Of a stretch of DNA of 64,000 nucleotides, positions 1-64,000 are shown one piece after another. Origin of the DNA: Herbaspirillum seropedicae (lineage in GTDB: Bacteria > Pseudomonadota > Gammaproteobacteria > Burkholderiales > Burkholderiaceae_D); contig NZ_CP011930.1 of the NCBI RefSeq assembly GCF_001040945.1, positions 4,211,021-4,275,020 of the forward strand, given 5' to 3'. The notes under the pieces are model-generated. The model did no database searches. It saw only the letters and a program-made list of their open reading frames with translations, and was not told the origin of the DNA. Position 1 is the stretch's first letter, and every line of letters begins with the position of its first letter. Both the position numbers and the translations under genes were made by a program.

Positions 1-1629
1 AGCGACCTCGGCCATCGGGATGGGCGGCGGCATGGACGAGGCGGCACCGGTCTCTTCTTCCCATGGCGGAATCGCATCGAAAGGCGGCGGCTCGGGCATG
101 TCCGGCGGCATCGACGCAGCGGCGCGTTCGGCCCTGGCGGCGGGTGCAGGCGGTGCGGACGGGGCCGGGGCTGCAGCCGGTGCAGGCGCGGGCGTGGCGG
201 CTGCGGGAGCCGCTGGCCGCGCGGGGGCCTTGCCCCCCTTGCCGCCACGCAAGGCCATCAGGGCGGCTTCACGGGCAGAAGTGGGTGCGGCCGGCGCGGC
301 TGCCTGGACGGGCGCCGACGGGGCGGCAGCGGGAGCGGATGCGGCAGGGACCGCAGCCGCAGGAGCGGCCGGCGCTGGCGCGGTGGCGGCTTGGGTACGG
401 CTGACCGGGGCGCTGGTCACGGCCACTTGCGGGGCCATCAGCGGCGCGGCCTGACGCGGTGCGGTCGGTCGGCCACCTGCGGCAGCCGGTGCAGACGAGG
501 CGGCCGGTATGGGCGCAGTGGCGCTGGCGCTGACCGGACGGAAGGCCAGCATGCGCAACAGCGTCATGCTGAAACCGGCGTATTCATCCGGGGCCAGGCC
601 CAGCTCGTTGCGGCCATGCACGGCGATCTGGTAGAACAGTTGCACATGTTCCGGGCTGAACTGGCCGGACAGGCGCAGGATATCTTCGCGATTGGGCAGG
701 TCGTCGGCCAGCGCGGCCGGCACGGCCTGGGCCAGGGCGATCTGGTGCAGCAGCGTGCCCAGGTCTTGCAGGGCGGCGTTATAGGACAGGCTGCGGGTGG
801 CCATGTCGTCGGCCACGCCCAGGAGGGCTGCGCCATCCTGCACCGCCAGCGCATCGAGGATGCGGATCAGGTAGGACTGGTCGAGCGCGCCCAGCATGCC
901 CTGCACGGCTTCCAGCGTGACCTTGCCGGCGGCATAGGCGATGGCCTGGTCGGTCAGCGAGAGCGCATCGCGCATGGAACCGGAAGCGCCCTGCGCCAAC
1001 AGGCGCAGGGCCGGCGCATCGAACTCGATGCCTTCCTGGTTCAGGATGTTGTCGAGATGGCCGATGATGTGGCCGGGCGGCATCTGCTTCAGATTGAACT
1101 GCAGGCAGCGCGAGAGCACCGTCACGGGAATCTTTTGCGGGTCGGTCGTGGCCAGGATGAACTTGATGTGCTCGGGCGGCTCTTCCAGCGTCTTCAGCAT
1201 GGCGTTGAAGGCGTGGTTGGTGAGCATGTGCACTTCGTCGATCATGTAGACCTTGAAGCGGGCGTTGGAGGGCGCATAGATGGCCTGCTCCAGCAGTTGC
1301 GCCATCTCGTCCACGCCGCGGTTGGAGGCCGCGTCCATCTCGATGTAATCGACGAAACGCCCGGCGTCGATGGCCACACAGGCTTCGCACACGCCACAGG
1401 GGGCGGCAGTGATGCCGCCCGCGCCATCGGGACCGACGCAGTTGAGCGACTTGGCCAGGATGCGCGAGAGCGTGGTCTTGCCCACGCCGCGGGTACCGGT
1501 GAAGAGATAGGCGTGGTGCAGCCGCTGCTGTTCCAGCGCGTGCGTCAGCGCGCGCACGACGTGCTCCTGGCCTACCAGGGTGTCGAAGCTGCGGGGACGA
1601 TATTTACGGGCAAGAACTTGATAGGACAT
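1..1629 (-). CDS. dnaX: DNA polymerase III subunits gamma/tau, N-terminal 543 residues (cut by window start)
   Basis: Clamp-loader ATPase that loads the beta clamp and ties the replicase together. Seen: a clear N-terminus (MSYQVLARKYRPRSF), Walker A GTRGVGKT at residues 45-52, a zinc-binding set of Cys64, Cys78, Cys81 and Cys84, Walker B DEVH at 131-134, and a LEEPPEH sensor region. From about residue 365 it becomes a long Ala/Pro-rich linker, as in tau proteins that continue into DnaB- and alpha-binding domains, which lie outside the window. The frame is open to position 1, so the C-terminus is not seen. No A-rich slippery site for programmed frameshifting is visible in the part present. The start ATG at 1627-1629 is set by the conserved N-terminus. 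Confidence 0.97.
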   Translation of the reverse strand, partial: MSYQVLARKYRPRSFDTLVGQEHVVRALTHALEQQRLHHAYLFTGTRGVGKTTLSRILAKSLNCVGPDGAGGITAAPCGVCEACVAIDAGRFVDYIEMDAASNRGVDEMAQLLEQAIYAPSNARFKVYMIDEVHMLTNHAFNAMLKTLEEPPEHIKFILATTDPQKIPVTVLSRCLQFNLKQMPPGHIIGHLDNILNQEGIEFDAPALRLLAQGASGSMRDALSLTDQAIAYAAGKVTLEAVQGMLGALDQSYLIRILDALAVQDGAALLGVADDMATRSLSYNAALQDLGTLLHQIALAQAVPAALADDLPNREDILRLSGQFSPEHVQLFYQIAVHGRNELGLAPDEYAGFSMTLLRMLAFRPVSASATAPIPAASSAPAAAGGRPTAPRQAAPLMAPQVAVTSAPVSRTQAATAPAPAAPAAAVPAASAPAAAPSAPVQAAAPAAPTSAREAALMALRGGKGGKAPARPAAPAAATPAPAPAAAPAPSAPPAPAARAERAAASMPPDMPEPPPFDAIPPWEEETGAASSMPPPIPMAEVA

Positions 1630-1723
1630 GAGGTGGCTGCTGTCGGCTTTTTGGCTCAGGGGGGCATTTTAAGCTATTTCGCCGCCCGTATCGCCTTTGC
1701 CTTGCCGCCATCGCCTGCATCGT

Positions 1724-2698
1724 TCATCCGGCCTGGGCGCGGCGGGTTTTCTTGCGTTCGTACATGAGCGCATCGGCGCTGTGCTGCAAGGCCGCCAGAT
1801 CGGCATGGCGGGCCGCATCATACTGCACCACACCGACGCTGTAGGCCAGCGCATAGGGGCGCGGACGCAGCACATTGAATTCGCGCACGGACTGCGCGAA
1901 GTGGGCCAGCACGGTATCGGATTCGGCCAGGTCAGCATTGGTCAGGAAAACGGCGAACTCGTCACCGCCCAGGCGGGCGATCACATCGGATTCGCGGAAG
2001 CTGGAAGACAGCAGCGCGGCGAAATCGACCAGCGCGGCGTCCCCCTCGGCATGGCCGAAGCGGTCGTTGATCTGCTTGAACTGGTCCAGGTCGAAATACA
2101 GCATGCAGGCAGGCCAGTCCATGCGTCGGCTGTTGGCCAGCGCATGCCGGGCCAGTGCATCGAAGCCGCGCCGGTTGGATATGCCGGTCAGTTCATCGAT
2201 GGTCGCCATCCTGACCGCGGTGAGCTCCTGCTCGACCATCGCGGCCAGGTCCTTGAGGAGGGCGCGCTCATCGGCGTCGAAGCTGCGCGGGACGGTATCG
2301 ACCAGGCACAGCGTGCCCAGCGTGAAACCGCTCTCGCTCTTGATGGGGCAGCCGGCATAGAAACGGATGAAGGGTTCGCCGGTGACTTGCGGATTGCCGG
2401 AGAAACGCGGGTCCAGCGTGGCATCGGGCACGATGGTCATCTCTTCGTGCAGGATGGCGTGGGCGCAGAAGGAAACCTCGCGCGAGGTCTCGGTGGCGTC
2501 GCCCAGCCCGACACAGGACTTGAACCACTGGCGGTTGACGTCGATCATCGTCACCACCGCCATGGGCACGTCGAAGAGGCGACGGGCCAGGCGTGTCAGG
2601 CGGTCGAAACGTTCTTCGCGGGGAGTGTCGAGGATGCGCAGCGAATGCAAGGCGTCGATGCGGGCAGCTTCATTGGCGGGTAGCTCGGCGATTCTCAT
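1724..2698 (-). CDS. GAF-GGDEF diguanylate cyclase
   Basis: Predicted cytoplasmic cyclic-di-GMP synthase of 324 residues. Residues about 20-155 form a GAF-type sensor domain (ILDTPREERFDRLTRLA start, then WFKSCVGL and a CAHAIL segment typical of this subgroup). The C-terminal half is a GGDEF domain with an intact ARLGGDEFAVF active site. An RESD sequence lies exactly five residues ahead of GGDEF, matching the RxxD inhibitory site, so activity and product feedback are both expected. I chose the ATG at 2696-2698 (MRIAELPANE) because the longer frame upstream reads like non-coding DNA. No transmembrane segment is visible. The ligand of the GAF domain cannot be told from sequence. Confidence 0.9.
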   Translation of the reverse strand: MRIAELPANEAARIDALHSLRILDTPREERFDRLTRLARRLFDVPMAVVTMIDVNRQWFKSCVGLGDATETSREVSFCAHAILHEEMTIVPDATLDPRFSGNPQVTGEPFIRFYAGCPIKSESGFTLGTLCLVDTVPRSFDADERALLKDLAAMVEQELTAVRMATIDELTGISNRRGFDALARHALANSRRMDWPACMLYFDLDQFKQINDRFGHAEGDAALVDFAALLSSSFRESDVIARLGGDEFAVFLTNADLAESDTVLAHFAQSVREFNVLRPRPYALAYSVGVVQYDAARHADLAALQHSADALMYERKKTRRAQAG

Positions 2699-2913
2699 AT
2701 TCGTAGGCGCACGGTGGAGAGTTTTGCCCTGATTTGCGGCTTGCAATCGGCCCACTTTAACCTCAAATTTTTTGAGAAACAAGAATTTGTTGTGATGCTC
2801 ACCCCAACACGGCGGCAGGCGCGGCATCGCAGCAAAACCTGATCGGGATGGCGGCCCCCTTGCCCTGCCCTGCCATCTCGCCGGCGCGCTTGGCCGGTCT
2901 TATCCGGCGGGAC

Positions 2914-3285
2914 TTACTTGCCGTTGCCGCCGGGCTCGGCCGCCATGGGCTTGGCTTCCCGGGCCGGGCCCTTGCCCGGCTTGGACGACGTGGTCGCCGC
3001 AGCCTCGGCGCCCGGCCTGGACTGGCCGTTGACGGTCAGGCCATAACCCGAGAGCTTGGTTGCGCTCTTGTCCTTGATGCCCTTGACGCGCTTTTCCAGA
3101 TCGCCCCAGTCCTTGAAGGCGCCGCCCTTCTGGCGCTCCTCCAGGATGCGCTTGGACATCGAGGGCCCGATGCCGCGCACCCCATCCAGAGCGGCCTGGT
3201 CGGCCTTGTTGACATCGACCTGGGCCATGGCCAGCCCGGTGCAGAAGATGAAACCGAGAATGAACAACAGGGATTTCCTGAACAT
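2914..3285 (-). CDS. secreted ComEA-like helix-hairpin-helix protein
   Basis: Small protein of 123 residues with a signal peptide (MFRKSLLFILGFIFCTGLAMA, cleavage after about residue 21). It is followed by one double helix-hairpin-helix DNA-binding unit (VDVNKADQAALDGVRGIGP). The family relative is ComEA, the periplasmic DNA receptor or ratchet of natural transformation, but short stand-alone forms like this are widespread in betaproteobacteria. The C-terminal 45 residues are a low-complexity Gly/Ala/Pro/Lys tail that may be unstructured. No other competence gene is adjacent, so a role in DNA uptake is inference. Confidence 0.85.
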   Translation of the reverse strand: MFRKSLLFILGFIFCTGLAMAQVDVNKADQAALDGVRGIGPSMSKRILEERQKGGAFKDWGDLEKRVKGIKDKSATKLSGYGLTVNGQSRPGAEAAATTSSKPGKGPAREAKPMAAEPGGNGK

Positions 3286-3313
3286 GCTGCTTCCTTTCGA
3301 CTATGCAGTTGAG

Positions 3314-3356
3314 ATGGAAAACAAAAAGGCAGCACATCCAAGGATGCACTGCCTTT
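3314..3356 (-). terminator. Rho-independent terminator downstream of rfaE
   Basis: On the minus strand a 12-bp stem (GGCAGTGCATCC pairing with GGATGTGCTGCC, two G-U pairs) is closed by a very short loop and followed by a T-rich run (TTTTTGTTTT). It lies about 60 bp after the rfaE stop and so ends the lapA-lapB-ugd-rfaE unit before the ComEA-like gene. Confidence 0.88.
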
Positions 3357-3415
3357 GCTCAACGACGCCGCAGGCGGCCTGTTGACAGTAAATCAGCTAG
3401 AAAACCGGCTTCAAA

Positions 3416-4387
3416 TCAGCCCAGCAATTCCTCGCGGGTGACGGTGGCGGTGCCCAGCTTGCCGACCACGATGCCGCCGGCGCGGTTGGCCATGGTCACG
3501 GCCTCCACCAGCGATGCGCCAGCCCCCAGCATCACGGCCAGCGTGCCGATGACGGTATCGCCCGCACCGGAGACATCGAACACCTCGCGCGCCATGGTCG
3601 GGAAGTGCGTAACCTCGCCATCGCGGTACAGGCTCATCCCCTCTTCCGACCGGGTCAGCAGCAACGCTTCCAGCTGCAGCTCGGCGCGCAGCTTCTGGGC
3701 GCGGGCGGTGAGATCGTCCTCGTTCTTCCACTGGCCGACGATACGCACCAGCTCGGACTTGTTGGGCGTCAGCAACGATGCGCCCACATAGCGCTGGAAA
3801 TCATCGCCCTTGGGATCGACCAGGATGCGCTTGCCGAGCTTGCGGGCGGTGGCGATCATCTCGGCCACATTGACCAGGCTGCCCTTGGCGTAGTCGGAGA
3901 AGAGGATGACGTCGTAGTCGGCCACCAGGGTATTGAACTGCGTGAGCTTGTCGCGCAGCACGGTATCGGTGGGAGCTTCCTCGAAATCGATGCGCACCAG
4001 CTGTTGCTGGCGACCGATCACGCGCAGCTTGACGATGGTGGAGATGCTGGGATCGCGGTTGAGATGGCTGGCAATGCCCATCTCGCGCAACATGGCGTCC
4101 ATCACGCGGGCCGGTTCGTCGTCGCCGGTCACGCCCAGCAACGCCGTCTGCGCGCCCAGGCTGGCGATGTTGCGCGCCACGTTGGCCGCGCCCCCGAGGC
4201 GCTCTTCCTTGCGCTCGACCCGCACCACCGGAACCGGGGCTTCGGGCGAGATGCGGTTGACTTCGCCGAACCAGTAGCGGTCCAGCATCACATCGCCCAC
4301 CACCAGGATGCGGGCGTTGCTCCAGGCAGAGACGAGGTCTTTGTTCACGTTATTGTCCACGGGCGAGAAGCGAACGGCCGATGCCAT
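3416..4387 (-). CDS. rfaE: D-glycero-beta-D-manno-heptose-7-phosphate kinase
   Basis: PfkB-family sugar kinase that phosphorylates heptose 7-phosphate at C1 in the ADP-heptose route to the lipopolysaccharide inner core. Seen: the N-terminal [21 protein letters not shown] signature of HldE/RfaE kinases, [10 protein letters not shown], and the DVSGAGDT anion-hole motif with catalytic Asp277. At about 323 residues it is only the kinase half. The nucleotidyltransferase half of bifunctional HldE is absent, as is usual in betaproteobacteria, where it is a separate gene. The start is uncertain: ATG 4387 overlaps the end of ugd, while GTG 4348 sits one base after the ugd stop and would give a protein beginning MNKDLVSAW. 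Confidence 0.93.
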
Positions 4388-5729
4388 AGTATTCGATGCC
4401 GCTGTCGGCCATGAGCTGCGGATCGAAGAGATTGCGGCCATCGAAGATGACCGGGTTCTTCAGCGTCGCCTTGACGCGCTCGAAGTCGGGGCTGCGGAAG
4501 GCCTTCCATTCGGTGACGATGGCCAGGGCGTCGGCATCCTGCAGCGTATCCATGGGCGAGGTGCCGAAACGGATGCGCTGCAGCAGCGCGGCGTCGTCGG
4601 CAAAGTCCAGCTGCAGCACGCGCGAGGCTTCCTTCATGGCTACCGGGTCATAGACCGCCACGGTGGCGCCACGACGCACCAGTTCGCCGATCAGCACGCG
4701 CGAGGAAGCCTCGCGCATGTCGTCGGTGTTGGGCTTGAAGGCCAGGCCCCACAGCGCGAAATGCTTGCCGGCGAGATCTTCGCCGAAGCGCGCCACCACC
4801 TTCTTGCCCAGCACATGCTTCTGCAGGTCATTGACCTGTTCGACGGCGCGCAGGATCAGCAGCGACTGGTCATAGTCGCGCGCAGTACGTTCCAGCGCCT
4901 GCACGTCCTTGGGGAAGCAGGAACCGCCGTAGCCGCAGCCGGCGTACAGGAAGCTGTGGCCGATGCGCGGGTCCGAACCGATGCCGTGGCGCACCGATTC
5001 GATGTCGGCGCCGACCTTGTCGGCCAGGTTGGCCAGTTCATTCATGAAGGAGATGCGCGTGGCCAGCATGGCGTTGGCGGCATACTTGGTGAATTCGGCC
5101 GAGCGCACGTCCATCCAGTAGGTGCGTTCGTGGTTGCGGTTGAAGGGGGCGTAGAGCTTCTTCATCAGGGTCTGGGCGTGCAGGCCTTCGGGGCTCTGGT
5201 CGTGGCCGATGACGATGCGGTCGGGGCGCATGAAGTCTTCCACCGCGGCGCCTTCCTTGAGGAATTCGGGGTTGGAGACCACCGAGAAGCTCAGCTCGGT
5301 CTTGCCGCGCTGAGCCAGCTCGTCGGCGATGGCGGCCTTGACGCGGTCGGCGGTGCCCACCGGCACGGTGGACTTGTCCACCACGACCTTGAAGCCTTCC
5401 ATGTAACGGCCGATGTTGCGGGCTGCAGCCAGCACATATTGCAGGTCGGCAGAACCGTCTTCGTCAGGCGGGGTGCCCACGGCGATGAACTGGATATCGC
5501 CATGCGCCACGCTGGCGGCCACATCGGTGGAAAACTGCAGGCGACCGGCCGCGCGGTTGCGCTCCACCACTTCTTCCAGGCCGGGTTCGTGGATGGGAAT
5601 GCCGCCATTGTTGAGGATGTCGACCTTGCGTTGATCGACGTCGAGACAGAACACGTCGTTGCCCAGTTCGGCCAGACAGGCGCCGGTCACCAGGCCAACA
5701 TAGCCGGTGCCGATGATAGTGATTTTCAT
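4350..5729 (-). CDS. ugd: UDP-glucose 6-dehydrogenase
   Basis: Oxidises UDP-glucose to UDP-glucuronate with two NAD+, feeding capsule, exopolysaccharide or lipid A sugar pathways in the cytoplasm. The 459-residue protein starts with the Rossmann motif [17 protein letters not shown] and carries the catalytic cysteine in GGSCFPKD (Cys271), plus NPEFLKEG and KYAANAML central-domain motifs. The ATG at 5727-5729 begins directly at the first beta strand; the open frame extends upstream without homology. It is followed with overlap or near-overlap by rfaE and preceded by lapB, an envelope-polysaccharide cluster. Confidence 0.96.
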
Positions 5730-5779
5730 GGTGTTTCCAGGTTCTTCAGTACAGTACGCAGTAAGGCCAGCCAGCAGCC

Positions 5780-6955
5780 TCAGTTCATGACATTGAGTTC
5801 TTCGGTGCGGCGCGGCGGATAGGTTTCCCAGCGGCTGCAGCCAGGGCATTGCCAGTAGAACTGGCGCGCCTTGAAGCCGCAGTGGCTGCACTGGTAGCGG
5901 GCCAGCTTCTGCGTATAGCCATGCACCAGCGTCTTGACCACCGACAGTTCCGAACGGGCGGTTTGGGGGGCGTTCATCATGCGCGCCTCCAGGAACTTGT
6001 CCAGGGCCAGCAGCGTGGGGGTGCGGCGCAGTTCATCGCTCACCAGCAGGTTGGCCGCGTCCACGCCATCGACTTCGAGCACGGCCTTGAAGACCACTTC
6101 CAGCAGGTCGATCGAGGGGGCTTCGGCCAGGTAGGCGCGCAGCAGGTTGATGCCTTCCTGCACGCGACCCACTGCGACATAGCCATCCATGAGACGCTGC
6201 GCCACCAGGGCGGTATGCGGCACGCTCTGGTGTTCCACCCGGCGCCAGGTTTCCAGCGCACCTTCGATGTCGCCCTGGGCGCGCAGGGCGTCACCCATGA
6301 GCATGGTGGCGCGCACGCTCTTGCGGTCGGCGGCCAGGGCTTTTTCCAGCAGCGCCATGGCGGCTTCGGTATTGGTGCGCACCAGCTCATCGGCAGCCAG
6401 CTCGCAATAGAACTGGGCGATCTCGCGCTGGCGGCCACCGGCGCCGGTGGCTTGCAGGATCTCGGCGGCGGAGATGGCGCGTTCCCACTCCTTCTCGCGC
6501 TGGTAGATTTCCAGCAGGGCGCGGCCGGCCTGGGCGCTGTACTGGGTATCGATGAGCCTGTTGAAGCTTTCTTCGGCGCGGTCCAGGAGACCCGCCTTCA
6601 GGTAATCCTGGCCCAGTTCATAGAGAGCATGGCCATGATGTTCCGCCGGCAGGTCGGGACGCGCCAGCAGGTTCTGGTGCACGCGGATGGCGCGTTCGGT
6701 CTCGCCACGGCGGCGGAACAGGTTGCCTAGCGCAAAGTGCAACTCCACCGTCTCGGGGTCCAGCTTGACGATCTCGATGAAGGCGTCGATGGCCTTGTCA
6801 GGTTGCTCATTGAGCAGGAAATTGAGTCCCTTGAAGTAGCCGCGCGGCAGCGTGCGGGACTCGGAGAGCAACTGGTTGATATCCACACGCGCGGCAATCC
6901 ACCCCAGGCCGAAGAAGACCGGGATGCCGAGCAACCACCAAAATTCAAATTCCAT
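5780..6955 (-). CDS. lapB: lipopolysaccharide assembly protein LapB (YciM)
   Basis: Inner-membrane-anchored TPR protein that, in E. coli, controls LpxC turnover by FtsH and coordinates LPS synthesis with export. The 391 residues show an N-terminal membrane segment ([19 protein letters not shown]), then about nine tetratricopeptide-like repeats, and a C-terminal rubredoxin-like zinc module with Cys356, Cys359, Cys370 and Cys373 (CSHC and CPGC). All known key parts are present. It lies 16 bp downstream of lapA in the same orientation, matching the conserved lapA-lapB pair. Confidence 0.95.
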
Positions 6956-6971
6956 AAAGAGAGGGGGACGA

Positions 6972-7298
6972 TTAGAGGATGTGCTGCGCGGTGATCACGC
7001 TGTCAGGCTGGGGCGGCTGGGCCTGCACCTGGGCGATCTCTTCCTGCTGCTTCTGGATCTGCGACAGCGCCTTCTTGTAGCGCGCGGCTTCGCGGCGGTG
7101 ACGCAGCACCAGCGGGGCCATGGCCAGCACGCCCAGCACGGCGCCGACGACGAAGAAGGCCAGCAGCACCAGCACCAGCGGGTCGGTGCGCTCATAGCCG
7201 AGGAAGAAATGCAGGGTCACTTCCTGGGTGTTGCGCAGCGCGAAGAAGAAGAAAAAGACGAACAGGATGGCCGCGATCAATCGGGAAATAATTTTCAT
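6972..7298 (-). CDS. lapA: lipopolysaccharide assembly protein LapA (DUF1049)
   Basis: Small inner-membrane partner of LapB, 108 residues. Seen: two hydrophobic segments (residues about 5-22, very Phe-rich, and 40-63) and a cytoplasmic coiled-coil-like tail (YKKALSQIQKQQEEIAQVQ). The length and two-helix plan match the DUF1049/YciS family. The start ATG at 7296-7298 is chosen because the family begins with MKIISRL-like residues; upstream codons are the ihfB terminator and leader. Confidence 0.93.
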   Translation of the reverse strand: MKIISRLIAAILFVFFFFFALRNTQEVTLHFFLGYERTDPLVLVLLAFFVVGAVLGVLAMAPLVLRHRREAARYKKALSQIQKQQEEIAQVQAQPPQPDSVITAQHIL

Positions 7299-7446
7299 GG
7301 CGTAATCCTTTCTGGCGGGTCGTTGTGAGGCCCGGAAGGCAAGTCCGACCGCATCGCGGTAGGGATGAAAGCGCAAGTTCACTGCGTTGGCCGCGAATTT
7401 GGGCCCTTTTCCCGTGCTTTTCCGAGTCAAAGCGGGATTGTACGTG

Positions 7447-7474
7447 AAAAAAAACGGCATCCAAAGATGCCGTT
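7447..7474 (-). terminator. Rho-independent terminator after ihfB
   Basis: On the minus strand AACGGCATC pairs with GATGCCGTT across a 4-base loop and is followed by a run of eight T residues. It lies about 125 bp after the ihfB stop and separates the aroA-rpsA-ihfB unit from lapA-lapB, which should therefore have its own promoter or rely on readthrough. Confidence 0.9.
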
Positions 7475-7598
7475 CATTTTGTTGACCTGCCTTTACACCG
7501 GCTCGCCACGCGCTTGCGCAGGTGGTTTGCCGGTCGGGGGCGGTCAACCAGGACTGCCCGATACTGCAAGACTGTACTTCCCGGATGGCCCAGCCGGT

Positions 7599-7904
7599 TC
7601 AATCCTCGCGGATTGGCTGGCCGACCATCGCATCCACGCGCTCGCGCAATTCCTTGCCCGGCTTGAAGTGGGGCACCCGTTTTTCGGGGACCATCACCTT
7701 GTCGCCAGACTTGGGATTGCGGCCGATACGCGGCGGACGGCGGTTGAGCGCAAAGCTGCCAAAACCACGGATCTCGATGCGCTGGCCGGTCGCGAGAGCG
7801 TCGACCATGGCATCGAGGATGGTTTTGACCGCGTAATCCGCATCCTTGGCGACAAGTTGCGGATAACGCTCAGCCAGACGGGCGATCAGCTCCGACTTTG
7901 TCAT
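7599..7904 (-). CDS. ihfB: integration host factor subunit beta
   Basis: DNA-bending nucleoid protein that pairs with IhfA. The 101-residue protein has the full HU/IHF fold: N-terminal [15 protein letters not shown], the RGFGSF turn, and the beta-arm [20 protein letters not shown] with the intercalating proline. It lies 13 bp downstream of rpsA in the same orientation, the same neighbour as in many proteobacteria, and is followed by a strong terminator. Confidence 0.97.
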
Positions 7905-7917
7905 CGTGAGCGGAAGA

Positions 7918-9633
7918 TCAGTTCTTGTTGTCGAGCTTGGCCTTCAGCAGCGCGCCCAGGCTGGTGGTGCCCGAAGCAGCGTTGGAGTCAGCCGACATCT
8001 TCTGCATGGCTTCCTGGGTCTCGGCGTTGTCCTTGGCCTTGATCGACAGCTGGATGCTGCGTGCCTTGCGGTCGATGTTGATGACCAGGGCTTCGACGGA
8101 ATCGCCAACCTTCAGGTGGGTGCCGGCATCTTCCACGCGGTCGCGGGAGATTTCGGAAGCGCGCAGGTAGCCTTCGACTTCGTCGGTCAGCTGGATCACA
8201 GCGCCCTTGGGCTCAACCGACTTGACGGTACCGGTCACGATCGCGCCCTTGTCGTTCAGCGCAGCGAAGTTGTTGAACGGGTCGCCTTCCAGCTGCTTCA
8301 CGCCCAGGGAAACGCGCTCGCGTTCCACGTCGATGGCCAGCACAACGGCTTCCAGCTCGTCGCCCTTCTTGAACTTGCGCACGGCTTCTTCGCCAGCTTC
8401 GGTCCAGGACAGGTCGGACAGGTGCACCAGGCCGTCGATGTTGCCCGGCAGGCCGATGAAGACGCCGAAGTCGGTGATCGACTTGATCGAACCCTTGACC
8501 TTGTCGCCCTTCTTGTGGCTCATGGCGAAGTCGTCCCACGGGTTCGGCTTGCACTGCTTCATGCCCAGGGAGATACGACGACGCTCTTCGTCGATTTCCA
8601 GAACCATGACTTCGACTTCGTCGCCCAGCTGGACAACCTTGTTCGGGGCCACGTTCTTGTTGGTCCAGTCCATTTCGGAGACGTGCACCAGGCCTTCGAT
8701 GCCTTGTTCGACTTCCACGAATGCACCGTAGTCGGTCAGGTTGGTGACCTTGCCGAACAGGCGGGTGCCTTGCGGGTAGCGACGCGACAGACCGGTCCAC
8801 GGATCGTCGCCCAGTTGCTTCACGCCCAGGGAGACGCGGTTCTTCTCTTGATCGTACTTCAGGACCTTGGCGGTGATCTCTTGGCCAACCGACAGCACTT
8901 CCGACGGGTGACGCACGCGACGCCATGCCAGGTCGGTGATGTGCAGCAGGCCGTCGATGCCGCCCAGGTCAACGAACGCACCGTAGTCGGTGATGTTCTT
9001 GACGATACCGGTGACGACGGTGCCTTCCTTCAGGGTTTCCATCAGCTTGGCGCGCTCTTCGCCCATCGAGGCTTCGATCACGGCGCGGCGCGACAGCACC
9101 ACGTTGTTGCGCTTGCGGTCCAGCTTGATGACCTTGAATTCCAGGGTCTTGCCTTCGAACGGGGTGGTGTCCTTGACCGGACGGGTGTCGACCAGCGACC
9201 CCGGCAGGAAGGCGCGGATGCCGTTGGTCAGCACGGTCAGGCCGCCCTTGACCTTGCCATTGACGGTGCCGGTGACGATCTCGCCAGACTCCATCGCCTT
9301 TTCCAGCGAGAGCCACGATGCCAGACGCTTGGCCTTGTCGCGCGACAGGATGGTGTCGCCGAAACCGTTTTCCAGGGATTCGATCGCAACGGAGATGAAG
9401 TCGCCGACGTTGACTTCGACTTCGCCGTTGTCGTTCTTGAATTCTTCAACAGGGATGAAAGCTTCGGACTTCAGGCCGGCGTTGACGATCACGAAGTTGT
9501 GATCCAGGCGCACGACTTCTGCCGAGATGACTTCACCCGAACGCATGTCCTGACGCGACAGCGATTCTTCGAACAGAGCAGCAAATTCGCTGGAGGTATC
9601 AACACCTGCAGCGATAACGGTAGTGGTAGACAT
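7918..9633 (-). CDS. rpsA: 30S ribosomal protein S1
   Basis: Ribosomal protein that binds mRNA leaders and helps initiation. The 571-residue protein contains six S1 RNA-binding repeats, recognisable by recurring [13 protein letters not shown], DGLLHIxDL- and [12 protein letters not shown] segments. The start at 9631-9633 ([10 protein letters not shown]) fits the family. Just upstream the minus strand reads CTTACTTTCTTTT with no purine-rich Shine-Dalgarno sequence, as is known for E. coli rpsA, whose translation is self-repressed; autoregulation here is inference. Codons and composition look like a highly expressed gene. Confidence 0.98.
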
Positions 9634-9851
9634 AAAAGAAAGTAAGAAAGATTGGCCGGTATCCGTGTGATGCAATCATGCCGACTTGCACTGCCGCCTG
9701 CGTTGCCGCCGACGACATGGGTACTGGGTTAGGTTTATCAACACCCGTCAGACTTTGCATCTGCCGGGCACCAATGGCACTACGGGTACAACTACGGGTA
9801 CAACAAGGACTTGCCCCTTGCGGGTCTGGAAAGCGCCTTTGCAGGCGGCTT
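9634..9851 (-). promoter_or_regulatory. rpsA leader with tandem repeat and cmk-end hairpin
   Basis: The 218-bp gap between cmk and rpsA holds two back-to-back copies of CTACGGGTACAA (9780-9803, plus-strand reading). It also holds a hairpin overlapping the cmk stop (9829-9853, stem GAAAG/CTTTC plus CGCC/GGCG, no T-run, so a weak terminator at best). A leader of this size suits a separate rpsA promoter and S1 feedback, but I could not assign a -35/-10 pair with confidence. Confidence 0.45.
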
Positions 9852-10520
9852 TCAGTGCCCCAGGGCAGCGTACCAGCTGAGTACCTGCTGCACCGCTTCG
9901 TCAGCGGTCATGTCGGATGTATCCAGGTGATATGCGCCCTCCGCAGGCTTCAAGGGGGCTGACGAGCGACTCATGTCGCGTTCGTCGCGCTCCTTCAAAT
10001 CTCTGGAGAGGTCTTCGATATTAGCAGAAAAACCCTTGTCAATCAATTGCTTATAGCGTCTTGTGGCGCGCGCTTCCACAGAAGCGGTCAAAAATACCTT
10101 CAGACGGGCGCCAGGGAAGATGACGGTGCCCATGTCGCGGCCATCGGCGACCAGGCCGGGAGGTTTCCTGAATGACAATTGCAGGCCGTACAAAGCCTGG
10201 CGCACCGTGATCAGGGCGGCGATCTTGGAGGCGGTGTTGCCGACTTCCTCGGCGCGGATGGCCTGGGTCACGTCTTCATTGGAGAGGAAGATGTGGGCGC
10301 CGTCGAAATGGCAATGCAGGTGCTCGGCGGCCTTGGCCAGCGCGTGCTCATCATTGAGCGCAATGCCCCGGCGCAGCACCGACAAGGCCGTCAGGCGGTA
10401 CAGCGCGCCCGAGTCGAGATAGTGGAAACCCAGTTGCTGGGCCACCTTCTGCGCCACGGTGCCTTTGCCCGAGGCGGTGGGGCCATCGATGGTGATGACC
10501 GGTATCTTTGGTTTTTCCAT
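9852..10520 (-). CDS. cmk: cytidylate kinase
   Basis: Phosphorylates CMP and dCMP to the diphosphates using ATP. The 222-residue protein starts with the P-loop GPTASGKGT (residues 13-21, catalytic Lys19). It has the family motifs [25 protein letters not shown], and [11 protein letters not shown] in the lid region. It is the usual upstream neighbour of rpsA and downstream neighbour of aroA. Confidence 0.97.
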
Positions 10521-10578
10521 GGCCTGAACCCTGAATGAACAAATAATTTAGTAGTTTTTGCCTAATGCACAGGGTGTA

Positions 10579-11916
10579 TCAGATCAAGGTTTGCTCGGCA
10601 ATCTTTTTGAAGACATCGAAATAGTCGGGGAAGGTCTTGGCCACGCACTTGGGATCATTGATGCGCACACGGTTGCCGCGACGCAATGCGCCATCCAGCG
10701 ATGCCAGCGAGAAACACATGGCCATGCGGTGGTCATCATAGGTGTCGATGGTGGCCGTGCCGATCTCGGCCGGCGGCGTCACGGTGAGGTAGTCGGCGCC
10801 CTCTTCCACTTGCGCGCCCAGCTTGCGCAGTTCGGTGGCCATGGCGGCCAGGCGGTCGGTTTCCTTGACGCGCCAGCTGGCGATATTGCGCAGGGTGCTG
10901 GGACCGTCGGCATACAGGGCCGCCACGGCAATGGTCATGGCGGCATCGGGGATGTGGTTGAAGTCGGCATCGACGGCCTTGAGCGGGCCATTGGAAGACG
11001 CCTCGATCCAGTTCTCGCCCATGGTGATGGTCGCGCCCATCAGCTCCAGCGCCTCGACGAAGCGCACGTCACCCTGGATGCTGTCGCGCCCCACGCCTTC
11101 CACGCGGATCGGGCCGCCGGTGATCGCGCCGGCCGCCAGGAAGTAGGAGGCCGAGGAGGCATCGCCTTCGACATGGATGCTGCCGGGGCTGCGGTAATGC
11201 TGGCCCGGCTTGATGATGAACTGCTGCCAGCCGTCGCGTTCGACCTCCACGCTGAAGCGGCGCATCAGGTTCAGGGTGATTTCGATGTAGGGCTTGGAGA
11301 TCAGTTCGCCAACCACGTCGATCTGCATGGCTTCTTCGCGCGCCATCAGCGGCGCGGCCATCAGCAGCGCGGTCAGGAACTGGCTGGAGACATTGCCGCG
11401 CACCTTCATGCGCGACGAAGTCAGCTGGCCGCGGCGGATATGCAGCGGCGGATAGCCCGGATTGCCGGTGTAGTCGATGCGCATGCCCACCGCATTCAAG
11501 GCATCCACCAGGTCGCCGATGGGACGCTCATGCATGCGCGGCACGCCGTGCAGCGTGTAGTCGCCGCCCAGCACGGCCAGGGCGGCCGTGAGCGGACGGA
11601 TGGCGGTGCCGGCGTTGCCCATGAAGAGGTCGGCCTGGTGCACCGGCAACACGCCGTTGACGCCGTGGACGATGTAATCCTGGGTGCCTTCGATCTGCTC
11701 CCACTTCACGCCCAGCGTCTGCAGGGCCATCAGCATGACCAGGGTATCGTCGGAGGCCAGCAGGTCGAAGATGCGGGTGGTGCCGCCCGAGAGCGCCGCC
11801 AGCAGCAGGATGCGGTTGGAGATGCTCTTGGAGCCGGGCAGCTTGACCGTGCCCTGCACGTGATGCACCGGAGCCAGGTCGATATGGCGGGGATAGGAAG
11901 GCTGTTTCATCGTCAT
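10579..11916 (-). CDS. aroA: 3-phosphoshikimate 1-carboxyvinyltransferase (EPSP synthase)
   Basis: Shikimate-pathway enzyme joining phosphoenolpyruvate to shikimate 3-phosphate. The 445-residue protein shows [20 protein letters not shown] near the N-terminus and the [10 protein letters not shown] loop at residues 100-109. Gly100, Thr104 and Pro108 are retained there, which marks the class I, inhibitor-sensitive type. The C-terminal [14 protein letters not shown] motif is intact. ATG codons at 11916 and 11910 are both possible starts. The gene sits between tyrA and cmk in the aromatic supraoperon. Confidence 0.97.
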
Positions 11917-11999
11917 GGTTTTCTGTGGATGAATCGGGCCGCCAGAGCGGCAAACATATAAGCGTTAAGGGCTGTTAAGGGGCTGCAGGGACTGTTGAT

Positions 12000-12887
12000 T
12001 CAGGACGCCTTGCGCTCGGCCGCCTCGATGGCGGCCGCCCACTGCTGGCGCGCATGCTGGGCGCTGGCATAGATCTTCTCGATGCCGGGGCCATCGCCAG
12101 CGGCGATCATGGCGCGGATGTTCTGCAACTGCAGCAGATAGGCATCGACTTCGGTGAGCAGCGCATCGCGGTTGGCCAGCGTGATATCGCGCCACATCTC
12201 GGGCGAGGACGCAGCAATGCGTGTGAAATCCCGGAAGCCGCTGGCTGCGTACTGGAACAGCGTGGCCGCATGCGGCTTGGCGGCGATGTCGTCCACCAGC
12301 GCAAAGGCCAGCACATGCGGCAGATGGCTCACCGATGCGAACACGGCGTCATGCTCCTGCGGCGAGAGGCGGTGGATGACCGCGCCGCAAGCACGCCAGG
12401 CGGCAGCGACGATCTCCACGTCGGCGGCGTCATTCTCGGGCAAGGCGGTAATCACCACCTTCTTGCCCTCGTACAGCTCGGCCAGCGCGGCTTCCGGACC
12501 ATGTTTCTCGCGTCCGGCAATCGGATGGGCGGGGATGAACTGGACAATACGATCGCCCAGCGCCATGCGCGCAGCCGCCACCACATCGCTCTTGGTGCTG
12601 CCGGCATCGGTGACGATGGCCTGCGGCTCCAGGTGCGGGGCGATAGAGGCCAGGATAGGGCCGGTCTGCGCCACCGGCGCGGCGACCAGGATCAGGTCAG
12701 CGCCCTGCACGGCGCTGGCCGCATCGGTGGCCACGGCGTCGATGATACCCAGCTCGCGGGCGCGTTCCAGGCTCTGCAGGGAGCGGCCCACGCCGACGAT
12801 ATGCGCGGCCTGGCCGGCGCGGCGCAGGGCCAGGGCGAAGGAGCCGCCGATGAGGCCCACGCCGAAGATGACGACTTTCTTGAACAC
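12000..12887 (-). CDS. tyrA: prephenate dehydrogenase
   Basis: Converts prephenate to 4-hydroxyphenylpyruvate (tyrosine branch) with an NAD(P)+ cofactor. Seen: the Rossmann motif GVGLIGGSFALALRR right at the N-terminus, TDAGSTKSDVV, the FIPAHPIAGREKHGPEAA active-site segment, and a C-terminal helical dimer domain. I chose the GTG at 12887 (MFKKVVIFGVG) because the fold begins there. A second GTG at 12926, immediately after the pheA stop, would add 13 residues. No ACT or chorismate mutase domain is fused. Confidence 0.93.
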   Translation of the reverse strand: MFKKVVIFGVGLIGGSFALALRRAGQAAHIVGVGRSLQSLERARELGIIDAVATDAASAVQGADLILVAAPVAQTGPILASIAPHLEPQAIVTDAGSTKSDVVAAARMALGDRIVQFIPAHPIAGREKHGPEAALAELYEGKKVVITALPENDAADVEIVAAAWRACGAVIHRLSPQEHDAVFASVSHLPHVLAFALVDDIAAKPHAATLFQYAASGFRDFTRIAASSPEMWRDITLANRDALLTEVDAYLLQLQNIRAMIAAGDGPGIEKIYASAQHARQQWAAAIEAAERKAS

Positions 12888-12926
12888 GTTGGACTCTGGC
12901 TGGATGGAGATCGGGATGGCCGGCAC

Positions 12927-14000
12927 TTACAGGCCCAGCGGATAGGAACCCAGCAGCTTGAAGAAGGCGGCGTTCTGGCGCAGCTCTTCCAGCGCCTGGG
13001 CAACCTTTTCATCCTGCTCGTGACCTTCCAGGTCGACATAGAAATAGTATTCCCACGCCCCCATGCGCGCCGGGCGCGACTCGAAGCGCGTCATCGACAC
13101 GCCGTGACGCGCCAGCGGGGCCAGCAGATTGTAGACCGCGCCGGCCTTGTTGGGCACCGACAGCACGATGGAAGTCTGGTCACGGCCCGAGGGCGCGGTC
13201 CGCAGCCGACCGATCACGGCAAAGCGGGTGCGGTTGTGCGGATCGTCCTGGATGTGGGCGTTGACCGTCTGCAGGTTGTACTTCTGCCCGGCAATCTCGC
13301 CGGCAATGGCGGCCACGCTCTGGTCTTCACCGGCCATGCGGGCAGCCTCGGCATTGGAGGCGACGGCCTGGCGTTCGATGGACGGATAGTTCTGGTTCAG
13401 CCAGGCATTGCACTGGGCCAGCGCCTGCGAGTGGGCGCAGATGCGGGTGATGCCCTCCATCTTGCCGCTGGCGGTCATCAGGCTGTGATGCACGGGGATG
13501 GACACCTCACCGCTGATGGTCAGGGTGGTCTGCAACAACAGGTCGAGGGTGCGATTGATCACGCCTTCGGAAGAATTCTCGATGGGCACCACACCGAAAT
13601 CGGCGGTGCCGGCTTCGGCATCGCGGAACACTTCATCGATGGAGACGCAGGACAGGCCTTCGATGGCGTGGCCGAACTGCTGGTACACCGCCTGTTCGCT
13701 GAAGGTGCCCTCAGGGCCGAGGTAGGCCACCACCACGCGCTTTTCCAGCGCGCGGCAGGCCGACATTACTTCACGGAAGATGGTCTGGATATCGGCGCCC
13801 AGCAAGGGACCGGGATTGCGGTCGGCGGCGCGGCGCAGCACCTGGGCTTCGCGCTCGGGGCGGAACACCGGGGCATTGGTCTCGGCCTTGACGTGGCCCA
13901 CTTCCTGCGCGACGCGGGCGCGCTGGTTCAGCAGGTCGAGGATCTGCGCATCGATGGCATCGATCTTCTGGCGCAGGGGCAGCAACTTGTCGTCACTCAT
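12927..14000 (-). CDS. pheA: bifunctional chorismate mutase / prephenate dehydratase (P-protein)
   Basis: Two steps of phenylalanine synthesis in one 357-residue chain. Residues about 5-88 are an AroQ chorismate mutase (LLPLRQKIDAIDAQILDLLN, with the R-x-K pattern), 92-270 a prephenate dehydratase (YLGPEGTFSEQA, ENSSEGVINRTLD), and the rest an ACT regulatory domain with the ESRP phenylalanine-binding motif. Feedback inhibition by phenylalanine is therefore expected. It abuts tyrA with no gap, so the hisC-type aminotransferase found between pheA and tyrA in Pseudomonas is missing. Confidence 0.96.
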   Translation of the reverse strand: MSDDKLLPLRQKIDAIDAQILDLLNQRARVAQEVGHVKAETNAPVFRPEREAQVLRRAADRNPGPLLGADIQTIFREVMSACRALEKRVVVAYLGPEGTFSEQAVYQQFGHAIEGLSCVSIDEVFRDAEAGTADFGVVPIENSSEGVINRTLDLLLQTTLTISGEVSIPVHHSLMTASGKMEGITRICAHSQALAQCNAWLNQNYPSIERQAVASNAEAARMAGEDQSVAAIAGEIAGQKYNLQTVNAHIQDDPHNRTRFAVIGRLRTAPSGRDQTSIVLSVPNKAGAVYNLLAPLARHGVSMTRFESRPARMGAWEYYFYVDLEGHEQDEKVAQALEELRQNAAFFKLLGSYPLGL

Positions 14001-14136
14001 CTTGGTCTTTCTCAGTCTGCTCGCCGCGCGCCGGCGCGAAGACCGGCCTGCGGCGCACATGGCGTGGCATGGCGTTGGCTAGGCGCACGGCCATGGCCGG
14101 CACCGCACGGGCTGTCCGCCCGCAGAGGTGCAGGCC

Positions 14137-15264
14137 TCAGCCGTGCTGCTTTTCGAAGTCTTTCAGATAATCGACCAGGGCCTGTACGCCCTCGATCGGC
14201 ATCGCGTTGTAGATCGATGCACGCATGCCGCCGACCGACTTGTGGCCTTTCAGCTGCAGCAGGCCGCGCTCTTTGGCGCCGGCCAGGAATGTGTCATTGA
14301 GCGCATCGTCACGCAGGAAGAACGGCACGTTCATGCGGGAACGGCAGTCCGCTGCGATGCGGTTGCTGTAGAAATCGGTGCTGTCCAGGTAGCCGTAGAG
14401 CAGGCGGGCCTTGGCGATGTTGCGCGCTTCCAGCGCCGCCACCCCGCCCTGGCGCTTGATCCACTGGAACACCAGCCCGGCGATGTAGATCGCGTAGGTC
14501 GGCGGGGTGTTGTACATGGAATCGTTGTCGGCCACGATCTTCCAGTCGAAGGCCGAGGGGCAGAACGGCAGCGCGTGACCCAGCAGGTCTTCGCGCACGA
14601 TGACGATGGTCACGCCGGCCGGACCGATGTTCTTCTGGGCGCCGCCGTAGATGACGCCGTATTTCGACACATCCACCTCGCGCGAGAGGATGTGCGAGGA
14701 CATGTCGGCCACCAGCGGTGCGCCGTCGGTGTCGGCCGCGACTTCCGGTGTGTATTGGTATTCGACGCCGTCGATGGTCTCGTTGCTGCAGATGTGCACG
14801 TAGGCGGCATTGCGCGAGAGCTTCCAGTCGGCGCGCGCCGGGATGCTGGCGAACTTGCGGTCGGCCGAAGAGGCGGCCACATTCACGGTGCAGTAACGGC
14901 CCGCTTCCTTGATCGACTTGGTCGACCAGGAACCGGTGTTGATGTAGTCGGCCACGCCGACTTCGTGCTTGCCGGCCGGCGAACGCAGCGCCGCCAGGTT
15001 CATCGGGATGATGGCGTTCTCGGCGATGGCCCCGCCCTGCAGGAACAGCACCTTGTAGTTCGACGGAATGTTCATCAGCGCGCGCACGTCGGCCAGCGCG
15101 GCCTCGATGATGGACATGTATTCCTTGCCGCGATGGCTCATCTCCATGACCGACATGCCGCTGCCATGCCAGTCCAGCATCTCGTCGGCTGCCTGTTGCA
15201 GCACTTCCTTGGGCAATACCGCCGGACCGGCGGAAAAGTTATAGACCATTTCTGCGTTCGCCAT
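14137..15264 (-). CDS. serC: phosphoserine aminotransferase
   Basis: PLP enzyme making 3-phosphoserine from phosphohydroxypyruvate (also used in pyridoxine synthesis). The 375-residue protein starts [15 protein letters not shown] and has the PLP lysine in [11 protein letters not shown] (Lys211), with HRGKEY and C-terminal [11 protein letters not shown] motifs. The ATG at 15262-15264 is preferred over the TTG one codon earlier. It lies between gyrA and pheA, as in other beta- and gammaproteobacterial supraoperons. Confidence 0.97.
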
Positions 15265-15309
15265 CAAAAAAGGCGGCAGGCGCGTTGCCCACCGCCCAGG
15301 ACTTGCTAC

Positions 15310-17955
<2,646 letters not shown>

Positions 17956-18673
17956 TGGAGAGTCGAAAGATGTTTCTCGGTCAAAAAAATCACACCGAGC
18001 GGGCCTTGCCCTTGGACATGATCAGAACAGCACATTCTAGCACGCCGGAGCCCCCAAAACCCCGTTTGCGCGCCCGCCAGCCGCCTCGAGCCAGCGCCCC
18101 AGACCGCGCCACCGCCCTCCCGGCGCGCGAGAGCAGCCGTGCTGCCGCCATAAAACGCCTATATATATTAGAAGGGGCAGGATGACCTGCGCAGGCGACC
18201 ATTCGTCTTTCCGGCCGGATATTGATGCCCACCGGCAAACCGCACCGGGAAGAAAGTTCCGCGTTCGCGAACTTCCGCTGACCTCATCAAGAAATATTGC
18301 GACATTAGGGGAGCCCCACAGGCGAGACAATACCCGGGAGAAAAAGGCAACTACTTGCCGCAACGAAAATGGCCGAACTGTATGAAAAATAAGGATATTC
18401 TTAAAAAAAGCGAAGTTTTTCGGCCCCTGATGGAACAAAAACAGCCCGAAAATATCCCGTTGCGAAGAAACAACACAGTCCCAAAAACGTTGTCTGGACC
18501 AATTGGCAAGCATCGCTCAAGGGCAATCCGTGTGGCAGAATGGCGGCTAAGTTCATTGCAAGCCCCATGGAACAAGGGCCTGTGACGACCTGAACACATG
18601 ATATTATTCATTTTTTGATGTCGTAATCTTGTAGCGCAGTTTATCTGCGGATATCTCACCCGAGAGGAGAAAC
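17956..18673. other. 718-bp gene-free region between divergent gyrA and ompA-type genes
   Basis: No supported gene. Several open frames exist on both strands, but their translations are rich in Arg, Ser and Cys and match nothing I recognise. The gyrA side contains an extended -10-like sequence and a small inverted repeat (CTCGGT/ACCGAG, 17976-17999). The middle (18360-18500) is unusually A-rich for this genome. The ompA side contains a good ribosome site just ahead of the ATG. The region probably holds two divergent promoters with long leaders. Confidence 0.6.
18034..18043 (-). promoter_or_regulatory. gyrA: possible extended -10 promoter of gyrA
   Basis: On the minus strand TGCTAGAAT forms an extended -10 element (TG-N-TAGAAT, one mismatch from TATAAT) about 80 bp upstream of the gyrA ATG. 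No convincing -35 element precedes it. Moderate support only. Confidence 0.35.
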
Positions 18674-19285
18674 ATGAACAAATTAGCAAAACTCGTCTTC
18701 GCTGCTGCGTCCGCAGCCATCGCTCTGTCGGCAACTGCTCAGGAAACCAAGGACATCAAGGTTCGTCCGAACAGCCTGTACCTGCAAGATGGTCGTGACG
18801 TCGTTACCCGCAGCGGTTACGGTCTGTGCTGGCAAACCGCTTACGTGAACGGTCCGTGCGAAGAACCGCCCGCACCGGCTCCGGTTGCTGCTGCTGCTCC
18901 TGCCGCTCCGGCTGCTGCAGCTGCTCCGACCTCGGAAAAGGTCACCTACGCTGCTGACGCGTTCTTCGATTTCGACAAGGCAACCCTGAAGCCGGCTGGC
19001 AAGGCCAAGCTGGACGAACTGGTTGGCAACCTGAAGGCCATCAACCTGGAAGTCATCATCGCTGTCGGCCACACCGACTCGATCGGTTCGGTTGCCTACA
19101 ACCAGAAGCTGTCGGTTCGCCGCGCTGAATCCGTGAAGGCCTACCTGGTCTCCAAGGGCGTCGAAGCCAACCGCGTCTACACCGAAGGCAAGGGCAAGTC
19201 GCAACCGGTCGCCGACAACAAGACCGCTGCTGGCCGCGCCAAGAACCGTCGTGTGGAAATCGAAGTTGTGGGTACCCGCAAGTAA
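18674..19285 (+). CDS. OmpA-family outer membrane / peptidoglycan-binding protein
   Basis: Secreted envelope protein of 203 residues. It has a signal peptide to about residue 22 (SATA|QE), a short N-terminal segment with two cysteines (GLCWQTAYVNGPCEE), an Ala/Pro hinge, and a C-terminal OmpA domain (FFDFDKATLKPAGKAKLDEL, VGHTDSIGS, GRAKNRRVEIEV) that binds peptidoglycan. There is no eight-stranded barrel, so it resembles the small OmpA-like proteins abundant in betaproteobacteria. GAGAGGAGAAAC just before the ATG is a strong ribosome site. Codon use is that of a highly expressed gene, and a textbook terminator follows. Confidence 0.93.
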   Translation: MNKLAKLVFAAASAAIALSATAQETKDIKVRPNSLYLQDGRDVVTRSGYGLCWQTAYVNGPCEEPPAPAPVAAAAPAAPAAAAAPTSEKVTYAADAFFDFDKATLKPAGKAKLDELVGNLKAINLEVIIAVGHTDSIGSVAYNQKLSVRRAESVKAYLVSKGVEANRVYTEGKGKSQPVADNKTAAGRAKNRRVEIEVVGTRK

Positions 19286-19310
19286 TCGATTGACGCTACA
19301 AGGCTCAATG

Positions 19311-19336
19311 AACCCCGCTTCGGCGGGGTTTTTTTA
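19311..19336 (+). terminator. Rho-independent terminator of the OmpA-type gene
   Basis: AACCCCGC, loop TTCG, GCGGGGTT, then a run of T residues, 25 bp after the stop codon. The UUCG loop makes this very stable. Confidence 0.96.
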
Positions 19337-19430
19337 TTCCTGTTTCGTTTGCGCTTCAAGATGGTTTCAGAAGCCGCCTTGATCTGGCGCGGCCAACTTC
19401 GATGGCGTCTTTGGGCTATCATTAGGCCCT

Positions 19431-20156
19431 ATGAATACGACCACCGCACCCCAGGCGAACGTGAACGCCGATCCCCAAGAGATCCAGAAATTCAGTGAAC
19501 TGGCCCATCGCTGGTGGGACCCGGGTTCCGAATTCCGCCCCCTGCATGAAATCAACCCGCTGCGCCTGGAGTGGATCAATGCGCGCGCCCCGCTGGCCGG
19601 CAAGAAGGTGATCGACATCGGCTGTGGCGGCGGCATCCTGGCCGAATCGATGGCCCTCAAGGGCGGCGATGTCACCGGCATCGACCTCTCCGACAAGGCC
19701 CTGAAAGTGGCCGACCTGCACAGCATGGAATCGGGCGTGCAGGTGCGCTATGAAAAGATCGCCGCCGAAGACATGGCCGCCCGCGAAGCCGGCCAGTACG
19801 ACGTGGTCACCTGCATGGAAATGCTGGAGCACGTCCCCGATCCCGCAGCCATCGTGCGCGCTGCCGCCACCCTGGCCAAGCCGGGCGGCAAGCTGTTCTT
19901 CTCCACGCTCAACCGCAACATGAAGTCCTACCTGATGGCCATCATCGGCGCCGAATACGTGCTGCGCCTGCTGCCCAAGGGGACCCACGACTACGCCAAG
20001 TTCATCACCCCGGCCGAACTGGCGCACTACACCCGCCAGGCCGACTTGCAGATCGACGGCTTCAAGGGCATGGGCTACAACCCGCTGACCAAGATCTATT
20101 CGCTCAACGACGATACCAGCGTCAACTACCTGGTGGCCTGCACCAAGCTGGCCTGA
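19431..20156 (+). CDS. ubiG: ubiquinone biosynthesis O-methyltransferase
   Basis: S-adenosylmethionine-dependent methyltransferase acting twice in ubiquinone synthesis. The 241 residues match UbiG along their length: [29 protein letters not shown] at the N-terminus, SAM motif [17 protein letters not shown], and [10 protein letters not shown]. No Shine-Dalgarno sequence is visible; TATCAT at 19417-19422 would place a transcription start at or very near the ATG. gph follows 87 bp downstream. Confidence 0.96.
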
Positions 20157-20243
20157 TCTGGCTGACCAGCATCAGGATTGCCCGCTCTGCATGAGCGGCA
20201 GTCCTGATGCCCCTCCCTCCCTCTCGTTTTCATTGTCTCCGCC

Positions 20244-20900
20244 ATGCCCTTACGCCCTCCGCGCGCCATCCTGTTCGACCTCGACGGCACGCTTGCCGAT
20301 ACCGCCCCCGACCTGGCCGCTGCCGCCAATTTCCTGCGCCAGCAACGCGGCCTGGAAGACGCTCCCTACGAGCAGTTGCGCCCGGTCGCATCGGCCGGCG
20401 CGCGCGGACTGATCGGCGCAGCCCTGGGCATCCGTCCGGGCGAGGATGAGTATGAGGAACTGCGCGTGCGCTTTCTGGATCGCTACCAGGCCAACATGAC
20501 CACCCACAGCCGCCTCTTCGACGGCATCCCTGAATTGCTGGTCCAGCTGGAAGCGCGCGGCATCGCCTGGGGCATCGTCACCAACAAGGCAGCCCGCTTC
20601 ACCGATGTACTGGCGCCGCAGATCGGCCTGGGTCATGCCGGCTGCATCGTCTCCGGCGATACCACGCCGCATTCCAAACCGCACCCCGCCCCGCTGCTGG
20701 AAGCCGCCCGCCGGCTACAGCTGACGCCCGAGGATTGCTGGTACGTCGGTGATGACCTGCGCGACATCCAGGCAGGCAAGGCCGCCGCCATGCCCACCAT
20801 CGCCGCCGCCTGGGGCTACTGCGGCCACACCGAACCTGCGGGATGGGAGGCCGATGCGCTATTGCATGCGCCATTGCAGATCCTGACCCTGCTGGACTGA
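20244..20900 (+). CDS. gph: phosphoglycolate phosphatase (HAD family)
   Basis: HAD-superfamily hydrolase of 218 residues, most likely clearing 2-phosphoglycolate formed during DNA repair. Seen: motif I LFDLDGTLADTAPDL with the two catalytic aspartates, motif II VTNKAA, the motif III lysine in SKPHPAPLLEAAR, and motif IV YVGDDLRDIQAG. The alpha-helical cap lies between motifs I and II. The pairing with ubiG is common in betaproteobacteria; substrate assignment rests on family and context. Confidence 0.9.
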   Translation: MPLRPPRAILFDLDGTLADTAPDLAAAANFLRQQRGLEDAPYEQLRPVASAGARGLIGAALGIRPGEDEYEELRVRFLDRYQANMTTHSRLFDGIPELLVQLEARGIAWGIVTNKAARFTDVLAPQIGLGHAGCIVSGDTTPHSKPHPAPLLEAARRLQLTPEDCWYVGDDLRDIQAGKAAAMPTIAAAWGYCGHTEPAGWEADALLHAPLQILTLLD

Positions 20901-21110
20901 CCCCTTCCGCGCGTGCGGCCAGGGAACCCTGGTCGTCGCCGCCTCCTCTCAGTACCGTCCTCTTGCTGGCCGCCGCCCTCACAGCGGCGCGCCATCGCAT
21001 TAGAATGACGGCTGCAGTCACGCCGCGTCGGCAACCAGAACAATCACGATCAGAACGGTCACGCTGCCCACCGGGCGCAGCAGCGCCGGCATCGACAAGG
21101 GAAACACCTC

Positions 21111-24100
21111 ATGAGCAAGCCGGGCCTCGCCTCACTGACCAAGCAACCTGCATGGCAACGCCTGCGCCGCCCGCTGAAGTGGCTGGCGTGGATGCTGGCG
21201 GTCCTGCTGGCGCTGGCCGCGCTGAGCTGGGCCGCCCTGCCCGCGCTGGTACGCAAGCTGGCCGTCGAGCAGACCCAAGCGCAACTGGGCCGCAAGCTGG
21301 ACGTCGGCGCGGTGAGCTTCAATCCCTTCCGCCTGGCGCTGCAGGTCTCCGACATCACCCTCTACGAAGCCGACGGCAAGACCCCTTTCCTGGCCGTCCA
21401 GTCCCTGCTGGTGGACGCCTCTTCGGCCTCGCTGCTGTGCCTGGCGCCGGTGCTGGATGAAGTGCGCCTGAGCAAGCCGCAACTGCGGGTGCAGCGCATC
21501 GATGCCGACCAGGGCGGCCACTACAATTTCTCCGACATCCTCGAACGCCTGGCCGCCCAGCCCAAGAGCGAAGGCCAGGCCCGTTTCTCGCTGGCCAACG
21601 TGCAGCTGCAGGATGGCGCGATCCACTTTGAAGACAAGCTCACCGGCAAGACCATCGACATCGCCGCCCTGCAAGTCGGCCTGCCCTTCATTTCCAACCT
21701 GCCGGGCAACATCGACAGCTTCGTCCAGCCGCAACTGTCGGCCACCATCAACGGCACGCCCCTGCACCTCAAGGGCCGCAGCAAGCCCTTCAGCAGCACG
21801 CTCGAATCGGCCTTCGCCATCGATATCGAGCGCCTGGACCTGGTGTCCTACCTGCCCTTCGTCCCGATGGAGCTGCCAGTGCTGCTCCAGAGCGGCCATC
21901 TCAGCACACGCCTGGACCTGGGCTTCAATCGCCAGCAAGACAAACCCACCATCACGCTGGCAGGCGACGTGGTGCTGGACGATATCGCCGTGGCCGACCG
22001 CGCCAAGGCGCCGCTGCTCAAAGCCCGGCAACTGGCCGTCAAGCTGGGCCAGTTCGACGTGCTCGCCGCCAGCGGCCAGATCAGCCAGGTGACCCTGGAA
22101 CAGCCGCAGATCTGGGCCTCGATGAACGGCCGTGGAGAGATCAACTGGGTGCGCGCCCTGGCTGCTCCTGCCACAGGCAAGCGCACCGCGGCCAGCCAGG
22201 CAGCGACCTCCGCGCAAGCTTCGGCCATCGTATTGCAGCAGTTGAACGTGCGCGACGGGCGCGTGAACTGGCGTGACGAAGCCAACGCCTCGCCAGCCCA
22301 GAATGTGCAGCTGAGCGGCATCGAGATCGACGCCGCGCAACTGTCCACCGCAGCGAACGCCCAGCCCGCCACCCTGAAAGTCACGGCCATCGAGAATGGC
22401 CATGGCCGCCTAGGTTTCGAAGGGCAGGTCGCGCCGCTCAAGCCGGCCGTGGCCGGCAAGCTGACGCTGGCCGGCATCGATCTGGCCGGCTATCGCAACT
22501 ACCTGCACCGCGCGCCGGTGAGCGGCTTGGCCGGCAAACTCTCGGGCAACAGCACCCTGCAATGGCGCGACGGCCACCTCAAGCTCGACGACAGCACCGT
22601 GGAACTGGCCAGCCTGCAGCTCACCCCAGAGGGCAAAAGCACACAGCCCATCAGCGTCGAATCGCTCAAGCTGCGTGTGCAGAACGTCACCGATACTTTC
22701 GACCAGGCCATGCCGCTGACGCTGCAGGCGCGCCTGGACAAGAACGGCAGCGCCGACATCACCGGCCAGATCGCGCCGCACCTCAAGAATGCCGATCTCG
22801 ACCTGGACCTACGCGAGTTGCCCATCGCTCCCGTCCAGGGCTACTTCACCGATATCCTCAACGTGAGCATCAGCAATGGCGCGCTCAGCGCCAAAGGCAA
22901 GCTGGCGCTGACGCTACCGCTGCAACAGCAGAAGTTCGCGCTCGACTACAAAGGCAACGCCGCTATCGCCAACCTGCGCATGCAGGACAAGCTCACCTCC
23001 ACCGACTTCCTGCGCTGGCGCACCCTCACCCTGGCCGGCATCAACGCCAAGCTGGGCGGGCGTGCGCAGATCGCGCTGGACAAGGTCACCCTCAACAGCT
23101 TCTACGCCCGCGCCATCCTTTCCGAAAAGGGACGCCTGAACCTGCAGGACATCCTGGTGGCCGACGGCCAGCCGCAGGGCTCGATCACCGACGACAGCAA
23201 GAAGGACGACAAGGAGAACCGCCGCGACAGCAGCCGCAAGAGCGTCTCCAGCACACCGGTCACCAGCCCGGCAGCGCGCGCGGACGCCCCCATCGTCAGG
23301 GTCGGCCAGGTCGTGCTCGAAGGCGGCAACATCAACTACACCGACAACTTCGTCAAACCCAACTACACCGCCAACATGACAGGCCTCGCCGGCAGCATCG
23401 GCGAGATCTCTTCCGAAAAGCCGCAACCCGCCCCCGTGAACATCAGCGGCAAGATCGACAACGACGCGCCCCTGCAGATCTCGGGCGCGCTCAATCCGCT
23501 GTTCAAGCCCATGTACCTGGACCTCAAGGCCAGCGCCAACGGCGTGCAGCTGCCGCGCCTGACGCCCTACTCGGCCAAGTACGCCGGCTATCCCATCACC
23601 AAGGGCAAGCTGTCCATGGACGTGCAGTACAAGATCGAGAACGACAAGCTGGTCGCCCAGAACGATCTGCGCATCGAGCAACTGACGTTCGGCGAACGGG
23701 TCGACAGCCCCAACGCCACCAATCTGCCGGTGATGCTGGCGGTGTCGCTGCTCAAGGACCGTAACGGCAACATCAACCTGAACCTGCCCATCTCGGGCTC
23801 GCTCTCCGATCCCGAGTTTTCGGTGGGCGGCATCATCGTGCGGGTGTTCGTGAACCTGATCGCCAAGGCCGTGACCTCGCCCTTTGCGCTGATCGGCTCG
23901 ATGTTCCGCAGCGACGAGAACATCGGTGAATTGCGCTACATCGAGTTCCCCGCCGGCTCGGCCGAGATCGATGCCGAGGTGCGCAAGAAGCTCGATGCGC
24001 TCGGCTACGTGCTGCACGAGCGCCCCGGCATCAAGCTCGACATCATGGGTCGCGTCGATCCCCAGGTCGACGACCAGGGTCTGCGCAAGGAAGCGCTGGA

Positions 24101-24485
24101 GCGCCAGATGCGCGGCTACAAGCGGGCCGAGCTGATCGCCCGCGAAGGCCAGCCATCCGGCCCGGTACGCCTGACCGACGTCGAGCGCAGCAAATACCTG
24201 GAACGCGCCTACAAGGAAGCCAAGTTCGACAAGCCCCGCAACATGATCGGCCTGGCCCGCTCGCTGCCGCCGGCCGAGATGGAAAAGCTGATCCTGGAGC
24301 ACACCCAGGTCAGCCCCGACGACCTGCGCAGCCTGGCGCAGCGGCGCGCCGACCAGGTCCGCAACTACCTGCAGGAGCAAAGCGTGATCGAACCTGCGCG
24401 CATCTTCCTGATCGCCCCCAAGCTGGACGGCGCGGGCATCCCCGACAAGGAGCCCAAGGCGCGAGTGGACCTGACGATACAATGA
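21111..24485 (+). CDS. giant AsmA-like DUF748 envelope protein
   Basis: Protein of 1124 residues with one N-terminal membrane anchor (WLAWMLAVLLALAALSWAALPAL) and a long periplasmic beta-rich body. Domains: an AsmA-like N-terminal unit (LGRKLDVGAVSFNPFRLALQVSDITLYEADG), repeated DUF748 units, and a C-terminal OmpA-reminiscent stretch (EFPAGSAEIDAEVRKKLDAL). A polar Lys/Arg/Ser linker sits near residue 700. AsmA-like proteins are thought to bridge the envelope and carry phospholipid to the outer membrane; that role here is inference. No gene partner is adjacent. Confidence 0.88.
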   Translation: MSKPGLASLTKQPAWQRLRRPLKWLAWMLAVLLALAALSWAALPALVRKLAVEQTQAQLGRKLDVGAVSFNPFRLALQVSDITLYEADGKTPFLAVQSLLVDASSASLLCLAPVLDEVRLSKPQLRVQRIDADQGGHYNFSDILERLAAQPKSEGQARFSLANVQLQDGAIHFEDKLTGKTIDIAALQVGLPFISNLPGNIDSFVQPQLSATINGTPLHLKGRSKPFSSTLESAFAIDIERLDLVSYLPFVPMELPVLLQSGHLSTRLDLGFNRQQDKPTITLAGDVVLDDIAVADRAKAPLLKARQLAVKLGQFDVLAASGQISQVTLEQPQIWASMNGRGEINWVRALAAPATGKRTAASQAATSAQASAIVLQQLNVRDGRVNWRDEANASPAQNVQLSGIEIDAAQLSTAANAQPATLKVTAIENGHGRLGFEGQVAPLKPAVAGKLTLAGIDLAGYRNYLHRAPVSGLAGKLSGNSTLQWRDGHLKLDDSTVELASLQLTPEGKSTQPISVESLKLRVQNVTDTFDQAMPLTLQARLDKNGSADITGQIAPHLKNADLDLDLRELPIAPVQGYFTDILNVSISNGALSAKGKLALTLPLQQQKFALDYKGNAAIANLRMQDKLTSTDFLRWRTLTLAGINAKLGGRAQIALDKVTLNSFYARAILSEKGRLNLQDILVADGQPQGSITDDSKKDDKENRRDSSRKSVSSTPVTSPAARADAPIVRVGQVVLEGGNINYTDNFVKPNYTANMTGLAGSIGEISSEKPQPAPVNISGKIDNDAPLQISGALNPLFKPMYLDLKASANGVQLPRLTPYSAKYAGYPITKGKLSMDVQYKIENDKLVAQNDLRIEQLTFGERVDSPNATNLPVMLAVSLLKDRNGNINLNLPISGSLSDPEFSVGGIIVRVFVNLIAKAVTSPFALIGSMFRSDENIGELRYIEFPAGSAEIDAEVRKKLDALGYVLHERPGIKLDIMGRVDPQVDDQGLRKEALERQMRGYKRAELIAREGQPSGPVRLTDVERSKYLERAYKEAKFDKPRNMIGLARSLPPAEMEKLILEHTQVSPDDLRSLAQRRADQVRNYLQEQSVIEPARIFLIAPKLDGAGIPDKEPKARVDLTIQ

Positions 24486-24515
24486 GCGCCGCCGGCTCTT
24501 GAAAAGGCCGGCGCT
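24485..24515 (+). terminator. GC-rich hairpin after the DUF748 gene
   Basis: Immediately after the stop codon, AGCG plus CCGGC pairs with GCCGG plus CGCT with a bulge, around an A-rich loop. There is no T-run, so it may be a weak or Rho-assisted terminator. Confidence 0.45.
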
Positions 24516-24537
24516 GCCCATACCATAGGGAGTAGGT

Positions 24538-24638
24538 TATAATTGACCTCCCGCCGCACTGGCGGGCGCATCTTTCGAGATGCAAGCGTAATACGCAAGT
24601 TCATGCGCCCAGCGGGATTTGCGAAGCTTCAACACCAC
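24538..24638 (+). promoter_or_regulatory. ssrA: ssrA promoter and structured precursor leader
   Basis: TATAAT at 24538-24543 is a perfect -10 box. Between it and the mature tmRNA 5' end lie three small hairpins: CCCGCC/GGCGGG (24550-24566), GCATCT-TTCG-AGATGC (24568-24583) and GCGTA/TACGC (24586-24596). The leader would be removed by RNase P and other nucleases. The -35 match is poor. Confidence 0.55.
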
Positions 24639-25019
24639 GGGGCCGACTTGGTTTCGACAGGGGTTGCAAAGCGGAACAGGGCATGCCGAGGACTGGTTAC
24701 CTCGTTAATCCATCCGGAACTGCTTAAATGCAAACGACGAATCTTACGCTCTCGCAGCGTAAATCGCACCTAGAAACCTAAGAAACTTCTAGCTCTACAG
24801 CACTTCTTCCCTGGGGTGTGCTGGCAACAGCGGTAGAGTCATTTACAGGGAATCGTGGCGTATCGGGTTACTTGATACGTCATTAAATCCAAGGTAACTC
24901 GTCCTGTCGAAGCGTGTGCGTCCGCGTCGCCAGGATTAAAACCAATTGGCTGCACTACGCATGTAGAACTGTCTGTAGAGTGCTTCTGGACGCGGGTTCA
25001 ATTCCCGCCGGCTCCACCA
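24639..25019 (+). ncRNA. ssrA: transfer-messenger RNA (tmRNA)
   Basis: Rescues stalled ribosomes together with SmpB and tags the unfinished protein for proteolysis. The two ends pair as a tRNA acceptor stem: GGGGCCG at the 5' end with CGGCTCC ahead of A-CCA at the 3' end (one G-U pair). The T-arm GGTTCAATTCC is present. The tag frame starts with the GCA resume codon at 24730 and reads ANDESYALAA then TAA (24760-24762), an Ala-Ala ending suitable for ClpXP. It is a one-piece, non-permuted tmRNA of 381 nt including the encoded CCA. Confidence 0.97.
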
Positions 25020-25027
25020 ACATCACG

Positions 25028-25070
25028 ACCACCAGCAACCGGCGCCAAGCAGGTTTCTGGTGGTTTCGTC
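25028..25070 (+). terminator. ssrA: likely ssrA terminator
   Basis: Eight base pairs (ACCACCAG/CTGGTGGT) extended inward by AACC/GGTT, followed by TTCGTCTTTCT. It starts 9 nt after the tmRNA CCA. The T-run is interrupted but the stem is strong. Confidence 0.7.
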
Positions 25071-25542
25071 TTTCTGGCCCGACATCCCTAGCGGCCCGCC
25101 AAGATCGCGGCGCCTCGTCACAACGCTGACTGAGCATCCAAGCTTATCGAATGAACAAGTTTGCGATCGGGGCGATGCGCTCCATGCCGTTCTTGAATCA
25201 TTTGTTAGAGAATCAGGTACACACTCAAAAGCGCCCTCATCTGCCCTCAGATGAACAAAACGTAAGCTATCGGCAACGATTACATTGCGCATAAGCCCCC
25301 TGGACGTGGCTTTCCGCGTTTCCCGGTGAAAAAATCGTGTTATTTGAAGAGGGTTTTGTCGTACCATTGCCGGGTCTTACAAAATGTAACATTCAAGACG
25401 CCCGGATAAATGCCGTCAATAAAAAAGAAAACGGCATGTTCCCTGATGCTCCTCCAGTGCAAGGGCATAACGGCATGCACCGGGGAGCAGGGGAATCCGG
25501 TAGATAACACCGCCAGAAAGAAGCCTCGGGGCTTTCGACGAT
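25071..25542. other. 472-bp upstream region of the pigment operon
   Basis: No supported gene. Composition is more A+T-rich than the flanks, especially 25300-25430. AACGGCATG occurs twice in direct orientation (25430-25438 and 25469-25477), and TGCCGT at 25411-25416 is inverted relative to the first copy. These repeats just upstream of the first operon gene are candidate regulator sites. I could not fix a single promoter. Confidence 0.5.
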
Positions 25543-26355
25543 ATGTATTCAGGGGATGTCAGTTTTTCAGTTGCCGCGCATGCGCAATGGGTTCCGGGTA
25601 TCGAATCCGCCATCGATTGGCAACAATGGATCAGGGGTGATCGCCAGACGGCCGGTTCGGGGGAACCAGCGGTCAAGGCCATGCCGCCCATGCTGCGGCG
25701 GCGTACCAGTCCGGTGGGCAAGCTGGCGCTGGAAACGGCCTACGGCGCATTGACCGCTGCGGCGTCCCATCCCTCCCACGACGCCCGTCCCGCCGCCTCG
25801 GACCTCGACATCCCGGTCGTCTTTGCCTCGCGCCATGGCGAATGCGCGCGCTCGGTGGAGTTGCAGATGGCCCTGGCCGAAGCCGCGCCGATGTCACCCA
25901 CCGCCTTCAGCCTGTCGGTCCACAACGCCAACGCCGGCCTCTTTTCCATCGCCCGCGGCAGCGCGGCCAACACGGTGGCCATCGCCGCCGGCCAGAGCAC
26001 GGTCGAACACGCCGTCATCGAAGCCTGCGGCCTGCTGGCCGATGGCGCGCCGCAGGTCCTGGTGGTGGTCGCCGATGCGCCGCTGCCGACGATGTTTGCC
26101 GATTTCGCCGATGAACAGGAAGAACCCTGCGGCTGGTCCTGGCTGATCCAGGCGGCCGATGAACAGGACGCCTTGCCCACGCTCTCGCTGCAATGGCAGC
26201 AGGCGCCAGCGGGCGGGGACGTGGACGTGGCGTCCCACGCCAACAACGCCGCTGCAGGCGCTGCCGCCGTGCTGCGCTTCTTCCTCGATGCGGACGCCTC
26301 CACCCTGCACCGCCACGCCGACGGTCGCCGCTGGCAATGGATGCGGCATGCTTGA
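25543..26355 (+). CDS. ketosynthase-like chain length factor of aryl polyene operon
   Basis: 270-residue protein of the ketosynthase-like 'chain length factor' family (ApeC-type). The thiolase-fold core is recognisable (MLRRRTSPVGKLALETAYGAL, VVFASRHGECARSVELQMAL). The segment that would carry the nucleophilic cysteine instead reads LSVHNANAGLFSIARG, so it has no condensing activity of its own. In aryl polyene systems such a protein pairs with an active ketosynthase and helps set chain length. It is the first gene of a 19-gene operon; its last 8 bases overlap the next gene. Confidence 0.88.
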   Translation: MYSGDVSFSVAAHAQWVPGIESAIDWQQWIRGDRQTAGSGEPAVKAMPPMLRRRTSPVGKLALETAYGALTAAASHPSHDARPAASDLDIPVVFASRHGECARSVELQMALAEAAPMSPTAFSLSVHNANAGLFSIARGSAANTVAIAAGQSTVEHAVIEACGLLADGAPQVLVVVADAPLPTMFADFADEQEEPCGWSWLIQAADEQDALPTLSLQWQQAPAGGDVDVASHANNAAAGAAAVLRFFLDADASTLHRHADGRRWQWMRHA

Positions 26356-27136
26356 TCGGGTCTTCGCGCTGATCGACCGTGGCTGGCGCATCCTGGCCAC
26401 GGGCATGTGCTTTGCGCTGTTCGGCCTGGGTGGCCTGCTGTTGCGGCTGGTGGTCTTCCCCATCCTGCAGCTGCTGGTGCGCGACGCGCAGCAGCGCGTG
26501 CTGTGGGCGCGCCATATCATCCGCCTGGCGTTTCGCGCCTTCGTCGAACTGATGCGAATCTGCGGTGTGATCCGTTATGAAATCTCGGGCCTGGAACGCC
26601 TGAACCGCAATGGCCAGTTGATCCTGGCCAATCACCCTACGCTCATCGACACGGTGCTGCTGATGGCCTTCGTGCGCCACGCCGACTGCATCGTCAAGAA
26701 CGCCCTGTGGCGCAATCCATTTACCCGCGGCCCCATCCGCGCCGCCGGCTACATCAGCAATGACCAGGGACCGGACCTGATCGAGGATTGCATCCGCTCC
26801 ATCCGCAGCGGTGGCAATCTCATCATCTTCCCCGAAGGCACCCGCACGCCCACGGACGGCCAGATCAGCCTCAAGCGCGGCGCCGCCAACGTGGCGGTGC
26901 GCTGCGGCTGCCCCATCACGCCGGTGCGCATCCGCTGCACGCCGGTGACCCTCTCCAAGGGAGAGAAATGGTGGCAGGTGCCGGCCAGGCGCGCGCACTT
27001 CCGCCTGCAGATCGGCGACGACCTTCACCTGGACCACATCATCGGCGCCGGCCAGCCGCACCCTGCCGACAATCCCACGCTCGCCGCCCGGCAGCTGACG
27101 ACCTACCTGCAACAGTACTTCATGAAAGAGAACTAG
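26348..27136 (+). CDS. PlsC-family acyltransferase
   Basis: 1-acylglycerol-3-phosphate acyltransferase family, 262 residues. It has an N-terminal membrane segment (residues about 14-46), the NHPTLID motif (His96, Asp101) and FPEGTRT near residue 162. The family moves acyl groups from acyl-ACP or acyl-CoA onto a lipid acceptor. In aryl polyene clusters the equivalent gene (ApeD-type) is proposed to help anchor the polyene in a lipid; the exact acceptor here is unknown. The start ATG overlaps the chain length factor stop by 8 bp, suggesting coupled translation. Confidence 0.88.
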   Translation: MLDRVFALIDRGWRILATGMCFALFGLGGLLLRLVVFPILQLLVRDAQQRVLWARHIIRLAFRAFVELMRICGVIRYEISGLERLNRNGQLILANHPTLIDTVLLMAFVRHADCIVKNALWRNPFTRGPIRAAGYISNDQGPDLIEDCIRSIRSGGNLIIFPEGTRTPTDGQISLKRGAANVAVRCGCPITPVRIRCTPVTLSKGEKWWQVPARRAHFRLQIGDDLHLDHIIGAGQPHPADNPTLAARQLTTYLQQYFMKEN

Positions 27137-27139
27137 GCG

Positions 27140-27403
27140 ATGCAAGACCTGGAACAAGATATCAAGCAACTCATCATCGAGGCCCTCGACCTGGAAGACC
27201 TGGCCCCCGAGGACATCGACAGCGCCGCGCCCCTGTTCGGCGATGGCCTGGGCCTGGATTCCATCGACGCGCTGGAACTGGGCATGAGCCTGCAGAAGCG
27301 CTATGGCATCAAGCTCTCGGCCAATTCCGAAGAAACCCGCAAGCATTTCGCCTCGGTGCAGGCGCTGGCTGCCCTGGTGGCCAGCCACCAGGCCACGGCC
27401 TGA
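27140..27403 (+). CDS. acyl carrier protein 1
   Basis: Carrier protein of 87 residues with the phosphopantetheine site GLDSIDALEL (Ser41). It lies 3 bp after the acyltransferase and is followed by a second carrier. In known aryl polyene systems the two carriers have different jobs (starter/elongation and transfer). Which does what here cannot be read from sequence. Confidence 0.93.
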   Translation: MQDLEQDIKQLIIEALDLEDLAPEDIDSAAPLFGDGLGLDSIDALELGMSLQKRYGIKLSANSEETRKHFASVQALAALVASHQATA

Positions 27404-27465
27404 GCAGCCTCCACGCTGCACGCACCCTGACGCCCCCTCCCAGCCATTAGCAAGAGAAGCACATC

Positions 27466-27744
27466 ATGACCACTCTGACACCTGACATGACCAAGGACGA
27501 AATCACCGTGTGGATCGTCGATATGCTGCACGAGATGTTCGAGATCGACAAAGCGGCCATCACGCCCCAGTCCAACCTCTACACCGATCTCGACATCGAC
27601 AGCATCGACGCCGTCGACATCGTGGTCAAGCTCAACCAGACCACCGGCAAGCGCATCCAGCCCGACGTCTTCCGCAGCGTGCGCACGGTGCAGGACGTCG
27701 TCGAGATCCTGGCGACCCTGATGCGCGAACAAGCGCACGCGTGA
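27466..27744 (+). CDS. acyl carrier protein 2
   Basis: Carrier protein of 92 residues with phosphopantetheine site DIDSIDAVDIVVKL (Ser46). It differs clearly from carrier 1, being richer in Asp/Val around the site, so the pair is not a recent duplication. It should be activated by the phosphopantetheinyl transferase at the end of the operon. Confidence 0.93.
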   Translation: MTTLTPDMTKDEITVWIVDMLHEMFEIDKAAITPQSNLYTDLDIDSIDAVDIVVKLNQTTGKRIQPDVFRSVRTVQDVVEILATLMREQAHA

Positions 27745-27748
27745 GCGC

Positions 27749-28315
27749 ATGAAGCCTCCCGCGATGCCCAGGCTGGCCACGCTGGCCGGTCCGCTGTTGA
27801 TCCTGCTCTATCCCCTGTTGATCTGGTACGCCCACGGCAAGCTCGAGCCACGCACCCTGGCCTTGTCCCTGGTGCTCATCGCCGTGGTGCGCCTGTTCGC
27901 CACCCGCACCGGCGGCCCCCTGCGCTGGATGGGCGTGGCCGCCCTGGCGCTGGCCGCACCGGCCGTGTACTGGAATGCGCTGCTGCCGCTGAAGCTCTAT
28001 CCGGTCGCCATCAGCGCCGGCATGCTGGCCCTGTTCGGCTACAGCCTCTACAAGCCGCCCACCGTGATCGAACGCATGGCGCGGCTGGGTTCGCCGGACC
28101 TGCCGCTGTTCGTCATCGCCTATACGCGCCGGGTCACCCAGGTGTGGTGCCTGTTCTTCGCCATCAATGGCAGCATCGCCCTGGGTACGGCCCTGTGGTG
28201 TTCGCCTGCGGTATGGTCGATGTACACCGGTGTCATTTCCTACATCGCCATGGGCCTGCTGTTTGCCGGCGAATACCTGGTGCGCCTGTATGTACGGCGC
28301 CAGCATCATGCGTGA
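27749..28315 (+). CDS. integral membrane protein, COG4648 type
   Basis: 188-residue protein with about five to six hydrophobic helices (for example LAGPLLILLYPLLIWYA and YPVAISAGMLALFGYSLY). It belongs to a small membrane family found almost only in aryl polyene and xanthomonadin-like clusters. Function unknown; position next to the carriers and ligase suggests a membrane scaffold for the assembly enzymes (inference). Confidence 0.82.
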   Translation: MKPPAMPRLATLAGPLLILLYPLLIWYAHGKLEPRTLALSLVLIAVVRLFATRTGGPLRWMGVAALALAAPAVYWNALLPLKLYPVAISAGMLALFGYSLYKPPTVIERMARLGSPDLPLFVIAYTRRVTQVWCLFFAINGSIALGTALWCSPAVWSMYTGVISYIAMGLLFAGEYLVRLYVRRQHHA

Positions 28316-28325
28316 GGCGTCCGCA

Positions 28326-30086
28326 ATGACGGCCGCCCCACGGCTGGACCTGCTGCAACTGCCGTTCCTGGCCTTTGCCGGCGCAGACGTGATCGGCTGG
28401 CGTGATGGTGTGGCGGTCACGCACGCGTCCTGGCGCGCCGAGCTGCGGCGCTGGCAGCACCTCGTGCAGACCACACCGGGACAGCGCATGGCGCTGTTCC
28501 ACCACGACACCCTGCAGTTCGCGGCGGCCCTGTTCGCGATCTGGCTGGCGGGCAAGACGGCCTACCTGCCCAGCGACGCCCTGCCCGACACCTGCCGTCA
28601 ACTGCAAGGTGAGGTCGATGCCTTCCTCGGCGAGTTCGGGGCGCATTGTCCGGCCTTGCACCCTGCCGGCGATGCAGCGGAAGGCGATACGCCCGACGCC
28701 TGGCCGACCTTGCGCGCCGACTTTGGCGGACTGGTGGTCTATACCTCAGGCAGTACCGGTCTGGCCCAGGCCATTCCCAAGCAACTGGGCCAGATGGCCA
28801 ATGAAGTGGCTACGCTGGAGGCGCTCTTCGGCGCAATCGTGGGCGAGGCCGAGGTCATCGCCACGGTCTCGCACCAGCATATCTACGGCTTGCTCTTCAA
28901 GGTCTTGTGGGCGCTGTGCGCGGGACGTCCGGTGCACGCGGGCAGCGCCTTCTTCCCGGAAGACCTGCAGCGCATGGCCGGCGCGCGCCCGTGGATACTG
29001 CTGTCCAGCCCGGCGCATCTGAAACGCCTGCCCGAACAGGGCGCCCAGCCGGATGCGCGCCAGCTGCGCGCCATCTTTTCCTCCGGCGGTCCATTGCCGG
29101 CCCAAGCTGCCGCCGATAGCGCGCGCCTGCTGGGCCAACGCCCGCTGGAAATCTATGGCAGCTCCGAGACCGGCGGTATCGCCTGGCGTCAGCCGCAGAC
29201 CGATCCCTTGCAGCGTCAGGAACACTGGCAAGCCATGCCAGGCGTGGAGGTACGGCTGGGCGCCGAGGGCGAGCTGGAGGTACGCTCGCCCCACCTGCCC
29301 GATAGCGCCTGGTTCGGCATGGCCGACCGCGCCGCGCTGGTGCCAGGCCAGCCAGGACAGTTCGAACTGCGTGGACGTAGCGACCGCATCGTCAAGCTGG
29401 AAGAAAAACGCATCTCGCTGACCCGCATCGAGCAACTGCTCAACGCCAGTCCGCTGGTGGAAGACGTGCGCGTGATCGTCCACCAGGGCCGCCGGGCGCG
29501 CCAGTTCATCGCCGCCTTCGTCGTCCCGAGTGCGCCCGCGCACGCCATGCTCGCCGCGCAAGGCAAGCTGGCGCTCAATACGGCCCTCAAGGCCGTATTG
29601 GCCGGCGCCATCGAATCCATCGCCCTGCCGCGCCTGTGGCGCTACCTGCCGGCGCTGCCGGTGAACCCGCAAGGCAAGGTCACGCTATCGGCGCTGACTG
29701 CGCTGCTGGAGAGCCCCGCGGCCGCTCCCGTAGTCAGCGCCCCGACCCTGCCGCAGGTCAGCGAACTTGAACGCAGCAGCGAACATGTGCAACTGGCGCT
29801 GGATATTCCTGCCGACCTGCTCTATTTCCGGGGCCACTTCCCCGGTTCGCCCATCCTTCCGGGCGTGGTGCAGACCGACTGGTCGCTTGCCCTGGGTCGG
29901 CGCTACTTCGACCTGCCGCCGCACTTCCTGGGGCTGCAGGCCTTGAAGTTCCAGCGCGTCATCACGCCGGGCATGCGCGTGCTGCTGGACCTGCAATTCG
30001 AGGCGGGCAAGTCGCAGCTGTCCTTCCGCCTGCATTCCGAGGGCGGCCAGCATGCCAGCGGACGCTTCCTGCTGGGGGCGGCATGA
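28326..30086 (+). CDS. acyl-ACP ligase fused to hotdog dehydratase domain
   Basis: 586-residue fusion. Residues about 1-460 are an AMP-forming ligase: phosphate loop YTSGSTG (139-145), EIYGSSETGG, GRSDRIVKLEEKRIS and the C-terminal catalytic PQGKV (Lys451). It should adenylate the aromatic starter and load it on a carrier. Residues about 487-586 are a FabZ/ApeI-like hotdog domain with YFRGHFPGSPILPG (His504), where the usual active-site Glu helix reads VVQTDWSLA instead. In the described enterobacterial clusters I recall, these are two genes (ApeH and ApeI). GAGG eight bases ahead favours the ATG at 28326; an ATG at 28308 overlaps the previous stop. Confidence 0.88.
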   Translation: MTAAPRLDLLQLPFLAFAGADVIGWRDGVAVTHASWRAELRRWQHLVQTTPGQRMALFHHDTLQFAAALFAIWLAGKTAYLPSDALPDTCRQLQGEVDAFLGEFGAHCPALHPAGDAAEGDTPDAWPTLRADFGGLVVYTSGSTGLAQAIPKQLGQMANEVATLEALFGAIVGEAEVIATVSHQHIYGLLFKVLWALCAGRPVHAGSAFFPEDLQRMAGARPWILLSSPAHLKRLPEQGAQPDARQLRAIFSSGGPLPAQAAADSARLLGQRPLEIYGSSETGGIAWRQPQTDPLQRQEHWQAMPGVEVRLGAEGELEVRSPHLPDSAWFGMADRAALVPGQPGQFELRGRSDRIVKLEEKRISLTRIEQLLNASPLVEDVRVIVHQGRRARQFIAAFVVPSAPAHAMLAAQGKLALNTALKAVLAGAIESIALPRLWRYLPALPVNPQGKVTLSALTALLESPAAAPVVSAPTLPQVSELERSSEHVQLALDIPADLLYFRGHFPGSPILPGVVQTDWSLALGRRYFDLPPHFLGLQALKFQRVITPGMRVLLDLQFEAGKSQLSFRLHSEGGQHASGRFLLGAA

Positions 30087-30871
30087 ACGCATCGGTCGCC
30101 CACCGCACCGTGGTCGTGATCCCGGTGTTTGACCACGAGCACGCCATCGGCGCGGTCGTGGCCGCCGTGCGCAGCCATGGCCTGCCCTGCATCCTGGTCG
30201 ACGATGGCTGCAGTCCGGGCTGCGCCGCAGTGCTGCGCCAACTGGCTGCGGCCGACCCGCAAGCGACCACCCTGCTGGTCCATCCCCACAACCAGGGCAA
30301 GGGCGGCGCCGTCATGACCGGCCTGCGCCACGCCGCCGCCGCCGGCTACACGCACGCGCTGCAGATCGACGCCGACGGCCAGCATGACAGCGCCGATATC
30401 CCGCGTTTCCTGGCCGCTTCGCAGGCGGCTCCGCAAGCCGTCATCAACGGCAGGCCGGTCTACGACGAGAGCGTCCCCAAGGGGCGGCTCTACGCCCGTT
30501 ACCTGACCCACGTGTGGGTGTGGATCAATACGCTCTCGCTGGAAATCGTCGATTCGATGTGCGGCTTCCGGCTTTATCCGCTGGCGCCGACGCTGCAGCT
30601 GATCGACCGCACCACCATCGGCCGCCGTATGGATTTCGACACCGAGATCCTGGTCCGTCTCTACTGGCGCGGCCTGCGCGTGCACAACCTGGCCACGCGG
30701 GTGCGCTATCCGGCCGATGGTGTCTCGCACTTCCAGGTCTGGCTGGACAACGTGCTGATCTCGCGCATGCATGCCCGCCTGTTCCTGGGTATGCTGCTGC
30801 GCGCGCCGCTGTTGCTGGGGCGTAGCTGCTGGCGCCGCCTGGGCGTGGGCGTGGGCGGACGCAAGCCATGA
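30083..30871 (+). CDS. family 2 glycosyltransferase
   Basis: 262-residue GT-A fold enzyme: VVVIPVFDHEHAIGAVV, VDDGCSPGC, and a metal-binding DAD (Asp96-Asp98) in LQIDADGQHD. It starts inside the ligase stop (ATGA overlap) and overlaps the next acyltransferase in the same way. In some aryl polyene clusters glycosyltransferase and acyltransferase are one chain; here they are separate. Sugar donor and acceptor are unknown. Confidence 0.87.
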   Translation: MNASVAHRTVVVIPVFDHEHAIGAVVAAVRSHGLPCILVDDGCSPGCAAVLRQLAAADPQATTLLVHPHNQGKGGAVMTGLRHAAAAGYTHALQIDADGQHDSADIPRFLAASQAAPQAVINGRPVYDESVPKGRLYARYLTHVWVWINTLSLEIVDSMCGFRLYPLAPTLQLIDRTTIGRRMDFDTEILVRLYWRGLRVHNLATRVRYPADGVSHFQVWLDNVLISRMHARLFLGMLLRAPLLLGRSCWRRLGVGVGGRKP

Positions 30872-31830
30872 GCGCCCCCTCGCGCACGCGCCACTGGGCG
30901 CAGATCAACGAAGTCAGCTTCGTGGCCGGCATGCGCTTGCTGTTTGCGGTCTATCGCCTGCTGGGCCGGCTGCCCTTCCGCCTCATGCTCTATCCGGTGC
31001 TGTGCTGGTACATCGCCGTCAATGGTCCGGCCCGCTGTGCTTCGCGCCGTTTCCTCGAGCAGGTCCGGCGCTATCGCCCGGACTTGCCGCTGCGGACCGG
31101 CATCGCCGGGGTCTTGCGTCACTTCGCCGCATTCGGGGAAAGCCTGCTCGACAAGATGCTGCTCTGGGGTGGCCTGTTCCCGGTGGAGCGGGTCCAGCTG
31201 CACGGCAGCGCCCACATCACCGACGCCATCGCCGCCGGACGGGGCGGGCTCATCATCTGCACCCATCTGGGCAACCTCGAACTGTGCCGCGTGATCGGCC
31301 GCCAGCATCCCGCGCTCAAGCTGACGGTGCTGGTCCATACCCGTCATGCCCAGGCCTTCAACCAGATGCTGGCCCAGCTCGATCCGGGCAGCCAGCTCAA
31401 CCTGATGCAAGTCACCGAGATGTCGCCGGCCACCGCCATCGTGCTGGCCGAGAAAGTGGCCCAGGGCGAGTTCGTGGTCATTGCCGGCGACCGGGTCCCG
31501 GTCTCGCCCCAGCCACGGGTCGCGCATGCCTCCTTCATGGGCAAGAATGCGCCGTTCCCGATCGGCCCCTATGTCATGGCGGCGCTGCTGCAATGCCCGG
31601 TCTACCTGATGTTTTCGCGGCGCAGCGCCGAGGGCGCGGAGGTGAGCTTCGAGGCGTTCCGCCAGCAGATCATCCTGCCCCGCAAGCAGCGCGACCAGGT
31701 CCTGGCAGAGCTGGCCGCCGCCTACGCAATACGACTGGAAGCACATTGCCTGCAAGCGCCCTACCAGTGGTTCAATTTCTATGATTTCTGGGCCGATTCG
31801 GCCCTGGACGAACACCATGCCTCACACTGA
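30868..31830 (+). CDS. LpxL/HtrB-like lysophospholipid acyltransferase
   Basis: 320-residue membrane acyltransferase of the lipid A late-acyltransferase superfamily, with an N-terminal hydrophobic region (FRLMLYPVLCWYIAV) and the HX4E motif in CTHLGNLEL (His133, Glu138). It probably adds an acyl or polyene chain to the glycosylated anchor. The substrate is inferred from context only. It overlaps the glycosyltransferase by 4 bp and the ammonia-lyase by 14 bp. Confidence 0.86.
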   Translation: MSAPSRTRHWAQINEVSFVAGMRLLFAVYRLLGRLPFRLMLYPVLCWYIAVNGPARCASRRFLEQVRRYRPDLPLRTGIAGVLRHFAAFGESLLDKMLLWGGLFPVERVQLHGSAHITDAIAAGRGGLIICTHLGNLELCRVIGRQHPALKLTVLVHTRHAQAFNQMLAQLDPGSQLNLMQVTEMSPATAIVLAEKVAQGEFVVIAGDRVPVSPQPRVAHASFMGKNAPFPIGPYVMAALLQCPVYLMFSRRSAEGAEVSFEAFRQQIILPRKQRDQVLAELAAAYAIRLEAHCLQAPYQWFNFYDFWADSALDEHHASH

Positions 31831-33397
31831 CCTGACTTCTTCGGCCAGCAGCACCCCCATCCGCTTCGGCGCCCAGCCGCTTGCCATCGAGGATGTGGTT
31901 GCGCTGGCGCGGCGCGAGCGCAGCGCGCAACTGCACGACGCCCCCGACTTCCGCGCGCGCATCGCACGCGGCGCGGACTTCCTGGACCGCCTGCTGCGCG
32001 AAGATGGCACCATCTATGGCGTCACCACCGGCTATGGCGATTCCTGCACGGTCACCTTGCCGCCCGAGCTGGTGCCGGAATTGCCGCATCACCTCTACAC
32101 CTACCACGGCTGCGGCCTGGGTGCGTTGTTCACGCCGGAGCAGGCGCGCGCCATCCTGGCCGCTCGTCTGAACTCCCTGTGCCAGGGTTTCTCGGGCGTG
32201 AGCGTGGCGCTGCTGGAACAGATCACCGGCCTGCTGCAGCACGACCTGCTGCCACAGATTCCTTGCGAGGGTTCGGTGGGCGCCAGTGGCGATCTCACCC
32301 CGCTGTCCTACCTGGCCGCCGTGCTGTGCGGTGAACGTGATGTCTGGCGCGAGGGCGCCACCGTGCCCGCCGCCCAGGCGCTGGCGGCCGCCGGCATGAC
32401 GCCGCTGCGCCTGCGTCCCAAGGAAGGCCTGGCCATCATGAACGGCACCGCCGTCATGACCGCGCTGGCCTGCCTGGCCTTCGACCGCGCCCGCTACCTG
32501 TGCCAGTTGGCCACCCGTATCACGGCCATGAGCAGCTTCACGCTGGATGGCAACGCCCACCATTTCGACGCCACCCTGTTCTCGGCCAAGCCGCATCCGG
32601 GCCAGCAGCAGGTGGCGGCCTGGCTGCAGCGCGACCTGCCCTGCGGCCAGGCGCACCGCAATGAAAAGCGTCTGCAGGATCGCTACTCGGTGCGCTGCGC
32701 GCCGCATGTGATCGGGGTGCTCAACGACGCCCTGCCGTCACTGCGCCAGTTCATCGAGAACGAACTCAACAGCGCCAACGACAACCCGCTGATCGACCCG
32801 GACGGCGAGCGTGTGCTGCATGGCGGCCATTTCTATGGCGGCCACATCGCCTTCGCCATGGACAGCATGAAGACCGCCGTGGCCAACGTCGCCGACCTGC
32901 TCGATCGCCAGATGGCCCTGATGGTGGACCAGCGCTACAACAACGGCTTGCCGGCCAACCTGTCCGGCGCGCAGGGTGCGCGCGCACCCATCAACCACGG
33001 TCTGAAGGCGCTGCAGATCAGCGCCTCGGCCTGGACTGCCGAAGCCCTCAAGCTGACCATGCCGGCCTCAGTGTTCTCGCGCTCCACCGAATGTCACAAC
33101 CAGGACAAGGTCAGCATGGGGACCATTGCCGCGCGCGACTGCCTGCGTGTGCTGGAGCTGACCGAGCAGGTCGCCGCCGCGCTGCTGATCACGGTGCGCC
33201 AGGGCGTATGGCTGCGCAGCCAGCGCCAGCAGGTCGGCGACACGCCCTTGCAGGATCTGCCGGCAGGCCGCCTGGCCGCGATGCAGGCGGCGCTGTCCGA
33301 GGATATCGCCGTGGTCGCCGAAGACCGCATGCTGGAACCCGACCTGCGCCTGCTGCTGCAGCGCATCCGCGCCCAGGCCTGGAGCCTGTATGACTGA
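31817..33397 (+). CDS. aromatic amino acid ammonia-lyase (HAL/TAL/PAL family)
   Basis: 526-residue MIO-dependent lyase. The self-cyclising triad is Ala156-Ser157-Gly158 (SVGASGDLTPLSYLA), with YGVTTGYGDS near the N-terminus and the conserved ENELNSANDNPLID and QDKVSMGTIAARD segments. The substrate-selectivity pair in the aromatic pocket is Tyr96-His97 (YTYHGCGLG). This differs from Ser-His of histidine lyases, His-Leu of bacterial tyrosine lyases and Phe-Leu of phenylalanine lyases, so the substrate is open. Inside this operon a cinnamate-type starter from Tyr or Phe is the natural guess. Confidence 0.9.
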   Translation: MPHTDLTSSASSTPIRFGAQPLAIEDVVALARRERSAQLHDAPDFRARIARGADFLDRLLREDGTIYGVTTGYGDSCTVTLPPELVPELPHHLYTYHGCGLGALFTPEQARAILAARLNSLCQGFSGVSVALLEQITGLLQHDLLPQIPCEGSVGASGDLTPLSYLAAVLCGERDVWREGATVPAAQALAAAGMTPLRLRPKEGLAIMNGTAVMTALACLAFDRARYLCQLATRITAMSSFTLDGNAHHFDATLFSAKPHPGQQQVAAWLQRDLPCGQAHRNEKRLQDRYSVRCAPHVIGVLNDALPSLRQFIENELNSANDNPLIDPDGERVLHGGHFYGGHIAFAMDSMKTAVANVADLLDRQMALMVDQRYNNGLPANLSGAQGARAPINHGLKALQISASAWTAEALKLTMPASVFSRSTECHNQDKVSMGTIAARDCLRVLELTEQVAAALLITVRQGVWLRSQRQQVGDTPLQDLPAGRLAAMQAALSEDIAVVAEDRMLEPDLRLLLQRIRAQAWSLYD

Positions 33398-33854
33398 GAC
33401 CGTCCTGCCTGCGGGCAAGCTCACCCTGGCCAATTCGCCCTGGCGCGGCGAAGTCGAATTGCAGATCCAGTTCTATGACCTGGACCCGATGGAAATCGTC
33501 TGGCATGGCCGTTATGTCGAATACATGGAAGCCGCGCGCTGCGCCCTGCTCGACGGCATCGGCTACAACTATCCGGCCATGAAGCAATCCGGCTATGGCT
33601 GGCCTGTGATCGACCTGCACCTGCGCTATGCCGCGCCGGCCCGCTTCGGCCAGCGCATCCGCGTGAAGGCGGCCATCGTCGAATGGGAAAACCGCCTGCG
33701 CATCGATTACCTCATCAGCGACGCCGCCAGCGGCGCCCGCCTGACCCGCGCCTCCACCGTCCAGGTGGCGGTGCAGATGAACAACCACGAGATGTGCTTC
33801 GTATCGCCGCCGGTGTTGTGGCACAAGCTCGGACTGACGCCTCCTGCCCCATGA
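33390..33854 (+). CDS. hotdog acyl-CoA/ACP thioesterase
   Basis: 154-residue 4-hydroxybenzoyl-CoA thioesterase-like protein. The active-site strand-helix reads FYDLDPMEIVWHGRYVEYMEAAR, where Asp32 lies in the family's D-x-D catalytic position. It may release product or clear stalled acyl groups. Equivalent to the single thioesterase (ApeK-type) of other aryl polyene operons. It overlaps the ammonia-lyase by 8 bp. Confidence 0.88.
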   Translation: MTETVLPAGKLTLANSPWRGEVELQIQFYDLDPMEIVWHGRYVEYMEAARCALLDGIGYNYPAMKQSGYGWPVIDLHLRYAAPARFGQRIRVKAAIVEWENRLRIDYLISDAASGARLTRASTVQVAVQMNNHEMCFVSPPVLWHKLGLTPPAP

Positions 33855-34462
33855 ACACACGCTCCCTCCTCTGCTCGCTGGCCTTGCTGGCGCTCCTGCC
33901 CACCGCCCGCGCCGCCGCGCCCGTGCAACAGATCCAGGCCACCCTGGCCAAGCCGGCCGTGATGTGCGGACGCTTCGACCAGACCAAGCAGCTGACCGGC
34001 ATCAAGAAGCCGCTGCAGGCCTATGGCCGCTTCTGCGTCCTCAAGGGGCGCGGCATCCTGTGGCAGACGCTGCAACCGTTTCCCAGCACCCTGCGCATCA
34101 CCCGCGACGCCATCGTGCAGATTCAGGATGGCCGCGTGGCCATGAAGCTCGATGCGCAGCAGGAACCGGTGGTGAAGATGATCAACAGCGTCCTGTTTTC
34201 GCTGCTGGCGGGTGACCTGAGCCAGCTTGACCAGCTCTTCGAACTCGACGGCAGCCTGCGCGACGGCCACTGGCAGGTCGCCCTCAAGGCGCGCCAGCCG
34301 GCGCTGGCCAAGGCTATCGGCGACATCAGCCTGGCTGGGGCCAGCTATGTGGACAAGGTCAGCATGAAGGAAGCCAGCGGCGACCGCACCGACATCAGCT
34401 TTTCCGCCATCAAGACCGGAGAGGGCGCGATGACGGCAGAAGAAGGAGCGCTGTTTGACTAA
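33851..34462 (+). CDS. LolA-like periplasmic carrier
   Basis: 203-residue secreted protein: signal peptide MNTRSLLCSLALLALLPTARAA, then a LolA-like half-barrel with FDQTKQLTGIKKPLQAYGRFCVLKGRGILW. LolA proteins carry lipoproteins or lipids across the periplasm. Together with the MMPL pump and lipoprotein that follow, it forms an export line for the finished lipid-linked polyene. Its ATG overlaps the thioesterase stop. Confidence 0.86.
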   Translation: MNTRSLLCSLALLALLPTARAAAPVQQIQATLAKPAVMCGRFDQTKQLTGIKKPLQAYGRFCVLKGRGILWQTLQPFPSTLRITRDAIVQIQDGRVAMKLDAQQEPVVKMINSVLFSLLAGDLSQLDQLFELDGSLRDGHWQVALKARQPALAKAIGDISLAGASYVDKVSMKEASGDRTDISFSAIKTGEGAMTAEEGALFD

Positions 34463-36887
34463 GCCGGCCCGCCACCTGCAGCGACTGCCGCGACTATTGG
34501 CGCTGGCCTGGCTGCTGGCCGTGCTGCTGGTGGCCGGCCATAATGCCTGGCTGTGGCTGGGCCAGCGCGCCAGTCCCGACACCGACATCCTGGCGCTGCT
34601 GCCGGGCGCCAGCAGCAAGGACGCCGTACGCCAGCAGGCCTTCTCCCACATGGTCGACTCGGCCCAGCAAAAGCTGGTGGTGCTGGTCGGCGACCGCGAC
34701 TGGAAGCGCGCCCAGGCTGGCGCACAGGCTTACCTCACGGTCCTGCATGCGCATGCCGACCTGGTCGCGCCCATCAACGACGACAGCGCGCAATGGCAAA
34801 GCCAGTGGCTGGGCAGCCTGGACCGCAGCCGCAGCCTGCTGCTGGGCGACGCCCAGCGCGCCCAACTGGCCACGACAACGGCGCAGCAGTGGAACCAGCG
34901 CGCCCTGGGCGGCCTGTACGGCGCCTTTGGCGGCCCCCGCCTGGGCGCCTGGCAGGATGATCCCTTCGGACTCTTCGGCGACTGGGTGCAGGAGCGCGCC
35001 AGGGAGACGCCGGTGCGCCCGCGCGATGGCATGCTCTTCGTGGAACGCGATGGCGTGAGCTACGCCCTGCTGCTGCTGGAGTTGAAGGCCCCGGCCTTCT
35101 CCATGCAGGCGCAGGAGCAGGTGGTGCCGCTGCTGGCGCAGGCGCGGCGAGCCGCGCGCACCCAGGCCGGCGAAGTCGTCAGCGGCGGCGTAGTCTTGCA
35201 CGCCGCCGCCGCCAGCGCCCAGGCCAGCAGCGAAAGCGCCACCATCGGCGCGGGTTCGCTGCTGGGCATCCTGCTGTTGATGTGGCTGACCTTCCGTTCG
35301 CTCAAGCCTATCCTCTACATCGCCCTGTCCATCGCCGTCGGCTGTCTGGGTGCGCTGTCGGTGAGCATGCTGGTGTTCGGCAAGATCCATCTGCTGACCC
35401 TGGTCTTTGGCGCCAGCCTGATCGGCATCGCCCAGGACTATGGCATCTACTTCCTCTGCGCGCGTCTGGCCGCGCCGGCTACGCAGGACTCGGCCACCCT
35501 GCTGCGACGTCTGTTGCCGGGGCTGGCGCTGATGCTGCTGGCGGCGCTGATCGGCTATCTCGGCATGGCCTTGACGCCCTTCCCCGGCTTGCAGCAGATG
35601 GCCGTGTTCTCGGCGCTGGGACTGGTGTTTGCCTGGCTGACCGTGGCCTGCTGGTTCCCGCAGCTGATCGGCCCGCAGACCCTCTGCGCAACGCCGCGTG
35701 CGCAAGGCTTCGGCCAGAGCATCGCGCGCTGGCCCGACCTGCTGGGCGGCTTCGCCTGGCACCTGGTCCTGCCCGCTGCGGTGGCGCTGATCGGGCTGGC
35801 CATCGCCGGCGTCGCCCGCCTGCACAGCAGCGATGACATCCGCGCCCTGCAGAAGAGTCCGCCCGAATTGCTGCAGGATCAGATGCGCATCAGCCAATTG
35901 CTGGAGTTGGCCGCGCCGGTGCAGTTCTACCTGGTGCGCGGCGCATCGGCCGAGGCCGTGCTGCAACAGGAAGAAGCCTTGCGCGAGAAGCTGCAAGCGC
36001 TGGTGCAGCGCAAGCTCATCACTGGCGTGCAGGCAGTGTCCAACTGGGCGCCCTCGCAACAGCGCCAGCAGGACAACCTGGCCCTGCTGCGGCGAGCGCT
36101 GCTGGAGCCCCAGGGCGAATCGCCCGACGCCGTCACGCTGACCGCACAAGCCATCGGCGAGAGCCCGCAGTGGGCGCAAGCGCTGCGCCAGCGCATGCTC
36201 GACAAGACCCAGCCGATCACGCCCGAGGAATTCCTCGCCACCCCGGCCGGGGCAGCCTCGCGGCACCTGTGGCTGGGCCAGGTGGACGGCCAGTTCGCCA
36301 GCATCGTCGCCCTGCGCGGGTTGACCGACTATCGCCAGCTCGGCCAGCTGGCCGCCGTCGCCGAGGGGATGCCAGGGGTGCAATGGGTGGACAAGGTCGG
36401 CGAGATCTCGTCGGTGCTGCGCCAATACCGGATCTACATGGGCTGGGCGCTGCTGTGCGCCTACGCCGCCATCTTCGCCCTGCTGGCGCTGCGCTACCGC
36501 CGCCGCGCCTGGCGCGCGCTGGCGCCGCCGCTGCTGGCCTCGCTGCTGACGCTGGGCCTGTTCGGCTGGCTGGGCCAGCCGCTGCAACTGTTCCACGTGC
36601 TGGCCGGACTGCTGGTGCTGGGACTGGGCGTGGACTATGGCATCTTCCTGCTCGAATCATCCCGGGACCAGCGTCCGCATGCCTGGCTAACCGTCGCTCT
36701 GTCGGCAGCCAGCGCGCTGCTGTCCTTCGGCTTGCTGGCCTTGAGCCACAGCCCGCCGCTGCACGCCTTTGGTCTCACCATGCTGTGCGGCATGCTGCTG
36801 GTGTGGCTGCTGGCCCCGCTGTTCACCCATCCCGGCCCTGCCGCGCACGCTACGCCAGACGCGCAGCCGGACAAGGAATCCGCATGA
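34455..36887 (+). CDS. MMPL/RND-family exporter
   Basis: 810-residue inner-membrane transporter. Two half-units each have one helix, a large periplasmic loop and a five-helix block (for example GSLLGILLLMWLTFRSLKPILYIALSIAVG and HVLAGLLVLGLGVDYGIFLLES); GIAQDYGIYF and GVDYGIF are the paired proton-path motifs. The start is TTG at 34455, with GGAG six bases ahead and overlap with the LolA stop. Predicted to flip or extract the polyene lipid from the inner membrane to the LolA-like carrier. Confidence 0.9.
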   Translation: MTKPARHLQRLPRLLALAWLLAVLLVAGHNAWLWLGQRASPDTDILALLPGASSKDAVRQQAFSHMVDSAQQKLVVLVGDRDWKRAQAGAQAYLTVLHAHADLVAPINDDSAQWQSQWLGSLDRSRSLLLGDAQRAQLATTTAQQWNQRALGGLYGAFGGPRLGAWQDDPFGLFGDWVQERARETPVRPRDGMLFVERDGVSYALLLLELKAPAFSMQAQEQVVPLLAQARRAARTQAGEVVSGGVVLHAAAASAQASSESATIGAGSLLGILLLMWLTFRSLKPILYIALSIAVGCLGALSVSMLVFGKIHLLTLVFGASLIGIAQDYGIYFLCARLAAPATQDSATLLRRLLPGLALMLLAALIGYLGMALTPFPGLQQMAVFSALGLVFAWLTVACWFPQLIGPQTLCATPRAQGFGQSIARWPDLLGGFAWHLVLPAAVALIGLAIAGVARLHSSDDIRALQKSPPELLQDQMRISQLLELAAPVQFYLVRGASAEAVLQQEEALREKLQALVQRKLITGVQAVSNWAPSQQRQQDNLALLRRALLEPQGESPDAVTLTAQAIGESPQWAQALRQRMLDKTQPITPEEFLATPAGAASRHLWLGQVDGQFASIVALRGLTDYRQLGQLAAVAEGMPGVQWVDKVGEISSVLRQYRIYMGWALLCAYAAIFALLALRYRRRAWRALAPPLLASLLTLGLFGWLGQPLQLFHVLAGLLVLGLGVDYGIFLLESSRDQRPHAWLTVALSAASALLSFGLLALSHSPPLHAFGLTMLCGMLLVWLLAPLFTHPGPAAHATPDAQPDKESA

Positions 36888-37453
36888 AGCCCACCCTCCT
36901 GCTGGCCGCCGCCAGCGCCGCCATGATCCTGCTGCTGGGCGGCTGCGCCAGCCCGGTTACGCCCGATACCCGGCCGTCGGCTCGGCTGTCGCTGCGCCTG
37001 GCGCCGGCCGCCCTGGGACAGAGCATCAGTCTGCAACAGCACCTGAAGGTGGAGCGCGGCAGCCGCATCGACGAACTCGATACCGCCCTGGAAATCGATG
37101 CCGAGCATCTCGACCTGGTCGGCCTGGCGTTCGGCCAGCGTGTCATGTCGCTGCACTTCGACGGGCGGCAACTGCAGGTGTGGCGGCATGCCCTGCTGCC
37201 CAGCCAGGTACAGGGCGAAGATGTGTTGCAGGATGTGCAACTGACCCTGTGGCCCGCCGAGGCCATCCGCCAGGCGCTTCCCGAGGGATGGGAGTTGCGC
37301 GAAGCCCAGGCTCAACGTACTCTCCTGCTCCACGGCGAAAAGATTGCCGTGATCGACTATCCCGACCAGCGACGCTGGGGCGGCACAGTGATCCTGAACA
37401 ATCTGCGTTACCACTACAAGCTGACGATACAGTCAGTGGTGACCTCTGAATGA
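36884..37453 (+). CDS. DUF3261 outer membrane lipoprotein
   Basis: 189-residue lipoprotein with lipobox LLGGC (signal MKPTLLLAAASAAMILLLGGCAS). The body matches DUF3261 (LQQHLKVERGSRIDELDTALEID, WPAEAIRQALPEGWELRE). Like LolB, it may receive cargo from the LolA-like protein at the outer membrane; this is inference. ATGA overlap with the exporter. Confidence 0.85.
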   Translation: MKPTLLLAAASAAMILLLGGCASPVTPDTRPSARLSLRLAPAALGQSISLQQHLKVERGSRIDELDTALEIDAEHLDLVGLAFGQRVMSLHFDGRQLQVWRHALLPSQVQGEDVLQDVQLTLWPAEAIRQALPEGWELREAQAQRTLLLHGEKIAVIDYPDQRRWGGTVILNNLRYHYKLTIQSVVTSE

Positions 37454-37466
37454 CATCGCCACACGC

Positions 37467-38666
37467 ATGAGCCTTTATCTGAACGCCCTCGGCATGGTCT
37501 GCCCGCTCGGCAGCGCGCATGACGCCATCCGCACGCGCCTGCTGGCCGGCGTGAGCGGCCTGCGCGCCGATGCGCGCTACCTCGATGCCCATGGCGAGCC
37601 CTTGGCCCTGGGCGCTGTGCCCGATGACACGCGCCTTCCCGAGGACGACCACCTGCCGCTGCGCGAACGCAGCCGCAACAACCGCCTGGCCCTGGCCGCG
37701 CTGCAACGCATCCGTGTGCAGGTCGATGCCGCCATCGCGCGCTATGGCGCAGAGCGCATCGGCATTGTGCTCGGCACCAGCACCTCCGGCATCGCCGAAG
37801 GCGAAGCCGCCTTTGCCGCACGCGCAGCCAGCGGCAGTTTCCCGCCCGGCTATCACTACGGCCAGCAGGAGCTGGGTTCGCCCGCCACCGCGCTGCAACT
37901 GACGCTGGGCACCACGGGTCCGGCCTATGTGCAATCGAGCGCCTGCGCCTCCAGCGGCAAGGCCATCGCCAGCGCCGCGCGCCTGCTCAACATGGGGCTG
38001 TGCGATGCGGTCCTCTGTGGCGGCGTCGATACCTTGTGCCAATTCACCATCGCCGGCTTCACCGCGCTGGAATCGGTGAGCGCGCAGCGCTGCAATCCGC
38101 TCTCGCTGCATCGCCAGGGCATCAACATCGGCGAGGGCGCGGCCCTGTTCCTGCTCACGCGTGAACCGGCGGCGGTGCAACTGAGCGGCTGGGGCGAGTC
38201 CTCCGACGCCTATCACATCTCCGCGCCCGACCCCGAAGGCCGGGGCGCGCAACTGGCCATCGGCCAGGCCCTGCGTCGCGCTGGCCTCACCGCGAGCCAG
38301 ATCGACTACATCAACCTGCACGGCACGGCCACGCCGCAAAACGATGCGATGGAATCGAAGGTGGTGCAGGCGCTGTTCGGCCTGGAGGTGCCGGTGAGTT
38401 CGACCAAGCCCTTCACCGGCCACACCCTGGGTGCGGCCAGCGCCATCGAAGCCGGACTGTGCTGGCTGTTGATGCAGGATGACAACCCGGACGGCCTGCT
38501 GCCGCCGCATCTGTGGGATGGCGTAGCCGATCCGGCGCTGCCGGCGCTGGCGCCGGTCCAGGTCGGACAGCGGCTGGGACGGCCGCTGCGGCATGTGCTC
38601 TCCAATTCCTTTGCGTTTGGCGGCAGCAACGTGGCGCTGGTATTTTCGCGCGGGGAGAACGCATGA
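37467..38666 (+). CDS. beta-ketoacyl-ACP synthase (ApeO-type)
   Basis: 399-residue condensing enzyme with a complete Cys-His-His triad: Cys160 in QSSACASSGK, His285 in NLHGTATPQND and His319 in FTGHTLGA. It is likely the active partner of the chain length factor at the start of the operon. The next gene overlaps by 4 bp. Confidence 0.92.
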   Translation: MSLYLNALGMVCPLGSAHDAIRTRLLAGVSGLRADARYLDAHGEPLALGAVPDDTRLPEDDHLPLRERSRNNRLALAALQRIRVQVDAAIARYGAERIGIVLGTSTSGIAEGEAAFAARAASGSFPPGYHYGQQELGSPATALQLTLGTTGPAYVQSSACASSGKAIASAARLLNMGLCDAVLCGGVDTLCQFTIAGFTALESVSAQRCNPLSLHRQGINIGEGAALFLLTREPAAVQLSGWGESSDAYHISAPDPEGRGAQLAIGQALRRAGLTASQIDYINLHGTATPQNDAMESKVVQALFGLEVPVSSTKPFTGHTLGAASAIEAGLCWLLMQDDNPDGLLPPHLWDGVADPALPALAPVQVGQRLGRPLRHVLSNSFAFGGSNVALVFSRGENA

Positions 38667-39136
38667 GCCCGACCCTGCCAACGATCCCGCCGATCGAGCA
38701 ATTGCTGCCGCACGCCGCGCCCATGATCCTCATCGACCGCGTAGTGGCGGTCAATGAAGAACAGCTGCAGGCCGAGCTGGAGATCCGCCCCGACAGCCTC
38801 TTCCACACCGGCAGCGGTGTGGGCGCGTGGGTGGGCATCGAATACATGGCCCAGAGCATCGCTGCCTGGGCCGGTTACCAGGAACTGCGCCAGGGCGGCC
38901 GCGCCAAGATCGGCTTCCTGCTGGGCGCGCGGCGCTACAGTTGCTCGGTACCGGAGTTTGTCACCGGCCTGCGGCTGGGCGTGTCGGTGCAGTTGCTGCT
39001 GCAGGCGGAGAACGGACTGGGGTCCTTCGACTGCCGCATCACCGACCTGGCAACCCAACAAGAACTGGCGCAAGCCACCGTGTCGGTGTTCCAGCCGCAC
39101 GATGCAACACACTATCTTCAAGAAGGCATGGCATGA
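38663..39136 (+). CDS. 3-hydroxyacyl-ACP dehydratase (ApeP-type hotdog)
   Basis: 157-residue hotdog protein: LPHAAPMILIDRVV (FabA/FabZ-like N-terminus), then FHTGSGVGAWVGIEYMAQSIAAWAGY. It keeps the Glu of the helix (GIEYMAQ) but not the GHFPG histidine. The hotdog domain fused to the ligase shows the reverse pattern. The two therefore look like complementary halves of one dehydratase (inference from motifs). Overlaps both neighbours by 4 bp. Confidence 0.87.
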   Translation: MSPTLPTIPPIEQLLPHAAPMILIDRVVAVNEEQLQAELEIRPDSLFHTGSGVGAWVGIEYMAQSIAAWAGYQELRQGGRAKIGFLLGARRYSCSVPEFVTGLRLGVSVQLLLQAENGLGSFDCRITDLATQQELAQATVSVFQPHDATHYLQEGMA

Positions 39137-39870
39137 CCACAACGGGAGCACACAGCATTTTCGTCACCGGCTCGAGCCGGGGCATTGGCCGCGCCATCGC
39201 GCTGCGCCTGGCGCGCGAAGGATACGACATCGTCCTGCACTGCCATGCGCGGCGCGACGCCGCCGACCAGGTCGCGGCCGAGATCGCCGCGCTGGGCCGC
39301 CAGGTCCGCGTGCTGCAATTCGACGTGGCCAATCGCGAGCAGGCCGCGCAAGTCCTGCTGGCCGATGTGGAACAGCACGGCTGCTACTACGGCGTGGTCT
39401 GCAATGCCGGCATCACCCGCGACAACGCCTTCCCCGCCATGCCCGGCGAAGACTGGGACAGCGTGCTGCGCACCAACCTGGATGGCTTCTACAACGTGCT
39501 CAATCCTTTGGTCATGCCCATGGTGCGCCGACGTGCGGCGGGCCGCATCGTAACCCTGGCCTCGGTGTCGGGACTGATCGGCAATCGCGGCCAGGTCAAC
39601 TACAGCGCCGCCAAGGCCGGCGTCATCGGCGCCACCAAGGCGCTGGCGCTGGAACTGGCCAAGCGCGACATCACCGTCAATTGCGTCGCCCCCGGCCTGA
39701 TCGATACCGACATGACCGAAGACGCCCCCATCGATGAGATCCTCAAGCTGATCCCCGCCCGCCGCGCTGGCAAGCCCGAGGAAGTGGCGGCCGCCGTGGC
39801 CTTCCTGATGTCGCCGGATGCGGCCTACATCACGCGCCAGGTGATCTCGGTCAATGGAGGCCTGGCATGA
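39133..39870 (+). CDS. 3-oxoacyl-ACP reductase (FabG-like)
   Basis: 245-residue short-chain dehydrogenase: cofactor motif VTGSSRGIGRAIA, NAGI, and the catalytic Ser144-Tyr157-Lys161 (SVSG, NYSAAKAG). It reduces the beta-keto group in each round of polyene extension. Overlaps the dehydratase and the next ketosynthase by 4 bp each. Confidence 0.94.
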   Translation: MTTTGAHSIFVTGSSRGIGRAIALRLAREGYDIVLHCHARRDAADQVAAEIAALGRQVRVLQFDVANREQAAQVLLADVEQHGCYYGVVCNAGITRDNAFPAMPGEDWDSVLRTNLDGFYNVLNPLVMPMVRRRAAGRIVTLASVSGLIGNRGQVNYSAAKAGVIGATKALALELAKRDITVNCVAPGLIDTDMTEDAPIDEILKLIPARRAGKPEEVAAAVAFLMSPDAAYITRQVISVNGGLA

Positions 39871-41111
39871 CGCGTGCCCGCACCGAGCGCCGGGTAGTCG
39901 TCACCGGCATGGCCGGCATCAGTCCCATCGGCACCGACTGGAATAGCGCGCTGGCGCAGTTGAAGTCCGGCAGCAACGCCGTGCAACGCATGCCGGGATG
40001 GGATGAATACGTCGGCCTGCACACCCGCCTGGGCGCACCGGCGGCGGAGTTTTCGCTGTCCGAACGCTATAACCGCAAGACCACCCGCAGCATGGGCCGG
40101 GTCGCCCTGATGGCCACCCGCGCCAGCGAGTGGGCGCTGGCCGATGCCGGGCTGCTGGACGATCCCCTGCTCAAGAGCGGGCAACTGGGCATCGCCTATG
40201 GCTCCTCGGCCGGCACCCCTAACGCGATTGCCGACTTCGCCATGATGTTCGCCGAAAAGAATACCCGCGACATCAACGCCAACACCTATCTCAAGATGAT
40301 GGCCCACACCGCGCCGGTCAACATGGGAGTGTTCTTCGGCATCACCGGCCGCATCATCACCACCTCCAGCGCCTGCACCTCGGGCAGCCAGGGCATCGGC
40401 TATGCCTACGAGACCATCCGCAGCGGCCGCCAGCTGGCCATGGTGGCCGGCGGCGCGGAAGAACTGTGCGCCACCGAAGCGGCGGTGTTCGACACCCTCT
40501 ACGCCACCAGCGTGCGCAACGACACGCCCCAGGTCACGCCCAGCCCCTTCGATCGCGACCGCGACGGCCTGGTGCTGGGCGAAGGCGCCGGCAGCCTGAT
40601 CCTGGAAGACCTGGAACACGCCCAGGCGCGTGGCGCGCACATCCATGCCGAAATCGTCGGCTTTGGCACCAACAGCGACGGCGCCCACGTCACCAATCCC
40701 AATGCCGCCACCATGCAGGCCGCCATCCAGATGGCGCTGGACGATGCCGGCCTGCCCGCCTCGGCCATTGGCTACATCAACGCCCACGGCACCGGCACGC
40801 GCCAGGGCGACGTCGCCGAGACCCAGGCCACCGCGCGCGTATTCGGCAAGGCCACGCCCATCAGCTCGCTCAAGAGCTACATGGGCCACACCCTGGGCGC
40901 CTGCGGGGCGCTGGAAGCCTGGCTGTCCATCGAGATGATGCGCCACGGCTGGTTCGCCCCGACCATCAACCTGCAGCATCCCGACCCCGACTGCGGCGAA
41001 CTGGATTACCTCACCGGCAATGGTCGGGCGCTGGAGTGCGAGTACGTGATGTCGAACAACTTTGCCTTCGGTGGCATCAACACCTCGCTCATTTTCAAGC
41101 GCTGGCCCTGA
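39867..41111 (+). CDS. beta-ketoacyl-ACP synthase (ApeR-type, FabF-like)
   Basis: 414-residue condensing enzyme with intact triad: Cys170 in TTSSACTSGSQ, His307 in NAHGTGTRQGD, and His341 in YMGHTLGACG. It is the second active ketosynthase of the operon, more FabF-like than the first. It may perform the first condensation on the aromatic starter or share extension; sequence does not decide. Confidence 0.92.
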   Translation: MTRARTERRVVVTGMAGISPIGTDWNSALAQLKSGSNAVQRMPGWDEYVGLHTRLGAPAAEFSLSERYNRKTTRSMGRVALMATRASEWALADAGLLDDPLLKSGQLGIAYGSSAGTPNAIADFAMMFAEKNTRDINANTYLKMMAHTAPVNMGVFFGITGRIITTSSACTSGSQGIGYAYETIRSGRQLAMVAGGAEELCATEAAVFDTLYATSVRNDTPQVTPSPFDRDRDGLVLGEGAGSLILEDLEHAQARGAHIHAEIVGFGTNSDGAHVTNPNAATMQAAIQMALDDAGLPASAIGYINAHGTGTRQGDVAETQATARVFGKATPISSLKSYMGHTLGACGALEAWLSIEMMRHGWFAPTINLQHPDPDCGELDYLTGNGRALECEYVMSNNFAFGGINTSLIFKRWP

Positions 41112-41166
41112 ACCGGGCCTGCTTTGCAGTTCCCCTGTCTCCACCCATCACAAGGAAAACAAAGCC

Positions 41167-41610
41167 ATGAAGACCTCCTCCCTCGCCCTTGCTGTGACCC
41201 TCGCGCTGAGCGCCGCCCTGCCAGCCCAGGCGCGCGACACCAAGCACCTGCTGCCACTGGACAGCGCCAGCAGCATGAAGGACAAGGAAGGCGTCCTGGA
41301 TGGCTCGGTCAAGTTCTATTTCGCCGGCCAACCGCACCCGGCCGTGCTGGAAAAGATCTCTACCGATGTCACCAACATGAAGACCAATGCCTTCGGCAAG
41401 AGCGATGAAGAAGCCTGCAAATGGGCCTTCCTTTCGGGCCTGGTGCAGCTGCACAAGAAGGCCAAGGAGCTGGGCGGCAATGGCGTGGTCAACATCGTGA
41501 GCTACTACAAGAAGAACGAGATGGCCAGCGCCACCGAATTCGAATGCCATGCCGGCGCGACCATGGCCGGGGTCGCACTCAAGGGCGACATCGTCAAGCT
41601 GGGCAAGTAA
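41167..41610 (+). CDS. small secreted protein of unknown function in pigment operon
   Basis: 147-residue protein with signal peptide (MKTSSLALAVTLALSAALPAQA). The mature part has a conserved-looking core with two cysteines (SDEEACKWAFLSGLVQLHKKAKELGGNGVVNIVSYYKK, then EFECHAGA). Similar proteins near such clusters are, as I recall, often mislabelled 'excinuclease ATPase subunit'; there is no ATPase motif here. It lies between the last ketosynthase and the phosphopantetheinyl transferase, which suggests a periplasmic part in pigment handling, without proof. Confidence 0.72.
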   Translation: MKTSSLALAVTLALSAALPAQARDTKHLLPLDSASSMKDKEGVLDGSVKFYFAGQPHPAVLEKISTDVTNMKTNAFGKSDEEACKWAFLSGLVQLHKKAKELGGNGVVNIVSYYKKNEMASATEFECHAGATMAGVALKGDIVKLGK

Positions 41611-41617
41611 GCCGGCA

Positions 41618-42328
41618 ATGCCCTCCAGCCTGGCCTGGATCGTGGATGGCCGCCGCATGGTCCAGGCGGGCCGGCGCGCAGCCATCCCGGCGCACCTGGC
41701 GGCGCTGCTGTCACCCAGCGAACGCAGCCGCCTGCAGGGTTTCCGGCGCGCGCCACGCGCCTGCGAATTCCTGCTCGGCCGGCTGCTGATGCGCCGTGCG
41801 CTGATGCAGGGCAGCGCTGGCCGTCTGGAAGAGATCGAGGTCGAAGAGCGGCCCGGCTATGCCCCCATCGTGCGCATCGCCGGAGTGCTGGCCGATGGCG
41901 TCGCACAGCCCGCCGTGAGCCTCTCGCACAGCCGTGGCTGGATCGCCTGCGCCATCGGGATGGGCACGCCAATCGGCGTGGATATCGAAGCGCCACTGGC
42001 TGGACGCGATCTGGCCACGCTGGCCGGGCACGCGTTCACGCCGGCAGAGCTGTCCTGGCTGGCGCTGCAGGCCAAGGACGACGCCGGATCCAGGGAAGAC
42101 GCCTTCTATCGCCTGTGGTGCGCCAAGGAGGCCGAATACAAATACCGTCACCACGCCGGAGAGCACCATGCACTCGCCGCCAGCGTGCCGCCCACGCTGC
42201 ATCATGAACGACAGCCGCATTACCACCTGTGCATCTGCAGCAGGGCGGAAGCCGGGCAGCACCGCAGCGAAGAGATCGCGCTGGAGGCCTTGCTGGAATG
42301 GACCGCGGGCCGCGGCTCGAGCGGCTGA
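41618..42328 (+). CDS. 4'-phosphopantetheinyl transferase (Sfp-type)
   Basis: 236-residue Sfp/AcpT-like enzyme moving phosphopantetheine from CoA to carrier serines. Seen: FLLGRLLMRRAL, SLSHSRGWIACAIG, the metal-binding GVDIE, and FYRLWCAKEAEYKY (W-x-x-KEA). It closes the operon and can activate both carriers. The ATG at 41618 is 7 bp after the preceding stop. Confidence 0.93.
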   Translation: MPSSLAWIVDGRRMVQAGRRAAIPAHLAALLSPSERSRLQGFRRAPRACEFLLGRLLMRRALMQGSAGRLEEIEVEERPGYAPIVRIAGVLADGVAQPAVSLSHSRGWIACAIGMGTPIGVDIEAPLAGRDLATLAGHAFTPAELSWLALQAKDDAGSREDAFYRLWCAKEAEYKYRHHAGEHHALAASVPPTLHHERQPHYHLCICSRAEAGQHRSEEIALEALLEWTAGRGSSG

Positions 42329-42458
42329 TCCATCTTCCGGGCAAACGCCATCAACACAGTAGCCAGCTAGTAGCAACCAGGTAGCAATACAGCAGCAGCA
42401 ACACGGCAGCAATACACAAGAACACACAACCACGCTGACACATCAAGGGGAAAACCAT
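42329..42458 (+). repeat. short repeat-rich spacer after the pigment operon
   Basis: AGCAATACA occurs at 42383-42391 and again at 42408-42416, amid many CAG/TAGCA-like units. The spacer probably carries the promoter of the next lipoprotein gene, but no clear -10/-35 pair or terminator is visible. Confidence 0.4.
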
Positions 42459-43217
42459 ATGTCCGCATCACGCACCTGGCTGCTTGCAGCCGCCACCCTC
42501 CTGTTGACCACCGCCTGCTCCACGCCGGAAGAGCGCATGGCCAAGCTGCAGATCAAGCAGCAGCGGCTGGAAATCAAGGCGCAGCAGGCGGCCCAGCGCA
42601 ACGAAGTCATCAGCAAGGCGCAAGGCGCGGCGGTCATCGACCAGCGCGCTCCGTTCGAAAACGTCCTCAAGGCCCTGGCCAATTGCGACGCCAGCTTTGC
42701 GGCCACCCTGGGCCAGTTCCCGGAAGCCTTGTCGCCCGCCTTCGTGGTCACCAGGAAGGGCAAGATCGCCAGCATCGACGTGCCTGACCGCCGCACTCCT
42801 GGCCGCGACCGCGTCGCCGCTGCCGGTAGCGCCCTGGCTTATGGCCAGACCCTGAGCGCCTACTATGACGAAAGCGTCGAGATCAACGGCCAGCCGCAGA
42901 AGATCAGCTGGGGCTTCTACAGCCCCTCCACGCCGGAACAGCTGGCCAGGATCCTGGGCGCGGCCATTCCCAACTTCAAGCGCACCAGCCGCGAACTGAA
43001 CGGCAACTACGTGCGCATGGAAATCTTCGATCGCGGCGGCTGGCATCGCACCACCCGTTTTGATTACTACCGCGGCCAAGCCAATGTGCTGGGTGAACGC
43101 ACCCTGGTCATCGAACCCTCGCGCGACCCCGCCTTCCCTGGCAGCCGCATCGGCTGCTCGGTGCGTGGATCACAGGTGGCCCAGTTCCAGGATGAATTGC
43201 GGCCCGAGGTGGATTGA
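42459..43217 (+). CDS. lipoprotein of unknown function
   Basis: 252 residues with a lipobox (LLTTACSTP; lipid-modified Cys20). A Gln/Lys-rich, coiled-coil-prone stretch follows (AKLQIKQQRLEIKAQQAAQRNEVISKAQ). The C-terminal two thirds contain aromatic-rich segments (ISWGFYSPSTPEQLARILG, RTTRFDYYRGQANVLG). I do not recognise a family. It ends at a shared terminator and is not coupled to the pigment operon. Confidence 0.75.
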   Translation: MSASRTWLLAAATLLLTTACSTPEERMAKLQIKQQRLEIKAQQAAQRNEVISKAQGAAVIDQRAPFENVLKALANCDASFAATLGQFPEALSPAFVVTRKGKIASIDVPDRRTPGRDRVAAAGSALAYGQTLSAYYDESVEINGQPQKISWGFYSPSTPEQLARILGAAIPNFKRTSRELNGNYVRMEIFDRGGWHRTTRFDYYRGQANVLGERTLVIEPSRDPAFPGSRIGCSVRGSQVAQFQDELRPEVD

Positions 43218-43289
43218 TATCTGCTGAAAGGCTAGGACTGCCGTGCGGTTCCATGCGTCCTGCGCCCGGCAGCACGCTCTGCAAAAACA

Positions 43290-43318
43290 GAACGGCCGCT
43301 GATGCGGCCGTTCTTTTG
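43290..43318. terminator. bidirectional terminator between convergent genes
   Basis: GAACGGCCGC and GCGGCCGTTC form a perfect 10-bp stem with a TGAT loop. A T-rich run follows on the plus strand, and AAAAAC on the left gives a T-run on the minus strand. It serves the lipoprotein gene and the chemoreceptor gene. Confidence 0.93.
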
Positions 43319-43335
43319 CTTCCTTCCTTGCTACT

Positions 43336-44973
43336 TCACTTCAGCGCCAGCGATCGCCCGACCGGCAGGTTGGCACGCCGGCCCATCGCGCCGACCACCG
43401 CTGAGACCGGACCCGGAGCCGGCGAATGAGCGAGCTTGAAGGTGGACACCAGTCCCGCCAGCTGCTCTGCTTGCGTCTTCATCGAGTTGGCTGCCGCTGC
43501 AGCTTCTTCGACCAGGGCCGAATTCTGCTGGGTGGCTTCATCCATATGCGTGATGGCCAGATTGACCTGCGCGATGCCATGACTCTGCTCCTGGCTGGCG
43601 TGCGAGATCTCGGCCACGACATCGGTGACGCGCTTGACGCTGGTGACCACGTTTTCCATGGTCGCACCGGCCTGCCCCACCAGGCTGCTGCCCTGCTCGA
43701 TCTGCCCGACCGAATCATTGATCAGGTCGGTGATCTCCTTGGCCGCCGTGGCGCTTCTTTGCGCCAGGCTGCGCACCTCCGAGGCCACCACCGCGAAGCC
43801 GCGACCTTGCTCGCCGGCGCGGGCCGCTTCCACCGCCGCATTCAAGGCCAGGATGTTGGTCTGGAAGGCAATGCCGTCGATGACGCTGATGATGTCCACG
43901 ATCTTGCGCGAGGAAGCATTGATGCCTTCCATGGTGCTGACCACCTGCCCCACCACCTGCCCGCCCTGGCTGGCCACGTCCGAAGCCGACACCGCAAGCT
44001 GGCTGGCCTGGCGGGCATTGTCGGCATTCTGCTTCACCGTCGACATCAGTTCTTCCATGGCCGAGGCCGTCTCTTCCAGCGCGCCGGCTTGCTGTTCCGT
44101 GCGGGAAGACAGGTCCATGTTGCCGGTCGCAATTTCGGCCGAGGCTTGCTCGATGGCGTGCGTTCCTTCCCTCACCTTTCCGACGATGGCGGCCAGGTTG
44201 TCACGCATCTTCTTGATGGCGAACAGCAGACTGGTGGTGTCGCCCGGCTTGGCGTCGACATCCGCAGTGAGATCCCCTGAGGCGATCTGCTGGGCAATGT
44301 CAGCCGCATAGGCCGGTTCGCCGCCCAGTTGCTTGAGCAGACTGCGTGTGATGACAAATGCGACAAGGGCAGAAATGACAGCCACGATGCCGGTCAGCAC
44401 GGCAACCAGCGAGGAGGCCATCGCCGCCATATCGACCGTCGTCTGATGCGCCTTGATGTTGTCGGCATCGGCCTCTTCGATGACCTTGTTGATATCCAGC
44501 ACGATCTGGCGGCGCAGCGGGCTGCATTCGTTGACCAGGAAGTCGCGGAACTCTTCCATCTTGCCACTCTCCCGGTAGATGCGCGGCCGTTTCAGTTCTT
44601 CGGCCATCTGCAGCAGGCCGGTGCGCACTTTGTCAAATCCCTTGTGGCCGACGAAATGCGGTTCCATGTCTTTGAGGGCCTTGAGGTAGATCTGCTTCTG
44701 CTCATCGACGATGGCCAGCTCTTTCTGCGCGTCGGCCTCGGTACGGAATACATAGGCATTACGCGCCGCCAGGCCGGTCTGGTCGAGCGCTTCCCGCGCC
44801 AGGTACAACGGCAGGAGCCGCTCGACCTGGACGTCGTCTGCGGCCTTGATGGAGCCTGTCAGCCGGTTGATGCTGAACAGCGAAATGCCGGCCAGTATGA
44901 TCGTCAGCGTCAGCAGCAAAGCAAACCCCAGTGACAGCTTGGTGCCGATCTTCATGTTCTTGAATCCACTCAT
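43336..44973 (-). CDS. methyl-accepting chemotaxis protein
   Basis: 545-residue chemoreceptor: N-terminal membrane helix ([22 protein letters not shown]), a four-helix-bundle periplasmic domain of about 160 residues, second membrane helix ([24 protein letters not shown]), HAMP, and the signalling hairpin tip [35 protein letters not shown]. The ligand is unknown. There is no C-terminal CheR-docking pentapeptide. GGAGG eight bases ahead decides for the ATG at 44973 over the one at 44997. Confidence 0.93.
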
Positions 44974-45039
44974 GGATGTTCCCTCCGAATTAATCATTAA
45001 TACGAGTTTTCGATAGAAGTGAATTCAGTGAGAATCAAT

Positions 45040-45060
45040 CTATGTCGGAACCGACTATAG
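45040..45060. promoter_or_regulatory. palindrome upstream of chemoreceptor gene
   Basis: GTCGGAACCGAC (45044-45055) is a perfect 12-bp palindrome, extended by near-symmetric CTAT and TATAG on the two sides. It lies 70-90 bp upstream of the receptor ATG, a fitting place for an operator. Confidence 0.45.
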
Positions 45061-45277
45061 ACGAAGCCCTGCGGCAAGGATTTAGGAGAATTCCTGATAG
45101 GGACGAGCTTTGATGCGATAACGACAAGCAATGCGAGTTATCGGCGTAGGGAAGGGAAAGGAAGTGCCTCCGCGCCAGCATGGCGGGCCGCGCAGGCCAG
45201 CGCTCTGTGCGGATGTGGATGGGAATCGCTGCCAACGAGCCCTAGACGCCCCTGCACACGCCAGGCCTAAGACTGGC

Positions 45278-46348
45278 TCAGTCGCGCCCGCCCGCTGGCG
45301 GACGCCCATGCCAGGCATCCTCCAGCAGGGCATGCAGGGCTTCGCGCTGCAAGGGACGCGGATTGGCATAGGCATTCTGCAAGGCGATCTCGGTGCATTG
45401 CGCCAGGGCCTCATAGGGCATGCCCAGTTCCTTCAGGGACAGCGGGGCGTGCAAGGCGCGCGCCAGCGCATAGACGCCCTGCGCGGCGTCCTCGACCCCG
45501 AGGGCGCGCGCAATGCGCTGCATCGCCTGCGGGGCGGCGGCAGCGTTATAGGCCAGCGCATGCGGCAGGATCACCGTGTGCGTCTGCGCATGTGGCAAGT
45601 TGTAGCTGCCGCCCAGCGTATGGCAGAGCTTGTGATGCAGCGACATCCCCACATTGCCCAGCACCGTGCCGCACAGCCAGGCGCCATACAGGCAGCGGCT
45701 GCGGGCGTCGATATCGTCGGCGCGCGCGGCCAGCTGCGGCAGACCTTCGGCCAGGGCGCGCAGACCTTCTTCGGCCAGTAGCGACATGATGGGATTGGCG
45801 TCGGGCGCATACAGACCCTCGGCGGCGTGCGCCATGGCGTTGATGCCGCTGGTGACCGACAGGTCCAGCGGCAGCCCCAGGCTCAGCGCGGGATCGTAGA
45901 TGACCGTGCGCGGCAGCACCCGGGCATCGCGCCCGGTCTTCTTCCGTCCCGCCTCGGTGAGGCCATAGATCGGCGTCATCTCGCTGCCCGCGTAGGTGGT
46001 GGGAATGGCCAGGATAGGCAGTTCCGACTCCAGCGCAATGGCCTTGCCCAACCCCATGGTGGAGCCGCCGCCGATGGCGATGGCGCAATCCGCGCCCAGC
46101 GCGCGGGCGACCTCGCGGGCGTGGCGGGCGGTTTCTATCGGCACGTGCATCACCGCCTGGTCGAAGATGCCGGCGCAGCGCGCACCGATGAGGGCGGCCA
46201 CGCGTTCGGCCTCGGCGCGCTGACCGGGCGTACACAGCACCAGGGCGCGCTGCGCGCCCAGCAGTTCGGTCTCGCGCACCAGGTGCTGCAGGCTGCCGTG
46301 GCCGAAGATCACGCGGGCGGCGGCGCTGGTATAGGTAAAGGCTTGCAT
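45278..46348 (-). CDS. maleylacetate reductase
   Basis: 356-residue iron-type alcohol dehydrogenase family enzyme that reduces maleylacetate to 3-oxoadipate with NAD(P)H. Seen: the cofactor motif GGGSTMGLGKAIAL, PTTYAGSEMTPIYGLT, NAMAHAAEGLYAP, and GMSLHHKLCHTLGGSYNLPHA. Metal-binding histidines typical of alcohol dehydrogenases are partly replaced, as usual in this subgroup. It follows the dioxygenase gene by 65 bp and completes the ring-cleavage route with it. Confidence 0.93.
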   Translation of the reverse strand: MQAFTYTSAAARVIFGHGSLQHLVRETELLGAQRALVLCTPGQRAEAERVAALIGARCAGIFDQAVMHVPIETARHAREVARALGADCAIAIGGGSTMGLGKAIALESELPILAIPTTYAGSEMTPIYGLTEAGRKKTGRDARVLPRTVIYDPALSLGLPLDLSVTSGINAMAHAAEGLYAPDANPIMSLLAEEGLRALAEGLPQLAARADDIDARSRCLYGAWLCGTVLGNVGMSLHHKLCHTLGGSYNLPHAQTHTVILPHALAYNAAAAPQAMQRIARALGVEDAAQGVYALARALHAPLSLKELGMPYEALAQCTEIALQNAYANPRPLQREALHALLEDAWHGRPPAGGRD

Positions 46349-46413
46349 GGCGATAGGCTCGGTGGGCTCAGTAGGCGCGAAGGCTGGTCGTTGGCGTGCG
46401 TGACGTCGTCAGC

Positions 46414-47280
46414 CTACTTGCGCAGGGGATTGAGGACGAAATCATAGTCCAGCGTATAGAACGGCTGCTCGCACTGTGTGCCGTCGGGAGCCGTGCCGGC
46501 GGGATGGCACGGCCAGTCGGCGATGAGGGTGGAGCGTACGCCGAAGACCGCGTCCGAATCGAGATAAACGTCGTCACGCCGGAAGACGTGGGTGATGAGC
46601 GTTTCATATCCCTCGGCCTGGATGCGGAAATGCAGGTGCGCCGGCCGCCAGGGATGGCGACCCAGCTTTTCCAGCATCCGTCCCACCGGACCGTCATGGG
46701 GAATCGGATAGGGATTGGCCAGGATGCTGCGGAAATGATAGCGCCCCTCGGCGTCGGTGAAGAGCGTGCCGCGGGCGCGGTACTGGTCCAGGTCGGCGTA
46801 TTGCACGTCATAGAAGCCGTTTTCATCGGCCTGCCAGACTTCCATGCGGGCATGGGCCAGCGGCCGGCCATTGCGCCCGCGCACGCTGCCGCTGACGAAG
46901 CAGGGCTCGCCCTTGGCGCCATTGGCGATATCCGCGCCCAGCGGGTACTGCGGCGCATCTTCGACGTGGAAGGGGCCGAACACGGTGGCCTCGGTGCATC
47001 CGGCGGGCTTGTGGTTCTGCTGCGCCATGACCAGGGTGGACAGGCCCAGGGTGTCGGAAAGCAGGATGAACTCCTGGCGCTGGTCCGAGCAGATCTGCCC
47101 GGTCTCGGTGAGGAAATCGATGCCGGCAAACCATTCTTTCTCGGTCAGCTTGACCTCGCGGGCGAAGGCGTGCAGATGCTGGACCAGGCTGGTCATGATC
47201 TCGCGCAGGCGTTGGTCGGTCAGCCAGGCGTGGCGGGACAGGACGGCTTGGGTGATGGTGTCTTCGTTCAGGTTGAGCAT
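46414..47280 (-). CDS. hydroxyquinol 1,2-dioxygenase (intradiol)
   Basis: 288-residue non-heme iron(III) dioxygenase cleaving 1,2,4-trihydroxybenzene to maleylacetate. Likely iron ligands are Tyr157 (GFYDVQ), Tyr191 (NPYPIP), His215 and His217 (PAHLHF), with spacing close to known intradiol enzymes. An N-terminal helical dimer domain is present. GGAGGAG four bases ahead fixes the ATG at 47280. Assignment to hydroxyquinol rather than (chloro)catechol rests on its pairing with maleylacetate reductase and on overall likeness. Confidence 0.9.
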   Translation of the reverse strand: MLNLNEDTITQAVLSRHAWLTDQRLREIMTSLVQHLHAFAREVKLTEKEWFAGIDFLTETGQICSDQRQEFILLSDTLGLSTLVMAQQNHKPAGCTEATVFGPFHVEDAPQYPLGADIANGAKGEPCFVSGSVRGRNGRPLAHARMEVWQADENGFYDVQYADLDQYRARGTLFTDAEGRYHFRSILANPYPIPHDGPVGRMLEKLGRHPWRPAHLHFRIQAEGYETLITHVFRRDDVYLDSDAVFGVRSTLIADWPCHPAGTAPDGTQCEQPFYTLDYDFVLNPLRK

Positions 47281-47397
47281 GGTCTCCTCCTTGGCAGGAT
47301 GCATTATTTTTCCGGTGAACGGTAATATAAAGGGCAGTTGCGCCCGGATATATGCACAAATCGGAAAACTGTTTTCCACTTCGGGCCAGGAGCTGGC
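47281..47397. promoter_or_regulatory. divergent promoter region with LysR-type operator
   Basis: The 117-bp gap between the dioxygenase and the LysR gene contains the perfect inverted repeat GGAAAA-CTG-TTTTCC (47363-47377) and, further left, CCG-GTGAA-CGG. Such dyads with an A/T-rich inner part are typical LysR-type recognition sites controlling both directions. Confidence 0.65.
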
Positions 47398-48315
47398 ATG
47401 GATCGCTGGAGTCAATTCGAACTGTTCGTCCAGGTGGCCGAACTGGGCAGCCTGTCCCGCGCGGCCGAAGCGCTGGGCCTGTCCAATGCCGCCGCCAGCC
47501 GGGCGCTGGCGGCCCTGGAACAGCGCCTGGGCGCGCGCCTGGTGGAACGCAGTACGCGCCGGCTGGGCCTGAGCCGTGCTGGCGAGGACTTCTACCGCCA
47601 CTGCAAGGCGGCGCTCACGCAGATGAAGGAGGCCGAGCAACAGGTCAACGCCGCCAGCGCGGCGCCCAGCGGCACGTTGCGCATCACCTCGTCGCTGTCC
47701 TTCTGCATGAAGCACATCAGCCCGCTGCTGCCGCGCTTCCACCAGCGCTATCCCGAGGTCAGGCTCGAGGTCATCGCCGCCAACCGCTACATGGACCTGC
47801 TCGACAGCGATATCGACCTGGCCATCCGCACCCGCGAATTCGAACCCGACGCCAACATCGCCGTACGCCGCCTGGCCACCACCCGCCGCATCCTGGCGGC
47901 CGCGCCAGGCTACCTGGCCGCACGCGGCACGCCGCGCACCTTGGATGATCTGGCCCAGCATGACCTGCTGGTCTACAGCCACGCCAAGGAGCCCAACCGT
48001 CTGCATCTGAGCGGACGCGACGGCAGCCAGCGCACGCTGGAAATCAAGAGCCTGATGCAGTCCAACGATGGCCAGATCATCCGCGCCGCCGCCCTGGAGG
48101 GCTTGGGCATCCTGATCCAGCCCAACTACATCATCTACGACGACATCGTGGCGGGCCGCCTGGTGCCGGTCCTGGACGAATGGGACCTGCCCCGCCTGAG
48201 CATCAACATCGCCTATCAGGGACGCAAGCATCTGCCGGCCCGGGTCAGGGTCTTCATCGATTTCCTGGTACAGCATTTCGAAGAGATGGACTACGAGCGG
48301 AAATGGACGCGCTGA
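47398..48315 (+). CDS. LysR-family transcriptional regulator
   Basis: 305 residues: N-terminal winged helix-turn-helix (FELFVQVAELGSLSRAAEALGLSNAAASRALAALEQRLG) and a C-terminal effector-binding domain (LRITSSLSFCMKHISPLLPRFHQRYPEVRLEV). Transcribed away from the dioxygenase-reductase pair, it is the probable activator responding to a ring-cleavage intermediate. CCAGGAG five bases ahead of the ATG at 47398 supports the start. Confidence 0.93.
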   Translation: MDRWSQFELFVQVAELGSLSRAAEALGLSNAAASRALAALEQRLGARLVERSTRRLGLSRAGEDFYRHCKAALTQMKEAEQQVNAASAAPSGTLRITSSLSFCMKHISPLLPRFHQRYPEVRLEVIAANRYMDLLDSDIDLAIRTREFEPDANIAVRRLATTRRILAAAPGYLAARGTPRTLDDLAQHDLLVYSHAKEPNRLHLSGRDGSQRTLEIKSLMQSNDGQIIRAAALEGLGILIQPNYIIYDDIVAGRLVPVLDEWDLPRLSINIAYQGRKHLPARVRVFIDFLVQHFEEMDYERKWTR

Positions 48316-48426
48316 GCTGCGACGCCGAAAAATACCTTTCGGTAAATAATAATACCGATCAGTAGCAAACCCTTGCGATTGAGGTTAAGCTAGCGCATGG
48401 CTGCCATTTCACCAGGAGTCGTTCCC

Positions 48427-49008
48427 ATGTCCATCGCTTGCCTCTCCGCTTGCCCCTCCGTCTTCCTGCGCATGCGTTCCGCACGCCTGGCCGCGTGCGT
48501 GCTGCTGCTGGCCACCGCCCTGGCGGCGCTGCCCGGCCACGCTGCGGCGTCCTGGCGCGAGGCCCTGCCTGCGGCCCAGCCCATCGGCAGCGGTACCATG
48601 ACCTGGCTGGGTTTCCGCATCTACCAGGCCACCCTGTGGGCGAGGCAGCGGCCGCTGGATCCCAGCCAGCCCTTTGCCCTGCAGCTGGACTACAAGGTCA
48701 AGATCAGCCGCGACAAGCTGGCCAGCACCTCCGTCGAGGAAATCCAGCGCATGAGTCCCACGCCCATCGCCGCGGCCACGCTGGCGCGCTGGAAGGAAGA
48801 GCTGGTGCGCGCCTTCGTCGATGTGGCCGATGGCGATGAGCTGGTAGGCCTGTACCTGCCGGGGCGCGGCATGCGTCTCTACGACCGCGACAAGCAACTG
48901 GCCGAGATCGCCGACCCCGAGCTGGCGAAAGCCTTCTTCAACATCTGGCTGGGCCAGCCCAGCCGCGACGAGGGCCTGCGGCGCCGCCTGCTGGGGGAAA
49001 ATCCTTGA
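48427..49008 (+). CDS. chalcone-isomerase-like secreted protein
   Basis: 193-residue exported protein with a long, possibly Tat-independent signal (RLAACVLLLATALAALPGHAAA) and a chalcone-isomerase-like body (GTMTWLGFRIYQATLWA, YKVKISRDKLASTSVEEIQRM). Bacterial members are not proven isomerases. AGGAG eight bases before the ATG at 48427 is the reason for this start. It overlaps the next gene and belongs to the photolyase operon. Confidence 0.85.
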   Translation: MSIACLSACPSVFLRMRSARLAACVLLLATALAALPGHAAASWREALPAAQPIGSGTMTWLGFRIYQATLWARQRPLDPSQPFALQLDYKVKISRDKLASTSVEEIQRMSPTPIAAATLARWKEELVRAFVDVADGDELVGLYLPGRGMRLYDRDKQLAEIADPELAKAFFNIWLGQPSRDEGLRRRLLGENP

Positions 49009-50249
49009 GCACTGCCGCCAGGCGCGGCCAGGACGCTGCCTACGGCTTGCTGGGCGCACCGCTGGCGATGGCGGCCTTGCCGCTGTTCGTCCAGATCCCG
49101 GCCTACTACGCCAGCCATGTCGGCCTGGCGCTGGCGCCGCTGGGCTGGGTGCTGTTCGGTGCGCGCCTGCTGGACATGCTGCAAGACCCCGTGTTCGGCC
49201 ACCTGCTGGATCGCTCGGCGCAGCGCCAGAAGCGCTGGATGGCCATGGCGGGCGCCGTGCTGGCCGTGGCCTTCGTCTGCCTGTGGAAGCCGCCGCATGA
49301 TCCGCAAGCCGCCATGCTGTGGCTGGTGGCCATGCTGGTGCTGGCCTACGGGGCGCATAGCATGCTCAGCATCGCCTACCTGTCGTGGGCGTCGCGACTG
49401 CCGGAGAAGGGCTTGCGCGCCGTCGCCTGGCGCGAGGCGGCGGGACTGGCCGGGGTGATCGTGGCCAGCGTGATCCCGGCCGCCATCCTCGCGGCCGAAG
49501 CCAGCCAGATCGATGCGCGCATCACCTTCTACTGCGCCGGCTTTGCCGCCTTGCTGGGGCTGGCATTGCTGGTGCTGCTGCGGCAGAACCCGCCGCCGCC
49601 GCAGGCCGACGGCCATCACTGGAAGAGCGCCCTGCGCGGCCTGTGGGAGACCCCCGCCTTCCGCACGCTGTTGCCGCCCTACCTGCTCAATGCCCTGTCG
49701 GCAGCGATTGCGGCCACGCTGGCGCTGTTCTTCATCGAGGATCAATTGCAGCAGGGCCGGCTGGCCGGGCTGTTCCTGGCGGCCTACTTCGGCGCCGCGG
49801 CGCTGGGCTTGCCGCTGTGGGGCGCGCTCTCGCGCCGCGTCGGCGCGGTGGCCTGCTGGCGCTATGCGATGCTGCTCTCGGTGGCCGGCTTCATCGGCGC
49901 AGCGCTGCTGGGGCCGGGTGATCGCCTGGCCTTCCTGGCGGTATGCCTGGCCACTGGCGCAGCGCTGGGGGCCGACCTGCTGCTGCCGCCGGTGCTGCTG
50001 GCGCGCTCGGTGCGGCAGGCGCAGGCCGTGGGCGTCGCCTTCGGCATCCTCACCATGCTGGGCAAGCTGGCCCTGGCGCTCTCCGGCATCGCACTGCCGC
50101 TGCTGGCGGCGCTGGATTACCGCCCGGGCCAGGGTCCCAGCGTGAGCTTGCCGCTGGTCTATGCGCTGCTGCCCTGCCTGCTCAAGCTGCTGGCCTGGCA
50201 GGTGCTGGGGCGCTATGGCCGCCGCTTTCCTGATTCCGGACAGGCATGA
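49005..50249 (+). CDS. MFS transporter (GPH/melibiose-type)
   Basis: 414-residue membrane protein with about 12 helices and the MFS_2-type motif DMLQDPVFGHLLDRS after helix 2. The start is TTG at 49005, inside the preceding stop (TTGA overlap), with GGGGGAAA ahead. Substrate unknown. Such carriers recur beside chalcone-isomerase-like and photolyase genes in light- or singlet-oxygen-responsive operons of proteobacteria (from general knowledge). Confidence 0.85.
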   Translation: MSTAARRGQDAAYGLLGAPLAMAALPLFVQIPAYYASHVGLALAPLGWVLFGARLLDMLQDPVFGHLLDRSAQRQKRWMAMAGAVLAVAFVCLWKPPHDPQAAMLWLVAMLVLAYGAHSMLSIAYLSWASRLPEKGLRAVAWREAAGLAGVIVASVIPAAILAAEASQIDARITFYCAGFAALLGLALLVLLRQNPPPPQADGHHWKSALRGLWETPAFRTLLPPYLLNALSAAIAATLALFFIEDQLQQGRLAGLFLAAYFGAAALGLPLWGALSRRVGAVACWRYAMLLSVAGFIGAALLGPGDRLAFLAVCLATGAALGADLLLPPVLLARSVRQAQAVGVAFGILTMLGKLALALSGIALPLLAALDYRPGQGPSVSLPLVYALLPCLLKLLAWQVLGRYGRRFPDSGQA

Positions 50250-51805
50250 GCAAGGACCCTTCCGCCCCGCCCCGGGCCGCCACGCTGCGCCTGATCCTGG
50301 GCGACCAGTTGAACCCCCGGCATTCCTGGTTCGACCAGTGTGACGACCAGGTGGTCTACCTGCTCATGGAAGTACGCAGCGAGACCGACTATGTACTGCA
50401 CCACGCGCAGAAGGTCCTGGCCCTCTTTGCGGCCATGCGCGACTTCGCCGCGCGTCTCAAGGCTGGCGGCCACCGGGTGCGCTACATCCGGCTCGACGAC
50501 CCCAGCAACCGCCAGTCGCTGGTGGACAATCTCAGCGCCCTGGCGCGGCACTACCAGGCCAGCCAGGTGCAATGGCAGGCCCCCGACGAGTGGCGTGTCG
50601 ATGAGGCGCTGCGGCAGTGGGCGCAAGCACAGCCGCTGCAAACCTCCATGGCCGACAGCGAGCACTTCCTCACCGATCGCCACGAACTGCCCCGCCTCTT
50701 CAGCGGCCGCAAGCAGTGGCTGATGGAACATTTCTACCGCCAGATGCGGCGGCGCTTCGAACTGTTGCTGGAAGCCGACGGCAGCCCGACCGGCGGCCAG
50801 TGGAACTTCGACCACGACAACCGCAAACGCTGGCCCGGCACGCCCGCCGAGCCGGCCGACTGGCGCCAGCCGCACGATCACAGTGCGCTCTGGGAGATGC
50901 TGCAGGCCTGCGCGGTGCCGACCTTCGGCGATCCCCAGGCCAGCCAGTTGCGCTGGCCGCTGAACCGCGAAGAAGCGCTGGCGCACCTGGAACACTTCAT
51001 CACCCATGCCCTGCCCTGCTTCGGCGACTTTGAAGACGCCATGAGCAGCCGCGCCCAGCGGCTGTTCCATTCGCTGCTGTCGTTCGCCCTGAACGTGAAG
51101 ATGCTGCATCCGCTGGAAGTGGTGCGGCGCGCCGAAGAAGCTTACCGCGAGGGCCAGGCGCCGCTGGCGGCGGTGGAAGGCTTTGTGCGCCAGATCATCG
51201 GCTGGCGTGAATACGTGCGCGGCATCTACTGGTCGCAGATGCCCGGCTATGAAGACCGCAATGTGCTGGACCATGGACTGCCGCTGCCGGCCTGGTTCTG
51301 GACTGGCCAGACCCGCATGCGCTGCCTGCAGCAGGCCATCGGCCAGTCCCTGCAGAGCGCCCACGCCCATCACATCCAGCGCCTGATGGTGATCGGCAAT
51401 TTCGCGCTGCTGGCCGGCCTTGATCCCAAGGCCCTGCACCAGTGGTACCTGGGCGTCTACATCGATGCCTTCGAATGGGTGGAATTGCCCAACACCCTGG
51501 GCATGAGCCAGTGGGCCGACGGCGGCATCATCGCCACCAAGCCCTATGTCAGCAGCGCCGCCTATATCGGGCGCATGAGCGACTATTGCCAGGGCTGCGC
51601 CTACGACCCCAGGCAGAGGCATAGCGAGGACGCCTGTCCTTACAACGCCCTCTACTGGGATTTCTTCCTGCGCCACCAGGAGCGCTTCGGCAAGAACGCC
51701 CGCATGGGCATGGCCTACCAGCAGCTACGCAAGATGGATACGCAGGAACTGGCCCGCCTGCGTGAACGCGCGGCTCACCTGCGCGAACGCCTGGACCAGC
51801 TCTGA
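50246..51805 (+). CDS. iron-sulfur bacterial photolyase/cryptochrome (PhrB-type)
   Basis: 519-residue FAD flavoprotein of the FeS-BCP class, which repairs (6-4) photoproducts. The four cluster cysteines are present: Cys360, Cys448, Cys451 and Cys464, each exactly ten residues on from the positions I recall for Agrobacterium PhrB. The N-terminal Rossmann domain (LRLILGDQLNPRHSWF) would hold a lumazine antenna. ATGA overlap with the MFS gene makes it the last gene of a three-gene operon. Confidence 0.94.
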   Translation: MSKDPSAPPRAATLRLILGDQLNPRHSWFDQCDDQVVYLLMEVRSETDYVLHHAQKVLALFAAMRDFAARLKAGGHRVRYIRLDDPSNRQSLVDNLSALARHYQASQVQWQAPDEWRVDEALRQWAQAQPLQTSMADSEHFLTDRHELPRLFSGRKQWLMEHFYRQMRRRFELLLEADGSPTGGQWNFDHDNRKRWPGTPAEPADWRQPHDHSALWEMLQACAVPTFGDPQASQLRWPLNREEALAHLEHFITHALPCFGDFEDAMSSRAQRLFHSLLSFALNVKMLHPLEVVRRAEEAYREGQAPLAAVEGFVRQIIGWREYVRGIYWSQMPGYEDRNVLDHGLPLPAWFWTGQTRMRCLQQAIGQSLQSAHAHHIQRLMVIGNFALLAGLDPKALHQWYLGVYIDAFEWVELPNTLGMSQWADGGIIATKPYVSSAAYIGRMSDYCQGCAYDPRQRHSEDACPYNALYWDFFLRHQERFGKNARMGMAYQQLRKMDTQELARLRERAAHLRERLDQL

Positions 51806-52003
51806 GGCGGCGGCGGGCGTCGCGGGAGCCGACGCAGGCGGCTGAAAAATAACAGAAACTGACGAAGTCGCACGAAATCGCTGCATAATGCAAAGAAAAA
51901 GTTCCATCCAGCACAAGTGTCGTCCCGTCATCGGGAAATCTCTCCTCGGCACTGTTGTTTTTGAAGAAAAACGATTATATTGAATTTAAATTCTATCTAA
52001 TGA

Positions 52004-52034
52004 ATTTGATTTATTTGTGTAAAACACTGATAAT
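52004..52034 (+). promoter_or_regulatory. shared-motif promoter of the response regulator gene
   Basis: ATTTGATTTATTTGT at 52004-52018 contains TTGATT (52006-52011) as a -35 box; GATAAT (52029-52034) follows at exactly 17 bp. The predicted start would fall at or next to the ATG at 52041, so the mRNA may be almost leaderless. The same 15-mer occurs upstream of the chemoreceptor at 57242. Confidence 0.7.
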
Positions 52035-52040
52035 AGAGCT

Positions 52041-52676
52041 ATGAAAACCGCAAAGACTAGCAGCCCCGAGGTGTGTACCACGCAAGAAGCGGCCCACATC
52101 CTTGGCATTTCGGTGTCCTCGGTTCAGCAACTGGTGGAAGCCGGCATCATCGAAGCCTGGAAGACCAAGGGCGGCCACCGCCGCATCCCGTTGACCGCCG
52201 TGCACGCCTACAAGGCTACGCCTGGCAGCGCTGGCGATGCCGGTGAACACGGCCGCAGTCACGTCGCGCAGCGCGCCGGCAATGGCCGCACCGCCGTGCT
52301 GGTGATCGAGGACAACCAGTTGCAGCGCGAGCTGTACGCCAAGGCACTGGCCTCATGGGGGCTGCCGCTGGACCTGGTCTATTGCGAGAATGGGTACAAG
52401 GCGCTGCTGGAAATCGCGCGCAGCAAGCCCGATGTGGTGCTGGCCGATATCGTCATGGAAGGCATGGATGGCTATGAAGTCGTCAAGACCATCCTCAACG
52501 ATCCGCAGCTGCGCGATGTCAGCATCGCCATCGCCAGCAGCCTGGACAAGGACGAGATGGCGCAGCGCGGCGGTATTCCGGCGGGGGTGGTGTTCTTCCC
52601 CAAGCCGATCAATTTCGATGAACTGCGCGGCTACATGCGTGCCTGCTGTGCCCGCAGGGAGCGCGAAGCCCGATAA
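52041..52676 (+). CDS. response regulator with N-terminal excisionase-like DNA-binding domain
   Basis: 211 residues in an unusual order. An N-terminal MerR/excisionase-type helix-turn-helix comes first (TTQEAAHILGISVSSVQQLVEAGIIEAWKTKGGHRRIP, residues 12-52), then a linker, then a receiver domain (AVLVIEDNQLQRELYAKAL; phospho-acceptor Asp136 in VVLADIVMEGMDGYE; Lys in FFPKPINFDEL). Most response regulators place the receiver first. The sensor kinase starts 26 bp downstream and is its likely partner. DNA targets unknown. Confidence 0.9.
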   Translation: MKTAKTSSPEVCTTQEAAHILGISVSSVQQLVEAGIIEAWKTKGGHRRIPLTAVHAYKATPGSAGDAGEHGRSHVAQRAGNGRTAVLVIEDNQLQRELYAKALASWGLPLDLVYCENGYKALLEIARSKPDVVLADIVMEGMDGYEVVKTILNDPQLRDVSIAIASSLDKDEMAQRGGIPAGVVFFPKPINFDELRGYMRACCARREREAR

Positions 52677-52702
52677 ACCAACGGCGAAGGCCAGAGTGCT
52701 TC

Positions 52703-54373
52703 ATGGATGACCGGAAACAACAATCTTTCCCGCTCCGGTTTGCGCGCATCGATCTGCGCGTAGCCCTCTCGCTGTTTTCGCTGTTGCTGATCTGCGGGCT
52801 GTGGCTGGGGGCGTTCAAGGAGCTGCAGAACAGCCGCAATAACTATCTCGACGATGCGCGCCGCGACGCCCAGTCGCTCTCGCGCCTGTTCCTGGAACAC
52901 GCCTACCGCACCATCGAGGCGGCCGACCAGGCCGCGCTCTACCTGCGCTACCGCTACGCCGAGCGCGGCAATGCCCTGAACCTGGCCACCGAGATCGACA
53001 ACGGCCTGGTGGCGCGCAATGTCTACAACCTCTTCTCCATCGTCGACGCCCAGGGCGACGTGGTGCTCTCCAGCAAGCCCTTCACGCCCGTCAACCTGGC
53101 CGACCGCGAACATGTGCAGGTCCACATGCAAGGCGGCCAGGACCAGCTCTTCATCAGCAAGCCCGTGCTGGGCCGGGTTTCCAAGAAGTGGTCGCTGCAG
53201 ATCACGCGCCGCATCAACCGCCCCGATGGCGGCTTTGGCGGGGTGGTCGTGGTGTCGATGGACCCGCAATACTTTACCCGGCTGTACCACCAGATCGACG
53301 TCGGCCATCACGGCGTCATCACCCTGGTCGGGGCCGACGGCGTGGCGCGCGTGCGCCGCACCGGCGACATGGACGCCATGGGCGAACAGGTCGCTGGTGG
53401 CAAGGTCTATGCGGCCATGCTGGCCCAGGGCAGCGGCACCATCGAAGCCGTCAGCAAGATCGATGGTCGCGAACGCCTGTACGCCTTCCAGAAGCTGCGC
53501 GATTATCCCTTGTTCGCCGCCGTGGGCATTGATCTCAAGGAAAGGCTGGCGCCGTATTACCGCGAGCGCGAACGCACCCTGATGCTGGCCGCCCTGTTGT
53601 CGGTGGCGGTGCTGGTCTTCAATGCGGTGCTGCTCTGGCTGGCCGGTTCGCTGGTGCGCAGCCGGCGCGAGGCGCTGCAGGCCAACCAGGCCAAGTCGCG
53701 CTTCCTGTCCAACATGTCGCATGAATTCCGCACCCCCTTGAACGGCGTGCTCGGCTATTCCGACGCCCTGCGCGAAGAGCTGGGCGAATCGCCCCTGGCG
53801 CAATACGCCGTGGCCATCCACGACAGCGGCAACCGGCTGCTGGACCTGGTCAACGCCATCCTCGAAGTGACCGAACTGGAAGACCGCCGGGTCGCCGTCC
53901 ACCTGGATCCAGCCAACATCCGCGAACTGGTCGGCCAGGCCATCGCCCGCCATTACCCGCAAGCCCAGGCCAAGGGCCTGCCACTGGAGTGCCGCATCGG
54001 CGAGGATGTCCCGCAGATCCTGGTCTGTGACGAGCGCAAGATCCAGCGCGTGCTGGACAACCTCATCAGCAATGCGGTGCGCTATACCGACCATGGCCGC
54101 GTCATGGTCGAGGTCGAACGCAGCGGGCCGCAGCAGTTGACCATGCGCATCAAGGACACCGGCATCGGCATTGCCGCCAGTCAGCAGAATGACATATTCG
54201 AGAAATTCACCCAGGCCGACGACAGTCCGCGGCGCAGCCAGGAGGGCGCAGGGCTGGGATTGACCATCGCCCAGCGTCTGGTCATGCTCATGGGCGGTCA
54301 ACTCGTGCTACAGTCGGAACAGCACCAAGGTTCTACATTTAGCTTCACTCTGCCATTACAAGAGCCGAAGTAG
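52703..54373 (+). CDS. membrane sensor histidine kinase
   Basis: 556 residues: two membrane helices (about 18-40 and 293-315) enclosing a Cache-like periplasmic sensor (NVYNLFSIVDAQGDVVLSS, VVVVSMDPQYFTRLYHQID), then HisKA with His340 (NMSHEFRTPLNGVLGYS) and an HATPase domain (DNLISNAVRYTD, DTGIGIA, EGAGLGLTIA). No receiver is fused. It is the middle of a regulator-kinase-HPt-hybrid kinase run and may phosphorylate the upstream response regulator. Confidence 0.92.
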   Translation: MDDRKQQSFPLRFARIDLRVALSLFSLLLICGLWLGAFKELQNSRNNYLDDARRDAQSLSRLFLEHAYRTIEAADQAALYLRYRYAERGNALNLATEIDNGLVARNVYNLFSIVDAQGDVVLSSKPFTPVNLADREHVQVHMQGGQDQLFISKPVLGRVSKKWSLQITRRINRPDGGFGGVVVVSMDPQYFTRLYHQIDVGHHGVITLVGADGVARVRRTGDMDAMGEQVAGGKVYAAMLAQGSGTIEAVSKIDGRERLYAFQKLRDYPLFAAVGIDLKERLAPYYRERERTLMLAALLSVAVLVFNAVLLWLAGSLVRSRREALQANQAKSRFLSNMSHEFRTPLNGVLGYSDALREELGESPLAQYAVAIHDSGNRLLDLVNAILEVTELEDRRVAVHLDPANIRELVGQAIARHYPQAQAKGLPLECRIGEDVPQILVCDERKIQRVLDNLISNAVRYTDHGRVMVEVERSGPQQLTMRIKDTGIGIAASQQNDIFEKFTQADDSPRRSQEGAGLGLTIAQRLVMLMGGQLVLQSEQHQGSTFSFTLPLQEPK

Positions 54374-54407
54374 CAGTCACCCAAAACTACAAGAGCGGGG
54401 AGCAATA

Positions 54408-54782
54408 GTGCAGCCGGGCCAAGACCCACACCAATATCGCCACATCGATCCCAGCGCGCTGTTGCAAGCCGTTGGGGGAGACGCCCGCACGGTCGCGTCG
54501 CTGGCCCGGACCTTTGCCGACAGCGCCCCCGAGATCTTCGCCCGGCTGGCGCAGGCCGTGGGCGAGGGCAAGGCTGAGGCGGCGCGCCACGAGAGCCATG
54601 CGCTCAAGGGCATGAGCGCCCTGTTCAACGCCCGCGCGCTCACCGAGCAGCTGCAGCAGACTGAAGCGGCCGCGCGCGCCGGCAGCTTGCCGGCGCCGGA
54701 ACAATGGACGCAGCTGCAAGCCTCTTTCGAGCAGGCGCTGGAAGAGATCCGGCGCTACGCGCAGTCGGCAGGCCCCGCCTGA
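54408..54782 (+). CDS. stand-alone HPt phosphotransfer protein
   Basis: 124-residue four-helix HPt domain with the acceptor His64 in [15 protein letters not shown] (H-x-x-K-G). The start is GTG at 54408, with GGGGAG five bases ahead. It lies between two kinases. The downstream hybrid kinase has a receiver but no HPt of its own, so this protein probably passes phosphate from that receiver to the response regulator at 52041. Confidence 0.9.
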
Positions 54783-54813
54783 GCCCACCCTGTGCTGTGC
54801 GTGTGTTGACGAC

Positions 54814-57111
54814 ATGAACGAACCCCTCCCCAACGATCAGCGCAAGACGCCGCGCATGCGCATCTCCGCCCTGACGGTGGGCGCACTGCTGCTGATCCTG
54901 CTGACGGTCACGGTCATCGTTTCCGGCACGCTGCTCTATCGCGCCAGCCTCAATGACTGGCGCAACGACCTCTCCACGCTTTCCACCGTGCTGGCCGAGA
55001 ACACCGCCCAGACCATGTCCTCGGCGCGGCTGGTGATCGACAGCATCCAGGCCGACATTGAACAGGCCAATCCGACCGACCAGCAACAATTGCAGCGGCA
55101 TGTGGGCAGCGTCGAGTTCTCGCAGATCATGCGCGAAAAGATCCGCGGCCTGCCTTTCATCAGCGGCATCGGCGTGGCCAACGCCGAGGGCCGCATCCTG
55201 GCGCTGTCGCGGGTATATCCGGCCCCGCCCATCGACCTCACCGACCGCGACTACTACCTCCACCATCGCAGCTCCGACTCCACCGCCGACTTCGTCGGCG
55301 AGACCGTGCTCTCGCGGGCGGGCGGCGTGCCGACCTTCTACGTCAGCCGCCGCGTCAACGATCGCCAGGGGCGGCTCCTGGCCATCATCGTCATCGGCCT
55401 GCCCTGCGCCTTCTTCGAGACCTTCTTTGACAACGTCACCCGCGACAAGCCCTTCTCCATCGTGCTGGCGCGCAAGGACGGCAAGACCCTGACCTCCACC
55501 GACCTGCTGCCGGAGCAGGGCCAGCGACGCAGCATCACGCCGCTGGCGCAGTTGCATCCCAGCATGCCGGCCGACGATGAGGGCCGCCAGTCGCACGTGT
55601 TCATGCAGTCGCACTGGCTGGGCATCCATCGCCCGGTGCGCAACTGGCCCATGTACCTGGAAATCGGCGTCACCGACGAGGTCTATTTCGGCGAGTGGAT
55701 GGAATCCATGTATCCGCTCATGCTGGTGGCCGCCATCAGCCTGGTCGGACTGATCGGCGGTTTCGTGCTGACCTGGCGCCAGGTGCGGCGGCGCGAAGAG
55801 GACGCCCTGCTGGCCACGCGCCTCAAGGAAGAGGCCGACCACGCCAACGAGGCCAAGTCGCATTTCCTGGCCATGGTCAGCCATGAGATCCGTACCCCCA
55901 TGAACGGCATCCTGGGCCTGTCCGAACTGTTGATGGAATCGGGCCTGAGCAGCAAGCAGCGCGACTATGCCGACAGCATCCACGGCGCTACCGGCGGGCT
56001 GGTGCGCATCATCAACGATATCCTCGACTTCTCCAAGATCGAATCCGGCAAGCTGGACCTGGAAATGGTGGCCTTCCACCCGGTGCGGCTGGTGCAGGAA
56101 CTGTCCGATCTCTACCGCCCTTCGCTGCAGCGCAAGGATGTGCAATTCGACCTGCACCTGGATTGCCCGGAGAACCTGAGCGTAGTGGGTGATCCCGCGC
56201 GGCTCAAACAGGTGCTGGGCAATCTGCTGAGCAACGCCATCAAGTTCACCCAGGCCGGCCATGTCCAGTTGAGCATGTCGGCGCGCCAGGATGAGAGCGG
56301 GCCGAGCCGCTGGCGGCTGTTCTTCGCCATCACCGACACCGGCATCGGCATCTCGCCGGAGGCGCTGCAACAGCTGTTCCGCCCCTTCGCCCAGGCCGAC
56401 AGTTCGATCTCGCGCCGCTTTGGCGGCACCGGACTGGGCCTGGCCATCAGCAAGAACCTGGTCGAACTGATGGGCGGGACCATTGCCTGCCAGAGCATTC
56501 CGGGCGAATCGACCCGCTTCAGTTTCGAGATCCTCTGTCCCGAGGCCAGCACGCCGGCGCCTGAACCGGTGAGCGAGGCGGCTGCACCTGCGCCCGCTAC
56601 CGCGCTGGCGACGACAGCGCCGGCTTTGCCGCCTGCCGCCGAGGCGCCGGGTACGCTCATGCCCCCCGACAACGCTCCCCAGCCGCCATCCAATGTCGAT
56701 GCGTCGGCGACAGTACTCCCCTCGCTGCTGGCGGGAGCGCGCATCCTCATGGCCGAAGACACCGAAATCAACCGGCAGTTGCTGCGCATCCTGCTGGCCC
56801 GCAAGGGCTGCATCCTGCAGGAAGTGGAAAACGGCCTGCAGGCGGTGGAAGCCATCCGGACTGGCCACTATGACCTGGTGCTGATGGACTGCATGATGCC
56901 CATCATGGACGGCTACCAGGCCACCGCCGAGATCCGCGCCCACGAAGCAGCGCGTGGTCTGCCCCGCACTCCCATCATCGCCCTCACCGCCAGCGCCATC
57001 GAGGGCGACCGCCAGCGTTGCCTGGACGCCGGCATGGACGACTACCTGAGCAAGCCCTTCACCCAGGTCGGGCTGATGCAGACTGTGGAAAAATGGCTAC
57101 AAAAGTCGTAA
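54814..57111 (+). CDS. hybrid sensor histidine kinase with receiver
   Basis: 765 residues: membrane helix ([21 protein letters not shown]), large dCache-type periplasmic sensor (about 45-305; [24 protein letters not shown]), second helix, HisKA with His357 ([18 protein letters not shown]), HATPase ([17 protein letters not shown]), a Pro/Ala linker, and a receiver with Asp692 ([15 protein letters not shown]). The sensor type often binds small organic ligands. It needs an external HPt, supplied by the gene just upstream. Confidence 0.94.
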
Positions 57112-57157
57112 AAAAGTAAATTCAGCAAATAAATAATGCAACTGCTTAAATTGTTTT

Positions 57158-57188
57158 ATTTGATTTATTTGTAGTACGTGATTATGAT
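57158..57188 (+). promoter_or_regulatory. shared-motif promoter of the chemoreceptor-cheV operon
   Basis: The 15-mer ATTTGATTTATTTGT (57158-57172) is identical to that at 52004. TTGATT (57160-57165) and TATGAT (57183-57188) are 17 bp apart, one mismatch from a perfect -10. CAAATAAAT about 30 bp upstream is an inverted copy of part of the motif. Confidence 0.75.
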
Positions 57189-57241
57189 GACTCCATCAGG
57201 CATAGAAATGCCTTCAGCAAGACTCAGGGGGAGTCATCATC

Positions 57242-58957
57242 ATGAACTGGTTCTACAATCTCAAGATTGCTCACAAGCTCAACGCCGCCTTCCTGGTGGT
57301 GCTGGTCTTCATCATCGGCCTGGGCGGCTTTTCCAGCCTTGAGCTGGCCGCCGTCAACAAGAGCTCCACCGACATCGCGCGTAACTGGCTGCCCAGTATT
57401 GACGCGCTGTCCAAGATGAGCCTGGCGCTGGCCCGTTCGCGCAGCTTCGACATGCAGCAACTGCTGACCGCCGACAAGCAGGAAGAAAAGGCCTCGCGCG
57501 AACGCGCTGACAAGCAGATGGCCACCCTGCTCAAGGAAGTCGCCCGCTACGGCAAGCTGGTCTCGGAACCGCGCGAAAAAGAGCTGTACCCCGAGATCGA
57601 GCGCAACATCGCCCTCTACAAGGAAGCCCACGAGCGCATGAGCGCCCTGTTCGAGCAGGATCAGAAGCAGGCTGCACACGCCCTGATGAACAGCACCTCG
57701 ACGCCTGTGTACCGCAAGCTGCAGGAGCAGATCGGCGAGCTGAGCGAAGTCAACAGCAAGGGCGCCGCCCTCTCCGACGCCGACGCTGACCATATCTACG
57801 GTCAGGCCAACATGGCGATCCTGGCGCTGGTGACGACCTGCGTGGTGCTGGCCATGGCCCTGTCCTGGTGGATCGCCCGACTGGTCGCCCGTCCGCTGGC
57901 CAATGCCGTGGACATCGCCCGTCAAGTGGCCGCCGGCGACCTCACGGCCGACATCCCCACCGCCCACCGCGACGAGACCGGTCAGCTGCTGGAAGCGCTG
58001 CGGCAGATGAACGGCAACCTGCTCAATATCGTGCGGGAAGTGCGTCAAGGCACCGACACCATCACCACCGCCTCGGCCGAGATCGCCACCGGCAACATGG
58101 ACCTGTCGTCGCGCACCGAACAGCAGGCCGGCGCGCTGGAAGAAACCGCCTCGGCCATGGAAGAGCTGACCTCGACCGTGCGCCAGAACTCCGACAACGC
58201 CCGCCAGGCCAACCAGCTGGCGGTCAACGCCTCCGAGGTGGCCCAGGCTGGCGGCACCGTGGTGGGCAAGGTGGTCGCGACGATGAGCGCCATCAATGAT
58301 TCCTCACGCAAGATCGTGGACATCATCGGCGTCATCGACGGCATCGCCTTCCAGACCAACATCCTGGCCCTGAATGCCGCAGTGGAAGCGGCCCGGGCCG
58401 GCGAACAGGGCCGCGGCTTCGCCGTGGTGGCCTCCGAGGTGCGCACCCTGGCCCAGCGCAGCGCTGCGGCGGCCCACGAGATCAAGGCGCTCATCGACGA
58501 CTCGGTGGCCAAGGTCGATACCGGCAGCAAGCTGGTCGACGAGGCCGGCCAGACCATGAACGAGGTGGTGGCCAGCGTCAAGCGCGTCTCCGACATCGTG
58601 GCCGAGATCACCGCAGCCGGCGCCGAACAGACCCAAGGCATCGAGCAGATCAACAACGCCGTGGTGCAGATGGATGAAAACACCCAGCAGAACGCCGCCC
58701 TGGTGGAACAGGCTGCCGCCGCCGCCAAGGCCCTGCAGGAGCAGGCCGGCCGCCTGAGCGAAACGGTCAGCGTGTTCCGCCTGGACGCGCAGCATGTGCC
58801 GGTGGTGGTCAGCCGCGCCGCTGCGACGGCCCAACCTGAACGCGATATCACACCGGCGCGCCCGGCCCTGGCCCAGTCCCGCAGCAAGGTCATGGCCCGT
58901 CCCGCCCACAGCAACACCAGCGCCAGCGCCGAGCAGGGCGACTGGGAACAATTCTGA
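57242..58957 (+). CDS. methyl-accepting chemotaxis protein with CheR-docking tail
   Basis: 571 residues: helix 1 ([21 protein letters not shown]), a four-helix-bundle sensor of the Tar/4HB type, helix 2 ([21 protein letters not shown]), HAMP, the signalling tip [35 protein letters not shown], then a flexible linker ending in DWEQF. That pentapeptide resembles the NWETF docking site for CheR/CheB of enterobacterial receptors, so this receptor can recruit adaptation enzymes. cheV follows 14 bp downstream. Confidence 0.95.
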
Positions 58958-58971
58958 AGAGAGAGAAAACC

Positions 58972-59934
58972 ATGGACTCCTTCCAAAAAGAAATCGACGA
59001 ACGTACCAACCTGACCTCCACCAACAAGTTCGAACTGCTGCTGTTCCGCCTGGGCACGCCCGACGGTTCCACTGACAAGCCCGGCGAACTGTATGGCATC
59101 AACGTGTTCAAGATCCGCGAGATCGTCCCGATGATGGACATCACCGCCGCCGCTGGCATGCGCTCGCCGATGATGGGGATGGTCAATATCCGCGGCCAGG
59201 TCATGTCGGTGGTGGACCTGCCGGCGGTGGCCGGTTGCAAGGCCGGCCACGGCAACAACATCCTGCTCATCACCGAATTCGCCCGTCACACCCAGGCCTT
59301 CGCGGTGGAGTCGGTGGAAGAGATCGTGCGCCTGGACTGGAGCCAGGTGCTGCCGGCCGATTCGCACTCGCCGGGCAGCCTGGTCACCAGCATCGCCCGC
59401 CTGGATTCGGAAGTCGACGGTGGACGGCTGGTGCAGGTGCTGGATGTGGAACACATCCTCAACCTGGTCTCGCCGGTCAAGGAACAGATGCAGCCCGCCC
59501 CGCCTGGCGCGGCCGAACTGAAGCTCAAGCCGGGCGCGGTCGTGCTGGCCGCGGACGACTCGCGCATGGCGCGCGCCCTGATCGAGCAATGCCTGAAGGA
59601 CCTCAACCTGCCCTTCATCATGGAAACCGATGGCCTGCAGGCCTGGAAGAAGCTGCAACAGCTGTCCCAGGCCGCCGCCCAGGAAGGCAAGCCGCTCACC
59701 GACAAGGTGGCCATGGTGCTGACCGACCTGGAAATGCCGGAGATGGACGGCTTCACGCTGACCCGCAAGATCAAGGCTTCGGATCAATACAAACAACTGC
59801 CGGTGGTGATCCACTCATCGCTGACCGGCTCCGCCAATGAAGACCATGTGCGTTCGGTGGGCGCCAATGGGTATGTGGCCAAGTTTTCCCCGCCGGAACT
59901 GGCAGCAATGCTGCGCCAGGTGCTGCCCCCCTGA
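58972..59934 (+). CDS. cheV: chemotaxis coupling protein CheV
   Basis: 320 residues: an N-terminal CheW-like domain (FELLLFRLG, YGINVFKIREIV, GMVNIRGQVMSVVDLPA) and a C-terminal receiver (VVLAADDSRMARALIEQ; acceptor Asp in MVLTDLEMPEMDGF). It couples receptors to CheA in a phosphorylation-tunable way. In the same transcript as the receptor, it probably serves that receptor in particular. Confidence 0.95.
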   Translation: MDSFQKEIDERTNLTSTNKFELLLFRLGTPDGSTDKPGELYGINVFKIREIVPMMDITAAAGMRSPMMGMVNIRGQVMSVVDLPAVAGCKAGHGNNILLITEFARHTQAFAVESVEEIVRLDWSQVLPADSHSPGSLVTSIARLDSEVDGGRLVQVLDVEHILNLVSPVKEQMQPAPPGAAELKLKPGAVVLAADDSRMARALIEQCLKDLNLPFIMETDGLQAWKKLQQLSQAAAQEGKPLTDKVAMVLTDLEMPEMDGFTLTRKIKASDQYKQLPVVIHSSLTGSANEDHVRSVGANGYVAKFSPPELAAMLRQVLPP

Positions 59935-59960
59935 CAGCCCCTACTGCAGAGCCAGTGACG

Positions 59961-60029
59961 GCGCTTTTTACAAGCGCACGGCCGACCAGCCTGTCGGCCG
60001 CCCCGACGCCGCCAGTTCGCTGGCGGCGT
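59961..60029 (+). terminator. three consecutive hairpins after cheV
   Basis: Within 69 nt: GCGCTT/AAGCGC (59961-59977), CGGCCGAC/GTCGGCCG (59979-60000), and ACGCCGCCAG-TTCG-CTGGCGGCGT (60006-60029) followed by a T-rich stretch (TGTCGTTGTTGTTG). The third looks like the terminator; the others may stabilise the 3' end. Confidence 0.7.
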
Positions 60030-60236
60030 TGTCGTTGTTGTTGTCGGTGTGATGTGGTCTTTGCCGCGCAGGATGAAGGAATCCTGACCGGCTTGCGCTA
60101 TCTCAAACTCCTTCGAATTCAAGCTCTTAGAATGAAAGTGAACGTTCCTTCACCCGGCCCAGGCGCCGGGCCCTCCTCCTGAGCGTCTCCGCCAGCGACC
60201 GGCGTTGCGGTCACATCCTGTTCCGGGAGCCAGACC
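60030..60236 (+). other. spacer upstream of the hemerythrin gene
   Basis: About 200 bp with no supported gene. It should contain the promoter of the hemerythrin-like gene, but no convincing -35/-10 pair was found; GTTCCGGGAG upstream of the ATG is a plausible ribosome site. Confidence 0.4.
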
Positions 60237-60761
60237 ATGTCAGAGGCCGACCTTTCCCCCCGTATTCCCGCCTTGCTGGCGGCCATGGATGCCGAACATC
60301 GTCACGTGCTCGATGGCGTGGCTGCGCTGATGCTGGTGCCGCAGGAGCGCTTCGGCGCAGCCTATGGGGCGCTGGTGGACGAGATTGAAGAAGGATTCCG
60401 GCAGGAAGAGCTGATGATGGACGAGATCGACTATCCCACCCTCAAGGCGCACCGGCGCGACCATGCCGAGCTGCTGGCGCTGCTGCACCGGCTGCGTCCC
60501 TACCTGGAAGAAGGCAATGCGCCGCTGGCGGACATTGTCATGGGGATGATCCCGCACATGCTCATCCGCCACATGTCGGCGATGGATCAGGAACTGGCGC
60601 TGGCGCTGCGCCAGCAGGAAGGACACACAGTTGCGGGCGCTGAAGTGGCTAACGTGGCTGAGGTGGCTGAGGCGGCGGAAGGGGCTCAAGCGTCCAGCGC
60701 TGCCGGGCTGTCAGTCGATGCCGGCTGCGGTCCGCGGATGATTTCCGGTCCGCTGCCATAG
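60237..60761 (+). CDS. bacteriohemerythrin-like protein with altered iron site
   Basis: 174 residues; the first 125 form a hemerythrin four-helix bundle. Expected diiron ligands are seen as His21, Glu57, His72, His76, His112 and Asp117. The position of the conserved His of the HFxxEE motif is Gly53 (EEGFRQEELMM). Oxygen binding may thus be changed, or the site may be mono-iron. The C-terminal tail is Ala/Val/Glu-rich low complexity and shares 76 bp with the end of the convergent EAL gene. It may be a redox or oxygen sensor for the chemotaxis genes nearby. Confidence 0.82.
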   Translation: MSEADLSPRIPALLAAMDAEHRHVLDGVAALMLVPQERFGAAYGALVDEIEEGFRQEELMMDEIDYPTLKAHRRDHAELLALLHRLRPYLEEGNAPLADIVMGMIPHMLIRHMSAMDQELALALRQQEGHTVAGAEVANVAEVAEAAEGAQASSAAGLSVDAGCGPRMISGPLP

Positions 60762-62320
60762 TCGGCCAGCGTGGCGCAATAGAAGGCGACGAACTCCTCG
60801 ACCGGCAAGGGCCGGGAAAACAGCCAGCCCTGGGCGAAGTCAACGCCCCGCTCGGCGAGGTAGGCGGCCTGTTCCAGCGTTTCCACCCCTTCCGCGACGA
60901 TGTAGAGCTTCAGGCTCTTGGCCATGGCGATGATGTGATCGATCACGGCGCTGGTGGCCGCGCCGGTGCCGATGGTGCTGACGAAGGATTTGTCGATCTT
61001 GAGCGCATCCATCGGCAAGCCCTGCAGGTATTGCAGGTTGGAATAGCCGGTGCCGAAGTCGTCCAGCGCCATCGAATGCCCCATTTCGCGGGCGCGCGCC
61101 AGGGTCAGACTGGCTGAGGCGATATCCATGCAGCCGCGCTCGGTGGCTTCCATCCACAGCTGTTCGGGGCGGATGTCGCTGCCGGCCAGGGCCTGGCTGA
61201 CCACCTCGAGGATGCGCCCGGTCTTCATGTCCTGGGCGGCGACATTGATGGCAATGTGCAACGCCCGGTCCTGGCGCAAGGTGTCGCGCATTTCCCTGAC
61301 CACGGTATCGACCACCAGATCGGTCAACGGCAGGATCAGCCCGCTCTCCTCGGCCAGCGCAATGAAGAAGTCAGGCCGCACGATGCTGCCATCGGGCCGC
61401 CGCCAGCGCAGCAGCGCCTCGGCGCCGATGCAGCGGCCGCTGGCCATCTCGATGATGGGCTGGTAATGGACGATGAATTCCTTCTTCTTCACCGCCAGCT
61501 GCAGGTCGGCCAGCGGTGACAGGCGGGCCTGCGAGACCCGCAGCACCAGCATCACCAGGCCAATGCCCAGCAGGATGCCGACCGGCAGGAACCAACGCTG
61601 CTGGCCGGTCATCTCTTCCAGTACATGATCGCCATCGACGATGGCCGCGGCGGTCCAGCCATCGCGGCTGACGGTGGAGATGAAGAAACCGTCCACGTCC
61701 TGCCTGCCCAGTCCGTCCAGCGCATGCTCGGCGACGCCCGCTGCGACCGGGCCTCCATACTGCGCCACCGGGCCGAAACCATTGCGCGCCAGCACCACAT
61801 GCACGCCCTTCTCCAGCACCACGTCCACGAAACGCAGGCGATGCACCAGCGCACTGTGCGCGCCATACTGGATCGACAGCATCGTGGGCCCATCAGCGAC
61901 GAAGGAGCGCTGGTCCAGCGCCACCTCGACACCGTCGGCCGTGGTAAAGACCGGCTCGGCCTGCCGGCGCCGCCGCGCGCCGACGCTGCTGTCCCAGGAG
62001 GTGCACTTGAGCTGGCCATGTTCGTAATAGCCCATCTCCTCGATGCTGCGGGAATTGACGCTGATCAGGCGCATCTGGGCAATGTGCTCGTCCGAACAGG
62101 GCAACAGCAGCAAAGGCGACAAAGACTTCAGCGAGCGCTGGGTCTCGTCGAAACTGTGCGCGGCGCGCGCGATGACGCTCTCGGCATAGCGCGCCAGACG
62201 TTCATGCTCGGCCTGCGCCACGGCCTGGCGCGACAGCCACATCATTGCCGCCACCGGTGCAATGGCCGCCACTGCCGTGGCCACGATGGTCCATGCCACG
62301 ATCCTGTTCTTGTTGCTCAC
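60686..62320 (-). CDS. CSS-motif EAL cyclic-di-GMP phosphodiesterase
   Basis: 544 residues: membrane helix 1, a periplasmic CSS-type redox sensor (Cys75 in LLPCSDEH and Cys106 in LKCTSWD), helix 2 (about 244-261), then an EAL domain. Its catalytic residues look intact: EALLRW (Glu301), NVAAQD, ATERG, DDFGTGYSNL, KIDKSFV and EGVET. In E. coli relatives an oxidised disulfide keeps the enzyme quiet and reduction activates it. Opposes the GGDEF enzyme at 1724 in c-di-GMP turnover. The 3' end overlaps the hemerythrin gene. Confidence 0.93.
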   Translation of the reverse strand: MSNKNRIVAWTIVATAVAAIAPVAAMMWLSRQAVAQAEHERLARYAESVIARAAHSFDETQRSLKSLSPLLLLPCSDEHIAQMRLISVNSRSIEEMGYYEHGQLKCTSWDSSVGARRRRQAEPVFTTADGVEVALDQRSFVADGPTMLSIQYGAHSALVHRLRFVDVVLEKGVHVVLARNGFGPVAQYGGPVAAGVAEHALDGLGRQDVDGFFISTVSRDGWTAAAIVDGDHVLEEMTGQQRWFLPVGILLGIGLVMLVLRVSQARLSPLADLQLAVKKKEFIVHYQPIIEMASGRCIGAEALLRWRRPDGSIVRPDFFIALAEESGLILPLTDLVVDTVVREMRDTLRQDRALHIAINVAAQDMKTGRILEVVSQALAGSDIRPEQLWMEATERGCMDIASASLTLARAREMGHSMALDDFGTGYSNLQYLQGLPMDALKIDKSFVSTIGTGAATSAVIDHIIAMAKSLKLYIVAEGVETLEQAAYLAERGVDFAQGWLFSRPLPVEEFVAFYCATLADYGSGPEIIRGPQPASTDSPAALDA

Positions 62321-62405
62321 CCCGTCCTCCGATGGCTGCCCGCTGGCGACCGGAACGGCGCAGGACGGGCAGGTTCAAGGCGAATGCGTTCGCCGGATAC
62401 TCATC

Positions 62406-62436
62406 ATTAGACCCGCATTAAACAAATAAATCAATT
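62406..62436 (-). promoter_or_regulatory. shared-motif promoter of the EAL gene
   Basis: Read on the minus strand, AATTGATTTATTTGT (14 of 15 bases equal to the copies at 52004 and 57158) supplies TTGATT as the -35 box (62434-62429). TCTAAT (62411-62406) is the -10 box at a 17-bp spacing, about 85 bp ahead of the start codon. Confidence 0.7.
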
Positions 62437-62622
62437 TAAACATTTATCGATCGATCCCCCATGGCCTCGCGAGGACCGGGGGCGCTAGGCGAAACGCCCC
62501 GTTCAGCCGGCCAAGGAAGGCGAAGATCCGCTTCCCAGGCGGATCTTGCGAGATGCCATCCAGGCAAGAACAAGTTGGACTGGCGCAACGAATTAACTAT
62601 TTATATCTATGCGGAATCATTT

Positions 62623-62654
62623 TTTTGGTTTATTTGGTTTTTTTGTGTTTTAAT
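62623..62654 (+). promoter_or_regulatory. weaker copy of the shared promoter motif, PAS kinase gene
   Basis: TTTTGGTTTATTTGG (62623-62637) matches the motif at 12 of 15 positions; TTGGTT and TTTAAT (62649-62654) are 18 bp apart. It lies about 85 bp upstream of the kinase ATG. Confidence 0.45.
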
Positions 62655-62739
62655 GATTCCAGTGCTCAAGGTTTCCACAGAGAGGATGAGCCAAGCCAGG
62701 CCAACGTAGCCGTCAGCGAGAGAGCAAGGGGAGCCGATC

Positions 62740-64000
62740 ATGGGACATTGCGACGTATTCGAGGTCAGTCAGGTCTGCCCTCTGCCCGCAGCCAAGGAAG
62801 AGGCTCCCGACTTCTGCGCCCTGATCAAGGCCAACGCCCGCTACCGCCACATCATCGGCAATACCCCGGCCATCATCTACAGCAGCGTGCCCTCGGGCGA
62901 CTTCCGGCTGACCTTCGTGAGCGAGAACGCCTCGCGGGTGCTGGGCTACGAACCCTGCGAGATGCTCGATGATCCCAATTTCTGGTTCAACCACATCCAT
63001 CCCGACGACACCGCCCAGATCTTCTCCAGCCTGGCCATGCTCTTCGTGGAAGACCAGAAGATCTATGAATACCGCTTCCGCACCAGCAATGGCAGCTACC
63101 TGTGGATGCACGATACGCTGCGCCTGATCCGCGACCCTGACGGCACGCCCCAGGAAGTCATCGGCCTGATGACCGACATCACCGGCCGCAAGGAAATGGA
63201 AGACACCCTGCAACGCCAGGCCGAAGAACAGCGCAAGCTGATCGAACAGCTGAAGATGGCGCAGGCGCAGCTGATGCAATCCGAAAAGCTGGCCTCCATC
63301 GGCCAGCTGGCCGCGGGCGTGGCCCACGAGATCAACAATCCGATCGGCTTTGTCAGCGCCAACCTCAATACCCTGGGCAACTATGTGGCCACGCTGCTGG
63401 AAGGCATCCAGCTGCATCAGTGCCTGCAGGGCGGCGCGCTGCCTGCGGCCATGGCCCAGGAACAGTTGCGCAGTTTCGAAGCGCGCGCCGACCTGGCCTT
63501 CCTCAGCGAAGACGTGACCGAGCTGCTGGCCGAATCCAATGAAGGATTGCAACGGGTGCGCAACATCGTGCAATCGCTCAAGGACTTCTCGCGCATCGGC
63601 GAGAGCAACTGGCAGATGACCGACCTGCATCGCGGCCTGGACAGCACTCTCAACATCGCCAACAACGAGCTGAAGTACAAGGTCAGCATCGTCAAGCAAT
63701 ATGGTGAACTGCCGCTGGTCAAGTGCCTGGCCTCGGAACTGAACCAGGTCTTCATGAACCTGCTGGTCAACGCTGCCCAGGCCATCAGCGAACGCGGCAC
63801 CGTCACCATCTGCACCGCGCGCGCAGGGGACAAGGTCAGCGTGAGCATCAGCGACACCGGCCACGGCATCGCACCCGAAAACCTCAATCGCATCTTCGAA
63901 CCCTTCTTCACCACCAAGCCCGTGGGCAGCGGGACCGGCCTGGGACTGTCGCTGTCCTATGGCATCGTCAAGAAGCATGGTGGTGACATCCGGGTCAGCA
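62740..64000 (+). CDS. PAS-domain sensor histidine kinase (cut by window end)
   Basis: First 420 residues of a soluble kinase. A PAS domain with PAC segment covers about 35-150 (VSENASRVLGYEPCEMLDDPNFW, IGLMTDITGRKEME). A coiled coil follows, then a HisKA-like phosphoacceptor with His196 in GQLAAGVAHEINNPIGFV (NtrB/ZraS-like HExxNP form), and an HATPase (NLLVNAAQA, DTGHGIAPENLNRIFEPFFTTKPVGSGTGLGLSLS). No membrane helix. GGGGAG six bases ahead supports ATG 62740. The C-terminus and any fused domain are outside the window. Confidence 0.93.
   Translation, partial: MGHCDVFEVSQVCPLPAAKEEAPDFCALIKANARYRHIIGNTPAIIYSSVPSGDFRLTFVSENASRVLGYEPCEMLDDPNFWFNHIHPDDTAQIFSSLAMLFVEDQKIYEYRFRTSNGSYLWMHDTLRLIRDPDGTPQEVIGLMTDITGRKEMEDTLQRQAEEQRKLIEQLKMAQAQLMQSEKLASIGQLAAGVAHEINNPIGFVSANLNTLGNYVATLLEGIQLHQCLQGGALPAAMAQEQLRSFEARADLAFLSEDVTELLAESNEGLQRVRNIVQSLKDFSRIGESNWQMTDLHRGLDSTLNIANNELKYKVSIVKQYGELPLVKCLASELNQVFMNLLVNAAQAISERGTVTICTARAGDKVSVSISDTGHGIAPENLNRIFEPFFTTKPVGSGTGLGLSLSYGIVKKHGGDIRVS

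Follow-up and report, generated by a model that had tools for sequence, protein, structure and literature searches.

Tandem 9-bp repeats at signalling promoters of Herbaspirillum seropedicae and a response regulator with a BldC-like domain as their candidate reader

The promoter element shared by four signalling units of Herbaspirillum seropedicae is part of a tandem array in which a 9-bp direct repeat (NTTTATTTG) occurs in 2-3 copies. We propose, with a probability of about three in four, that a chemosensory and c-di-GMP sub-regulon is under the control of a two-component regulator that recognises repeats in the manner of BldC and also regulates itself. The proposal builds on what can be read from sequence, namely the arrays, their period and conservation, their co-occurrence with the regulator, its predicted domain fold and the neighbouring genes. 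How a cell chooses which chemoreceptors to make is poorly understood. In H. seropedicae, 73 matches to chemoreceptor signalling domains (72 above cut-off) put their number in the genome at about 70, and our analysis suggests a single switch that alters the set of chemical sensors produced.

Tandem repeats at four promoters

The window, that is, the whole stretch of DNA analysed, comprises 64,000 nt (GCF_001040945.1, NZ_CP011930.1 positions 4,211,021-4,275,020, forward strand). An earlier note had reported a 15-mer, ATTTGATTTATTTGT, shared at four sites with -35/-10 pairs, and this was borne out: exact copies lie at 52004-52018 and 57158-57172, with 14/15 identity on the minus strand at 62436-62422 and 12/15 at 62623-62637. 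With up to three mismatches the window holds 6 matches, compared with a mean of 0.13 (maximum 2) in 100 dinucleotide shuffles. With up to one mismatch, the whole genome (5,509,723 bases) holds 3 matches, all of them inside the window, against 1 for the reversed control pattern, and so the possibility raised in the same note that the motif is equally common at random does not hold.

The two extra matches among the six (57149 and 62632) overlap the listed sites at a 9-bp offset, which revealed the tandem repeat. The arrays begin upstream of the 15-mer and overlap the -35 box. The earlier view that the conserved part runs past the -35 into the spacer is correct in that more is conserved than sigma-70 needs, but the conserved letters are 9-bp direct repeats; a single extended -35 motif is excluded by the offset matches and the repeat-unit analysis. 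The arrays and promoter boxes are as follows.

51970..51987, minus strand: second array upstream of P1, two-copy, oriented opposite to P1
52001..52028, plus strand: array P1, before the response regulator gene, units TGAATTTG-A-TTTATTTG, overlapping the -35
52006-52011, plus strand: P1 -35 TTGATT, 17 bp spacer to GATAAT
52029-52034, plus strand: P1 -10 GATAAT
57146..57172, plus strand: array P2, before the chemoreceptor-cheV unit, three units TTAAATTG-T-TTTATTTG-A-TTTATTTG
57160-57165, plus strand: P2 -35 TTGATT, 17 bp spacer to TATGAT
57183-57188, plus strand: P2 -10 TATGAT
62414..62447, minus strand: array P3, before the CSS-EAL gene
62434-62429, minus strand: P3 -35 TTGATT, 17 bp spacer to TCTAAT
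62406-62411, minus strand: P3 -10 TCTAAT
62620..62647, plus strand: array P4, before the PAS kinase gene, three T-rich units
62625-62630, plus strand: P4 -35 TTGGTT, 18 bp spacer
62649-62654, plus strand: P4 -10 TTTAAT, 18 bp from TTGGTT

The top four matches in the window to a three-copy matrix trained only on other Oxalobacteraceae (unit RAWT-TNAW-C) are exactly these four sites: P3 (37.6, the window's best), P2 (37.3; 0 and 2 mismatches in the repeat-unit search), P1 (30.2) and P4 (23.6, the others scoring 30-38). The second array upstream of P1 reaches 23.9 with the two-copy matrix and matches the degenerate two-unit pattern exactly; P4 scores 17.8 with the two-copy matrix (eighth) and is not matched by that pattern. 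Furthermore, in the 4 relatives whose PAS kinase was found in the examined stretch, the nearby array lies ~0.6-1.8 kb from the kinase start, compared with ~0.1 kb here. The suggestion that one element unites four signalling units is upheld for the regulator, chemoreceptor-cheV and EAL units, with the PAS kinase site the weakest of the four.

Among close species, TTGATT and GATAAT of P1 are both present in 10/10 loci. In the 10 loci with P2 the array is conserved and the -10 invariant while the spacer varies, and the first 20 bp of the alignment, at its upstream end, are conserved (0.92) nearly as well as the array. A matrix match above 20 is found at P3 in 8/8 close loci with sequence there, and TCTAAT in 6 of these 8, the two exceptions having no EAL gene there. 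The constant 17 bp between the -35-like TTGATT and the -10 at P1-P3 across close species would suit an alternative-sigma extended promoter, or a housekeeping promoter aided by a strong upstream element, neither having a dedicated binder. Given that the repeats have a nine-base periodicity and a variable copy number, that in more distant relatives they occur on either strand (L085 and L087) and at varying distance, that the -10 boxes look sigma-70-like, and that the P3 array persists at L076 and L077, two close loci lacking both its -10 and the EAL gene, we regard this explanation as very improbable. Hence, of the two origins that had been suggested for the signature, a regulator is favoured and an alternative sigma factor is not. 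CCGATAA-like letters at P1 in relatives suggested a FliA promoter, which was rejected as there is no fitting -35 and the letters are absent at P2 and P3 (judged by eye against the FliA consensus).

Repeats and regulator in related genomes

The orthologous regulator genes of other Oxalobacteraceae are preceded by 140 bp with lag-9 self-similarity (z 15.5; 29/33 representative loci). Lag-9 repeats lie upstream of the regulator in 35/39 far loci and 11/12 genera; the 4 remaining loci, among them the two of genus g28, have at most one lag-9 match. Lag 9 stands above every other lag between 4 and 21 and above shuffles of equal composition, with lags 15 and 20 also elevated (z 5.4 and 4.2). A control stretch 200-340 bp upstream, counted without shuffles, gave 63 for lag 9, 63 for lag 5 and 77 for lag 18. 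It is conceivable that the arrays are AT-rich low-complexity or nucleoid-protein (H-NS-type) spacer DNA with no specific reader, as the sites are AT-rich within a window of 64.7% GC and other AT-rich families of 9-bp period occur in the genome beside unrelated genes. However, the prominence of lag 9 over other lags and over shuffles, together with the conservation of position, sequence and -10 distance in close species, leaves this reading with very little to recommend it. The lag-9 test offers a simple way to seek the operators of the regulator's many relatives.

Within the genus, perfect two-unit arrays occur in 11/13 genomes with the regulator and 0/21 without it. In close species the perfect arrays sit inside the regulator locus itself, and the co-occurrence is therefore partly co-inheritance. 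At one mismatch, the 34 genus genomes hold 35 matches against 12 for the reversed control. The array excess fades as more mismatches are allowed: at up to two, the 13 genomes with the regulator hold 126 matches against 63 and the H. seropedicae genome 10 against 9, the latter reaching 50 against 35 at up to three. Since a tandem array matches the reversed pattern one base out of register, as do 3 of those 9 control matches (P2/P4), the reversed pattern is a poor control, and the conclusions lean instead on comparisons with shuffles and with other lags, and on the matrix trained on other Oxalobacteraceae. With two mismatches, the degenerate two-unit pattern was too permissive (631 matches against 235 in the control), and its use was restricted to exact matches together with any one-mismatch matches close to these. 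Exact matches numbered 95 against 28 in the control among 12 genomes outside the genus; 3/24 of the loci there with listed neighbours adjoin signalling genes (L326, L330, L349), and a regulon beyond Herbaspirillum is therefore not established.

The array-linked set is wider than four units, as other parts of the H. seropedicae genome hold further arrays upstream of hybrid-kinase and chemoreceptor genes. Off-locus arrays are often, but not invariably, followed by chemoreceptor, GGDEF, HD-GYP or hybrid-kinase genes; at 5 of the 13 off-locus places in genomes with the regulator (up to one mismatch) no signalling gene was identified alongside. Arrays in G004, G023 and G026 adjoin a kinase-like gene that Pfam identifies, in these three genomes, as a dCache-GGDEF cyclase; a further copy lies in G020 (L158).

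The arrays might instead be sites of another BldC-like regulator, such as an HTH_17-GAF protein encoded near chemoreceptor genes, with the response regulator gene merely a target. Indeed, HTH-GAF proteins adjoin array-bearing chemoreceptor (MCP) genes in G014 (L202) and in the H. seropedicae genome (1939356-1940108), and three genomes lacking the response regulator carry a one-mismatch array match, one of them (G018) beside an MCP. Against this, the lag-9 repeats persist upstream of the response regulator although the genes neighbouring the far loci differ, which is typical of autoregulation, perfect arrays track the regulator's presence within the genus, and the HTH-GAF gene at 1939356 has weaker arrays beside it (20.4 and 19.5) than the MCP gene at 1935963 (27.7). 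We therefore consider another regulator unlikely.

The candidate reader and its proposed circuit

By Pfam, the genes around the arrays are the following.

52041..52676, plus strand: response regulator, 211 aa, N-terminal HTH_17/MerR-like winged helix, C-terminal receiver
52703..54373, plus strand: dCache histidine kinase
54408..54782, plus strand: Hpt phosphotransfer protein
54814..57111, plus strand: dCache hybrid histidine kinase-receiver
57242..58957, plus strand: 4HB chemoreceptor (MCP)
58972..59934, plus strand: CheV (CheW-receiver)
60686..62320, minus strand: CSS-motif EAL domain gene, c-di-GMP phosphodiesterase type
62740..64000, plus strand, running past the window end: PAS histidine kinase (PAS_3, HATPase_c, HisKA)

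The regulator scores 49.9 bits for HTH_17 and 60.4 bits for Response_reg, and its receiver is complete (acidic pair E90/D91, phospho-acceptor D136, and K188 invariant in 57 sequences). As a fold search with the full-length protein returned receiver matches only, the HTH domain was modelled alone, and its best Foldseek matches were BldC-DNA complexes. Proteins of this architecture are usually annotated merely as 'response regulator' or 'excisionase family DNA-binding protein'. The earlier note had named the protein encoded at 52041 as one candidate binder; the lag-9 repeats upstream of the regulator in relatives, the co-occurrence within the genus and the BldC-like predicted fold make it the best candidate.

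In our model, the operator would consist of AT-rich 9-bp direct repeats set head to tail over the -35, in fixed phase to the -10 of a sigma-70-like promoter. We infer that the regulator reads these arrays under phosphorylation control, its BldC/excisionase-like winged helix placing one protomer on each repeat. The receiver, through Asp136, would tie binding or oligomerisation to the relay of dCache kinase, Hpt and hybrid kinase encoded directly behind it. The regulator would act on its own operon, on the neighbouring EAL gene and chemoreceptor-cheV unit, and on a small number of chemoreceptor and c-di-GMP genes in other parts of the genome; the PAS kinase would probably be a further target. 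The regulator's signal and the sign of its control are likewise inferred; activation is slightly favoured over repression, since the array replaces a poor -35 at a constant distance from a conserved -10. More tentatively, a family of BldC-like regulators carrying a sensory or phospho-switch domain (GAF or receiver) might be wired to chemoreceptor and c-di-GMP genes in Oxalobacteraceae, with phosphorylation promoting assembly of the receiver version into a short head-to-tail filament on the variable number of 9-bp repeats and copy number tuning each chemoreceptor promoter. A named regulator with a readable operator would make for a testable sub-regulon joining chemotaxis and c-di-GMP.

Comparison with known systems

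Classical MerR activators act at palindromic sites within a 19-20 bp spacer, whereas here the spacer is 17 bp (P1-P3) and the repeats are direct. The repeat length of CarH differs from that of the 9-bp arrays. CarH also has a MerR-like winged helix (PDB 5c8d, 5c8e) but is a B12-binding tetramer, unlike the receiver protein described here. A difference from excisionases such as Pukovnik Xis (4j2n) and RdfS (8dgl) is that the Pfam scan found no recombinase gene among the eight neighbouring genes. For a Colwellia 'DNA-binding response regulator, merR family' (PDB 3cnb), the receiver alone has been solved.

According to PMC5859096, PhoP, PmrA and AgrA are two-component response regulators that bind direct repeats. 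The regulator resembles them in its complete receiver and direct-repeat operator, but its DNA-binding domain comes first and is of BldC/excisionase type in place of the usual HTH or LytTR output.

The nearest fold is the MerR-like winged helix of Streptomyces BldC (PDB 6amk, 6ama), with GGHRR in both proteins. PMC5859096 describes BldC sites as 9-bp direct repeats in varying number, AATTXXXX(C), in either orientation to the gene. The arrays are likewise 9-bp direct repeats in varying number, and RAWT-TNAW-C loosely fits the BldC site, a fit to an AT-rich word. BldC is a stand-alone protein of 68 residues, whereas here a domain of the same type is fused to a receiver. A cobalamin-binding protein (8jbs, E 0.003) outscored BldC in a sequence search with the HTH piece, and the NCBIfam BldC model NF033787 gives 20.2 bits against a cut-off of 77. 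Contact and interface residues of BldC are not kept (Lys26 to Ser, Arg30 to Gln, Lys36 to Ile, Leu43 to Lys); of the interface positions Phe21, Trp31 and Leu43, the first two remain hydrophobic (Leu21, Leu31), and position 43 is K, Q, R, G or P among 26 sequences.

In the literature searched, which covered few subscription papers, no article brings together this architecture, 9-bp repeats and the control of chemoreceptors. If our reading is correct, this would be, as far as that literature shows, the first two-component regulator known with BldC-type tandem-repeat reading, and it would tie this architecture to a concrete mode of reading DNA, by 9-bp direct repeats, that is structurally detailed for BldC.

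Arrays of nine-base-pair repeats in front of four signalling units

The repeat unit of the arrays is 9 bp. An earlier note had described a shared 15-bp promoter element in front of four signalling units and named the response regulator (RR) encoded at 52041..52676 (plus strand) as a candidate binder; all four places were confirmed at these window positions:

52004-52018, plus strand: P1, before the RR gene
57158-57172, plus strand: P2, before the chemoreceptor-cheV unit
62422-62436, minus strand: P3, before the CSS-EAL gene
62623-62637, plus strand: P4, before the PAS kinase gene

Within the single-contig genome (5,509,723 bases, closest named relatives Herbaspirillum species), where the window occupies 4,211,021-4,275,020, a search for the 15-mer allowing one mismatch finds three sites, all of them inside the window. 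At up to three mismatches, TTTATTTG-N-TTTATTTG has eight window matches against 0.02 expected; seven are parts of P1-P4, and the remaining one (57117-57133, minus strand) lies 12 bases upstream of P2. The P2 array reads TTAAATTG-T-TTTATTTG-A-TTTATTTG and the P4 array TTTTTTTG-G-TTTATTTG-G-TTTTTTTG. Across the genome, the two-unit pattern with up to two mismatches gave 10 matches, six of them within the 10.6-kb stretch holding P1-P4, and the reversed control gave nine, three of which are P2 and P4 read one base out of register; what is unusual is thus not how many matches there are but how good the best ones are and how closely they cluster.

A three-copy matrix fitted on loci outside Herbaspirillum, with the window unseen, placed P3 (37.6), P2 (37.3), P1 (30.2) and P4 (23.6) at the top of the window, followed by a second array in P1 (17.7) and sites beside P4 (16.2) and P2 (15.9). 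The two-copy ranking likewise began with P2, P3 and P1, with P4 eighth. No site above 22 arose in 5.5 Mb of sequence simulated from a model of the window; in 0.8 Mb simulated from its intergenic DNA (4,285 bases, at 60% GC less AT-rich than the P2 region), two sites exceeded 22 and none exceeded 23.5.

The arrays and the regulator gene across genomes

RR homologs (E <= 1e-40) were found in 108 of 392 family genomes and 14 of 44 genera, Herbaspirillum counted. Outside the genus, 40 loci were fetched, 39 of them usable, and the recurrence of 6-mers at lags 4 to 21 was counted over the 140 bp that precede the gene. Lag 9 lay far above every other lag (158 against 32.7 +/- 8.1 in dinucleotide shuffles of 33 representatives), with at least two recurrences in 29 of the 33; lags 15 (z 5.4), 20 (z 4.2) and 18 (z 3.9; twice 9) were also raised. 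The three-copy matrix from these loci gives the unit A-W-C-R-A-W-T-T-N. The lag-9 repeat precedes the RR gene at 35 of 39 loci and in 11 of 12 genera, g28 (two loci) being the one genus without it. Outside Herbaspirillum, the regulon evidence covers the RR's own promoter only.

We believe, at a probability of about 0.77, that the RR is the reader of the 9-bp arrays, autoregulated and with chemosensory and c-di-GMP targets. Because the repeat was present in 11 of the 12 genera and not in all, this estimate was lowered from 0.78, and the alternative that the arrays are sites of another BldC-like regulator, such as an HTH-GAF protein, gained slightly and is still improbable.

RR orthologs occur in 13 of 34 Herbaspirillum genomes, 10 at 88-100% identity (own genome counted) and three at 64-65%. 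Perfect two-unit arrays were found in 11 of these 13 genomes and in none of the 21 lacking the RR; with up to one mismatch the figures are 13/13 and 3/21, and a looser pattern gave 96 and 41 matches, respectively. Since the perfect match in close species is the P2 site itself, co-inheritance is part of this co-occurrence signal.

All 10 close loci keep TTGATT-17-GATAAT at P1, and all keep the P2 array and TATGAT while the spacer between them drifts. The aligned P2 rows have TTGATT as -35 and TATGAT as -10, with mean column conservation of 0.95 for the array, 0.64 for the spacer and 1.00 for the -10; high values are also seen for the 20 bp that open this alignment on its upstream side (0.92) and for the P1 spacer (0.95). 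P3 is covered by sequence at eight of the 10 loci, and the matrix finds the array in all eight, with TCTAAT 17 bp downstream in six (5/7 in the alignment, plus L082). The two loci without TCTAAT, L076 and L077, also lack the EAL gene in the stretch examined; there the array stays (8842-8868 and 8876-8902, respectively, from the RR start) and the -10 is gone. The basis for P4 is the window, plus arrays in relatives at a similar place but not close to the kinase gene.

Putative targets and other periodic DNA

The genes downstream encode a relay (dCache kinase, Hpt, hybrid kinase), the MCP-cheV pair and an EAL protein; a hemerythrin-domain gene (60237-60761) overlaps by its 3' end that of the convergent EAL gene (60686-62320). 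The exact degenerate pattern has 11 matches in eight places in the own genome. Three are the second array of P1, the P2 array and the P3 array; one, with an array score of 41.5, adjoins a hybrid kinase-Hpt gene that has receiver and HDOD genes behind it, two lie by MCP genes (37.2 and 36.8), and two (3258162 and 5022854, genome) lie away from such signalling genes; P4 is unmatched even at one mismatch. Arrays by the hybrid kinase were also found in G011 and G033. Among other RR-carrying genomes, TTTATTTG-N-TTTATTTG with up to one mismatch gave 13 off-locus places, eight of which adjoin signalling genes (four MCP, two GGDEF, one HD-GYP 357 bp away, one multi-PAS). Of the other five, three lie by a porin, an rpiR-type regulator and a gene that by eye is sucA-like, and two have no identified gene beside them. 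cheV was not found in the RR-locus stretch of G021; this genome has a cheV at another place, preceded by arrays at a distance of about 250 bp. As the own genome holds about 70 MCP domains, the candidate target set would be a small sub-regulon.

This evidence, drawn wholly from sequence and models, suggests RR binding, autoregulation and target control, autoregulation being indicated by the array before the RR's own gene. With a transcription start assumed 7 bases downstream of the -10, the P2 array would span about -24 to -49, where either a class II activator or a repressor would sit; activation is slightly favoured by the weak -35 and by the unchanging spacing to a conserved -10.

HTH-GAF relatives may share these sites. 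HTH_17-GAF proteins with a BldC-like domain adjoin chemoreceptor genes in the own genome (1939356-1940108) and in G014 (L202, 636-1370); the latter, which lacks the RR, has three arrays between the HTH_17-GAF gene and a divergent chemoreceptor-like gene. The own genome also holds a separate AT-rich 9-bp-periodic family, approximately AAATNRTTTATATCRTT, with about 17-20 copies by eye in the one-mismatch list (for example, 1157289, 2741825, 3726916, 4504883 and 5414519) and no chemosensory-looking neighbour at the seven loci checked. Further 9-bp tandems of TTTATATG and TTCATTTG types occur in several Herbaspirillum genomes (L159, about 2002-2036; L119 and L153-L155, at the array); genes beside them had no match to chemotaxis or kinase queries, and in L153 and L154 the TTCATTTG tandem overlaps the start of a gene.

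The candidate reader and BldC

In the RR, an HTH_17/MerR-like domain is followed by a C-terminal receiver whose phosphorylation residues are invariant in 57 sequences. With the HTH model (mean pLDDT 84.5), Foldseek ranked BldC-DNA complexes first (E 1.0e-3), and VIA-align scored phage Xis (8.9) and BldC (8.7 and 8.1) as ties; the sequence match to BldC reaches only E 0.34-0.5. Each BldC protomer spans 9 bp of direct repeat, head to tail, with the consensus AATTXXXX(C) (PMC5859096), beside which the unit here, rotated, reads RAWT-TNAW-C. Residue numbering aligns one to one with BldC (6amk 10-60); in the sequence alignment BldC Lys26, Arg30, Lys36 and Leu43 (Met at 43 in the crystal chain) are replaced by Ser, Gln, Ile and Lys. 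On these comparisons of sequence and model, the RR is predicted to work like BldC, yet we keep it outside the BldC family.
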